A stretch of DNA of 64,000 nt, taken from assembly GCF_027579695.1 (NCBI RefSeq), contig NC_083577.1, positions 36,053,698 through 36,117,697 on the forward strand, given 5' to 3'. The position numbers and the translations under genes are program-made. Of this stretch, positions 1-64,000 are shown one piece after another (within the stretch, counting starts at the first letter, position 1; each line of letters begins with the position of its first letter). Origin of the DNA: Neoarius graeffei. Its lineage: Eukaryota > Chordata > Actinopteri > Siluriformes > Ariidae. The notes below the pieces were generated by a model. That model was not told the origin of the DNA. It saw nothing but the letters and a program-made list of their open reading frames with translations, and searched no databases.

Positions 1-298
1 TATATATATATATACACGTATATAATTTCAAGTGGTAACAGGAACTAACTTGTTTTGCGGCTGTTCAACAACATTAAATGTAAGTTTTAGCAGATACGAG
101 GTAACAATTTGTTTGCGTTGGCAAATTTCTTGCATGTAGAAGGAATAAAATACTTTCGGGTATGCTGTTATTAGAAAACAATCAGCTTCACGTCAGACCA
201 TATCGCGCCACCCAGTTGTTGATTAAATTCCTATAACAGTTATATTTCTTATGTAGCTAAGTGGGAACAAGTTAGGCCAATTTATTATGTGCTCTCAC
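1..298 (-). other. start of slc10a2 intron 1
   Basis: This is the intron that follows the slc10a2 exon on the minus strand; its GT donor is at 298-297 (AG|GTGAGA). A short TA repeat occupies 1-16. I see no other coding or repeat signal. Confidence 0.7.
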
Positions 299-678
299 CT
301 GAGATCCATGTCTCCATCCAGCCAGTAGGTGATGACATTGGAGTTGGTGCCTCCAGGACAGCAGCCCATGATTAAGATGACCACAGCCTGTATGGGAAGC
401 ACCTGGAAGACTAGGGCGAAGATGAATGCAGTGAAGGGCATGATGCCAAATTGGCAGAGAAAGCCAATGAAGATACCCCATGGTCGGCGGATGTGTGCCC
501 AGAGCTTGTGCACCTCCACTGTGCAGCCCATGGCAAACATGACCATGGCCAACATAACAGTGAGCACAACGCTTAGGACTGTGCTGAGGATAATGTTAAA
601 ATTACTCTCTGGCACAAGACATGATGTGCCAGAGCACACAGTAGCATTGACATTGCAGGTCTCTATAGGTGTTGACAT
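299..678 (-). CDS. slc10a2: SLC10A2 (ASBT) ileal sodium/bile-acid cotransporter, first coding exon
   Basis: This exon encodes the first 126 residues of the apical sodium-dependent bile-acid transporter, a plasma-membrane protein that takes bile salts into enterocytes with Na+. The translation starts MSTPIETC and continues with NATVCSG (glycosylation site and cysteine as in mammalian ASBT), VPESNFN, a first hydrophobic segment (about residues 28-50), FLCQFGIMP, a second hydrophobic stretch, then GCCPGGT and DGDMDL. The last two are hallmarks of SLC10 proteins, and the match is clearly closer to SLC10A2 than to SLC10A1. The exon ends at a clean AG|GTGAGA donor at 299/298; the rest of the gene lies off the left edge. 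I chose the ATG at 678 because mammalian ASBT starts a few residues before NATVC. An in-frame ATG at 702 would add eight residues. The frame stays open to 1053, but that extension resembles no SLC10 protein and is probably 5' UTR or promoter. No damage is seen. Confidence 0.87.
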
Positions 679-1649
679 GATGAATCCAGCACTCAAACTC
701 ATAGAATTTAATAAATAAGAAAATAAATATTCAAAACCCAGAAATAAACCTGCAAGCAATGCAAAAAAAAAATCAATAATTGTTGTTGTTAAAAGGTGTA
801 GATTCCAAAATTGACAGGTTAAGAAGAAGAAGGAAGGGAGGATTTTGGAAAGGATCCTGCTGATCTTTGGGTCTTTTGCTCTTTCTTTCTTAACTGTTCC
901 CTCCCTCCTGCTGCCTGACACGAGAATGGCACAAGGCACACAGAGACTCTTCATAGGCTTAGTGCCCTTTAAAACCTGTTCAGAACAAATAAAAATGGGC
1001 AAAGCCATGAAAAACGAACTTGTGCCAAATGTTTTTATGGGGTCATTGTCCAAATATACTTATAAAAGCAAGAAAAACTGTAATTGTTCACCTTTAGGGA
1101 CAATAAATGTTCTTTTATAACGTTATGACATGTAATTTTATAGTGCCCTTCAAAGGCCCACACACCACCACTACCATCATCATCATCACCATCATCACCA
1201 TCACAACTACTTAGTGGGGATCATGGCTGCTATGAGACACAAGATATGTGTCAGAGTGGAATGATGATAGTAAAACAATAGGGCATGTGTTGTAAAACTC
1301 ACATAAGAGGTTATATTACAGATATGGGAACGAGAATTACTTAGCATGCCTTTCAGACTTCACACACACACACACCTACACACACACACACTGGGTATAA
1401 AGTTAAAGTTTAAAAACCTAAACTGAATACTGTAGCTGAAAATTAGCTGAACACAGAATATTCAAAGTTCAGCAGATGATTTTTGTCCACTGAGTACATT
1501 GATTGCAAGGAACCAAACCATGAAGCAAACATATAATTTTTGAAAAATAGTTATGTCTTAAATACAGCCAAAAAATAATACAACCAAAATCAATGCAGCA
1601 TATTTATTCAAGCTATTTAGAATTTGAAAGCATTGTTGCCCAGTATTGG
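679..1649. other. upstream region of slc10a2, no gene seen
   Basis: This should hold the slc10a2 promoter on the minus strand, but I cannot place a start site. It contains an imperfect CAT/CAC triplet tract near 1168-1205 and a CA-rich tract near 1361-1392. No exon-like sequence was recognised. Confidence 0.5.
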
Positions 1650-1697
1650 GTGGCACAGTGGTGCAGTGGTTAGCACTGTCGCCTCACAGCAAGAAGG
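1650..1697 (+). repeat. Mermaid-type SINE, head fragment only
   Basis: Only the first 48 or so bases of the tRNA-like head are present, including the A-box region and CCTCACAGCAAGAAGG. They are fused directly to the broken end of the Tc1 copy that follows. There is no body or tail. Confidence 0.75.
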
Positions 1698-2869
1698 ACT
1701 TTGACTTGGTCATTCCAAAACATTAACTTTATTCTTCTTTAATCATTCTTTGGTAGAACAACTTGTGTGCTTAGGGTCGTTGTCCTGCTGCATGACCCAC
1801 CTTCTCTTGAGATTCAGTTCATGGACAGATGTCCTGACATTTTCCTTTAGAATTCGCTGATATAATTCAGAATTCATTGTTCCATCAATGATGGCAAGCT
1901 GTCCTGGCCCAGATGCAGCAAAACAGGCCCAAACCATGATACTACCACCACCATGTTTCACAGATGGGATAAGGTTCTTATGCTGGAATGCAGTGTTTTC
2001 CTTTCTCCAAACATAACGCTTCTCATTTAAACCAAAAAGTTCTATTTTGGTCTCATCCGTCCACAAAACATTTTTCCAATAGCCTTCTGGCTTGTCCACG
2101 TGATCTTTAGCAAACTGCAGACAAGCAGCAATGTTGTTTTTAGAATGTTCTTTTCTCCTTGCAACCCTGCCATGCACACCATTGTTGTTCAGTGTTCGAC
2201 TGATGGTGGACTCATGAACATTAACATTAGCCAATGTGAGAGGGGCCTTCAGTTGCTTAGATGTTACCCTGGGGTCCTTTGTGACCTCGCTGACTATTAC
2301 ACTCCTTGCTCTTGGAGTGATTGTTGTTGGTCTACCACTCCTCAGGAGGTAACAATGGTCTTGAATTTCCTCCATTTGTACACAATCTGTCTGACTGTGG
2401 ATTGGTGGAGTCCAAACTCTTTAGAGATGGTTTTGTAACCTTTTCCAGCCCGATGAGCATCAACAACGCTTTTTCTGAGGTCCTCAGAAATCTCCTTTGT
2501 TCGTGCCATGATACGCTTCCACAAACATGTGTTGTGAAGATCAGACTTTGATAGATCCCTGTTCTTTAAATAAAACAGGGTGCCCACTCACACCTGATTG
2601 TCATCCCATTGATTGAAAACACCTGACTCACCTTCAAATTAACTGCTAATCCTAGAGGTTCACATACTTTTGCTACTCACAGATATGTAATATTGGAATC
2701 TTTTTCTTCAATAAATAAATGACCAAGTATAATATTTTGTCTCATTTGTTTACCTGGGTTCTCTTTATCTACTTTTAGGACTTGTGTGAAAATCTGATGA
2801 TGTTTTAGGTCATATTTATGCAGAAATATAGAAAATTCGAAAGGGTTCACAAACTTTCAAGCACCACTG
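1698..2869 (-). mobile_element. Tc1-like element, copy 1, truncated
   Basis: Same family as the elements at 25738 and 35495. The 5' TIR (CAGTGGTGCTTGAAAG on the minus strand) ends at 2869, and the transposase reads from an ATG at 2509 (MARTKEISEDLRK). Visible are both helix-turn-helix regions, WTDETK with the first catalytic Asp, and [10 protein letters not shown] with the second. The copy breaks off at WPSQSP (about 1698), so the catalytic Glu, the C-terminus and the 3' TIR are missing. A frameshift near 2345 separates the N-terminal part from the catalytic core, and further changes break the frame near the C-terminal end. It is non-autonomous. Confidence 0.92.
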
Positions 2870-2899
2870 TGTACACACAGCTGTACAGACAAATAGGCA

Positions 2900-3845
2900 G
2901 GAAAAAAAATAAGATAATAAACGAAGGACAAGATAGGCTTTTTAATAATCTTACTTTCGATTCAGCTTTTAAGTCTAGGCTGAAAACATATCTGTTTAGT
3001 CAAGCCTTTTGTTAATGGTGTTTATGAGGTAAAAGAGTAGATCTGGAGGGTCCTCAGAGATAGAATGTTTTGGTAAACTGGGATGTATGGATGCTGTCAG
3101 TCCCCCACTAGCTTGCTCACTTGAGTTTGTTGACGGTATAGTGGCTGCTGCTTTATGTCCCGGGGCTCCCTCATGCCTGTGTTACCTTCTGGCTCTCCCC
3201 TTTTAGTTATGCTGTCATAGTTAGTTTTGCCGGAGTCCCTGCTTGTACTCAGCGCAATATGTATACTGTTCCTACTTATTCAGGTGACATTGGGCATACC
3301 TAACAACCTGTGCCCCCCCCCCCCCCCCCCCAATCTGTCCCTCTGAGTTGCATGTCGGTCCTGGGATTGAGATGCTGACCTCTTCTGCTCCTCGGACCTG
3401 CCTGATCCATCCTGGTGCCCTGTGTCTGGTTGGAGTCTCATCGCATTGCTCCTGTGGAGGGTGGCCCCATATGAACAGTTGAAAGTCACACTTGGAAGAC
3501 GCTCTGGACACTTACAGTAATGCTTTTATGGCCGAGGACCACAGTTGACTTGCTAACTTTAGGACTGCAGTTGTCATGAACAGTTTTGCACTCAAGTTTC
3601 CATCATTGAAGAGTTTATAACATCAACGAAACTGTTAAATTAAAACTGTTAATTAAAACTGTTAATGTTATAGTCATGTTGTCTGTTGTTGCCCAAATGA
3701 AGATGGGTTCCCTTTTGAGTCTGGCTCCTCTCAAGGTTTCTTCCTCATGTTGTCTGAGGGAGTTTTTCCTTGCCACCATCGCCACAGGCTTGCTCATTGG
3801 GGATAGATTAGGAATAAAATTAGCTCATGTTTTAAGTCATTCAAA
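2900..3845 (+). mobile_element. 5'-truncated LINE: end of ORF2 plus 3' UTR (L2/CR1-like)
   Basis: The frame ending at 3015 reads SAFKSRLKTYLFSQAFC then stop, a typical C-terminus of fish L2/CR1-like ORF2 proteins. About 800 bases of 3' UTR follow, including the widespread fish repeat around 3725-3810 (CTCAAGGTTTCTTCCTC, then GGGAGTTTTTCCTTGCC). A run of 19 C (3313-3331) lies inside. The assignment to L2/CR1 comes from memory of similar fish repeats and is not certain; the 5' end is truncated. Confidence 0.6.
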
Positions 3846-3854
3846 TTCTGTAAA

Positions 3855-4237
3855 GGGGCGGCACGGTGGTGTAGTGGTTAGCGTTGTCGCCTCACAGCAA
3901 GAAGGTCCGGGTTCAAGCCCCGTGGCCGGCGAGGGCCTTTCTGTGTGGAGTTTGCATGTTCTCCCCGTGTCCGTGTGGGTTTCCTCCGGGTGCTCCGGTT
4001 TCCCCCACAGTCCAAAGACATGCAGGTTAGGTTAACTGGTGACTCTAAATTGACCGTAGGTGTGAATGTGAGTGTGAATGGTTGTCTGTGTCTATGTGTC
4101 AGCCCTGTGATGACCTGGTGACTTGTCCAGGGTGTACCCTGCCTTTCACCCGTAGTCAGCTGGGATAGGCTCCAGCTTGCCTGTGACCCTGTAGAAGGAT
4201 TAAAGCGGCTAGAGATAATGAGATGAGATGAGATGAG
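3855..4237 (+). repeat. Mermaid-type SINE, full length
   Basis: tRNA-like head with A box (TGGTGTAGTGG) and B box (GGTTCAAGCCCC), conserved body, and a tail of ATGAG repeats. No clear target duplication. Confidence 0.93.
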
Positions 4238-4494
4238 AAACATCTATTGAACATACATATACAACGGCCTACTTTGCCTTGTGAAGTAAGTCGGGATTCA
4301 AAAGTAACGAAGGCTCTCGTTGGCACTCAGTGTCCAGGTGTATTTGCATTATATTAAATACAGTGTGTTTCACAAGATGGAGCACTGCCTCCAATTTCCA
4401 ATTAGATCAGATAATCACTGATTTCAGATCTGCACTCCCTCTAAATTCACATTTAAACCACTGTCTAAAGTCACTGTGTATTTTCTCCAGTTAT

Positions 4495-4690
4495 ATAAGG
4501 TCCTCGGGCAGCTTTTGTTGCTCAGTTGGATACTGTATATCACATGTGCTATGAAGCACATGAAGAGGTGAATGCCTGAGTCATGCACAGAACTGACGCA
4601 TGAAGATGGAAAAAATGAGGATGAGCATTACAGTTTACAGTCTAAGTATATGATCATAAAAATAGACTTCCTTCTCCACACATGCTCAAT
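4495..4690. repeat. duplicated flank, unit 1 (copy of 37165-37400)
   Basis: The segment around CACATGTGCTATGAAGCAC, and the later AGTCTAAGTATATGATCATA, recur in the same order at 37215-37375 with substitutions and indels. It is single-copy-like DNA shared between two blocks, not a known transposon. Confidence 0.65.
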
Positions 4691-4988
4691 TTTGATACCT
4701 TCCTATGTATTTACTATGAGTGTATCAAAATGAATTAATCTGTATTTTTTTCTGGTTAATTGGTCAAAAAGTGTTCCAAGTGGCTGTGGCATAAAATATG
4801 GACCCTACCACTATGACCTTGGAAACTCTGGTAAACAGGTAATCGTGGTGATGGTGGTGGGGGTTACAGAAATGTCAGTATGGTGTGTGAATTCTGTCTC
4901 TGACAGTTCCTCAACCTCAGCTACATCGCTCAGGTTTATAATTGGATTCAAATACAGAGATGCACAGAACTGTTGTTCTAATCCTGCT

Positions 4989-5320
4989 TAAGTCAAAGTC
5001 CCTCCCATGCCAGGACCTGATCTTCCCAGGTAGTCTCCCGTCCCAGTACTAACCAGACCCTTGAGGTGCATTGGGCAATGCCAATCTCTGCTTCTATACC
5101 GCTCACCTATTATACAACTAGGGTTACAGTGGGGGGCTGGTCCTCTGGTAACTGCAAGAGTTTGACTCCCCACTTGCATCTGTATTGCAGCATGCCTAGC
5201 CAGACGGTAGAGGTACCATTTTTTGATGGTCCTTGGTATGACCCAATTGCAAGTAGAACTCACGATCTCCCAGTTGAGAGGCGGACACGCTAACCACTAG
5301 GCCAGCTCGCGGCACCGGTA
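4989..5320 (-). repeat. composite SINE: tRNA-like head and 5S rRNA-like segment
   Basis: The 332-bp unit is bounded by a perfect 12-bp target duplication, TCTAATCCTGCT, at 4977-4988 and 5321-5332. Read on the minus strand it starts with a tRNA-like head (GAGCTGGCCTAGTGGTTAGC, then a weak B box around GTGAGTTCTAC). Near its 3' end it has TTAGTACTGGGACGGGAGAC followed by TACCTGGGAA, which closely matches the 3' part of 5S rRNA including the C-box region. A pseudo-tRNA plus 5S-derived block with target duplications fits a retroposed SINE. The exact family is not known to me. Confidence 0.7.
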
Positions 5321-5519
5321 TCTAATCCTGCTCACACAGCTATTTTTTTATACTTGTCCACAGTATTTTAAAGATAATTTATGCTTTTCAGGCAAATTCA
5401 TTGTCGCAGACAAATTTTCAAAGTCAGAATAAAATTATGAGAGTTTTGCTAGAGTTGGGACGTGCTCCCGTCATCTCAATCGTTTGGTCTTTTTCTAGTC
5501 TTTACATTCTGATAAAATC

Positions 5520-5880
5520 CATCCATTACCACTTATCCTGTGCAGGGTCAAAGGCAAGCTGGAGCCTATCCCAGCTGACTATGGGTGAAAAGCAGGGTAC
5601 ACCCTGGACAAGTCGCCAAATCATCGCAGGGCTGACACATAGAGATGAACAACCATTCACACTCACATTCACATGTACAGTCAATTTAGAGCCACCAATT
5701 AGCCTAGCCTGCATGTTTTTGGACTGTGGGGGAAACCAGAGCACCCGAAGGAAACCCACGCAGACACGGGGAGAACATGCAAACTCCACACAGAAGGGCC
5801 CCCATCAGCCACTGGGTTCAAACTCAGAACCTTCTTCCTGTGAGGCGATAGTGCTAACCGCTACACCACCGTGCCACCCC
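5520..5880 (-). repeat. Mermaid-type SINE, older diverged copy
   Basis: Flanked by a perfect 13-bp duplication, TTCTGATAAAATC (5507-5519 and 5881-5893). The body has many substitutions and an ATCC-type tail instead of ATGAG. Confidence 0.9.
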
Positions 5881-5893
5881 TTCTGATAAAATC

Positions 5894-7630
5894 AAGCATG
5901 TTTAATATTATCTTTAGTCTTAGCTCATGCATATAGGGACCCTGCAAGATCCCCAGTTTTTTTTTCAAAATCATAGATAATCATCTAAAAAGTGGTTTAG
6001 TGTAAGCCCAGCATAACTCTGTGATGAATGACGTACTGTCTTTAAATGTAAGAGGGTATCAGACTTTAGTCTCTTAAATGTCTTTTCAGAGTCTTTTCAA
6101 GTCTTTTTGAATATGGTTAGCATTAGTTGGTTCTGTTCTCCAAAATATAAACAAACTAGTAGCTTACTTTAAATGGCCATGACACTGACCCGGCTGTAAG
6201 AATGTTGTACATAAACAAAGATTTTGTTTGTCCTGTATGTTTCATATCTGACCGCTCACTCTCACCAACATGACAGTAAGAACCTCTGGCTTGCACAGGT
6301 ATTTTGTTGCATCCCATGGAATCCCAGTCCTCATGCACACCTCAAGTCTCAACCAGAAACCCTATACCTTCTAAAAACCAATAACTAGTATTTGTATCTA
6401 ATTAGAACACATTGTCTGTTCATTCAGAATAATGTATTTGTATTTAGTTACATTCTTATTTGGTACAATTTGGAAATGATGCATAATTTTTAATTAGAAA
6501 CCCAAATGTCAGTGCTGTTCTTTACATGACAGCTAGTTGCTCAAAAGTACACAGAGATTACTGCATGTTCATGGTTTGTGCAACTACTGGTATATGACTC
6601 TGAAGTAACTGGAAACTGGTTAGTATGTGTCTTATCCAACAGAATGAATCATAAACTTGGGATTCCTGGCCATGACCTCTGCTTATAAATGCACTTTCAA
6701 GCACTAAAACAGGCATGGTATGATTTTCTCTTATGAGTAAATGCGCATCCTATTATTTAACCTTATCTTATCTGTGAGCTGATGATAATCTGTTTTTACA
6801 CTTACTGCGATCTCTCACAAACCGGCAATTCAGAGTAACTGATAAAGATCTAGCAAACTGTAGGATATAAATGACAGGCCTGGTGTAACCTTTCTGTAAC
6901 GTGAAAGAACCACAGAATTACTGGGCAGTAATTTTATTTTATTTTTTTGGTACTTTAGAATTTTTTCTGGAGTGTTCAAATGGTACGGTTATGTTGTCTT
7001 TTGTAGTCAAATAGTTGATCATATTTAGGTACAGTCAATCAAATGAGCACTCAATACCCTCGGAATTACTCACTTTAAATGAAAATAGAAGCTGTGCAAC
7101 TTCAATGTTCTCAGTGAATTAAACATTTTGGTAAGTAATATAACTGATTCTTCAGTTTGTAATTGTTTATCTCTCAGGAAAATGGCACATTTTGAAAGGA
7201 AGTTTTACAACCCTTGGCTAACATTAGCTAGTTTTCTTTTTTTCTTTTCTTTTCTTTTTCATAAGAATTGCTTCCGTAGTTTAGGAACTGAAACACAGAC
7301 CTATACAAAAGTTTTTGTGTCTGCTAGGTGGCTGATGCCTCTGCAGGGATTGTGAGCTGCAAAAGTCTGAGGCACACACTGAGGAAATCAGATGGTTCTG
7401 AATGGTTAAAAGAAATGTCCTAGAAATGACAGAGGGATATTGTTCCAAGAGCATGGCCATGTTTATCTATGTGTATGTTAATTTATGTGCTTATCTTTCA
7501 CCTCATAAAGATAGGCTGTGAACAATTCATGGATTTGCAGATGGAGACACTGTAGAGTTCCCTGCAGAGTTTTGTTGATCTCAGTTACCATTATATTTAA
7601 TCAGAAAACATTGACTTAATTAGTTAAAAT
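5894..7630. other. unit 1 flank, no gene recognised
   Basis: AT-rich DNA without exon-like frames. Around 6490-6560 there is weak similarity to 37440-37510, and 7480-7610 resembles 24155-24290 and 40805-40975. A polypyrimidine CTTTTT tract lies near 7235-7260. Confidence 0.5.
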
Positions 7631-7642
7631 ACATTTCACACA

Positions 7643-8019
7643 GGCGGCACGGTGGTGTAGTGGTTAGCGCTGTCGCCTCACAGCAAGAAGGTCCGGGTTC
7701 GAGCCCCGTGGCCGGCGAGGGCCTTTCTGTGTGGAGTTTGCATGTTCTCCCCGTGTCCGCGTGGGTTTCCTCCGGGTGCTCCGGTTTCCCCCACAGTCCA
7801 AAGACATGCAGGTTAGGTTAACTGGTGACTCTAAATTGACCGTAGGTGTGAATGTGAGTGTGAATGGTTGTCTGTGTCTATGTGTCAGCCCTGTGATGAC
7901 CTGGCGACTTGTCCAGGGTGTACCCCGCCTTTCGCCCGTAGTCAGCTGGGATAGGCTCCAGCTTGCCTGCAACCCTGTAGAACAGGATAAAGTGGCTAGA
8001 GATAATGAGATGAGATGAG
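7643..8019 (+). repeat. Mermaid-type SINE, full length
   Basis: Perfect 12-bp duplication ACATTTCACACA at 7631-7642 and 8020-8031. Exact B box GGTTCGAGCCCC and an ATGAG tail. Confidence 0.95.
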
Positions 8020-8098
8020 ACATTTCACACATACAGTTCTTCTATCACATTAGCATGGTAAATGATAGTGTATATATAACAATATATACAGTGGATAT

Positions 8099-9716
8099 AA
8101 AAAGCATACACACCCCATTAAAATGACAGGTTTTTCTGATGTAAAAAAATGAGACCATGATAAATAATTTCAAAACTTTTCCCACCTTTAATGTGACCTA
8201 TAACCTGTACAATTCAACTGAAAAACAAACAAATCTGTGTGTGTGTGGGGGGGGGGGGGGGGGGGGACATAAAAAAAAGTACAATACGCTGGTTGCATAA
8301 GTGTGTACACCCTTAAACTAATACTTTGCTGAAGCACTTTTTGATTTAATTACAGCGTTCAGTCTTTTTGGGTTCACACCTGCCATCAATTAAAATGACT
8401 CTGATTAACCCCAAATAAAGTAACAGCTATCCTAGTAAGATTTTCCTGACATTTACTCCGTTGCATCCTCCAGCAAAAGCCAGGGTTCACAGAGAGCTTA
8501 CAAAGCATCAAAGGGATCTCATTGTTGAAAGGTATCAGTCAGGAGAAGGGTACAAAAAAAAATTCCACAGCATTAGATATACCATGGAGCACAGTGAAGA
8601 CAGTCATCAAGAAGTGGAGAAAATATGGGACAGTAGTGACATTACCAAGAACTGGACGTCCCTCCAAAATTGATGAAAAGACTAGATGAAAACTGGTCAG
8701 GCAGGCTGCCAAGAGGCCGACAGCAACACTGAAGGAGCTGCAGGAATTTCTGGCAAGTACTGGTTGTGTACTACATGTGACAACAATCTCCCGTATTCTC
8801 CATATGTCTGGACTATGAGGTAGGGTCACAAGACGGAAGCCTTTTCTTACAAAGAAAAACATCCAGGCCCGGCTAAATGTTGCAAAAAAAATACATCAGC
8901 TCTCCCAAAAGCATGTGGGAAAATGTGTTATGGTCTGATGAAACCAAGGTTGAACTTTTTGGCCACAATTCCAAAAGGTATGTTTGGCACAAAAACAACA
9001 TTGCACCAAAAGAACACTACCCACGGTGAAGCATGGTGGTGGCGGCATCATGTTTTGGGGTTGTTTTTCTTCAGCTGGAACAGGGGCTTTAGTCAAGGTG
9101 GAGGGAATTATGAACAGTTCTAAATACCAGTCAATTTTGGCCCAAAACCTTCAGGTGTCTGCTAGAAAGCCGAAGAGGAAGAGGAATTTCATCTTTCAGC
9201 ATGACAATGACCCCAAGCATACATCGAAATCAACAAAAGAATGGCTTTACCAGAAGAAAATTAAAGTTTTGGAATGGCCCAGCCAGAGCCCAGACCTAAA
9301 TCCAATTGAAAATCTGTGGGGTGACCTGAAGAGGGCTGTGCACAAGAGATGCCCTCACAATCTGACAGAGTTTGAGCACTTTTGCAAGGAAGAGTGGGCA
9401 AATATTGCCAAGTCTAGATATGGCAGGATGACAGACTCCGACCCAAAAAGACTGAATGCTGTAATTAAATCAAAAGGTACTTCAACAAAGTATTAGTTTA
9501 AGGGTGTGCACACTTATGCAACCAGCTTATTGTACTTTTTTTTAAAATGTTTTTCCCCCGAACAGATTTGTTTTTCAATTGAATTGTACAGGTTATAGGT
9601 CACATTAAAGGTGGGAAAAGTTTTGAAATGATTTATCATGGTCTCATTTTTTACATCAGAAAAACCTATCATTTTAACGGGGTGTGTACACTTTTTATAT
9701 CCACTGTAGTTATACT
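8099..9716 (+). mobile_element. Tc1-like element with broken transposase
   Basis: TA-flanked ends starting CAGTGGATATAAAAAG and ending with its inverse; this is a different Tc1 family from the 35495 element. The N-terminal half of the transposase is split by indels. From 8984 to 9496 an open C-terminal part shows FQHDNDPKHTSK and LNPIENLW, with 34 residues between the catalytic Asp and Glu. The first catalytic Asp region is around 8930-8945 (WSDET-like) in another frame. A run of 20 G lies at 8247-8266. It cannot make its own transposase. Confidence 0.92.
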
Positions 9717-9739
9717 GAATAGAATTAAAGCAATATTGA

Positions 9740-10512
9740 GCTGTACTCTGCTGCTGCCTGCTGTTTCTTCACAGCCAGTGCATGAGAGAGCGAAACAGCA
9801 CATAGGTCACAGGTTCCCAAGCCTGATATACTCTGTCCTGCACATTTTAATGTTTTCTCTGCTCTATTGCATCCACTTCAATTTACGGAAAATTGTTAAT
9901 TAGCTGATTAATTGGATCAGGTGTGTTGGGTTAAATAAATAAATAAATAAATAAATAATAATGTGGCGGCACGGTGGTGTAGTGGTTAGCGCTGTCGCCT
10001 CACAGCAAGAAGGTCCTGGCTTCGAGCCCCGGGGCCGGCGAGGGCCTTTCTGTGTGGAGTTTGCATGTTCTCTCCGTGTTCGCGTGGGTTTCCTCCGGGT
10101 GCTCCGGTTTCCCCCACAGTCCAAAGACATGCAGGTTAGGTTAACTGGTGACTCTAAATTGACCGTAGGTGTGAATGTGAGTGTGAATGGTTGTCTGTGT
10201 CTATGTGTCAGCCCTGTGATGACCTGGCGACTTGTCCAGGGTGTACCCCGCCTTTCGCCCGTAGTCAGCTGGGATAGGCTCCAGCTTGCCTGCGACCCTG
10301 TAGAAGGATAAAGCGGCTAGAGATAATGAGATGAGATGAGATGAGATAATAATGTGCAGGACAAGGGGTACTTCAGGACCAGGGTTGGGAACTTGTGACA
10401 TTCTGATAAATGCCTACCTTTTTCACTCCTCCACCATGTCCACAAAGTCATAAGGGGCTCTGTATGTATAACCAGGCATATCGACCAGAGTGGAGGCTGT
10501 TCACACTATCAA
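9740..10512 (-). pseudogene. gtpbp8 relic in duplicated unit 1
   Basis: Two pieces match the gtpbp8-like locus at 41.2-41.7 kb in the same orientation. 9746-9830 resembles the intron side of the donor region near 41245-41310. 10412-10512 carries a decayed G3-motif exon whose minus-strand reading gives [20 protein letters not shown]. The intact family has [14 protein letters not shown], so the G and E have been replaced, and a stop follows shortly. No Walker A exon is found nearby. A SINE (9966-10345) sits between the pieces. Confidence 0.75.
9966..10345 (+). repeat. Mermaid-type SINE, full length
   Basis: Target duplication ATAATAATGTG at 9955-9965 and 10346-10356. It is inserted beside an AAAT microsatellite and between the two gtpbp8 relic pieces. 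Confidence 0.94.
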
Positions 10513-10639
10513 GAAATCTTTGTGTGATAAATGATTGCACCAGTCTTCTCAATTCCGTTTAGGGTCCTTTATGTGTAAGAGGTCAAACAAAACCTAAAAA
10601 AATAAACTCCATTTGCTGATTACGGCAAGAGAGCTGATG

Positions 10640-11461
10640 TTGATAATGATGAAACGTGTTCTGTGGTCAGATGAGTCCACATTTCAGCTTGTTTTCGGGA
10701 AAACTGGACATCGAGTTCTCAGTGTCAAAGGTGAACATGACCATCCAGTTTGTTATCAGAGAAAGATGCAAAAGTCAGCATCTGTGATGGTATGGAGGGC
10801 ACCAGTGCCCACGACATGGGTGAGTTGCATGTGTGTGAAGGTAGCATTGATATATTAGGGGATATATTGGGATTTTAGTGAGAAATATTCATTAAGGCGA
10901 GGTCTCTTCCTGGGAAATCCATGCTTATTTCAGCAGGACAATACCAGCCTCATTTTGCATGGGCTACAACAGCGTGGTTTCGTAGACACAGAGTGTGTGT
11001 GCTTGACTGGCCTGCTGCCAGTCCAGATCTGTCTCCTGTTGAGAATGTACACGGTAGCACATCATGAAGAGGAAAATCAGACAACGGTGACTGCAGACTG
11101 TTGAGCAGCTGAAGTTTTATATCAAGCAAGAATGGACAAAATTCAAATTGCAAAACTGCAACAAGTATCCTCAGTTACCATATGATTAAAAATTGTTATT
11201 AAAGGAAAGGTGATGTAATACAATGGTAATAATGCCTCTGTCCCAACTTTTTTTTTCTTTCAGTGTGTTGCAGGTATAAATTTCTAACTTCATTTATATT
11301 TACAAAATACAACTAAGTTGGTCAGTAAAACTACTGAAAATATGTTCTCTATACTTTTGTCAGTTAAATAAAGTTCTTATAAATTAAAAATATATATGGT
11401 ATAAGAGTTTTTTTGTATTACATTTTGGAAAATATCCCAACTTTTCTGGAAATGAGGTTAG
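10640..11461 (+). mobile_element. mariner/Tc1-superfamily fragment (same family as 22039-24151)
   Basis: The 5' part is missing. It starts within the catalytic core (RVLWSDESTFQLVFGKTGH), shows a FQQDN motif near 10930 in another frame, and ends with the family's 3' terminal sequence (AAATATCCCAACTTTTCTGG) at about 11461. Its 3' end lies only about 60 bp from the ISRE-like motif of TRIM gene A. Confidence 0.8.
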
Positions 11462-11523
11462 TATAAACTTGTGTTTGCCTTTAAACAAGCCTAAAATAGA
11501 AGTGTGATCATTTTGCCAAAACT

Positions 11524-11535
11524 GAAAGTGAAACA
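11524..11535 (+). promoter_or_regulatory. ISRE-like element upstream of TRIM gene A
   Basis: GAAAGTGAAACA matches the interferon-stimulated response element core GAAANNGAAAC. It lies 76 bp before the ATG at 11611. The same GAAAGTGAAAC core precedes TRIM gene B. The role is inferred from the motif and its conserved position. Confidence 0.6.
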
Positions 11536-11610
11536 CAACACCCGAATTAGAGCGAATAACATCGGTCCACCTGTCATCTGTACAGCTTGAAAGAATAACA
11601 GTGAAAGAAA

Positions 11611-14600
11611 ATGGCTTCTGCTTTTGTCTGCAGTCTGCACAACGAGAAACTAAACCTCTTCTGTCTAGATGATCAACAAATGGTGTGTCTGGTGTGTCGG
11701 GATTCAAGAAAACACACCAACCACAAATTCTGCCCTGTTGATGAGGCAGTAACTGACTGTAAGGTAATCTGAAAATTTCATGTCATAAAAGATGAGAATG
11801 AAAAGAATAATACTAGCAACTGATACGAATTACCAAATAATATACTTAGCAATTATATTAATTTACAAATGCATATGTATACCTTTCCTGCTATCATTAC
11901 TGTACTGTATTTAGATTGTCTTAGCTTGTAGCTTGTAAAGCAGACTCAGAGTAATGCTTTCCTGGTCCAGACTCTGTTATTGAGCTCTGGTTGTGTTTAG
12001 ACATCACAATAAAATAACAAAGTTTCAATCAACACGGGTAATATCTCATCTCATCTCATTATCTCTAGCCGCTTTATCCTGTTCTACAGGGTCGCAGGCA
12101 AGCTGGAGCCTATCCCAGCTGACTACGGGCGAAAGGCGGGGTACACCCTGGACAAGTCGCCAGGTCATCACAGGGCTGACACATAGAGACAGACAACCAT
12201 TCACACTCACATTCACACCTACGGTCAATTTAGAGTCACCAGTTAACCTAACCTGCATGTCTTTGGACTGTGGGGGAAACCGGAGCACCCGGAGGAAACC
12301 CACGCGGACACGGGGAGAACATGCAAACTCCGCACAGAAAGGCCCTCGCCGGCCCCGGGGCTCGAACCCAGGACCTTCTTGCTGTGAGGCGACAGCGCTA
12401 ACCACTACACCACCGTGCCGCCCACGGGTAATATCAAACACATAATTTCCTATGGGGCGGCACGGTGGTGTAGTGGTTAGCGCTGTCGCCTCACAGCAAG
12501 AAGGTCCGGGTTCGAGCCCTGTGGCCGGCGAGGGCCTTTCTGTGCGGAGTTTGCATGTTCTCCCTGTGTCCGCGTGGGTTTCCTCCGGGTGCTCCAGTTT
12601 CCCCCACAGTCCAAAGACATGCAGGTTAGGTTAACTGGTGACTCTAAATTGACCATAGGTGTGAATGTGAGTGTGAATGAATGGTTGTCTGTGTCAGCCC
12701 TGTGATGACCTGGCGACTTGTCCAGGGTGCACCCCGCCTTTCGCCCGTAGTCAGCTGGGATAGGCTCCAGCTTGCCTGCAACCCTGTAGAAGGATAAAGC
12801 GGCTAGAGATAATGAGATGAGATGAGACCTGTCAACACCCCCCCCCCACCCCGCCCCACACAACACACACACACACACACAGACCATACAGAGATGTGTA
12901 CTATTAGGTGTTTTTAATTGAAAAAATTATGGTTAACTAAATACATTAAAGGCCTATCCATTCCATATCCTCCGTGGTTTTTAAAGGCAAAAGTATGGAG
13001 GTTTAAAATTCAGCAAACAGTTAATCAGAACATTTCATATCAATAGATCAAAATTAGGAGGAACATGAATGAACTGAAATGAACAAAACAAATTTTAGAT
13101 TTAACAGATTACACTTACTTGTCTTCTGCTCAAAACTGACTCTTTTTTCTTAATGGGAGGAGTGGTGCTGATGCATACTAAGTGATGCTGATGCATCAAT
13201 GATTTAATATCTGGTTCCAAGCTGGACAACTTTAATCTGAGATTGGGGGCCACATTGACTCGGTTTCGCTTTTTTCCTAGGTTTTTTCCTCTTAACTGAA
13301 CCTGTCAGCCACTTCTCCATCCTTGTTGTTTCACTTTCAGTAAATTAAAAAAATTGCCACGAACACGAGCTAGTTAGGATTAGCCTATTATATGTTCAGA
13401 ATTTTCGTTTGCTTGTTTTCAGGTCTGCCTGCCTGTTTGCTTGTGAGGCAGAGATTTGTGAGGTGACTGTTGCCTAGAGACAAGACGTGGAATAAGAGCA
13501 CGTGCACACTACAAGTTTTATCTCATCTCATCTCATTATCTCTAGCCGCTTTATTCTGTTCTACAGGGTCGCAGGCAAGCTGGAGCCTATCCCAGCTGAC
13601 TACGGGCGAAAGGCGGGGTACACCCTGGACAAGTCGCCAGGTCATCACAGGGCTGACACATAGACACAGACAACCATTCACACTCACATTCACACCTACG
13701 GTCAATTTAGAGTCACCAGTTAACCTAACCTGCATGTCTTTGGACTGTGGGGGAAACCGGAGCACCCGGAGGAAACCCACGCGGACACGGGGAGAACATG
13801 CAAACTCCACACAGAAAGGCCCTTGCCGGCCACGGGGCTCGAACCCGGACCTTCTTGCTGTGAGGCGACAGCGCTAACCACTACACCACCATGCCGCCCT
13901 ACAAGTTTTATGTGGTGCAAATTCAGATGCAGAATGCTTTTTAAATAATAATAATGATGAAATTACAGGCCCGTTTGATTGCTGTTAAAAACAAGATTGG
14001 ATAAATTTAACTTTCTAATAATGTTACAAAGCATACGCTAGCTTATCTTGAAAACGCTGACTACATTTGTAGATCACCTCGCGGACCACTTGAGGTCTCT
14101 GGTCCGCGGACCACACTTTGCGAAACACTGGTGTATAGGGAAAGAACCTTTTCCAGTGGTTGGTGGTTTTGATGCACATTGATCTGTAGCTCCTGCTGGA
14201 ATGAAGGTCAAATACGTTATGTCCTAGATCTGAAGCATCAGCAATTATTGTTTTGCTCATTTCATAGCTCTGGACAACAATCAGCTAAAATAGACTGTTA
14301 CTGAAGTGGTGAGGACAGAGCAAATGGTGAGGGTGTAGAACTGGCCCAACACCATCTGGGGTATATTGCTAACGAAGTAAGATTTTCTTCCTCCTCTGGG
14401 CCTATTTACATTTAAATTGTGTTTCTCAGTTGACTTCATGACTTCAGCATACTCAATCATGGGAGTGATAGATTGTCACCCACATTTAGAGTCGTAAACA
14501 TGACTCTGAATTTGATGGTCAGAGATCCAGGTGGATGAAAATCTAATACCAAGATCAGAGATGTATGATAATTTCTGGGTTTTATGGAGAAGTGATGAGA

Positions 14601-17600
14601 TAGATCAGTGTTCTGGGTGGTTTTGGATAACATCAGAGGTTTGATTACTGTCTGTCCCATTGTCTTCCTGGAGAGCCAGTCTTATCTTTCTTCAGGCTGG
14701 ACTGGACTGTTACACTGTTAGAAGGGCATTGCCAAACAATTGCTGCATAATGTGACACCTTTAAAACATACAGCGTCTTCCAAAAGTATTCGTCCTCCTT
14801 TGGTATTTGTCCTGTTTTGTCGCATTACAAGCTGGAATTAAAATGGATTTTTGGAGGGTTAGGACCATTTGATTTACACAACATGCCTACCACTTTAAAG
14901 GTGCAAATTGTTGTTTGATTGTGACACAAACAATAATTAAGATGAAAAACAGAAATCTGGAGTGTGCATAGGTATAGTCAATACTTTGTAGAGCCACCTT
15001 TTGCTGCAATTACAGCTGCAAGTCTCTTGGGATATATCTCTATTAGCTTAGCACATCTAGCCACTGGGATTTTTGCCCATTCCTCAAGGCAAAACTGCTC
15101 CAACTCCTTCAAGTTAGATGGATTGCGTTGGTGTACAGCAATCTTCAAGTTATGCCATAGATTCTCAATTGGATTGAGGTCTGGGCTTTGATTAGGCCAT
15201 TCCAAGACATTTAAATGTTTCCCTTTAAACCATTCCAGTGTAGCTTTAGCAGTATGTTTAGGGTCATTGTCCTGCTGGAATGTGAACCCTCATCCCAAGC
15301 TCAAACCTCTGGCCGACTCAAACAGGTTTTCCTCCAGAATTGCCCTGTATTTAGTGCCATCCATCTTTCCTTCAATCCTGACCAGCTTTCCTTTCCCTGC
15401 AGATGAAAACATCCCCACAGCATGCTGCTGCCACCACCATGCTTCACTGTAGGAAGGGTGTTCTCAGGGTGATGGGAAGTGTTGGGTTTGCACCACACAT
15501 GGGATTTTCCATGATGGCCAAAAAGATCAATTTTAGTCTCATTTGACCAGAGAATCTTCTTCCATGTGTTTGGGGAGTCTGCCACATGCTGTTGGCCAAA
15601 ATCCAAGCATGTATTCTTAAGCAATGGCTTTTTTCTGGCCACTCTTCCATAAAGCCCTGCTCTGTGGAGTGTACGGCTTAAAGTGTTCCTATGGACAGAT
15701 ACTCCCATCTCCACTGTGGATCTTTGCAGCTCCTTCAGTGTTATCTTTGGAGTCTTTGTTGCATCTCTGATTAATGCCCTCCTTGCCCGGTCTGTGAGTT
15801 TTGGTGGGTGGCCTTCTCTTGTCAGGTTTGTAGTGGTGCCATATTCTTGCCATTTTGCTATAATGGATTTAATGATGCTCCCTGGGATATTCAAAGTTTG
15901 GGATATTTTTTTATAACTCAACCCTGATCTATACTTCTCCACAACTTTGTCTCTGACCTGTTTGGAGGCTCCTTGGTTTTCATGTTGCTTGCTTAGTAGC
16001 ATTGTAGCGTCAGGGTCCTTCCAGAACAGGTTGATTTATACAGACATCATGTGACAGACCATGTGACACCTTGATCACACACAGGTAGATGTTCATCTCT
16101 CTCATCATCTCTAGCCGCTTTATCCTTCTACAGGGTCGCAGGAGAGCTGGAGCCTATCCCAGCTGACTACGGGCGAAAGGCGGGGTACACCCTGGACAAG
16201 TCGCCAGGTCATCACAGGGCTGACACATAGACACAGACAACCATTCACACTCACATTCACACCTACGGTCAATTTAGAGTCACCAGTTAACCTAACCTGC
16301 ATGTCTTTGGACTGTGGGAGAAACCGGAGCACCCGGAGGAAACCCACGCGGACACGGGGAGAACATGCAAACTCCACACAGAAAGGCCCTCGCCGGCCCC
16401 GGGGCTCGAACCCGGACCTTCTTGCTGTGAGGCGACAGCGCTAACCACTACACCACCGTGTTACCCAGGTAGATGTTAATCAACTAATTATGTGACTTAT
16501 GAAGTGAATTGGTTTCATATGAAGGGGGGGGGGGACCTATGCACACTCCAGAGTTCAGTTTTTTCATCTTAATTATTGTTTGTGTCACAATAAACAAAAC
16601 CAATTTGCACATTTCAAGTGGTAGGCGTGTTGTGTAAATCAAATGGTGCTAATGCCCCAAAAATCCAATTTAATTCCAGCTTGTAATGCAACAAAACAGA
16701 ACAAACACAAAGGGGGATTAATACTTTTGCAAGATGCTGTATAATAAACATTGTACACTTAAATCGTCTGAGTAAGAAGTGGTATGTGCTAACAATGTGT
16801 ACAATAAGAGCTGAAAAATAGAGTTTCCATGCAGTGTGTTAATTTATTTCAGGAGGAGCTGCAAACTGCACTGAAGCCCCTACAGGAGAAACTGAAGATC
16901 TTTCAAGACTGTAAACTGAACTGGAGTCAGACTGCAGAACATATAAAGGTTAGAATCAATAACATGGGTTTAATATTATAATTACGGTTTTGCATGATTG
17001 CAGTTTTATTTAACTAGATTTCCTGTTCATTACAGATTCAGGCCCAACACACAGAGTGTCAGATTAAGGAGGAGTTTGAGAAGCTTCACCAGTTTCTACG
17101 AGATGAAGAGGCAGTCAGGCTCACTGCACTGAGAAAGGAAGAAGAGCAGAAGAGTCAGATGATGAAGGAGAAGATTGAGAAGCTGAGCGGAGACATATCA
17201 TCTCTTTCAGATACAATCAGAACCATAGAAGAGGAGATGGGAGCCGAAGACGTCTCATTCTTACAAGTGAGGATCATTTAGTCAGTATTTACACTGTGAG
17301 AAAGTAAAACTTCTTTCCATCATCAGAAACGTCACGTTTCCATGGTGTAAAACTGTAAATCATATCCACTGATATTTGCTTTGTTGTTTTACAGAACTAC
17401 AAGGCCACAGTGAAAAGGTGAGTGATGTGCTTCCTGTCTCTCGTTCTCTGTGTTTCTGAATCCAAACCCACAGCAACACTGACTCCTGAATGTTTTTTGC
17501 AGAGCCCAGTGCACACTGCAGCATCCAGAGGAGCTTTCAGGAGCACTGATCCATGTGGCAAAACATCTGGCCAACCTGAAGTTCAGAGTCTGGGAGAAAA

Positions 17601-18267
17601 TGCAGGATGCTGTCCAATACAGTAAGCCAGCTGCTCTTTGCTTTGTTCTTTCTTTTGTGTGTGTGTGTGTTAATGGGAGTATATTTTTGTGGCATATTAT
17701 ACAGAATGTCTTATGTTTGTTTTTTCAGCACCTGTAATTCTGGACCCCAACACTGCTCATCCTAAACTCACTGTATCTAATAATCTGACCAGTGTGAGAC
17801 TCAGTGTTGAGAAACAGAAACTTCCTGATAATCCAGAGAGATTTGATGAATTTTCATGCATTCTGGGATCTGAGGGCTTTAACTCGGGGACACACTGCTG
17901 GGATGTCAAAGTGGGAGACAGTACAATGTGGGCTGTTGGTGTAATGACAGAATCTGCTCAGAGGAAGGGTAAGATAAACTCCAGAAGTGGACTCTGGTAT
18001 GTGAGACATTATGATGGCACATACAGAGCAGGTTCTACACCAGAGCTATCGACTTCCCTCTCAGTAGCACAGAAACTCCAGAGGATCAGAGTGCAGGTGG
18101 ACTGGGATGAAGGAACACTGTCATTTTCTGACCCTCTCACTAACACACACATTCACATGTTCACACACACATTTACTGAAAAATTACTGCCATTTATAAA
18201 TGTTGAAGTGTCTCCACTGAAGGTCCTCTCACATCAGTGCTCGGTAAGAGTGAGTCCATTCATTTAG
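11611..18267 (+). CDS. TRIM35-like gene A, RING-less (B-box, coiled coil, PRY-SPRY)
   Basis: Six exons give a 386-aa frame with clean GT-AG borders: 11611-11763, 16853-16948, 17036-17266, 17395-17417, 17503-17621 and 17729-18267. Exon 1 encodes only a B-box2 (C7, H10, C18, D21, C26, C29, H35, H38). Exons 2-5 encode a coiled coil ([10 protein letters not shown], then [16 protein letters not shown]), and exon 6 the PRY-SPRY domain ([39 protein letters not shown]). TRIM proteins of this type are usually about 450-500 aa and start with a RING E3 ligase domain. Here the ATGGCTTCT start is kept but leads straight into the B-box, as if the RING segment had been deleted in frame. Without the RING it should not act as an E3 itself and could be a decoy or hetero-oligomer partner (inference). 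The 5-kb first intron holds four SINEs and a Tc1 element. The exon structure is firm, but the exact start is less so because an upstream RING exon cannot be fully excluded. Confidence 0.82.
12046..12423 (-). repeat. Mermaid-type SINE, full length
   Basis: Perfect 12-bp duplication ACGGGTAATATC at 12034-12045 and 12424-12435; lies in intron 1 of TRIM gene A. Confidence 0.95.
12454..12827 (+). repeat. Mermaid-type SINE, full length
   Basis: Sits about 30 bp after the previous copy in the opposite orientation. Head, body and ATGAG tail are complete; a C-rich tract and a CA repeat follow (12838-12881). Confidence 0.93.
13522..13899 (-). repeat. Mermaid-type SINE, full length
   Basis: Perfect 12-bp duplication TACAAGTTTTAT at 13510-13521 and 13900-13911; intron 1 of TRIM gene A. 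Confidence 0.95.
13912..14770. other. intron 1 of TRIM gene A, no recognisable feature
   Basis: Non-repetitive-looking intronic DNA with a short direct echo GCGGACCAC at 14082-14112. I see no exon-like frame. Confidence 0.4.
14771..16739 (-). mobile_element. Tc1-like element interrupted by a SINE
   Basis: TA-flanked; the TIR starts CAGCGTCTTCCAAAAGTATT at 14771 and its inverse ends at 16739. The minus-strand transposase has a long N-terminal frame (16002-15301) with helix-turn-helix regions and KHGGGS, but ILWSNETK shows Asn where the first catalytic Asp should be. The C-terminal frame (15205-14978) has LNPIENLW and ends KGGSTKY. A frameshift separates them. A Mermaid SINE is inserted at 16094-16465, so the element is older than that SINE. 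Inactive. Confidence 0.92.
16094..16465 (-). repeat. Mermaid-type SINE inside the Tc1 element
   Basis: Perfect 12-bp duplication CAGGTAGATGTT at 16082-16093 and 16466-16477, both copies being Tc1 sequence. This shows the order of insertion. Confidence 0.95.
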
Positions 18268-18424
18268 AGTTATTTAATTCAGTATTTAAACAATGTTTAA
18301 ATGGATTTTATTGATGACTTTTAATGGATTAAAGCTTACAACAAGAGTCTGATGATGTCAGTGGTTCGCCGGCTTCATGCAGTTATTGTATAACCAAATA
18401 TATATATGTTATTTACCAGCTGGG

Positions 18425-18537
18425 AGGTCCGTATCGTGAAATACCGTGACCGAGGTCTTGAAAGTACTGAGCGAGGCCCTCTGGGCCGAGGTCAGTATTC
18501 AAGGCCGAGGTCACGGTATTTCACCATATGGACCGAC
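18425..18537. repeat. 113-bp near-perfect palindrome
   Basis: GGTCCGTATCGTGAAATACC and GTGACCGAGGTC are answered by GAGGTCAC, GGTATTTCACCATATGGACC on the same strand, centred on GGCCCTCTGGGCC. It would form a long hairpin. The inverse copy is at 60690-60785. Confidence 0.8.
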
Positions 18538-18546
18538 CTTAAGCTG

Positions 18547-19566
18547 CACTGTAAACCCTGATAAGTTGAGTTTACTCAAACAGTGTTTGGAAACTGGTTG
18601 CCTTGAAATTTATAGTACATTAAACTTCAGATGTCTTGTAAATGTAAATTGCTTTACCATGCAGCATGAACTAACCATTTTAAGTTTTTTGTACTTAAAA
18701 GCCTGATAAGTTGTATTTACTCAAACAGTGTTGGGAAACTGGTTGCCTTGAAATTTATAGTACATTAAACTGAAATATGTTTATTTGATTGAACTTAATA
18801 TTTAAACTTTCCTAGAATTCATCTTTAGTGATTATACTTTACATTTTAACTTAACAAGAATTCGATTTACCTGTTAAAGCAATAAAACAAATGACAGTGT
18901 ATAAAGTTTTTCCATTGCATTTGTATTTTATTAACAAGAAGTGCACAATAAACATTGAAACATGAAACATGTTTTTTCTTTAACCAGATATGTGCTAACA
19001 TTAATACGTAGCCCCTTAACATTCCCCGTACTGCCAGCGGGACGCTGTATACTTACATTATCCGAAAAGTTTTCAAAAAAAAAAGTGTCTCATTCCAAAT
19101 CCAGAGAGCTCTCCACAGTGACAAACGCAACTTAGCCAACAGATGGAAATGACGTGAAATTGGTAAAATACCACCTGTAACTATCAAACTGTAAAACACG
19201 CGATTTCCACTGCTCTTAAAGTTAAAACAAACATTCCCACCGACAGTCAGGATCCAAAATACTAAGTTCAGAGAACAAACGTTGGCTGAAGCTCACTCTG
19301 AATTTTACCAAACCTCACGTAACTGCTGCTGATGTGTGAAAGTTAAAATGGTGGCTTCACAACTCTGCGCAGATTAAAAAAGAGGTGTGGTCATGACTAA
19401 AACTAGGAATTTTAAGGCCATTCAACTTAAACTTATTAACACTTTTGACTATGTGTACAAATTAGTAGAATATACTTAATATTTTTTAGTAATGCAATCA
19501 AACTTAAATTTTTACGTACATTGTAATTAAAACATTTAATTAAATACAAAGTCCGGGCTTACAGTG
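18547..19566. mobile_element. MITE-like insertion with CACTGTAA ends
   Basis: Ends CACTGTAAACCC and GGGCTTACAGTG are inverted repeats with one mismatch, possibly flanked by TG. Termini starting CACTG suggest a CACTA/EnSpm-type non-autonomous element (inference). It contains an internal direct duplication (about 18558-18645 and 18702-18775) and no transposase frame. Confidence 0.6.
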
Positions 19567-19652
19567 TGGTAAATAATATATATATTTTTTTCTTTACCAA
19601 ATTCTAACAGAAAACGAGAGCACCCGAAAGGGAAAACCGAGCCGAGCCACCA

Positions 19653-20515
19653 TTTTGAATCCTCATTCACGGCTGTAATGCAAATGGCTTCCTCCTCGGT
19701 ATACAAGTGCACTTCCATGGCAGGAAAAAAAACTACATTTTGCCGCCTATGTAGTCCCTTATTTATACAAAATTGAGTCATTCAGGATTCAGCCATGTTT
19801 TTGCTCAGTGTTAGCAAGTTGGAGATTTTTAGCTTTCTCCTGAAATGTTTTATTTTATTTCTTCTTTCTCAGGGTAGTAAAACTCGCTTTTGCTGTGAAC
19901 ACTGTTGTTATCGCTATCCATGATGTAAAATTAATGCTATTTTGAATCCTCATTCACGGCTGTAATGCAAATTGCTTCCTCCTCAGTTTCCAAGTGCACT
20001 TCCATGGCAGGGAAAAAAAACTACATTTTGCCGCCTATGTAGTCCCCTATTTATACAAATAGGAGTCATTCAGGATTCAGCCATGTTTTTGCTTGGCATT
20101 AGCAAGTTGGAGGTTTTTAGCTTTCTCCTGAAATGTTTTCTTTTATTTCTTCTTCCTCAGGGTAGTAAAACTCGCTTTCGCTGTGAACACTGCCGTTATC
20201 GCTATCCATGATGTAAAATTAATGCTATTTTGAATCCTCATTCATGGCTGTAATGCAAATTGCTTCCTCCTTGGTTTCCAAGTGCACTTCCATGGCAGGG
20301 AAAAAACTACATTTTGCTGCCTATGTAGTCCCCTATTTATACAAATAGGAGTCATTCAGGATTCAGCCATGTTTTTGCTCGGCGTTAGCAAGTTGGAGGT
20401 TTTTAGCTTTCTCCTGAAATGTTTTCTTTTATTTCTTCTTCCTCAGGGTAGTAAAACTTGCTTTCGCTGTGAAGACTGTGATTATCGCTATCCATGCTGT
20501 AAAATTAATGCTATT
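19653..20515. repeat. tandem array, three 287-288-bp units
   Basis: TTTTGAATCCTCATTCA starts units at 19653, 19940 and 20228. The units differ by scattered substitutions. Each has an ATG on the minus strand beginning MDSDN-(N/G/H)-S, so a small first-exon-like frame has been triplicated. The copy at 52850-53440 has a single unit. Confidence 0.88.
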
Positions 20516-20770
20516 CTCCTGACAAATGCTGGCAAAAATTTATAAGATTTTTGATAAGCTTATAAATAAATCTTATTTAAAAAAAGATAAATGTTGACAA
20601 AAAATGCTACTATGTTTGTTGTTGTTGTGAACGAGTGAGTCGCCAGAGGTCCGTAACCGGGGTCCATAACTGTGGTCCGTACCTTAGGATACGGACCCGC
20701 TCACCAGCCAATCAGAGCACAGAATTTGATGGAAGCCGCACCGCGAAAAAAACAAGTCTTATTTGCTTTA

Positions 20771-21149
20771 ATTTACTTTAAGACTATCTGTTCATATACT
20801 TTTTCCTCACCTAAGAATTGACTGGTGTGCACCCAAAGCTGTCATGTTTTAAGTTGTTTAACACGTCTAGATGTAAATATCAGGAAATGAAAACTGAAAT
20901 TCTGATCGATCATCTCATATTCATCTTTTTATCTCAAACCCAAATGTCTTTAGTGTGTAGTAAAAACCAAAAATCTGGCATTGTTGCTTGTTTTATATTA
21001 TTATATCATCATCATTATATCATATATAAATATATATTATATTAAAAATGACTACATATCTGTTTTGTTCTTTGTTGTCACCACACAACTGTTATTTAGG
21101 CCCTGATAAATAAAAATATAGTATTGAATGAAGGTGTACTTTCTTTTTC
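20771..21149. other. AT-rich spacer with a Tc1-end fragment
   Basis: 20865-21000 resembles the terminal region at 33660-33790 (ATCAGGAAATGAAAACTGAAA, shared with changes), so it is probably a fragment of the same Tc1-like family. The rest is AT-rich. Confidence 0.4.
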
Positions 21150-22036
21150 CATACCAATCAGCCATCACTTTAAAACCACCTACCTAATACTGTGCATTTT
21201 TGCAGTGTGGCAGGGCACATTATCAGGGAATACTGTTGCCATGAAGGGGTGTACTTAGTCTGCAACAATGTTTAGGTAGGCGGTATGTGTCAAAATAACA
21301 TTCACATGAATGCCAGGACCCAAAGTTTCCTGGGAGAACATTGCCCAGAGCATCACATTGCCTCTGTTGGCTTGCCTTCTTCCCATAGTGCATCCTGGTG
21401 CCATCTCTTCCCCAGGTAAGCAATGCACATGCACCTGGCTGTCCACATGATGTCAAAGAAAATGTGATTCATCAGTCCAGGCCACCTTCACCCATTGCTT
21501 TGTGGTCCAGTTCTGATGCTCACATGGTATTGTAGGTGGTTTCAGTGGTGGACAGGGGTCAGCATGGGCACTCTGACCGATCTGTGGCGACGCAGCCCCA
21601 TATACAGCAAGCTGCTATGCACTGTGTGTTCTGACACCTTTCTATCATAGCCACCACTTTTCAGCAATTTATGCTACAGTAGCTCTTCTGTGTGATCAGA
21701 CCAGATGGGTTAGGCTTTACTTCCCACGCATATCAATGAGGCTTGGGCACCCATGTCCCTGTCGCCTGTTCACTGGTTGTCCTTCCTTGGACCATTTTTT
21801 GTAAATACTAATCACTGTATACTGGGAACACCCCACAAGACCTGCTGTTTTAGAAATGCTCTGACCCAGTTGTGTAGCCTTCACAATTTGGCCCTTGTCA
21901 AAGTCACTCAGATCCTTAGAGATGCCGTTTTTTTCTTGCTCACAGCACATGAACTTTGAGAACTGACTGTTCACTTGCTGCCTAATATATCCCATCCCCT
22001 TGATAGGTACCACTGTAACGAGATAATCAATTGGTG
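21150..22036 (-). mobile_element. Tc1-like relic (same family as 62570-63720)
   Basis: Minus-strand N-terminal frame [20 protein letters not shown] with [20 protein letters not shown] is a Tc1 helix-turn-helix region. Later pieces read LPGEEMAPGCTMGRRQAN and VMLWAMFSQETLGPGIHVN in shifted frames. The C-terminal third is missing and there are several breaks. Its right side abuts the element at 22039, which probably cut it off. Confidence 0.82.
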
Positions 22037-22387
22037 TACAACCCCATTTCCCAAAAAGTTGGGATAGTTTCCAAAATGCAATAAAACAAAAATATGTGAT
22101 TTATTTTACTGACAAAAAGTACTGACCCTTTATTTTACTGACAAAAGTACAAAGAAAAGAATTTCAATAGTTTTACTGACCAATTTAATTGCGTTTTGTA
22201 AATATAAACAAAGTTAGAATTTGATGCCTACAACACAATCAAAAAAGATGGGACAGAGGCATTATGACCATTGTATTACATCGCCTTTCCTTTTAAAAAC
22301 ACTTTTTAATCGTATGGGAACTGAGGATACTAATTGTTGCAGTTTTGCAATTGGAATATTTGTCCATTTTTGCTTTATTAAAGTTTA

Positions 22388-22650
22388 GGGCGGCATGGTG
22401 GTGTAGTGGTTGGCACTGTCGCCTCACAGCAAGAAGGTTCCGGGTTCGAACCCAGCGGCCAGCGAGGGCCTTTCTGTGTGGAATTTGCATGTTCTCCTCG
22501 TGTCTGCGTGGGTTTCCTCCGGGTGCTCCGGTTTCCCCCACAGTTCAAAGACATGCAGTTAGGTTGACATGGGGTGGCCTTGGGCTGAGGTGCCCTTGAG
22601 CAAGGCACCTAACCCCTGACTGCTCCCCGGGCGCTGTAGTATGGCTGCCC
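22388..22650 (+). repeat. Merman-type SINE (Mermaid head, different 3' part)
   Basis: Head and early body match Mermaid, but after GACATGCAG the sequence changes to TGCCCTTGAGCAAGGCACCT, the 3' module also seen inverted at 42905-43245 and alone at 29727-29940. Confidence 0.8.
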
Positions 22651-23635
22651 ACTGTCTATGAAGCCACGCTGTTGTAGCCCATGCAGAATGAGGCCTGGTA
22701 TTGTCCTGCTGAAATAAGCATGGACTTCCTAGGAAGAGACATTGCCTTGATGAATATGTCTCTCTAAAATCCCAATATATGCCCCAATATATCAATGATA
22801 CCTTTGCACACATGCAACTCACTCATGCCGTGGGCACCGATGCCTCCCCGTTCCATTTACAGATGCTGACTTTTGCACCTTTCTCTGATAAAAAACCATA
22901 TGGTTGTGTTCACCTTTGGCACAGAGAACTCAGTGTCCCGTTTTCCCAAAAACAAGCTAAAATGTGGACTCATCTGATGACAGCACGTTTCCACTGTCTT
23001 TCGGTCCATCTGAGATGAGTTTGAGCCCAGAGAAATCTATGTTGTTTCTGCATAGAATTGATAAATGGTTTCCTCCTTGCATAATACAGTTTCAGGTTGC
23101 ATTTCTGGATGCAGCAGCGGACTGTATTAAGTGACAACGGTTTTTGAAGTACTCCCGATGTGGCTATATTTGTCACAGTAGCATGACAGTTTCTCAAGCA
23201 GTGACTCCTGAGGGCTCGAAGGTCACACACATTCAACACTGGTTTCTGACTTTGCCCTTTACACACTGAGATGTCTCTGAATTCCCTGAATCTTTTCATA
23301 ATAGTATGTACTGTAGTGTTTGAAAGACCTAAAACCTTGCAATGAGAAATGTTTTTTTGAATTTACTAACAATTCTCTCATGAATTTTGGCACAAAGTGG
23401 TGAGTCATGACCCATCCTTGCTTGCAAAGACAACCTTTGGTGCTGCTCCTTTTATACCCAATCATAATAGCAATTAATCTGCTTATTGTGGAATCTTCCA
23501 AAATGGTGTTACTTGATTATCCTATAAACTTTTCAGTCTTATTTTGCCTCTGTCCCAACTTTTTTTTTTTTGAGTGAGTATGTTGCAGACATCCAATTCT
23601 AACTTCATTTATATTTACAAAATACAATTAAGTAG

Positions 23636-24005
23636 GGGCAGCACGGTGGTGTAGTGGTTAGCGCTGTCACCTCACAATAAGAAGGTCCGGGTTCAAGCCC
23701 CGTGGCCGGCGAGGGCCTTTCTGTGCGGAGTTTGCATGTTCTCCCCGTGTCCGCATGGGTTTCCTCCGGATGCTCCGGTTTCCCCCACAGTCCAAAGACA
23801 TGCAGGTTAGGTTAACTGGTGACTCTAAATTGACCGTAGGTGTGAATGTGAGTGTGAATGGTTGTCTATGTGTCAGCCCTGTGATGACCTGGCAACTTGT
23901 CCAGGGTGTACCCCGCCTTTCGCCCGTGGTCAGCTGGGATAGGCTCCAGCTTGCCTGCGACCCTGTAGAAGGATAAAGCGGCTAGAGATAATGAGATGAG
24001 ATGAG
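23636..24005 (+). repeat. Mermaid-type SINE, full length
   Basis: Perfect 12-bp duplication ACAATTAAGTAG at 23624-23635 and 24006-24017, inside the mariner-like element. Confidence 0.95.
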
Positions 24006-24154
24006 ACAATTAAGTAGGTCAGTAAAACTATTGAAAATCTTTTCTTTGTACTTTTGTCAGTTAAATAAAAGTTCACACAAATTAACAAATCACATATTTT
24101 TATTTTTATTGCATTTTGGGAAATATCCCAACTTTTCTAGAAATGGGATTGTAT

Positions 24155-24300
24155 TTGTGTTTATCTTTCACCTCACAAGGAAGGGTTGGCAAAAACACAT
24201 CCTTGTTTTATCCTTGATAAAATCATTAGGTAATGGAAGGATGGTCATTCAAGTTCTGTCTATCTTAGTGATAAAAAGAGAAAGAAAGTAAACCAAATCA
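24155..24300. repeat. duplicated flank, unit 2
   Basis: CACCTCACAAGGAAGGG and TTTTATCCTTGATAAAATCA recur with changes at 40825-40890, and weaker at 7490-7610. This marks a third copy of the block that precedes the TRIM genes. Confidence 0.65.
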
Positions 24301-24342
24301 CATCAGCCATGAGAAGATTTTACACGGACACAATGCTGCTAG

Positions 24343-24715
24343 GGGCGGCACGGTGGTGTAGTGGTTAGCGCTGTCGCCTCACAGCAAGAAGGTCCGGGTT
24401 CGAGCCCCGTGGCCGGCGAGGGCCTTTCTGTGCGGAGTTTGCATGTTTTCCCCGTGTCCGCGTGGGTTTCCTCCGGGTGCTCCGGTTTCCCCCACAGTCC
24501 AAAGACATGCAGGTTAGGTTAACTGGTGGCTCTAAATTGACCGTAGGTGTGAATGTGAGTGTGAATGGTTGTCTGTGTCTATGTGTCAGCCCTGTGATGA
24601 CCTGGCGACTTGTCCAAGGTGTACCCCGCCTTTCGCCCGTAGTCAGCTGGGATAGGCTCCAGCTTGCCTGCGACCCTATAGAACAGGATAAAGCAGCTAG
24701 AGATGATGAGATAAG
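24343..24715 (+). repeat. Mermaid-type SINE, full length
   Basis: Perfect 13-bp duplication ACAATGCTGCTAG at 24330-24342 and 24716-24728. Confidence 0.95.
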
Positions 24716-25148
24716 ACAATGCTGCTAGCACTGTCACGTTAATTTGTTCCCTATGGATTTGATGTATTGGCACTGCACTCACAGTTCACTCAAATTCAAC
24801 TTGGACCCAGTTTATATTGACCTTTGCAAAGTGCAACCAATAAAATGAGTTTTCGTATGTGACGTAACAAAGACACTAAATCATGCGAAAATCATATAGG
24901 GTAAGCCTGGTTTTAAAACAAATCCAGCAGTGAAACAGTTGTAATCCATAATCCATGGCAAAACCTGATTGTGCCGGATACGTAGTTTATGTTTCAGCAT
25001 TTTGGCAGACTTTCAAAGCAAATACTTTTTCACGTCAAATGCCATTCCATGTATTTTTGCTCAAGGCTTGAGAATGTCATTGCAGGATTGTGAATATCAT
25101 TGGGGCAAGATGAATCATAAATATAAATATGCTGCATGTTTATACTTA

Positions 25149-25680
25149 CACTATATTGCCAAAAGTATTTGCTCACCTGCCTTGACTCACATATGAGCTT
25201 AAGTGACATCCCATTCCTAATCCATAGGGTTCAATATGATGTTGGTCCACCCTTTGCAGCTAGAACAGCTTCAACTCTTCTGGGAAGGCTGTCCACAAGG
25301 TTTAGGAGTGTGTTTATGGGAATTTTTGACCATTCTTCCAGAAGCGCATTTGTGAGGTCACACACTGATGTTGGACGAGAAGGCCTGGCTCTCAGTCTCC
25401 GCTCTAATTCATCCCAAAGGTGTTCTATCGGGTTGAGGTCAGGACTCTGTGCAGGCCAGTCAAGTTCATCCACACCAGACTCTGTCATCCATGTCTTTAT
25501 GGACCTTGCTTTGTGCACTGGTGCACAGTCATGTTGGAAGAGGAAGGGGCCGGCTCCAAACTGTAAAAACAGTCTGCATGCCTAGGTGCTTGATTTTATA
25601 CACCTGTGGCCATGGAAGTGATTGGAACACCTGATTCCGATAATTTGGATGGGTGAGCAAATACTTTTGGCATTATAGTG
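25149..25680 (-). mobile_element. deletion derivative of a Tc1-like element
   Basis: TA-flanked, 532 bp, ends CACTATATTGCCAAAAGTAT and its inverse. Keeps the minus-strand C-terminal transposase piece 25518-25231 ([20 protein letters not shown], catalytic Glu in PIEHLW; ends KGGPTSY). The N-terminal two thirds are deleted, so it depends on another copy. Confidence 0.9.
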
Positions 25681-25737
25681 TATGTTTTATCTAGACATGA
25701 TGATTTTCGCAATCCTGTTCTCAATATTCTCAAGCTA

Positions 25738-27347
25738 CAGTGGTGCTTGAAAGTTTGTGAACCCTTTAGAATTTTCTATATTTCTGCATAAATATGACCT
25801 AAAACATCATCAGATTTTCACACAAATCTGAAAAGTAGATAAAGAGAACCCAGTTAAACAAATGAGACAAAAATATTATACTTGGTCATTTATTTATTGA
25901 GGAAAATGATCCAATATTACATATCTGTGAGTGGCAAAAGTATGTGAACCTCTAGGATTAGCAGTTAATTTGAAGGTGAAATTAGAGTCAGGTGTTTTCA
26001 ATCAGTGGGATGACAATCAGGTGTGAGTGGGCACCCTGTTTTATTTAAAGAACAGAGATCTATCAAAGTCTGATCTTCACAACACATGCTTGTGGAAGTG
26101 TATCATGGCACGAACAAAGGAGTTTTCTGAGGACATCAGAAAAAGTGTTGTTGATGCTCATCAGGCTGGAAAAGGTTACAAAACCATCTCTAAAGAGTTT
26201 GGACTCCACCAATCCACAGTCAGACAGGTTGTGTACAAATGGAGGAAATTCAAGACCATTGTTACCCTCCCCAGGAGTGGTCGACCAACAAAGATCACTC
26301 CAAGACCAAGGCGTGTAATAGTTGGCAAGGTCACAAAGGACCTCAGGGTAACTTCTAACTAACTGAAAGCCTCTCTCACATTGGCTAATGTTAATGTTCA
26401 TGAGTCCACCATCAGGAGAACACTGAACAACAATGGTGTACATGGCAGGGTTGCAAGGAGAAAGCCACTGCTCTCCAAAAAGAACATTGCTGCTCATCTG
26501 CAGTTTGCTAAAGATCATGTGGACAAGCCAGAAGGCTATTGGAAAAATGTTTTGTGGACGGATGAGACCAAAATAGAACTTTTTGGTTTAAATGAGAAGC
26601 GTTATGTTTGGAGAAAGGAAAATGCTGCATTCCAGCATAAGAACCTTATCCCATCTGTGAAACATGGCGGTGGTAGTATCATGGTTTGGGCCTGTTTTGC
26701 TGCATCTGGGCCAGGACGGCTTGCCATCATTGATGGAACAATGAATTCTGAATTATACCAGTGAATTCTAAAGGAAACTATCAGGACATCTGTCCATGAA
26801 CTGAATCTCAAGAGAAGGTGGGTCATGCAGAAAGACATTGACCCTAAGCACACAAGTCGTTCTACCAAAGAATGGTTAAAGAAGAATAAAGTAAATGTTT
26901 TGGAATGGCCAAGTCAAAGTCCTGACCTTAATCCAATGGAAATGTTGTGGAAGGACCTGAAGTGAGCTGTTCATGTGAGGAAACCCACCAACATCCCAGA
27001 GTTGAAGCTGTTCTGTACGGAGGAACGGGCTAAAATTCCTCCAAGCCGGTGTGCAGGACTGATCAACAGTTACCGCAAACGTTTAGTTGCAGTTATTGCT
27101 GCACAAGGGGGTCACACCAGATACTGAAAGCAAAGGTTCACATACTTTTGCCACTCACAGATATGTAATATTGGATCATTTTCCTCAATAAATAAATGAC
27201 CAAGTATAATATTTTTGTCTCATTTGTTTAACTGGGTTCTCTTTATCTACTTTTAGGACTTGTGTGAAAATCTGATGATGTTTTAGGTCATATTTATGCA
27301 GAAATACAGAAAATTCTAAAGGGTTCACAAACTTTCAAGCACCACTG
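25738..27347 (+). mobile_element. Tc1-like element, copy 2, full length but dead
   Basis: 1610 bp between TA dinucleotides, with ends CAGTGGTGCTTGAAAG and inverse. The transposase region 26105-27127 has exactly the same length as the open copy at 35862-36884, so it has no net indel. It carries three in-frame stops, after VTSN (26360), in ELYQ-stop (26762) and in DLK-stop (about 26963). The second catalytic Asp is kept in QKDIDPKH. Confidence 0.93.
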
Positions 27348-27489
27348 TATGAGCAAAAATAAAAATAAATCAGTTCTTGAATTATCAGGGAAAGTTAGAA
27401 GGTAATGATCTGCAGCAGCTTGTTGATATTCAGGGGAAGATTGTATATGCTGATGTAGGAAGTTAGATTGTGTTTACTTTAGCAGAAGT

Positions 27490-27501
27490 GAAAGTGAAAC
27501 T
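27490..27501 (+). promoter_or_regulatory. ISRE-like element upstream of TRIM gene B
   Basis: GAAAGTGAAACT is a full match to the ISRE consensus GAAANNGAAACT, 47 bp before the ATG at 27549, so it may lie in the core promoter or 5' UTR. Interferon control is inferred. Confidence 0.65.
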
Positions 27502-27548
27502 CTGACTATGACAACACGGAAGGCAAAGAACACTACCGGCAAAAGAAA

Positions 27549-28554
27549 ATGGCTTCTAAGTTTTCAGAGGAGGATTTCTCCTGTCCTGTGTGCTTTGACA
27601 TCTTCAAGGATCCAGTTCTCCTACAGTGTAGTCACAGTGTGTGTAAAGTGTGTTTGGAGCAATGCTGGAAGAACAAAGGATCCAGAGAATGTCCTGTTTG
27701 TAGGAAAAGATCATCCCTTAGTCATCTACCCATAAACTTTGCTTTAAGAAGCCTGTGTGAGACTTTCTTACGAGAGAGAAGTCAGAGATCTTCACCAGTG
27801 ACTGAAACAATCTGCAGTCTGCATAGTGAGTTGTTCAACCTATTCTGTCTGGATGATAAAGAGCCGTTGTGTGTGGTGTGTCAAACTTCAAGAAAACACA
27901 CTGACCACAAATTCTGCTCCATTGACGAGGCAGTAACTGACTGTAAGGTAAATATAAAATACTTGTAAGGTATCTATGCAAGTTCATTTTAAGATATCCA
28001 GGCAGGAAAATGTTTAAAAATGTTTATTTAGAATCACCGGACTATCTAAAACCAAACAAGATGTTTCACTGTTCATCCAAACACCATCATCAGTGGTAAA
28101 AGTGTGACAGGCAAGTAACTTTGGCAAAAATACAGACAAGAGAGTTACATGATCAGCACATGACATGAGATGTTTGTCACATGACTACTTCAAGGCAAAC
28201 AAAACGCTCCTTTATACTGACAGATAATATCTAGACAAGACATGTTTGAGTGTTCACTTGTTCATATTTGTACCTGTATATTGTGTACAGATTGTTTGTC
28301 TTTTAAAATAAAATGTCCCTAGGCGCTGCCATCTTACTCTCGCCGAGGTTCAAATATTGCACTCTGAGTACAAATTACATGAGAGAATCTGAGATTGTGA
28401 CGTCACTTACACGCCACGTGACTTACCGAGGTTGAGCTCTAGTGGATACATCACTTCTAAATTGTTGTAAAGAACCCTAAAGATACTCAAGTATTAAGTA
28501 TTTAGGTGTAAAAATAAGCCCAATCATTGAAGCTATGAACGAATGAATGAATAA

Positions 28555-28596
<42 letters not shown>

Positions 28597-31500
28597 GCAC
28601 ATACATACTCAGCCAGGAGGCTGTTTGCTGCCTATAAACACTTCATCACCTCACCAGATATTCGCAGTGGGGGATGGGGTCTCTCCAAAAAATTAAATTG
28701 TATTTTTGTGCGACATGCTTTTGTTTGTTTTATTCACTGAGAAAAGTGATCTTTTTAGATGGCAAGAATCACGTTACTATGACGACGGCTATCGTTTACT
28801 AGTATCTGTGTCAGAACTGCGTATGCATTATCAAGCAGAATGAGATTTAAACTTCATAAACGTAAAGTCTGTTGATTCGTGTATTTTGTTGCCAGGAAAA
28901 AAAAATATCACATGGTTACAGAAAATTTCTGATTAGATTTTTTTAAATTAGAAGCCTTTATTTGTCACTCGCAGGTTACCTGGCGTTGCCTGGGTTTTGC
29001 AAAATTCTGGATTGCCCCCAGACTTCCATGTCAAATTTGGTGAAGATCCATCAAGAAATGGTGATGTTAACCCAAGACAAACAAAAATCCAAACATCCAG
29101 CACCCAGGGGCCCACCGGGGACCCCTTGGGGCCCAAATATGGAATTTCTGAGTTCTGCCAAATTGTGGCTATCTCCTGTACCTATTTGCCAAATTTGGTG
29201 AAAATCCGTCAAGAAATAGTGATGTTAGCTCAAGACAAATGAACAAACAAACAACCTTTGCCGCTTATTATATTAGATGTATACATTACAGCACAGTGAA
29301 ATTTAACTCATCTGAAGCAGTGAAAACACGCATGCGCACACATGCACAGAGAGAGAGAGAGAGAGAGAGAGAAGTGGCACCTGGGGATCCTTTTTAGAAT
29401 TAAAAGCCTTTATTTGATGGCTCTGTGTTACGAAGGTAAATGGCGTACTAGTGAACCAATTACATCATAGGTGGATATCCGGTTTCAGTGCAAATGGCTG
29501 CATCCAGGTAAGTCTATTTTTAGCAATATCATAACTTTTAAAATGGATAAAATATTGTTATAAAAGTTTTATTTTTAATTTAAATATGCAGAGAGCACAT
29601 CAGGGCACTTGCCATGATCAGCAAATGGCATTTATTTTATGGGGTTTGTTTGCCTTTAAGATGTCACTGAGTTGTGCTGCCAGAGTCTATACACACAACA
29701 AAATAAACACAGTTTTCATGATCATGAAGCCATGGTCTAAAGGTTAGAGTAGCAGCTTTAGGACCAAAAGGTTGCTGGTTTGATTCCCTGGACCAGCAGG
29801 AATACCTGAAGTGCCCTTGAGCAAGGCATTTAACCCCCAACTGCTCCCTGGGCTGCCCACTACTGTGGGTATGTCGGGGTCCTGTATGTACATCACTCTG
29901 GATATTAGCATCTGCTAAACACCTCTAATGTAATGTCATAAAGTACTGGTTGGATAGCTCAGGAGTTTTAATACATCAAAAACAGTTGTCATGCAGTGTG
30001 TTGATTTTTATTTATTTATTTTTTTCAGGAGGAGCTGCAAACTGCACTGAAGCCCCTACAGGAGAAACTGAAGATCTTTCAAGACTGTAAACTGAACTGG
30101 AGTCAGACTGCAGAACATATAAAGGTTAGAAACAATAACTGTTTTAATGTTATAATATTTTGCATCGTTGTATAATCAGTTATATTTCCTTTGATTTCCT
30201 CTTTTGCAGAATCAGGCCCAACACACAGAGTGTCAGATTAAGGAGGAGTTTGAGAAGCTTCACCAGTTTCTACGAGATGAAGAGGCAGTCAGGATCACTG
30301 CACTGAGAGAGGAAGAGGAGCAGAAGAGTCAGATGATGAAGGAGAAGATTGAGAAGCTGAGCGGAGACATATCATCTCTTTCAGACACAATCAGAACCAT
30401 AGAAGAGGAGATGGGAGCCGAAGACGTCTCATTCTTACAAGTGAGGATCATTTAGTCAGTATTTACACTGTGAGAAAGTAAAACTTCTTTCCATCATTAG
30501 AAACGTCACATTTCCGTGGTGTAAAAATGTAAATCATATCCACTGATATTTGCTTTGTTGTTTTGCAGAACTACAAGGCCACAGTGAAAAGGTGAGTGAT
30601 GTGCTTCCTGTCTCTCGTTCTCTGTGTTTCTGAATCCAAACCCACAGCAACACTGACTCCTGAATGTTTTTTGTAGAGCCCAGTGCACACTGCAGCATCC
30701 AGAGGAGCTTTCAGGAGCACTGATCCATGTGGCAAAACATCTGGCCAACCTGAAGTTCAGAGTCTGGGAGAAGATGCAGGACGCTGTTCAATACAGTAAT
30801 ATACTTTCTCTCTTTGTTTTCTCTGTGTGTGTTAGGTTTGTTATATATGTACACTTTTGTCCAATTGCACTCTCTAACCAACTGATGGGTGGCTTAACTT
30901 ATTAGGCTTCTCCATTGTGTTAAGCAAACAACTTGTTTTATTACTGCTTTATCCATCCATCCATCCATCCATCCATCCATCCATCCATTTCTGTAGCCGC
31001 TTTATCCTGTTCTACAGGGTCGCAGGCAAGCTGGAGCCTATCCCAGCTGACTATGGGTGAGAGGCGGGGTACACCCTGGACAAGTCACCAGGTCATCACA
31101 GGGCTGACACAGAGACAAACAACCATTCACACTCACATTCACATCTACGGTCAATTTAGAGCCACCAGTTAGCCTAACCTGCATGTCTTTGGACTGTGGG
31201 AGAAACCGGAGCACCTGAAGGAAACCCATGCAGACACAGGGAGAACATGCAAACTCCACACAGAAAGGCCCCCCATCAACCACTGGGCTCGAACCCAGAA
31301 CCTTCTTGGTGTGAGGCGACAGTGCTAACCACGACACCACCGTGCTGCCCCTTACTGCTTTATAATATAGAATATTATCATTTCTATTCAACACTACAAA
31401 TATTTCATTCTAAATAAATCATTATTTTATTTGCTGAAGGTAAAGAAGCAGGTGTTTTTGTCCTGAACTTAATATCCAACCAATTGATTACTGTGAGCAG

Positions 31501-34500
31501 CAAGGAAATAATTTTTGGCACCAACAATTTGGAGATTATGTCTTTAGTCTAGGTGAATTCCGTCACTGTGTACAAATGATCTTTGACAACTTAGCTCATC
31601 TGTGACCTCATGTCACTTTCATGATGGTTCTAAGAAAGCAGCCACCTTCTAAACAAACCATGGAAACTGCTTCAGTTGCTCTGTCTCAAACTTTCCAGAT
31701 CTTATGTCTCTCTAGCGTCTTTCATCTTACTGAAGAAAACAGGAACTTAAGTATGCTACCTCTCATGAAGAACTGATATACAGATTCGTCTGAATGTATT
31801 GGAATGCCGAGATCAATTCTTGTGTTCAAGCTCCAAAGATGAATATGAAACAATAGATCAGAATTTCAGTTTTCATTTCCTAATATTAACATCTAGACAT
31901 GTTAAACAACTTAGCACATGGCGCCTTTGTAGCAGACTGCCCAATTTTTTAGGTGAGCAAAAGTACAGAAACAGATAGTCTTAAAGTAATTAAAGCAAAT
32001 AACACTTTTTATTCTATCCACATTCACTGGATATGAGCTATCGTGCACTCTGATTGGCTACTCTATTACTAGGCTATCAGCTCATATACCGTGAGTAGAG
32101 AAAATCAAAATGGCAGAGCATGTTGCTGAACCAACCGAGGATGAAATAAAAGCTCTACTCAGAAACAACTCCTCCCCCCCAAAAAAAAGAAAAAGCAACA
32201 AAATATGGAGTAAAAGTATTTGATGGCAAGAATGTATCTTTTTTCTTTTTTAAGAATTATCATCATCATTGTCACATTTTTCACAAATTGCTACTGTCAT
32301 TTCACCGGTTTGTTTACATTCTAAGCGGAAATGATTTTGTCAGACATTTTGTATAAAGTTTTTATTTATTGAATTTGCAAAAAATTTAAATTAAAATGTT
32401 CTGTTTCTCAAAATCCAGTGAATGTGGATAGAATAAAGCAGTTATTCCATTCGATCTTGTCATACACGGCTTATAGTTGACTCGGTGCTATGCGCCTCGT
32501 TGGCTATCAGCTCATGTACGACTCGATTTCATGGAATAACTGTTAAATATTTGGTTACATATCCTTTGCTTGCAGTAACTATATCAAGCAGATGACCCAG
32601 TGACATCACCTCAAAACTCTTGCATTCTTCTGTGATGCTTCTCCAGACTTGTACTTCACCTTTTTTTTTTAGTTGTTGTTTTAGGGGGTTTCTCCCTTCA
32701 GTCTCCTCTTCAGGAGCTGAAATGCTGCTCAATTGGGTTACGGTCTGGTGATTATTTTGGCCAGTCAAAAATATTTTTCCACTTTTTTCCTCTGATAAAA
32801 TCCTTTGTTGTGTTGGCAGTGTATTTTAAGCCATTGTCTTGCTGCATGATGAAGGTCCTCCCAATTAGATTGGATGCATTTCTCTATAAATTGCCAGATA
32901 GAATGTTTCTGTAGATTTCTGTCGAATTAATTTTGTTGCTACCACAATGAAGATTCGTGAGCTTGTTCTCGAAACCATGACAACCTCCGCTGTGCTTGGC
33001 TGAGGAACTGTTCATATTTTGGATTATGAACAGTTCCTTTCTTTCTTTACACTTTAGCCTTTCCATCACTTCAGTAGAGGTTCATCTCGGTTCCAGAATT
33101 TCTGTGGCTCATCTTTGTATTTCATTGCGAGTTCCAATCTGGCCATCTGATTCTTACTGCTGATGAGTGGTTTGTATCTAGTGTGGTACGGTCTATTTCT
33201 GCTCTCGAAGCATTCTTCAAATGACAGATTGTGAAACCTTCACCCCAAAATGTTTGTCATCAACTGCTGTAATTTTCCTTGGCTAACCTACTCAGTGTCT
33301 GTTTTTTAGTACACTAGTGGTTTCATTCTTTTTCCAGGACATTCTATATTATTGTATTGCTCATGTCCAATGCTTGTGCAATAGCTTTGATCAATTTTCC
33401 CTCTTTTCTCAGCTTCAGAATGACTTGCTTTTCTCCTATAGATGACTTTCTGGTCTTCATGTTGATTTATTCTTTTTTAATAGCAAATGTAGTTCTCCAG
33501 GCAAAACTCAGAACTCAAATCAAACAGATTCAGTGCTATTAACTGTTTAAACAATCAATCTAACAAGTACACCTGGGTAACAAGAAACTCCCGTCAGGCA
33601 TATGTTCCAATATTTCTGATCACTTGAAAAATAGGTAGACAAAAAAAAGGGTTACTCAAGACATCTAGATCTCAATATCAGGAAACAAGAGCTGAAATTC
33701 TGATCTGTTGTCTCAAATTCATCTTTTCATATCAAACCTGAATATTTTCAATGCATACCAAAAACAAAACTGGCTTTGCTGTTCCAATACTTTTGGAGGG
33801 ACTATGAACCATTACTGCTTTTCTGTTTGTTCCTGGACCACTCTTCACTTCTACAGTCAATGCTCCACAACATTACATTTCGAACATAAATGTGAAAATT
33901 AACATAGATATCGACTCAAATAAACTAAGAAAAAGGCTAAGTTAAGGAAACACAGTCATCAGTCATTCGTGTTAGCTTACATTATTTTCCTCGTTGCTTT
34001 ACTTTTACATTGTAATTACACACTGTTTGTTGTTTATTACCTTTTGGTATGTTTTTCTCAGTGCCTATAACACTGGACCCAAACACTGCCCATCATTTCC
34101 TCATTGCATCTGATGATCTGACCAGTGTGAGAGTCAGTGAAGAGGAACAGAAGCTGCCAGACAATCCAGAGAGACTAGATGCTTGCTTATGCATCCTGGG
34201 CTCTGAGGGCTTTAACTCAGGGACACACTGGTGGGATGTTGAAGTTGGAGATTGTGCAGCCTGGTCACTGGGTGTGATGACAGAGTCTGCTCAGAGGAAG
34301 GGAGAGATAAACTCCAGAAGTGGACTCTGGTATATGTGGTATTATGATGGCAAATATGGAGGAGGTTATACACCAAAGCCACACAGTCTCTTCTCATTAG
34401 AAAAGAAGCTTCAGAGGATCAGAGTGCAACTGGACTGGGATGGAGGAAGACTGTCATTCTCTGACCCTCTTACGGGCACACATATACACACTTTCACACA

Positions 34501-34609
34501 CAAATTTACTGACAAATTACTGCCGTATTTAGCTATTGGTTCTGAAGCATCTCTGAAGGTCCTCCCCGTTCAGCGCGATGGAAATGTAAATCACATAAGG
34601 TGTACATAA
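27549..34609 (+). CDS. TRIM35-like gene B, full RING/B-box/coiled-coil/PRY-SPRY protein
   Basis: Six exons with GT-AG borders: 27549-27947, 30029-30124, 30210-30440, 30569-30591, 30677-30795 and 34062-34609, giving 471 aa, the usual TRIM35 length. Exon 1 carries a C3HC4 RING (C12, C15, C27, H29, C32, C35, C48, C51) and a B-box2 (C89, H92, C100, D103, C108, C111, H117, H120). Exons 2-5 carry the coiled coil that dimerises TRIMs, and exon 6 the PRY-SPRY that would bind targets. TRIM35-type proteins are cytosolic E3 ubiquitin ligases, several with roles in innate immunity. The middle exons are almost identical to gene A, exon 2 over all 96 bases, while the SPRY exons differ far more. I see no breaks. 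Introns hold CA and GA repeats, SINEs and a Tc1 relic. It could also be named finTRIM-like or A33-like; only a phylogeny would decide. Confidence 0.9.
27948..29726. other. intron 1 of TRIM gene B, first part
   Basis: Holds a CA microsatellite (about 28559-28595), a GA tract (29347-29371) and a repeat-like block 28973-29277. That block carries two echoes of AAATTTGGTGAAGATCC and ends ACAAACAAACAACC, resembling an RTE-like LINE or SINE 3' end (low confidence). It appears inserted in a SINE-like CCTTTATTTGTCAC...CAGCACAGTGAAAT sequence similar to 42908-42960. Confidence 0.45.
29727..29940 (+). repeat. tRNA-derived SINE with the 'CCCTTGAGCAAGGC' module
   Basis: Head GTCTAAAGGTTAGAGTAGC (A-box like) and GCTGGTTTGATTCCC (B-box like), then CCCTTGAGCAAGGCATTTAA, a module also found in the Merman-type copies. 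Confidence 0.75.
30953..31351 (-). repeat. Mermaid-type SINE, older copy with ATCC tail
   Basis: 12-bp duplication TTACTGCTTTAT at 30941-30952 and 31352-31363; tail expanded to an ATCC microsatellite. Lies in intron 5 of TRIM gene B. Confidence 0.92.
31940..33812 (-). mobile_element. decayed Tc1-like element with a nested repeat
   Basis: The right end TAGTCCCTCCAAAAGTATTG (minus strand) is a Tc1 terminus. Minus-strand fragments resemble a transposase C-terminus ([20 protein letters not shown]), with many breaks. An unrelated element is inserted at 32004-32543. Lies in intron 5 of TRIM gene B. Confidence 0.7.
32004..32543 (+). mobile_element. non-autonomous element P, copy 1
   Basis: The inverse copy is at 37550-38452. 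One end reads ATGGAATAACTGTT. An internal inverted pair CTATCCACATTCACTGGAT/ATCCAGTGAATGTGGATAG spans most of it. A short frame starts [20 protein letters not shown] at 32111. That frame resembles the N-terminus of DUF3504/Crypton-derived proteins from memory, which is weak evidence. Confidence 0.55.
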
Positions 34610-34817
34610 GCTCAGCTCGTTACGTTGTTAGTTGCATAGAACAGAGTTTTCTGACAGAACTATGGGTCTCAGGTATTTATTATTTTAATCCTGAACTTAA
34701 ATTAGATGTTCTTGAATGATATCCATGCCAACTAACTGCATTTACAATCATCCCTTTGGGCTTAATCCTTACAATTTACATCACTTGGGCACCATAAATA
34801 CACCAATATTGAACATA

Positions 34818-35076
34818 CAGGGTTAGTCAAAATTATGTTAACACGAATGGATTATTTTTCTCCTGCAGATAGACGTACGCCATCAGTGACATTTCCCCAT
34901 GAAATGTGTGTCTGGGCTTTAAATGGTACCATTGCTTGCTGGTTTTTGTGTGTTGAACACGATGGTGAACAGGTTGAGACTGTCCTGTAAATCATCTTGC
35001 ACATACAGTATGATGTATGTTTTGTGAATGAAAGGTTTCTACCATTTAAGTGTTAACATAATTTTGACTAACCCTG
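34818..35076. mobile_element. 259-bp MITE with TA target
   Basis: Ends CAGGGTTAGTCAAAATTATG (with TTAACAC) and their inverse form TIRs of about 27 bp, flanked by TA on both sides. No coding capacity; mariner-type by end structure. Confidence 0.85.
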
Positions 35077-35494
35077 TATTTATCCAATAATGTCATGTTG
35101 AATTACATGACTCATGCTGCTAAGCCTCCTACATTCTGCACACTGTAGAATTTGTTTGGTACCAATGAAAATATTCATGTTGTTAATCATTCTAAAGCCT
35201 CTAACACAGTACTAAGTCATAGTCAAATCCATGAGGTTAGATGTAGCATGGGTTTTCTAAAGTCTATGTCTTCATGATGTCGTCTAAAACCATAACAGAA
35301 GCAAAAAAAAATCAAGATTGACAGGGGTTAGCTACAAAAGTTGGGACCTTCATTTGTTTTTTAATGGTGTGATTAGCCAGGAAATTACAGCCATGTTTTT
35401 AGCCAGAGTTTTCAGGTATCTTCCATACTGTCAAAGCATGAAGTCAATAATCACTTGGTCTGAGCAGTTACCAGCTGCCGAAACACAGGCCATA

Positions 35495-37104
35495 CAGTGG
35501 TGCTTGAAAGTTCGTGAACCCTTTCGAATTTTCTATATTTTTGCATAAATATGACCTAAAACAACATCAGATTTTCACACAAGTCCTAAAAGTAGATAAA
35601 GAGAACCCAGTTAAATAAATGAGACAAAAATATTATACTTAGTCATTTATTTATTGAAGAAAATTATCCAATATTACATATCTGTGAGTAGCAAAAGTAT
35701 GTGAACCTCTAGGATTAGCAGTTAATTTGAAGGTGAAATTAGAGTCACATGTTTTCAATCAATGGGATGACAATGAGGTGTGAGTGGGCACCCTGTTTTA
35801 TTTAAAGAACAGGGATGTATCAAAGTCTGATCTTCACAACACATGTTTGTGGAAGTGTATCATGGCACGAACAAAGGAGATTTCTGAGGACCTCAGAAAA
35901 AGCATTGTTGATGCTCATCAGGCTGGAAAAGGTTACAAAACCATCTCTAAAGAGTTTGGACTTCACCAATCCACAATCAGACAGACTGTGTACAAATGGA
36001 GGAAATTCAAGACCATTGTTACCCTCCCGAGGAGTGGTCGACCAACAACGATCACTCCAAGAGCAAGGCATGTAATAGTCGGCGAGGTCACAAAGGACCC
36101 CAGGGTAACTTCTAAGCAACTGAAGGCCCCTCTCACATTGGCTAATGTTAATGTTCATGAGTCCACCATCAGGAGAACACTGAACAACAATGGTGTACAT
36201 GGCAGGGTTGCAAGGAGAAAGCCACTGCTCTCTAAAAAGAACATTGCTGCTTGTCTGCAGTTTGCGAAAGATCATGTGGACAAGCCAGAAGACTACTGGA
36301 AAAATGTTTTGTGGATGGATGAGACCAAAATAGAACTTTTTGGTTTAAATGAGAAGCGTTATGTTTGGAGAAAGGAAAACACTGCATTCCAGCATAAGAA
36401 CATTATCCCATCTGTGAAACATGGTGGTGGTAGTATCATGGTTTGGGCCTGTTTTGCTGCATCTAGGCCAGGACAGCTTGCCATCATTGATGGAATAATG
36501 AATTCTGAATTATACCAGCAAATTCTAAAGGAAAATATCAGGACATCTGTCCATGAACTGAATCTCAAGAGAAGGTGGGTCATGCAGCAAGACAACAACC
36601 CGAAGCACACAAGTTGTTCTACCAAAAAATGGTTAAAGAAGAATAAAGTAAATGTTTTGGAATGGCCAAGTCAAAGTCCTGACCATAATCCAATCGAAAT
36701 GTTGTGGAAGGACCTGAAGCGAGCAGTTCATGTGAGGAAACCCACCAACATCCCAGAGTTGAAGCTGTTCTGTACGGAGGAATGGGCTAAAATTCCTCCA
36801 AGCCGGTGTGCAGGACTGATCAACAGTTACCAGAAACGTTTAGTTGCAGTTATTGCTGCACAAGGGGGTCACACCAAATACTGAAAGCAAAGGTTCACAT
36901 ACTTTTGCCACTCACAGATATGTAATATTGGATCATTTTCCTCAATAAATAAATGACCAAGTATAATATTTTTGTCTCATTTGTTTAACTGGGTTCTCTT
37001 TATCTACTTTTAGGACTTGTGTGAAAATCTGATGTTGTTTTAGGTCATATTTATGCAGAAATATAGAAAATTCTAAAGGGTTCACAAACTTTCAAGCACC
37101 ACTG
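35495..37104 (+). mobile_element. Tc1-like element, copy 3, structurally complete
   Basis: 1610 bp between TA duplications (35493-35494 and 37105-37106), with matching TIR sequences of roughly 200 bp at both ends. Carries an open transposase (35862-36884). Two relatives in the window (1698-2869 and 25738-27347) are broken. Confidence 0.95.
35862..36884 (+). CDS. Tc1-family transposase, open 340-aa frame
   Basis: DDE transposase that would cut out and reinsert the surrounding element at TA sites. Order: paired-like helix-turn-helix region (about residues 1-110, with KTISKEFGLHQSTIRQTVYK and a GRPTT AT-hook-like motif between the two halves), then the catalytic core with WMDETK, KHGGGSIMVW, QQDNNPKHTS and NPIEMLW. 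From the Asp of QDNN to the Glu of IEML there are 34 intervening residues, the DD34E signature. Length is exactly that of active Tc1 relatives. The ATG at 35862 (MARTKEISED) is the family start; the frame is open 26 codons upstream. Two changes from the commoner family sequence, WTDE to WMDE and DNDPKH to DNNPKH, lie beside catalytic residues and may reduce activity. Whether it is active is unknown. Confidence 0.93.
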   Translation: MARTKEISEDLRKSIVDAHQAGKGYKTISKEFGLHQSTIRQTVYKWRKFKTIVTLPRSGRPTTITPRARHVIVGEVTKDPRVTSKQLKAPLTLANVNVHESTIRRTLNNNGVHGRVARRKPLLSKKNIAACLQFAKDHVDKPEDYWKNVLWMDETKIELFGLNEKRYVWRKENTAFQHKNIIPSVKHGGGSIMVWACFAASRPGQLAIIDGIMNSELYQQILKENIRTSVHELNLKRRWVMQQDNNPKHTSCSTKKWLKKNKVNVLEWPSQSPDHNPIEMLWKDLKRAVHVRKPTNIPELKLFCTEEWAKIPPSRCAGLINSYQKRLVAVIAAQGGHTKY

Positions 37105-37164
37105 TAGATGTTGGCATGTCTGAATCACATCACCATAGATCAGTCTCATCATTGTGTGCTTTAT

Positions 37165-37510
37165 CCTTTTATATGGTTCTCAGGTGGGTTTGGAGCTCAG
37201 CTGGAGGTTTCCTGTCACATGTGCTATGAAGCACCTGAAGAGGTGGATGCCCGAGTAGTGCACAGAGCTGAAGTATGATGAGAGAAACAGGGCAAGAATA
37301 AACAGAAAGAGAGAAAAAGAATGGGATGATGATTACAGAGCTCAAATCACTGTTTACAGTCTAAGCATATGATCATAAATGTGGACATCCTTCTCCACAC
37401 AGGCACAAATTTAACAGCATCTTATTCATATTGAAATTATTTGCCTGAATGTCAATGCTGTCCTTTATGCGAGAGGTGGTACTACCTCAGTACACAGAAA
37501 CGTAGTATGT
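37165..37510. repeat. duplicated flank, unit 3
   Basis: Shares CACATGTGCTATGAAGCAC and AGTCTAAG.ATATGATCATAA with 4515-4665, and a weaker stretch with 6490-6560, in the same order. This supports an old block duplication. Confidence 0.6.
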
Positions 37511-37549
37511 GAATAGTAGAAGTATAGGTATTTAACAGTTATTCCATGA

Positions 37550-38452
37550 AATCGAGTCATACATGAGCTGATAGCTAATGAGGCGCATAGCACCGAGTTG
37601 GCTCAAAGCCATGTACGATGAGACTGAGTGGAATAACTTATTCTATCCACATTCATTGGATTTTAAGAAACGGAGCATTTTTTATTTTTTGCAGATTTGA
37701 TAAATAAAAACTTTATCCAAAATGTCCGACAAAATCATTTCTGATTAAAATGTAAACAAACTGGTGAAATGACAGTAGCAATTTGTGAAAAATGTGATAA
37801 TTCTTGAAAAAAAAAGATACATTCTTACCATCAAATACTTTCATTGTATATTTTGTTGATTTTTTTTTGGGGGGGGGGGGGGGGGGGGGTCCGAGTAGAG
37901 TTTTTATTTCGTCCTCGGCTGGAGTTCAGCAACATGTTCCACCATTTTCTCCTTCGGGGTTTTTTGGTTGTTGGTAAACCAACTTAAAGGTGCATTACTG
38001 TCATCGACTGGGCTGGAGTGTGGAACAGGAGGTTATTTTTGGTTGGTTGGTTTTTGTTGTTGTGTTTTTTTTTTTTTTGGGGGGGGGGACCAAAACCAAA
38101 AAAAAAAAAGAAAGAAAGAAAAAACCTATATTCTTTTAGCTATTTTCTCATCTCAGCTCATTATCTCTAGCTGCTTTATCCTGTTCTACAGGGTCGCAGG
38201 CAAGCTGGAGCCTATCCCAGATGACTACGGGCAAAAAGGCGGGGTACACCCTGGACAAGTCGCCAGGTCATCACAGGGCTCTTTTAGCTATTTTTTTTTC
38301 TTCTAAATACTTGATAAAGTGATATATCTGACTTGATGCGCGCCACCATTTTGTTTTTCTCCACTCACGGTACATGAGGCTGATATCCTAGTAGTAGAGT
38401 AGCCAATCAGAGTGTGTGATTGCTCATATCCAGTGAATGTAGATATAATAAA
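37550..38452 (-). mobile_element. non-autonomous element P, copy 2, with SINE and homopolymers
   Basis: Inverse relative of 32004-32543, starting AACAGTTATTCCATGAAATC. Contains a run of 21 G (37869-37889), T/G/A homopolymers near 38066-38112 and a 5'-truncated SINE (38147-38280). The MAEHVAE-like frame is decayed. Confidence 0.6.
38147..38280 (-). repeat. Mermaid-type SINE, 5'-truncated
   Basis: Only the 3' part of the SINE is present, but it is flanked by the duplication CTTTTAGCTATTTT (38133-38146 and 38281-38294). It was therefore truncated at insertion, as in LINE-driven retroposition. Confidence 0.9.
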
Positions 38453-39802
38453 AGTAAGCATAGGTAGCTAATTATTATGTTTTGTTTTCTTTTTTAAATA
38501 AAGATACAATAAGAACAAAACAGGCTTCCTAGTCATGATATGATTCCTACTCTGGTGATAAATGTTACTTTCAGGCACAGTCTAATTCTGTCTCAAAGTC
38601 TCAGTATGTGTACATCCTATTCTATCAAATCTTATCTCTTATCAGTGACTATCTGATCCATTTACACTTCCTTATTTCGCCCACTAACAGGAAACTCTGT
38701 ATATCCTGTAAACAAATCAAGCAAAGTGCAGGAATGAGTTGAGGCTGGTGTGAAACGTAAAAATAAATGTAGGCAGATTCTCTAACCTGAAAGACCCACA
38801 GAATGGGCTTTATCACCAAATGATTACTATATAGCATGCACCTAAAAAGCATTTGAAATTATATGAAGATGTGTTCGTGATGTTTGTGTTATTATAGCCC
38901 TACTCTCCTGTGTGTGAACATGCTTTCGTTAAATCAGACTTATTCCCAGATCAACATCCCTAATGCTGTTTGTCGATAAATCAATCACTCCTGAGTTACC
39001 TGAAATCCCTCTGGATGCATCGGTACAGACAGCAACATTATGCTATCACTCTGGATTACGTTTTATAAATTGTAAAAGAAATTTACGAGGCAAAAGTCAA
39101 TATACAGTAAGCATGGATTTTAGTTAAAAAAAATTAACTAATTAGTAAATTATATCATCTGAGATGCATTTCATAGAGAGCAAGTAAAAATGAATAAAAA
39201 TACAACAAAATGGCTATAAATAAGGTATTTTACCTTTAAATAAAGTTCTGAATTTTCAAAAACTTAAGCAATTTGGTCATTTTTATTAACTGACATTTAA
39301 GTCCACACAACATTTTACTTCCCTGGGTGATGCTTTGGAAACAAGATCAACTGTGAGCTACTGCACAGTTACGTATCCCCCCGCTCTCGCTTATATCAGA
39401 ATGCAAGCAATCGAAGGAATAGAGACACTTATTATGAATGGTGACTTCAACAAGATAATTAACCCTGAAACAAGTAAGTAAAGAGCAGTGTCTCTCCCCC
39501 AGGGATTTCAGATAGCATCCTGGTAAACGGTCATTTTGAAATAGCATTTTGCTTCTTGAAATAGTGTCAAAATCCACCCTATATGTTTCATAAATACATT
39601 CAATCGATAAACAGGAAGTTGATGTGCGACAGACCTGAAAACGGTATACATGGTATAGAACCCCAAGCTGAAGTTTGGTACCAAGTGGCTATGATTTGTG
39701 GTTGCTGAGAAAAAGGGTGTTACGCACTGACGGACAGACAGAGGTAAACCAGTATACACCCCCCCTCCTTTGGAGCGGGAGTATAATATTAATAATAATA
39801 AT
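38453..39802. other. AT-rich spacer, no gene seen
   Basis: No exon-like frame. Around 39640-39780 the text GGTTGCTGAGAAAAAGGGTG and ACGGACAGACAGAGG resembles 3' ends of RTE-type elements (low confidence). Confidence 0.4.
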
Positions 39803-40178
39803 GGCAGCACGATGGTGTAGTGGTTAGCGCTGTTGCCTCACAGCAAGAAGGTCCGGGTTCGAGCCCCGTGGCCGGCGAGGGCCTTTCTGTGCGGAGTTTG
39901 CATGTTCTCCCCGTGTCCGCGTGGGTTTCCTCCGGGTGCTCCGGTTTCCCCCACAGTCCAAAGACATGCAGGTTAGGTTAACTGGTGACTCTAAATTGAC
40001 CGTAGGTGTGAATGTGAGTGTGAATGGTTGTCTGTGTCTATGTGTCAGCCCTGCGATAACCTGGCGACTTGTCCAGGGTGTACCCCGCCTTTCGCCCATA
40101 GTCAGCTGGGATAGGCTCCAGCTTGCCTGCGACCCTGTAGAACAGGATAAAGCGGCTAGAGATAATGGATGGATGGAT
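39803..40178 (+). repeat. Mermaid-type SINE, full length
   Basis: Inserted in an AAT microsatellite, which hides the target duplication. Exact B box; tail mixed ATGG. Confidence 0.93.
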
Positions 40179-40289
40179 AAAAATAATAATAATAATAAAA
40201 TCAAAGGAATGGATACACTGCGCACTCACTTAGCCTTTAAATGATAGACTAAAGCTATTTTTTCCCTCAGTTGCTGAATATCTTTCCCA

Positions 40290-40592
40290 CTTACACACAT
40301 TCAGTAACCACTAATAGTAGCCTATCCAGGAACAAGACGTGTGAGGTGGGTATATGCCCTGGATGGGATGCCAGTCCATCACAGGACACCATTCACACAC
40401 TCATTTATAACTAAGGGTAATTTATCTTAGCCAGTCCACCTAGTGGCATGTTTCTGAGCAGTGGGAGGACCCTGGAGAATGGGGATACCATGCAAAACAC
40501 CAAACAAACAGTCACCCAGGACCAGATCCAGGACTCTGAAGCTGTGAGGAAGCAATGCTACCTGCTGCTCCACTGAGGCTGCCATAATATTT
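40290..40592 (-). repeat. old SINE related to Mermaid
   Basis: Diverged body with GCCCTGGATGGGATGCCAG, CAATTTA-type and GCAGTGGGAGGA motifs, and a decayed tRNA-like end (GAAGCTGTGAGGAAGCAATG). Another such relic is at 52085-52320. Confidence 0.6.
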
Positions 40593-40804
40593 TCCCAATT
40601 AAGCTTTTTTTTTTGTTATAGTTAATGACCTGAAATAAAACTTTCCATAAGTGACTTGTGGATGGAGGGATTTTCAGGCAACTGAGTGGATGGAGGAGAA
40701 GGATGATCATAATGAGAACACTGATGACAATAGATTGCAGTAACTGGTCAAAAGAAATGTTGTTCTAGACACTGCAAAGGGACTTTCTAGGGAAGTTCAT
40801 GTTC

Positions 40805-40980
40805 ATCTGTGTGTACATGTGCTTATCGTTTACCTCACAAGAAAGGGCTGGGGGAAACATGTGTTTGTTTTATCCTTGATAAACTCATGGAGCTGCAGGA
40901 GGAGGGATTAGCAGAGTCCCCCTGACGAGTTTTGTCTATCTTAGTCACCACCAGCTTCAAACAGAGAGAAAATTGAATTT
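40805..40980. repeat. duplicated flank, unit 3 (continued)
   Basis: Homologous to 24155-24290 and 7480-7610 (TTTTATCCTTGATAAACTCA and GTTTTGTCTATCTTAG). It lies directly beside the gtpbp8-like locus. Confidence 0.65.
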
Positions 40981-41190
40981 AAATCAATCAATAAAATATA
41001 TTCAACAAATATAATACTTATAACAGTGTCACACGAATGTGAGCTTATTTTGAAAAGTCCAGTATATAAAAACGCATCGTAAACTACATGTGAACTTGAT
41101 AACGCAATAATGTTTAACATTTACAGTATTTAACAGGTGTGTTTATCCAGACATACTTACAGAACGGCCTCCAACAAAATCTTAAAATCA

Positions 41191-41487
<297 letters not shown>

Positions 41488-41496
41488 TCACACCTA

Positions 41497-41643
<147 letters not shown>

Positions 41644-41669
41644 TCAGAAAAACTGAATGCCTTAGTCTA

Positions 41670-42002
<333 letters not shown>

Positions 42003-42529
42003 TTATAAATCAACTTGTGATTTTCAATGGCATGCAATGTAATGATTTTTTTAATCAACATGTTGGTCAGTTATCATTTTGATTAACAGTTTCCTATATT
42101 ACCCAAAATGCTGTGTGTCTACCTAGGGATGAGTGATGACAATGGGATTTAACCCTTGCTTCATCTCTATCAAAAGAGTGTTGCAAGCAGGGGTGTTAAT
42201 TCTTTATTCTGTCCAGCTCTCTCAGCTCTTCTTCTGTACACTCAAACTGAACAGGCTCCAAAGCTTCAACTTTCAACTAATACCACAATCAAACACCATC
42301 ATCATGCCCGTCAGCTCGGAGATGACTAACTAGCCAAGCTGAGTCTTTGCTTCATGTAGCAGTGAAACCCGACTGCTATCACTTATGTTTGAGATAATTC
42401 AAATATTTTCTCCTTCTAAGTATAATTGTACCTATAATGCCAATGCCCCCTGGTGATGTCTGTGTGACAATACTGTCAACGTCTCATAGAAATAACATAA
42501 ATATAGCACCATCGAAATCACAATTCACA

Positions 42530-42868
42530 GCCATCCATTCTCTATGCTGCTTATCCAGTTGGGGGTTGCGGATGAGCATGGAGCCAATCCCAGCTGACTT
42601 TGGGTGAGAGGCAATGTACACCCTGGACAGGTCACTAGTTTATCACAGGGCTCAGACAGACAGACAGTCACACTCATATTCGCACCTATGGGCAATTTAG
42701 AGTAGCCAGTTGACCTAAACCAGGTCTTTGGACTGTGGGAGGGAACCAATGCAGTCACAAGGTGAATATCCAAACTCCAAACAGAAAGGCCCCAGTCGGC
42801 CACGAGGTTTGAACCCAGAACCTGCTTGCTGTGAGTTGACAGTGCAGTAACCACTGTCTCACTATGCA
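42530..42868 (-). repeat. Mermaid-like SINE, old copy in gtpbp8 intron 1
   Basis: Recognisable body (CAATTTAGAGTAGCCAGTTG; TTTGGACTGTGGGAGG) and head (GCTTGCTGTGAG) with many changes. Confidence 0.85.
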
Positions 42869-42904
42869 CATCACAAACATATTTTACTACAAACATATTT
42901 TAGA

Positions 42905-43245
42905 AGAAACCTTTATTTGTCTCATGCACACTTCAAGCACAGTGAAATTCATCCTCTGCATTTAACCCATCTGAAGCAGTGAACACACACACACACACAC
43001 ACAGAGCAGTGGGCAGGCACACTAGAGCGCCCGGGAAGCAGTCAGGGGGTTAAGTACTTTGCTCAAGGGCACTTCAGCCCCACATTAACCTAACTGCATG
43101 TCTTTGGACTGTGGGGGGAAACCGGAGCACCCGGAGGAAACCCACGCAGACACGGGGAGAACATGCAAACTCCACACAGAAAGGCCCTCGCCGGCCGCTG
43201 GGGTCGAACCCAGAACCTTCTTGCTGTGAGGCAACTGTGCCGCCC
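42905..43245 (-). repeat. Merman-type SINE in gtpbp8 intron 1
   Basis: Mermaid head and GGACTGTGGGGGGAAACCGG body, with the 3' module GTGCCCTTGAGCAAAG on the minus strand, a CA tract (42986-43005) and a TTTATTTGTC end. It ends about 65 bp before the exon-1 donor. Confidence 0.85.
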
Positions 43246-43625
43246 ACGGTGTGTTTTAGAGTGGAGTTTTTCCTTTTAAGCAATTGAATAATCTGTTCTT
43301 GCCCCTCACCTCTGGCTGTGCGAGTTCAGGCATGTGGTCTATACGCACAGCTGATGAGGAGTTAGACTATCTGGTGTTTGGGAGATGGAGTGAAAAGTCT
43401 CTCTGCACAATTGAGGGCTTCCAGGTCAGGCTGGAAGAGCTGAAACTTTGTCTTGTCTACTTGTCGTGACAGGTGCGCCTCCAGACTACTGAAGGGATAC
43501 AGGAGTCCAAGGCGCTTCTTCTTGGGCAGCAGGGAGACATGGCGCAGGGAGGCGAGCTCATGGAGCTGATGCCTGGACACAAGCCGGACACAGCTGTGCA
43601 GGTGCAACAGGGCCCTTAAACTCAT

Positions 43626-44422
43626 GCTGATGTGGAGATCAGGCTCTGTAATCACTGTTACTATTACAAGACAAAGGACAAAACCTGAAAGTACCTTTCA
43701 GCCTTGTGAAGGTTTTTTTCCCCCTCCAAAACACTTTACACAAGATCAGTATATCAAAAGTACAAAAACAACCCCAGATACATACTTGTTACAGAGCTCA
43801 CATGTATGACAAAGTAGCTAGTAGTTTTATAATAAGACATCTGATCTTAGATAGTCTACTGTTGATCCTAAGGCTATCATATCACCTTCATGCACCCTAT
43901 ATAGTACACACTGCGTGTCCAGTGAGGAGTCGTTTGAGACTGAGCACGCCGGAAAGTCTTGTGTTACCGATTACTGTTTTCCGCAAAATTAAAAAAAAAA
44001 GTGGAAAAAAATATTAACTGTCACACCAAAGGGATATAACTTACTGTTAACTTGGAATATATATTTTTAAAAACAACAAACCGCCTGTACAAAATTCTTA
44101 AACATGTCATGTTGAAGGTTTGGTGTTTCACTTATATAAAACCTGAGGAAACAAGTTCACTTTTCAATAGTTCCGGTGTTGTGAAAGCCAGGATGAGACA
44201 GGTTCCGGGTTATAGAAATTACGGTATATAGCAGCAGTTTCTTGACTTTATTCTAATACTAATTATATTGCAGGGAAAAAAAAGTAAGGACACTTTATAG
44301 TTTACTGTACCGTGTATTCAGAAATCTAGGGTTAGGGTTAACCCTAGTTTCAGTGGTACGGTAAAGTGTAAAATAAAATAGCCAAAAGTAATCCAGAGAT
44401 ATATTTGCAAGTATGAGCACTC
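43626..44422. other. upstream of the gtpbp8-like gene
   Basis: Presumed old promoter side. No divergent gene recognised. Contains GGTTAGGGTTAACCCTAG (44331-44348), a short palindrome with TTAGGG. Confidence 0.4.
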
Positions 44423-44793
44423 ATCATCTCATCTCATCTCATTATCTCTAGCCGCTTTATCCTGTTCTACAGGGTCGCAGGCGAGCTGGAGCCTATCCCA
44501 GCTGACTACAGGCGAAAGGCGGGGTACACCCTGGACAAGTCGCCAGGTCATCACAGGGCTGACACATAGACACAGACAACCATTCACACCTACGGTCAAT
44601 TTAGAGTCACCAGTTAACCTAACCTGCATGTCTTTGGACTGTGGGGGAAACCGTAGCACCCGGAGGAAACCCACGCGGACACGGGGAGAACATGCAAACT
44701 CCGCACGGAAAGGCCCTCGCCGGCCACGGGGCTCGAACCCGGACCTTCTTGCTGTGAGGCGACAGCGCTAACCACTACACCACCGTGCCGCCC
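44423..44793 (-). repeat. Mermaid-type SINE, full length
   Basis: Near-perfect flanks AGCACTCAT/AGCACCCAT; body lacks one short ACTCACATTC unit. Confidence 0.93.
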
Positions 44794-45067
44794 AGCACCC
44801 ATAATCTGAGACATAAATGAAACTGATTTATTCAGCAGCAGTAGTGTTATAGCTGGTGTCTGTGGCGGTGAAACTGGAGCTCATTGCTTACTGGTCAGTC
44901 AGTGTACCTCCTTATCCTCATCTATGGTCCCGAGGCATGGATACTGACCAGAATGAGGTTGCTGTGTTAATCTCAGGGATAATGTGAGGCCCAAGTCCAG
45001 GAGAGCCTCAGAGTAGAGCTGCTGCTCCTCTGAACTGAGAAGCGCCAATTGAGGTGGTTTGAGCACC

Positions 45068-46361
45068 TTAAAGTGCATATCCTGGACCAAATTCGTTTTT
45101 TTTTTTTAATATGAAATAATATTCCTTTACACACTCATCCAGAAGGGTAATTTTGCACAAGGCCATCTGTCTACAGCAGAAAAAAATAAAATAACAAAAC
45201 GCGTCTGGAAAAATCCCAAAGGAGTCTGGAGCCAGATTCGTGACGTCACATGCGGAAGCACCAGCAGGCTGCGAGAGCTTGCACGGTTTCAGTGCACAGC
45301 CTGTGTAGACCAAGTTTAGCAGCTAGTGATTTTGCATTGAAATATGGGATTGTCACCTGAGCGCAATGTTACTTCACCTTTGGATGAAGAATGTAATGTT
45401 GCTACACCCTCCGACGATTCATCTGTTAACCATTTTAATAATTACGCGATAATGTTGAAGAAATTTGCAGAAAACCACCAGGACGTTTTCTCATAAACAA
45501 ACCAGCGCTGACGTAGGATTCAGAGCGAGGCGTCCTGCACGTGACATCATGAAAATCAATGTTTGCCGGGAAATCCAAATGCCAAGTTTTTTCAAAGGCG
45601 GACCAATTTGCCTCAAATGGCTTGATTTCAACTGAATTTTTCTGGTATTGCGCAAGGTAAAAAAATTGCACAAAATGCAAAATGTGACAGATATTTGACC
45701 AAAGTTTAATATAAATTAGGAGAATTACATTGATCTTGTGGGCGGCACGGTGGTGTAGTGGTTAGCACTGTCGCCTCACAGCAAGAAGGTCTGGGTTCGA
45801 GCCCCGTGGCCGGCGAGGGCCTTTCTGTGTGGAGTTTGCATGTTCTCCCCGTGTCCGCGTGGGTTTCCTCCGGGTGCTCCGGTTTCCCCCACAGTCCAAA
45901 GACATGCAGGTTAGGTTAACTGGTGACTCTAAATTGAGCGTAGGTGTGAATGTGAGTGTGAATGGTTGTCTGTGTCTATGTGTCAGCCCTGTGATGACCT
46001 GGCGACTTGTCCAGGGTGTACCCCGCCTTTCGCCCGTAGTCAGCTGGGATAGGCTCCAGCTTGCCTGCGACCCTGTAGAACAGGATAAAGCGGCTAGAGA
46101 TAATGAGATGAGATGAGACATTGATCTTGCTCCTGACAGTTTATATTGTCTGTTTATGAGTGTTTAGTCTATGTCTAGTTCTTATCTAGAGTGTTTATAC
46201 TGTTTGTTTTTTAAATTATTCTATTTTTATTTATTGCATTGCCTGTTTGCACTGTGGGTCAGAGAGGACTGAAATTTCATCTGTGCTGTATGTTGAGCAT
46301 GTATAGCATATTTGACAATAAACTTGACTTGACTTGAATTTACCCGTGATATGCACTTTAA
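45068..46361 (+). mobile_element. TTAA-ended repeat unit, copy 1 (SINE inside)
   Basis: Starts TTAAAGTGCATATCCTGG and ends GTGATATGCACTTTAA, an inverted pair. The first 290 bp (45068-45360) recur inverted at 47420-47707. A Mermaid SINE (45739-46117) and a LINE 3' tail ending TTGACTTGACTTGAA (about 46130-46338) lie inside. TTAA ends suggest piggyBac-type targeting, which is inference only. Confidence 0.55.
45739..46117 (+). repeat. Mermaid-type SINE, full length
   Basis: Perfect 12-bp duplication ACATTGATCTTG at 45727-45738 and 46118-46129. Confidence 0.95.
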
Positions 46362-46453
46362 CCCATGTGTGGCCCTCGGATCATATTAACCCGCTTATCC
46401 TAGAACAAATACTTTTTTCCTCCTGAAACTTGGTGGCTCTGGCTTATTTTCAG

Positions 46454-47707
46454 TTAAAGTGCATATCACGGAGGGATGTAAACACAGATGGTGATGCTAG
46501 CAGCTCCAAGTCCGGGCAACATAAGACTGTCTTTATGAAGAAATGTCCCGGGTTACACCAGCGGTTGTTCATGTAAATGATGAGTCCCCCACCTTTGCCT
46601 TTCCCACATGCTTTAGTGTCTCTGTCGGCTCTCACAGCAGTGAATCCCCGCAGGTCCACGTTAGCATCCGGTACAAGGTGTGTTAGCCATGTCTCTGTAA
46701 AAATAAATAAGCTGCTCTCCCGGTAAATCCGCTGGTTGTTCAGTGTGGATAGCTCGTCGACCTTATTCGGCAGCGAGTTTACATTCCCCATGATAACGAA
46801 GGGAATGGATAGTTTGTAGCGCCGCCGGTTGTCCGCTAGCTTAGCCTTTAGCTTAGCCCCGGCTTTGCAGCCCCTGTGTTTCCTCCTCAGCTCAGCCGGG
46901 ATGGGGTGTCGTATCCCGGCTCGTCCCATTGTTTTCAGGGCCAGCAGCTCCTCTCTCGAATAAGCGAGAAAACTGGCTCCTGGTTGCGTGTTAAAGTTAA
47001 AAATATCCATGGGATATGAAGAAAAATATACTATGTCTTTGTAAGAAGAGCAGAAAAGTAGAAAGGAGGAAAAAAAAGAGATTTAAAGAGCTAAAAACTA
47101 CAGAGCTACTGGAGAGGCAGCTGTCTCCCACAGCGCCCACGGTCACATTTTCTTTACATTTTACTTCACATGTATCAAGGGATATACGTGTCAGGGCTTG
47201 AGATCTTGGGACCTGTCAAACACATTAAACATATACTGTATACAACCCTGCTTAGCCGATTCCATGTGTGTAGCTTATGAAATCTTTCTCCTACAGTAGC
47301 CAGTACTCTTCTAAATGAAGAAATATATAAATACATAATAGAAATTAGAAAAAAAATGTGATTTATGTAACAATAGATAGATGAGCATTGATACATAAAT
47401 CCACGGGTTTAGAAGCTGAAGGTGACAATTCCATATTTCAATGCAAAATCACTAGCTGCTAAACTTGGTCTACACAGGCTGTGCACTGAAACCGTGCAAG
47501 CTCTCGCAGCCTGCTGGTGCTTCCGCAGGTGACATCACGAATCTGGCTCCAGACTCCCTTGGGATTTTTCCAGACGTGTTTTTTTATTTTATTTTTTTCT
47601 GCTGTAGACAGATGGCCTTGTGCAAAATTACCCTTCTGGATGAGTGTGTAAAGGGACATTCTTTCAAATTTTAAAAAAATGAAATTGGTCCAGGATATGC
47701 ACTTTAA
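46454..47707 (-). mobile_element. TTAA-ended repeat unit, copy 2, with LINE fragment
   Basis: Mirror arrangement of copy 1: starts TTAAAGTGCATATCACGG, ends CCAGGATATGCACTTTAA, and its outer 290 bp are the inverse of 45068-45360. Between the two units lie about 90 bp. Confidence 0.55.
46480..47010 (-). mobile_element. LINE fragment: start of the endonuclease region (L2/CR1-like)
   Basis: The minus-strand frame reads IPFVIMGNVNSLPNKVDEL, FTETWLTHLVPDANVDLRGF and GKGKGGGLIIYMNNRWC, matching the N-terminal APE endonuclease of fish L2/CR1-type LINEs. No reverse transcriptase follows, so it is a fragment. Confidence 0.8.
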
Positions 47708-48657
47708 GATCATGTACGAGAACAAAATTTACTGAACACACATCCCACACCCCTGACATTTCCATCCCTTAAAGGTAGGCTGCCTTTCAGATTTTTCAAG
47801 TGTAGGTCATAAAAAAATTTTTCCCCGACACCAAATTGTTTTTGTTCAGTGGACCAAAAGCTACTGAATTTGAATCACAGACTTCCAATTTTATTAATTT
47901 TTTTTAAATAGAACAATTAAATAATTTTGGGCCAAATGGCCCTAAATTCTCCGCTATATTTTCCTGCTTCACCATGACCCAATTCAAGATACTACGTCAT
48001 GCATCACGTAGTGAGCTTTCTCCGTTGGTGCAAGGCATTGTGGGATACAAATTTGAAACAGGAGAGAAAAATGGAGGATGTGATTGTGCGAATGAAACGT
48101 CAAAGACTGACTACAGTAACGGAAAGTGAGAAGAAAAGACGTTATGTTGCGAAGGAAAGGAAACACAGGACCAAACTAATAAATATCAGCGGTCAGCGAG
48201 CACCTCAGTGTGATTGTTTAGCAACAGAATGATGTAACTGTCAGTGCACGGTCAAAGGTAAACCTGTAGATGGCAGTAATGCAACACTGTGGATGCCAGT
48301 TGCAGTAAAACCCAAAAGAAGAAGAAAAAAGAAGTAGGTAAACCTGCACATGCGTACACAGACTTCCTCTGTCTGCCTGACTGTGCGAAGCGAGCAATTT
48401 CATGTAACATTATTTGCTCGGGAATCCCCTCAAATTAAATAACTTCCCAGCCACAGAATGGCCTGGATTTTTTAAAGATATTACAGAAATAAACATATAT
48501 CACAATGACCAAATTTCAGAGGGAACTAAATTTTACCGATTTTATGAAATCGAAAGGCCAGCTGGCTTTAAAAGGTCTTTTGGTCAATTTGACCCAAAGA
48601 GTACTTGAAAACAGACAGGTCAATATGAAAATCAAGTATGAATTCACATCAAAGCCA
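47708..48657. other. repeat-like spacer with a small lysine/arginine-rich frame
   Basis: A frame at 47999-48232 reads MEDVIVRMKRQRLTTVTESE, then a basic stretch; it looks like a transposon accessory fragment but I cannot name it. Flanks include GGTAGGCTGCCTTTCAGA. No splice structure. Confidence 0.35.
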
Positions 48658-50227
48658 TCCATCTCATCTCATTATCTCTAGCCACTTTATCCTGTTCTAC
48701 AGGGTCGCAGGCAAGTTGGAGCCTATCCCAGCTGATTATGGCCGAGAGGCAGGGTACACCCTGGACAAGTCGCCAGGTTATCGCAGGGCTGATACAGAGA
48801 CAAACAACCATTCACACTCACATTCACACCTATGGTCAATTTAGAGCCATCAATTATCCTAACCTGCATGTCTTTGGACTGTGGAGGAAACCGGAGCACC
48901 CGGAGGAAACCCACGCAGACATGTGGCCCTTTTCCACTACCCTTTTTCAGCTCACTTCAGCTCGCTTCAGCTCACTTCAGCCCGACACGGCTCGCGTTTC
49001 GACTACCAAAAACCAGCACGACTCAGCTCGTTTCAGCCCTGCTTAGCCCCTAAAACTCGCACCGTTTTGGAGTGGGGCTGAAGCGAGCCAAACCGTGCCG
49101 ACTGAGGTTGGGGGCGTGAGCAGACACTCCCCTGTGCACTGATTGGTGAGGAGGCGTGTCCTCACATGCCCACACACGCCCCGTTAGCGCGCTGGGATCT
49201 GTAAACACCGCAAACCCGGAAGAAGAATAATTACGAATTACGAGAATTTCTGAAGCCTTATGCGCCTCGCCTCATCTATACGCTCTTGCCAGTATCTGTT
49301 GGCGTTGTAGGTGACAACAAGCCACAGCACCAAGACCAGCAACACTAACGACTCCATGTCCTCCATGTTTATTGTTTACTATTCGGGTCGTGAGACTACC
49401 GCTTAAAAGATCACTGAATCAGTGACATACAGAGCATCGTGGACGAGTTCGCGGAGCGCAAGGCTCGCCGTATGCCCTTCAAATAATGCGCGCAGTAGGC
49501 TATTGATGTTTTATTATGAGCCATGTACAGTATGTCGCCTAATGTTTTTTTGTTTCTGAGTTACATGTTCGTTTGAAGGACTTAATGTGCACCCCGTAGT
49601 GTTGAAATTGGTAAACACAGTGCATTCAGTGAGGTTTGCACCGCCCTCCTTTTATTTCTGACTCTTCCTGTCACCGTTGCAACCTCTGAGCGCTCATTCG
49701 CATGCCCTTCAAATAATGTGCGCTATTGATGTTTTATTATGAGCCATGTACAGTATCCTAATGTTTTTTGTTTCTGAGTTACATGTTCATTTGAAGGACT
49801 TGATGTACTAAATAACATATAGTTGCACCCGGTAGTGTTGAAATTGGTAAACACCGCAGTTGCGGATATTTTGTAGCCTAAAATGATGTTATGATAAGCT
49901 TTAATAAAGGGCCCGGTCATTTGCCCCGCCCCCGGCCCGGCTCTGACTTGTTCCGCCACTGTCACTGATGTCACTGTTTGCGCTGCTTAACGACATCACC
50001 TGACGTCCACCCACTTTCGCTAACTCCACCCAATGTGTCCACCCACTTCCAGCCAGCACGGTTCAGCGCGGTTGTAGTCGAAATGCAACTCCAACAGCCC
50101 CGCTCAGCTCGACTCAGCTCGACTCGGCACGGCACGGCTCAGCCGCGTTTGTAGTGGAAAAGCGGCAATGGAGAGAACATGCAAACTCCACACAGAAAGG
50201 CCCCCGTCAGCTGCTGGGCTTGAACCC
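48658..50227 (-). repeat. Mermaid-type SINE split by another element
   Basis: SINE parts 48658-48923 and 50168-50227 flank the element at 48924-50167. Outer duplication CACATCAAAGCCA/CACGTCAAAGCCA (48645-48657 and 50228-50240). The tRNA-like 5' end is missing. Confidence 0.9.
48924..50167. mobile_element. 1244-bp TIR element, PIF/Harbinger-like
   Basis: TIRs TGGCCCTTTTCCACTAC and GTAGTGGAAAAGCGGCA, flanked by ATG on both sides (48921-48923 and 50168-50170), a 3-bp target duplication. Subterminal CAGCTC(A/G)-rich repeats are common in such fish elements. No transposase. It contains an internal direct duplication (about 49471-49620 and 49700-49860). Confidence 0.75.
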
Positions 50228-50310
50228 CACGTCAAAGCCAATTATGATAAATGAAAAACTTTCAGTGTCTAAAGTGCATGCGAGTATCTTATTTGTTATC
50301 TCGGTATATA

Positions 50311-50844
50311 CAGTACTGTGCAAAAGTTCTAGGCACACGCAAAGAAAGAAATGCTGTAGACCAAAGATGCTTTCAGAAATAATGAAATTAAATGTTTTTT
50401 ACATTAAAGAATACTATAAAGAGCATTAAACAGTGATAAATGAAACAAATTTGGTGTGATGACCCTTTGCTTAAAAAAAATAGTAGTCTCAGGTACAACG
50501 AGTACAGTTTTATAAGGAAATGGGCTGTAGGTTTACTGAGCATCTTGCAGAACCAGCAAGCTCTGGACAAGTTCAGTTCTTCTGGACACTTTGTCACAGT
50601 TGCTTCTTATTTTTATATGAACCCCCCCAGTGTAGCCTTTATTATATTTCTTGTCTGAAAAGTGGTCGCTGATATAATATACTGATTGCTGATTTCTGCT
50701 ACATTTAATTTTATGCTGGAAAACCAATGTTCGGAACTCTAAAATGTTTTGTACTGACTCGGTAATGTAGAAGTCGTAAAATAAAAATCTATAACAAAGT
50801 TTGTGCTCAAACAAATAGGGTGCCTAAGACTTTTGCACAGTACT
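50311..50844. mobile_element. 534-bp Tc1/mariner-type MITE
   Basis: TA-flanked ends CAGTACTGTGCAAAAGTTCT and GACTTTTGCACAGTACT are inverted repeats. No transposase frame. Confidence 0.82.
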
Positions 50845-52849
50845 ATCTATTTATCTATCTATCTGACAGACACAGACAGATAGTATCTCTCACAAAGAAT
50901 GGATGACACTTTCTTTGTTAAAAAGATCTATCAGAGGTAAATTTAAAACAATAAACAGATTTGTCATCAGTATTGTTTGTAAGAGAGTTAGAGAACATAT
51001 ATACACTGCAATCATGTAATTTTTCCATGTCTGTGGTATATGAAATTTATTAATTTTTTTAATTTGACCCAGCAAAGACCCCTGATGGGTGCAAAAAGTA
51101 AGAGCTGCATAAGGGTTAAGGATGTCCCCTCAAGCTGTATTAGGCATATTTGTTAATTTATTCCCTAGTTTTTGGTGCTCATTTAATGCAGTTTTTGAAA
51201 TTATTAAAATATCACAAAGCCGTTTATGTTCATTCTGTTGCTATGCCTCTTCCTATGTCCATCCTGCCAAATGAACTGAATTTCCCACTACTTTCCTACT
51301 AAGTTATTTTAGTGCTGCTATGGAAACACATAATTTAAACCATAAATAATTGTAAAATTATAAAAAAAAATTGATTCTATTACAACTAGTAAATTGGTGA
51401 TTTTATAGTATTAATCAGTACTGACAGGAAAGAAGGATGGAGTAGTTCACTTCTCCCATCCCAGCACCTCAAAATATCCTTGCATTTCCCCATTATCCAC
51501 ATTTATCAAGGGTGTCTGATTTTTAAGACAGAAGGTCTCATCACACTCTGCCAAATATAGTTCCTCAGGGGAGAAACCACAGCATTTACTAAACCCAGCA
51601 AAGGAAGAACAAACAAAAGAAGTGAAGCAATAATCACACTTTTCTGCTGGGCATTTTTACATCAGACTTTAATTGCTTCACATTCTAACACCATCATAAC
51701 AGGAAGAGTAAAGGCCTGCAATAGTTTACAAAACTATCTCATGTGTTTTATTTAATAAATCCAAATAAAATAATCAACAACTTATATTAATTTGTTCTTG
51801 GTCAAAAATTGCATTTTTATTTGGAATTGTGACTCCATAATTTGGTTGTTTTCTTTGATTATGCATAAATAGTGCAAACCAAAAAGACGTCAGTCATGAT
51901 TTTTTATACACCAGAACACATGTATATTTCTCTTCACTTACAACAGTGTTGGTTAATGTAACATTTTGCAAAACGTTTAAAATTATGAATTAATTAATTA
52001 AGATAAAATAATATAATATTATTAGTTCATGTCCTTAGTATGTTAAATTACACAAAAACTTCGGAAATTATTCATTTGGTCATTCATTCACCTTCAGTTA
52101 CTGCTTAATCCTAGTTAAGGTTGCAGTGGAAGAGGAGCCTTTGCAGAAGACAGAGAAATTCAGCAATACACCTTGTACAGAACACATGTTTACAATTTAT
52201 AAAAACCAGAGAATCTGGAGAAGAACCTCAAGTGAGAACATGCAAAACTCCACATAGACAATAACAGGAGCTCAGGGTTGAAGCCTGGAGCTGTGATGCA
52301 CCAATACTACAGGACCCATGTACAAAATAACAAGGGTCAAATTATAATACAGGCTACATTATATTAAAAAAATAAATAAAAACAGAAACCCAACCTAATT
52401 TGACATTCATGTGTATGGCTGACTATGTGTGCACTCAGAGATGGTTTAAGATTTCTTCTCGCATACAGAACAAACACCTGGCTTGTTTCCTGTGGACTAT
52501 GGCAGCAGCAACAGAGAAGGCATAAACAATAAGACAGAGCAGCGCAACACCCTTTCCACCAGCATCACTTCTCATAAAGCCCTGACGATGGCTTCTCTGC
52601 AAGTGCATGTGAAGCAGAAGGCCCAAAAGATCTGCTGTTCAAACAGGATCTTCTCAAAGCCTTGAGGAGGAAAGTGGTAGAAGTCGCTGAACTGGCAGTC
52701 TAAGATAGCACTCTCATCCACTGCAACACAGAGGATCAAACACAACTTTGTCATAACTTGGGCAGTGGCGGCTCAGTGCTGTCAGAGAGCCATTGCTGTA
52801 CCCAGCTTTAACATGTGTTTTTACTGTACCTTAAAAGTAGATCACTTTG
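50845..52849. other. AT-rich region; old SINE and one possible exon
   Basis: 52085-52320 is an old SINE relic (AGAACATGCAAAACTCCACA; GGTTGAAGCCTGGAGC). On the minus strand around 52727-52575 a frame beginning after CTGTGTTGCAG reads LDCQFSDFYHFPPQGFEKIL and ends in a stop. It looks exon-like but I cannot identify it. The remainder shows nothing. Confidence 0.35.
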
Positions 52850-53388
52850 AATAAATAAAATTATTTTTTTCGCGGTCCGGTTTCCATCAAATCCTGCGCT
52901 CTGATTGGCTGGCGAGCGGGTCCGTATCCTACGGTACGGACCCCAGTTATGGACCTCTGGCGACTCGCTTCTTCACAACAACAACAAACATAGTAGCAAT
53001 TTTTGTCAACATTTATTTTCACATTTCTCAGGAGAATAGCATTAATTTTACATCATGGATAGCGATAACGACAGTGTTCACAGCGAAAGCGAGTTTTACT
53101 ACCCTGAGGAAGACGAAATAAAAGAAAACATTTCAGGAGAAAGCTAAAAACCTGTAACTTGCTAACGCTGAGCAAAAACATGGCTGAATCCTGAATGACT
53201 CAATTTTGTATAAATAGGGGACTACATAGTCGGCAAAATGTTTTTTTCCTGCCATGGAAGTGCACTTGTATACCGAGGAGGAAGCAATTTGCATTACAGC
53301 CGTGAATGAGAATTCAAAATGGCAGCTTGGCTCGGTTTTCCCTTTCGGGCGCTCTCGTTTTCTGTTAGAATTTGGTAAAAAAAAAAAA

Positions 53389-53797
<409 letters not shown>

Positions 53798-53799
53798 TA

Positions 53800-55640
53800 C
53801 CCCCACCGCCCGACTCAGGCCGGGCGGCTGTCCGGCCTGCAGCCGACTCCCCCCCCCGATGGGAGAGGAAGTCCGCCATGACCATCTGTGCCCCCGGCCT
53901 GTGGACCACCTTGAAATTAAAGGGTTGGAGTGCCAGATACCAACGGGTGATCCGCGCGTTGGCATCCTTCATGCGGTGGAGCCACTGGAGGGGCGCGTGG
54001 TCTGAACAGAGGGTGAAAGGGCGCCCCAGCAGGTAGTACCGGAGGGCGAGGACCACCCACTTGATGGCCAGACACTCTTTCTCTATGCTGCTGTAGCGCC
54101 CCTCACGCACCGACAGCTTCCTGCTGATGTACAGGACAGGGCGGTCCTCCCCCTCCACCTCCTGGGACAAAACCGCCCCCAGCCCTCTGTCCGACGCATC
54201 GGTCTGCAACACAAAGGGGAGAGAAAAGTCAGGGGAGTGTAAAAGTGGCCCCCCACACAGTGCAGCCTTTACCTCAGAAAAAGCCCGCTGGCATTGCTCC
54301 GTCCACTGGACCGGATCTGGTGCCCCCTTTTTAGTGAGATCAGTCAGCGGGCTGGTGACGTCCGAATAATTAGGTATAAACCTACGATAATAGCCAGCCA
54401 GCCCCAGGAACTGTCTCACCCCCTTTTTGGTCTTGGGCCTCGGGCAGGCCGCAATTGCTGTGGTCTTGTTAATTTGGGGACGCACCTGCCCGTTGCCCAA
54501 GTGGAAGCCCAGATACCGTACTTCCACCCGCCCAATCGCACACTTCTTTGGGTTGGCTGTGAGACCCGCTCACCTCAGCGACCTAAGGACGGCCCTTAAG
54601 TGTTCAAGGTGCCTCGGCCAGTCATTACTATATATGATGATGTCGTCGAGGTAGGCGGCCGCATAGGTGGCGTGGGGGCGGAGGACCCTGTCCATCAGCC
54701 ACTGAAACGTAGCGGGCGCCCCAAACAGCCCAAACGGAAGTGTGACGAATTGGTGTAAACCAAACGGTGTGGAAAAGGCCGTTTTTTCTCGGGATAGTGG
54801 AGTCAAGGAGATCTGCCAATATCCCTTCGTCAAATCCAGTGTCGAATAAAAGCGAGCCGTGCCGAGTCGATCGAGCAACTCATCAATACGAGGCATTGGG
54901 TACGCGTCGAATTTAGACACCGTGTTGACTTTTCTATAGTCCACACAGAACCGGACCGACCCGTCGGCCTTGGGTACCAAGACCACCAGGCTGCTCTAGT
55001 CACTATGGGACTCCTCGACGATGCCCATTTCGAGCATGGTCTCAAGTTCTTCCCGAACCACCTTTTTTTTGTGTTCGGGTAGCCTGTAAGGGCGGCTACG
55101 CACTACCACCCCCGGGGGTGTCTCTATGTGGTGCTCTATGAGGTTAGTGCGACCGGGCAGGGGCGAGAACACATCCGAAAACTCAGTCTGCAACTGGGCG
55201 ACCTCCATGAGTTGGGTCGGGGAGTGGTGGTCTCCACAGAGGACCGGAGAGGTACGTGATGCCAATGCTCCTTTTTGAACCTCCGGCCACAGCTCCGCCT
55301 TCTCCGGAACCACCGACACCAACGCCACGGGGACCTCCTCATTCCAGAGTTTAAGCAGATTGAGGTGGTAAATCTGTAGCGCCCCACCCCTGTCCGTTCG
55401 CCTCACCTCGTAGTCGACGTCCCCAACTCGCCGTGTGACCTCAAAGGGTCCTTGCCACTTGGCGATCAATTTGGAGCTCGACGTGGGCAACAGTACGAGT
55501 ACCTTATCTCCCGGTGTGAACTCCCTAAGGCACGTACCCTTGTTGTACAGGCGGGCTTGCCATTCTTGGGCCTGCCGCAAATTCTCCTGGGTTAGGTGGG
55601 TGAGGGTGTGGAGTTTTGCGCGCAGGTCCATAACGTATTG
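53800..55640 (-). mobile_element. fossil reverse transcriptase/RNase H region
   Basis: Motifs along the minus strand: integrase C-terminal text (FTPGDKVLVLLP), then RT motifs CVDYRKVN, PRIDELLDRLG and YLDDIIIYS, then LGLAGYYRRFIPNYS and RNase H LQTDASDRGLGAVL. Fossil and broken. Confidence 0.9.
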
Positions 55641-55671
55641 AATTTCATTTTTGCTTTGTGAAGTACTAGAG

Positions 55672-57872
55672 TAGCTCATGCTGGTTATGTATGCACTTTT
55701 ATGTCCAGAGCTAAACTCTTCAGAAATCAACTAATTGAAGGTCACTGATCAATGTTTGCTTGGTAACATATTTGCCACTGACGGCGAAATTGGCGAAATG
55801 GCCACGCCCCCTTTTTAGCGAAGAACTACCAATTACCACCACTGTATCTCCGGAACCGTTCGGCCTAGAAGGTGATGTGACCATTCAAAATGTCCGGAAT
55901 TGCCACATTATGGGGGGTCGGTAATACATTATTATGTCCTAAAACCAATGGTTTTCAATATATTTGCAATAAACTAATTTCTGCATCATACATTACAGTC
56001 CTGACCTTTTTTATATTACTTATGTACATTATCCATATTTGTCAGTTTAGTTATGTGGATTTCGACACTTTTTGCCCTTATTACAACCACAAAACACCAC
56101 ACATTTTAAGTTCTTTGCTCTGCAAGTGCATTTCTTGCTACTCATACATGACGTTGGGCATTTGCATGGAGGCGGTAGGTCATCTGGTCTGCATGGTACA
56201 GGCAGTATCACAGGAGTTATGCCGAAGTCTGTTGTTTTATATCCAAACTTGAGCAGATCTAGTTTAATCATTAGAGGATTTGGAGCTTCTAACCACAATC
56301 TGCACTGCAGATATGCTCGTTTTATGTGTTCTTGTAGTGTGGAGGAACAGCACACAAGCTGGTTAAAGTCAAGTTCTTTCCTAGAATTATGGTACTGCTC
56401 CCATCGATACTCATCAAATGTTGAACAGTCGGTTTTCTTTAATCCAGTTACAAGGAATTTTTCATCATTACTTATCATCTTCGGTGACAATTCCTCTGCA
56501 CCAAACCCTTCCAATAGAGAGAGATCCATTGAAGCTTTCAGGCCGGCCAGCTTTGAACCCAACTTGCTGGTACTGTCGCACCCACTTAATGCGTGAATTG
56601 CTGGTAGACACGACACCAAATTGCTGTTCAGTTGATCAACTAACAGGTGAACAGGCACAGTCTTCTTGTTCTTCCTGTTGCCAAGCTTTACATAGAGTTT
56701 TTGTAGTTCCCATGTTTTCTTGAAATGGAAGATGAGGTTTACGAAAATGTCTGTGTCAGGTGAGTCAACTAAGATCGATTGAAAACCATGTTTTACACCA
56801 TCATTGATATGGAACATGATTCTGTCATCAGCCTCTTCTTGGTTGCTTGAGAGCTTTGTGATTGTTGTTTCTTTGCCCGCAAACAGTTTTCTACATTCAC
56901 CACCATATACTCCACCGAAGAAGATTTCCTTATCTGACACAATATTTTGTAGCATCCACTTGAAGAAGTACTCTTGGAACCTCACTTTGTTCAACATTGA
57001 GCTCCAGGACATGTCTAGATCAACAGGTACCTTCTGATTGTCAGACCTAATGGTGATAGTGATTTGTTCGGAACTTCTCTCTGCACGTTCCATTTGCTTG
57101 ATCGATGATTTTTGATAAACATCAAAAATAATATCTATTCTTGTTGACTCCACTGCGGTAGCAAGAATGATTTTGGATAAAGTCTCAGCCAATTGCCCAA
57201 ATGTTTCAATGTCCATCTTTTTTATTGGTAGTCTACGTACGAGTGCCATGAAATCAACTGTTATCATTTGAGCATCACATTTTACATTCCTTTTGTCTTG
57301 TGGAAGTTGGTTGACCAGTTCTCTTGATAGGGACGCTTTATCAGGCAGTGATTCAAATTATAATTACTTTCCATCAAAGAACACTTTAAAACTTGAACGC
57401 TGATCACTTCCTAAAACAAAAAGAAACAAATATAGGATACACTTGGTATTTTCATGAACACTCAGTAGCAAAACAGTGTCAGGGCAATGGTGGGATGAGT
57501 CATGGCATGGCATATATATTACATCCATGTAAATTACACTGAACATGGGTTCGAAATGTGTTGAAATTAGTCTTTTGCAAATATCTTGAAAACCATTGGT
57601 TTTAGGACATAATAATGTATTACTGACCCCCCATAATGTGGCAATTCCGGACATTTTGAATGGTCACATGACCTTCTAGGCCAAACGGTTCTGGAGATAC
57701 AGCGGTGGTAATTGGTACTTCTTCACTAAAAAGGGGGCGTGGTCATTTCGCCAATTTCGCCGTCAGTGGCAAATGTGTTACCAAGCAAACATTGATCAGT
57801 GACCTTCAATTAGTTGATTTCTGAAGAGTTTAGCTCTGGACATAAAAGTGCATACATAACCAGCATGAGCTA
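55672..57872 (-). mobile_element. 2.2-kb TIR element encoding a FEN/PIN-like plus CXC protein
   Basis: Two terminal inverted repeats of 310 bp (55672-55981 and 57563-57872), about 95 percent alike, start TAGCTCATGCTGGTTATG. They are flanked by the 6-bp duplication CTAGAG (55666-55671 and 57873-57878), which is LTR-element sequence on both sides. Inside is one long minus-strand frame. No DDE transposase, reverse transcriptase or capsid-like gene is seen. The long TIRs and clean duplication mean it inserted as a unit. Confidence 0.88.
56047..57267 (-). CDS. FEN/PIN-like nuclease domain with C-terminal CXC domain, transposon protein
   Basis: 406 aa from the first ATG; the frame is open back to 57357, so the true N-terminus may be spliced or lost. 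Three acidic motifs stand in FEN1/XPG order: QEEADDRIMFH (about residue 143), LVDSPDTDIFV (about 167) and HALSGCDSTSKLG (about 227). These correspond to the EAEA, DxD and GCDY-type metal sites of 5' nucleases. The C-terminus (about 366-406) is cysteine-rich, CKCPTSCMSSKKCTC and CVVFCGC, resembling the tesmin/TSO1 CXC zinc/DNA-binding domain. A nuclease fused to a DNA-binding domain within long TIRs suggests it serves the element's movement (inference). I know of related fish and invertebrate proteins annotated only as CXC-domain or uncharacterised. No stop or frameshift lies within the 406 codons. Confidence 0.75.
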   Translation of the reverse strand: MITVDFMALVRRLPIKKMDIETFGQLAETLSKIILATAVESTRIDIIFDVYQKSSIKQMERAERSSEQITITIRSDNQKVPVDLDMSWSSMLNKVRFQEYFFKWMLQNIVSDKEIFFGGVYGGECRKLFAGKETTITKLSSNQEEADDRIMFHINDGVKHGFQSILVDSPDTDIFVNLIFHFKKTWELQKLYVKLGNRKNKKTVPVHLLVDQLNSNLVSCLPAIHALSGCDSTSKLGSKLAGLKASMDLSLLEGFGAEELSPKMISNDEKFLVTGLKKTDCSTFDEYRWEQYHNSRKELDFNQLVCCSSTLQEHIKRAYLQCRLWLEAPNPLMIKLDLLKFGYKTTDFGITPVILPVPCRPDDLPPPCKCPTSCMSSKKCTCRAKNLKCVVFCGCNKGKKCRNPHN

Positions 57873-57899
57873 CTAGAGTAAAGGTCCCTCCTCCCAATT

Positions 57900-59310
57900 T
57901 TCCCGCAGCACGTCTAGAATGCCGCGCGGCTTACGCCCATATAATAATTCGAATTGGGAAAACCCCGTGGAGGCTTGGGGGACCTCTCGAACTGAAAACA
58001 GCAAGGGCTCGAGCCACTTATCCCAATTACGTGCGTCCTCACTTACGAATTTTTTAATTATATTCTTAAGGGTGTGATTGAACCGTTCCACTAAACCGTC
58101 CGTTTGTGGGTGATACATGCTGGTGTGGATCGGCTTAATCCCCAATAACCCATACAGTTCGCACAGTGTCCGTGACATAAACGTGGTGCCTTGATCAGTC
58201 AGAATCTCTTTCGGGATTCCGACTCGGGAGATAATGCGGAAGAGCGCCTCCGCAATACTGCGTGATGAGATATTGCGCAGAGGCACTGCTTCCGGGTATC
58301 GCGTTGCATAGTCCACCAGAACTAATATAAAGCGGTACCCTCGTGCTGACCAATCTAATGGCCCGACGAGATCCATCCCAACTCTTTCAAACGGGGTCTC
58401 GATTAATGGAAGAGGGCGCAAAGGCGCTTTTGGAATGGCCGCTGGATTCACTAACCGGCATTCGCGGCACGCCATACACCACCTACGGACATCCCCGCGA
58501 ATCCCCGGCCAATAGAATCGGGCCATTATTCGGGCTAGTGTCTGATCCTGCCCCAGGTGTCCAGCCATGGGATTAAAGTGAGCCGCCTGGAATACCAATT
58601 CCCGGCGGCTCTTTGGAATTAAAAGCTGCATGACTCGCTCTTTAGTTTGAGTGTCCTGCGTCACTCGGTATAATCTATCCTTCATAATCGCGAAGTAGGG
58701 GAAGGACGAGGTGGCGTTCGGCTGGAGCGTTTGACCATCAATTACTCTCACTTGGTCAAACTCATGTTGCAGAGTCTCGTCTCGCGACTGCTCTAATGGG
58801 AAATCTGCGAGGGATTCTCCAAGAGAGAGAAGAGGGGCCGGCGGCTCCTCACTCTGACGCGGAGATGACGTAGATGGCTCTGTGACAGCTGCTCCCACCA
58901 AAGCGACACCGGGACCTCCCCCTGTTAAATGGCAGGACCCACTCTCTACTAAGCATGTCATTAAACCCCGAAATCCCGGCCAATCAGTCCCCAAAATTAA
59001 GGAGTGGGTAAGGCGAGGATTAACCGCCGCCTTCACTATAAATTTTTCCCCCCGGAAAAAAATGTGGACTGACACCAAAGGGTAGCTGTGAACGTCCCTG
59101 TGCACACACAACACCTTCACCCCCTGTGCACCCCCCAATGCCTCGTGTTGCACCAGGCTTTGGTGAATTGAGGTCTGATTACAACCAGAATCCACCAACG
59201 CCTGATATGTATCCCCTTGGATACTCACCGGTATGCGATACGCTCCGGCCCGATCGAGGGCGGCTTCTGGCGCGTCGGGGATCTGAACCACCGCGCCCAC
59301 CTCCATTACC
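57900..59310 (-). mobile_element. fossil protease/integrase region
   Basis: Zinc knuckle CWRCGEPGHLQQQC, protease-like LVDSGCNQTS and ILGTDWPG, then integrase HHCC-type region (HLGQDQTLAR; CRECRL) and the core with MDLVGPL, LTDQGTTFMS and HPQTDGLVERFN. It lies upstream of the reverse transcriptase in the element's own direction. Confidence 0.9.
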
Positions 59311-59319
59311 ATGCACTGC

Positions 59320-59534
59320 TGTTGGAGGTGGCCCGGTTCCCCGCAGCGCCAGCAAACCGGCCCGGGCTTCCTCTCTGCACCGGTGTTCTGGGGCTCACTC
59401 ACCTGAGGGGGGGCAGAGACAGACACAGAAGGGTGAAACGGGAGGGCACCGAAGGTGCGGCAGGCCGGCTGGGGTGGTGCCGGCCCCCGCCTCCGCGGTG
59501 GGGGAATGGGGCGAGGACGGGACACAGAAGGAGG

Positions 59535-59579
<45 letters not shown>

Positions 59580-60320
59580 AGAGAAGAGAAGAGACTGTCT
59601 GCTGTCCTGCCGCCGGAACAGCCGCCAAATGGTCCTCCGCCAGCTCAATGGCCTGATCCAGCGACGCCGGGCGGTGGCACTGGACCCACTCTGCGGTTCC
59701 TGTGGGCAAGCGCGCAATGAACTGCTCCAGCACCACCTGATCGACGATCTTCTCGGCGTCGCGGTTGTTGGCCCTCAGCCACCGCCAGCAGGCGTCCCGG
59801 AGTTGCTGGCCAAACGCGAACGGGCGGCCGACTTCCTCCAAGCGCAGAGCGCGGAAGCGCTGGCGCTGCTGTACGGCGGTGCGCCCCACACGCTGGAGGA
59901 TGGCCCGGTGAAGGTCCGCGTAGGCCAGCCGGCGGTCGGCGGGGAGCTGTAGCGTGGCCAGCTGCAGCGCGGCCAGCTGCGCCTCCCCTGTTAGCAGGGG
60001 GAGGAGGCGCGCCGCGCGCTGATCCATCGGCCACCCCGAGGTCTCCGCGACTTGCTCAAAGAGCATGATGAAAGCCTCGGGGTCATCCTGCGGGCCCATC
60101 TTTGTCAGGGTGAGGGGGGACGGGCCCGCGGTGGAAGCGTTGATTGTCCCCGCCGACGCGAGGAGGTGCCAGAACGCCTGTCGGTCCTCTTGCTGGGCCA
60201 ACACCAGGGCCTCGAAGCACTGCTCCTGCTCCTTACGGAGCATGACGAGCGCCTGGTGCTGGCTTTGCTGGGCCGTGGCGAGGGCGTGGACCAGGTCGGC
60301 GAATGGGGAAGACTCCATGG
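59320..60320 (-). mobile_element. fossil gag region
   Basis: Starts near MESSPFADLVHALATAQQ, with a gag-like helical region (DPEAFIMLFEQVAETSGWP; FIARLPTGTAEWVQ) as in Gmr1/SCAN-like gags. Contains a GA microsatellite at about 59529-59574. Part of the broken element. Confidence 0.85.
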
Positions 60321-60346
60321 GGCGGTTCGGCATTCTGTGCTCCAGA

Positions 60347-60364
60347 TCCCGGGTTTCGGCACCA
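60347..60364 (-). other. primer-binding site of the LTR element
   Basis: TGGTGCCGAAACCCGGGA on the minus strand, one base after the LTR. It begins TGG and is complementary to a tRNA 3' CCA end. Confidence 0.8.
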
Positions 60365-60365
60365 C

Positions 60366-60676
60366 TGTGGCAGTTCCTATGTATGGGCAGAGCACAGAAG
60401 ACGGCAGGCCAGAACTGAGTTCCCAAAACTCTTTATTTTCAGCTTTTCAGCTTATTTAAACACTCTCACACACTCAGACACACGCACACACATCAGCCGT
60501 CTGGTTCGGGAGAGAGCCCCTCTGCTCTCGCTCTCCCTCCTTAAGTAGGGCACGGTCACTGGGAAGACACACAAACACAGGTTAATTGCTCTCAGGTGTA
60601 GTGATTCTGCCACTTACCTTCCCTGCCTCCGCCCTCCTGTCACAGACCGGCACTTGACCACGCCCCCACTGCCACA
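60366..60676 (-). repeat. LTR (5' side of the Gmr1-like element)
   Basis: Pairs with 53485-53797; a handful of substitutions and one short indel separate them. Confidence 0.95.
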
Positions 60677-60944
60677 ATATATATATATAAGGTCCGTCCA
60701 TATGGTGAAATACCGTGACCTTGGCCCAGAGGGCCTCAGTCAGTACTTTCGAGACCTCGGTCACGGTATTTCACCATACGGACCTCCCAGCTGGTAAATA
60801 ACGTGTCAAAAGAACATTTTTCAGCTCATTATTCACTGTCTGCTATCGACTCCAAAATACACTTTGATTCAGCACATCAGCTTCTATGCATGCTTTCAAT
60901 TAATTTTTATCCCTGAATCTTTTCTACTTCTCTCACATACACAC

Positions 60945-61485
60945 ACAAGTTTGGACACACGTACTCATGTTTTTCTTTATTTTGACTATTTTCTACATTG
61001 TAGAACAATACTAAAAAGACATCAAAACTAGGAAATAACATCTAGAACATATATGGAATTATGTGGTAAATTAAAAAAAAATTTTTTTTTTAATGTTTGA
61101 TATTTTAGATTCTTCAAAGCAGCCAGTATTTACCTTGACGCTTTACACACTATTGGCAATATCTTAACCAGCTTCATCAGGTAGTCACCTGGAATGCTTT
61201 TCTTAATAGGTGTGCCTCGTCAAAAGTTAATTAGTGCAATTTCTTGCCTTCTTAATGCGTTTGAGATCAAACAGTAAATAATAAAAATATAGTAACTAGC
61301 CCTATTCCAGAACTGTAGTAATCCACATTATGTCAAGAACCGCTCAATTAAGTAAAGAGAAATGACACTAATCATTATTTTAAGACATGAAGTGACTTTT
61401 TTTTATAAATTTTAATAAAAGTCAGGAAAAAAAATATAGAATTAGAAGGCGTGTCCAAACTTTTCACTGGTACTGTATGTGTGTG
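60945..61485. mobile_element. Tc1-type MITE
   Basis: Ends AAGTTTGGACACACGTACTC and its inverse (GTGTCCAAACTTTTCACTGG). Internal region is AT-rich without a transposase. A 97-bp piece (61218-61315) is repeated at 61985-62082. Confidence 0.75.
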
Positions 61486-62569
61486 CCATATTTTTTATAT
61501 CTAAAAATTACAAAAGACACAAGTGTTTCCTGGGAAATACACCACTCATATTTTTCATACAAGCTGCATCCAGGACATCAAGAACAGCAACTGGGATATA
61601 AATCTCTATAGGTCACACGTGAGGAAATTGATGATTTGTTTTGAAAAAATTGGGTACTTTTTATTTGTGAATGTGTCTATATAATAAAATCACACATTGT
61701 GTTGAAGATATGAAGTTTATCTTCTCATGTTGAAAATATTTTCACTCATTCACTTTGCTCACTCGTGCTATATACATTCCCCACTCACAGATAAACTTCA
61801 TATCTTCGCACAACCATATCATATTCTCTGTATATTACATTACATTATATCAAATCATATTCTATTAAACTGACCATAAACTACAGGGAACACAGTCCCT
61901 CGGATGCCTGAGGCTGGACACTGCATGTTCTTCCCATTCAAATACAGGTTCAGTTCCACATGGTCATAGGTTCAGTTCCACATCGTCAAAAGTTAATTAG
62001 TGCAATTTCTTACCTTCTTAATGCATTTGAGATCAAACAGTAAATAATAAAAATATAGTAAATAGCCCTATTCCATGTACTGTAACATCAAAAGTAATTT
62101 ATGGAATCCTTGGCAAAACTTAGGCTGCTATGTTTTCTGCCATTAGATTTAACACAGCATTAAACATCCAGTGGTCAGACAAGCAATGAACATTATATTG
62201 CTAATCTAATGATTCATTCATAAGGGTCTATTTACAGATATATCTTTTCCAAACTTGACAGAGGGATTGAGATCACGACTATAGCAATATCTTCAGCTAA
62301 AGGGGAGAAAAAAGTAACTGTACAGATCTTTGTTGGGCTAGTTGCATGACAAGCCAACTTGTTTAAAAAAAATTTTTTTAAATTAATTTCTTCCCAAAAC
62401 TTGTTCTCCACCATGTCTGTTTCTTTACTATAACATCATATACAGTATTTCAGCAGAATTAAAACTCTAGGCCTGAGCACTTTATCTAAATAACCCATTT
62501 TACCTCAACTCTGTCAGCATAAAACCATGTTGACAATAAATTTAAAACCTTTGCAGCGTTATGAAAATA
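61486..62569. other. AT-rich spacer
   Basis: No gene seen. 61985-62082 duplicates part of the preceding MITE, so a second fragment of that family lies here. Confidence 0.45.
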
Positions 62570-63720
62570 CACTGATCATCCATAACATTAAAACCATCGG
62601 CCTAATATTCTGTAGGTCCCTCTCGTGCCACCAAAACAGCTCCGACACCTTGAGTTGTGGTGTCCACAAGACCACCAGGTGTGCTGTGGGATTTGGCACC
62701 AAGACATTAGCAGCAGATCCTTTAAGTCCTGTAAGTCGTGAGGTGGGACCTCCATGGATCAGACATTTGTCCTCCATTGTCCAGCACATCCCACAGATGC
62801 TTGATCAGCTTGAGATCTGGAGAATTTGGAGGCCAAATCAACAACTTGAACTCTTAGTCATGTTCCTCAAACCATTTGTGAACAATTTTTTCTGCAGTGT
62901 GGCAGGGCACATTATCCTGCTGAGAGAGGTTTTGCTGCCATTGGGTAATAACTTTGCCATAAAGGGGTATACTTGGCCTGCAACAATGTTTAGGTAGGCG
63001 GTATGTGTCAAAACAACATCCACATGAATACCAGGACCCAAAGTTTCCCAGCAGAACACTGCCCAGAGCATCACACTGCCTATGCGAGCTTGTCTTTTTC
63101 CCCATAGTGCATCCTGATGCCATCTATTCCCCAGTTAAGTCATACACATGCACCCGCCATCCACATGATGTAAAAGAAAACATGATTCATCAGTCCAGGC
63201 CACCATGTGCCCATTGTAGGTGCTTTTAGTAGTGGATAGGGGTCAGCATGGGCACTCTGACTGGTTTACAGCTACACAGATAAATACGCAGCAAGCTGTA
63301 TGTACTGTGTGTTCTGACACCTTTATCATAGCCAGCATTTTTTTTTCCAACAAACTGTGCTACAGTAGCTCTTATGAGGGATTGGACCAGACTGGCTAGC
63401 CTTTGTTCCCAATGTGCATCAGTGAGCCTTTGACACCCATGACCCTGTCACTGGTTCACCAGTTGCCCTTCCTTGGACCACTTCTGGTAGGCACTAACCA
63501 CTGCATACTGGGAACACCCCATAAGACCTGCCATACTGGAGATGTACTGACCCAGTCTTCGAGCCCATTTTTCCTGCTTCCAACACGTCAACTTTGAGAA
63601 TGGACCGTTCACTTGCTGCCTAATATATACCACCCCTTGACAGGTGCTATTATGATGAGATAATTAACGTTATTCTCTTCACCCATCAATGGTTTAATAT
63701 ACAGTAAAGGCTGGTCAGTG
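62570..63720 (-). mobile_element. Tc1-like relic with both ends
   Basis: TA-flanked; ends CACTGATCATCCATAACATT and CTGGTCAGTG. Minus-strand pieces resemble the transposase of 21150-22036 (MVYIRQQVNGPFSKLT; QYAVVSAYQKWSKEGQ; MASGCTMGKK; MLWAVFCWETLGPGIHVD) in several frames. Broken in several places; the LNPIE region is missing. Confidence 0.85.
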
Positions 63721-63870
63721 TATATTGCATTTTGTCAAACAAAGATTGTTTATATAAGTGTTAATTGTGAAAATGTGAATTCTATGTGAAACATGCATGT
63801 TTCCTTACTCATGCCTGTGCTTAAATACATTTAAACAAATTTCTGTTGAATAATCGTGTAGCAGACCTAA

Positions 63871-64000
63871 TCTCATCTCATCTCATTATCTCTAGCCGCT
63901 TTATCCTTCTACAGGGTCGCAGGCAAGCTGGAGCCTATCCCAGCTGACTACGGGCGAAAGGCGGGGTACACCCTGGACAAGTCGCCAGGTCATCACAGGG
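63871..64000 (-). repeat. Mermaid-type SINE, cut by the window edge
   Basis: Tail (TCTCATCTCATCTCATT) and 3' body present; the rest lies beyond 64000. Confidence 0.93.

Follow-up and report, generated by a model that had tools for sequence, protein, structure and literature searches.

A transposon copy with a FEN-like nuclease frame in a fish genome is very probably an internally deleted Academ-type element

Results

Features of the locus

The window, a stretch of 64,000 nucleotides of the Neoarius graeffei genome, contains an LTR retrotransposon into which a DNA transposon with long terminal inverted repeats (TIRs) has inserted. As the sequence-only reading had described, the transposon has one long frame, which lies on the minus strand. 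The features, given in window positions, are as follows.

53485-60676, minus strand: host LTR retrotransposon (context, outside the element), with LTRs at 53485-53797 and 60366-60676
55661-55663, no strand: target-site duplication AAG, left copy
55664-57880, gene on the minus strand: whole element, 2217 bp, with ends TACTCTAGTAGC (gene 5' side) and TACTAGAGTAGC (gene 3' side)
55664-55981, plus strand: TIR at the gene's 3' side, 318 bp
56047-57357, minus strand: open frame of 436 codons (stop to stop, stop codon included), a C-terminal remnant
56065-56166, minus strand: CXC-like cysteine-rich tail, about residues 398-431 of the frame, from alignment
56218-57276, minus strand: FEN1/EXO1/XPG-like 5' nuclease domain, about residues 28-380 of the frame, from predicted fold and acidic residues
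57342-57347, minus strand: internal-deletion junction with 5-6 bp of microhomology, from comparison with copies L009, L010, L012 and L018
57563-57880, minus strand: TIR at the gene's 5' side, 318 bp
57881-57883, no strand: target-site duplication AAG, right copy

The host LTRs show about 98% identity, with 5 mismatches over 311 aligned bases and one 2-bp gap, in agreement with the earlier view that the insertion went into a young LTR element; the window copy moved recently. The host element, presumably Gypsy-like, adjoins a TA/TG simple repeat, and a clear target duplication was sought at its ends (53485 and 60676) and not seen.

Borders and target duplication

Read from the window alone, the element had been given a span of 55672-57872, TIRs of 310 bp and a 6-bp CTAGAG target duplication. 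Long TIRs are indeed present and are 96% complementary, with a measured length of 318 bp, and the true borders lie 8 bp further out on each side. The left flank (window 55540-55671) was compared with the genome, and 40 matches were scored of 1728 candidates. One is the locus itself; the other 39 all end at window position 55663, before TACTAGAG, and the five empty sites read from among them all continue directly as GTGAAGGTCCC. The filled site is GTGAAG-TACTAGAGTAGC...GCTACTAGAGTA-AAGGTCC. Because filled and empty sites were compared at this locus (the comparison covers the window insertion), the duplication can be set as AAG and the element as 55664-57880. The 6-bp duplication was dropped, as the empty sites lack the word, and TACTAGAGTA belongs to the element's own end. 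The two TIR ends are unlike at two bases, and this difference gives part of an inverted repeat the appearance of a direct one, the false 6-bp duplication.

The search for further copies that had been proposed was run with the TIR against the genome (2.34 Gb). All 33 candidates were scored and yielded 34 matches, which we read as 17 copies including that in the window (L009-L025). Sixteen are two-ended; L015 has one end within the stretch fetched. The two-ended copies are between 544 and 3613 bp long, and the genome TIR search found no copy with family ends above 3.6 kb. A perfect 3-bp duplication stands directly outside the ends of all 16 (ATT, TGA, AGG, CTA, ACT, TTT, AAA, CAT, TTT, TCC, TCT, TCT, GTG, ATC, TTA and AAG). 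The gene-5'-side end is TACTCTAGTAGC in 16/16, and the gene-3'-side end is TACTAGAG in 15/16, with TACTGGAG in L024. Across copies L009-L025 the two-base difference between the family ends is kept (TACTCTAG on the gene 5' side in 16/16, TACTAGAG on the 3' side in 15/16; window 55664-55677 and 57867-57880), and it may mark left versus right ends.

Internal deletions among the copies

The copies have their outer parts in common and differ in their internal breakpoints, according to comparisons read for eight of them. In the window copy a 5' piece (oriented positions 1-539) is joined to a 3' piece whose first position is 534 or 535, according to the copy used for comparison. A few codons of the window frame precede this junction, so that the frame is a C-terminal remnant. 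Four copies of 2621-2630 bp (L012, L013, L018 and L020) have inverted repeats of about 486 bp, and two others (L014 and L017) have inverted repeats of 687 bp. Structures of this kind are typical of non-autonomous derivatives with internal deletions.

Copy L023 is itself a near-perfect palindrome of 2478 bp (193-2670) that holds sequence unseen in the other copies compared, and its frames include CxxC motifs. It was considered as the holder of the lost N-terminal part and set aside, as its match to the N-terminus of the relatives described below was not significant (best E 0.34).

The protein left in the window copy

The acidic motifs noted earlier (QEEADD, SPDTD and GCDSTS) are present in the frame, with D35 and D79 further upstream. 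In the alignment E175 and D177 are found in 24 of the 25 rows (one gap), and D201 and D261 in 23 of the 25 (one gap and one N each). Structure comparison of the predicted nuclease (VIA-align) returned 5' nucleases in 50/50 listed rows. The model thus points to a FEN-type fold with a cluster of acidic residues, as had been supposed from the letters. By sequence, neither the window frame nor the A1 profile matched the PDB. A phycobilisome linker matched by the A2 profile (E 0.058) and DUF1878, the sole Pfam match of the window frame (E 0.28), were taken as chance.

The tesmin-like CXC domain of the earlier reading is recovered as a cysteine-rich, CXC-like tail; a Pfam TCR match appears in 1 of the 25 aligned members (E 9.7e-4), and the window frame is without one. 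Relatives of the frame were found neither in the phage collection nor in one scan of viral contigs.

Changes in the frame were compared among the 10 copies that keep at least 1.2 kb of it. For 272 synonymous sites there are 16 private changes and for 1021 nonsynonymous sites 43, a ratio of 0.72, so that no selection was detectable in these copies (binomial p 0.26); the pairwise pN/pS is 0.79. The frame is uninterrupted in six of the 10, has an in-frame TGA in L009, L013 and L024, and is split between frames in L021. This pattern fits a passenger sequence, with weak constraint possible. L019 and L023 have no match to the frame, yet they have family ends and perfect duplications; they moved without the frame, which is therefore not needed in cis.

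Longer relatives and a DDE-like region

A protein search of the genome (96 scored of 757 candidates) found, among the matches listed and beyond the family copies, relatives at 24-32% identity, some of them in frames that are far longer. Long stretches were read for L056, L057 and L058. The L056 element measures 6812 bp; its ends are TAGACTAGGTC, its target duplication is TGC, and its frame of 1378 codons ends short of the CXC tail. L058, at 6705 bp, has ends TAGACTGGTACC and the target duplication ATG, and its frames, of 535 and 953 codons, extend as far as the tail. At L057 no clear TIR was found, a short inverted repeat there being rejected as one. The long relatives appear to encode three parts, in one frame or two adjoining frames: an N-terminal part that contains cysteines, a probable DDE core, and a 5' nuclease of XPG/FEN-like type. 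Most of them also have the CXC tail.

The middle region of the relatives is probably a DDE (RNase H-like) transposase core. In the VIA-align comparison of its model, which is of moderate confidence, the first 17 of the 50 listed rows are DDE transposases, RAG1 or integrase (Hermes 8.1, ISCth4 8.1, Transib 7.0, RAG1 6.4). The sequence-only reading had named longer relatives with a standard DDE transposase as what would speak against it; a DDE-like region was indeed seen in them, as a probable assignment from a predicted model. Its DDE-like motifs lie at residues 433-838 of the L056 frame, and when 15 of the 17 copies were searched with the proteins of the relatives, every match fell downstream of residue 928 of that frame. 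That no DDE motif is visible in the window copy is accordingly correct, the transposase core being deleted there.

At the sequence level the only name found for this middle region was Pfam DUF6589, a family whose function is unknown and which falls below cut-off in L056. It matches the DDE-like region (L056 3139-4971 and A2) in 4 of 11 stretches, with a best E of 9.3e-6, and may be part of an Academ-like transposase. Next to a relative of the window frame, L047 has an open frame of 257 codons (119-889, minus strand), which we take from its motifs to resemble a Tc1/mariner transposase.

Discussion

We consider the window element very probably non-autonomous: an Academ-type DNA transposon of the AcademX lineage that has lost internal sequence and most likely depends on transposase in trans. 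A microhomology-joined internal deletion removed the gene's 5' portion and with it the entire transposase core. The window copy kept its TIRs and would have been moved by transposase supplied in trans, which would cut at the TACT...AGTA ends and join the cut ends to target DNA with a 3-bp stagger. The catalytic steps would fall to the DDE-like region.

The element could instead derive from a DDE superfamily other than Academ and carry a FEN-like nuclease by chance. In its favour, the one sequence-level name for the middle region, DUF6589, does not point to Academ; against it, the 3-bp duplication, the nuclease and the several-kb size of the relatives fit AcademX and Academ as excerpted from PMC10045372 and PMC10294476, and we regard such a derivative as improbable.

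The earlier reading had offered either an unusual nuclease mechanism or a deleted derivative, and our results support the latter and not the former. A self-sufficient transposon moved by the FEN-like nuclease and CXC protein alone, without DDE transposase, could account for the lack of a DDE-like part in 16 of the 17 copies (all but L019, by size; frames were viewed or, for 15, searched), for the acidic nuclease residues kept in the window copy and for the six uninterrupted frames. It is very hard to reconcile with the movement of L019 and L023, with a frame that is itself a deletion product, with the lack of detectable selection and with the DDE-like region in the longer relatives, and we give it little credence. 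Site-specific insertion into the 10-bp near-palindrome TACTAGAGTA looked compelling at first, when every copy proved to be bordered by that word or by TACTCTAGTA, but it is refuted for the window insertion, where the 39 non-self matches end before the word and the five empty sites read lack it, and with duplications that vary between copies it deserves practically no weight.

Within the preferred Academ-type reading, the nuclease fused to the DDE region might still be a working part of transposition. We put forward only tentatively, as an unlikely idea, that it works on element ends or gaps, trimming flaps or the non-transferred strand there, and so helps to set the 3-bp duplication, unlike the helicase-bearing sister lineage with its 9-10 bp. 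Deleted copies in which the nuclease survives, such as the window copy, could then supply or hinder this step in trans.

With these results a seeming exception disappears, namely a transposon driven by a FEN nuclease and marked by a 6-bp duplication. They also show how two mismatched bases in a pair of inverted repeats can be mistaken for a longer target duplication. The element very probably belongs to a known type of transposon and gives no support to a new way of moving DNA.

Among known systems, FEN1, EXO1 and XPG share the predicted fold and acidic residues; they serve hosts or phages in repair and replication, and identity in the listed rows is about 9-16%. The Academ nuclease is XPG-like. 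The Academ superfamily and its AcademX lineage reportedly go back to Kapitonov and Jurka 2010 and to Kojima 2020, and AcademH is said to be the subject of the latter. IS3EU and GingerRoot have similar TA..TA ends and a 6-bp duplication, as was first read here (PMC10045372, in excerpt); the real duplication of the window family is 3 bp. Academ is listed among 20 DDD/E superfamilies (PMC9587614, in excerpt), and its mean length in a bivalve library is 5565 bp (PMC10294476, in excerpt). AcademX has duplications of 3 or 4 bp and AcademH of 9 or 10 bp, lengths that PMC10045372 relates to the encoded nuclease and helicase, respectively. With AcademX our family has in common the 3-bp duplication (16/16 two-ended copies, and L056 and L058), a nuclease domain in the protein and relatives of several kb, in which a DDE region is probable (PMC10045372, PMC10294476); the window copy differs in having no transposase core, and the likeness is one of printed features rather than of reference Academ proteins. 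AcademH belongs to the same superfamily, but combines a helicase with a 9-10 bp duplication (PMC10045372), whereas a Pfam scan of the L056-L058 frames found no helicase and the window family combines a nuclease with a duplication of 3 bp in 16/16 copies.
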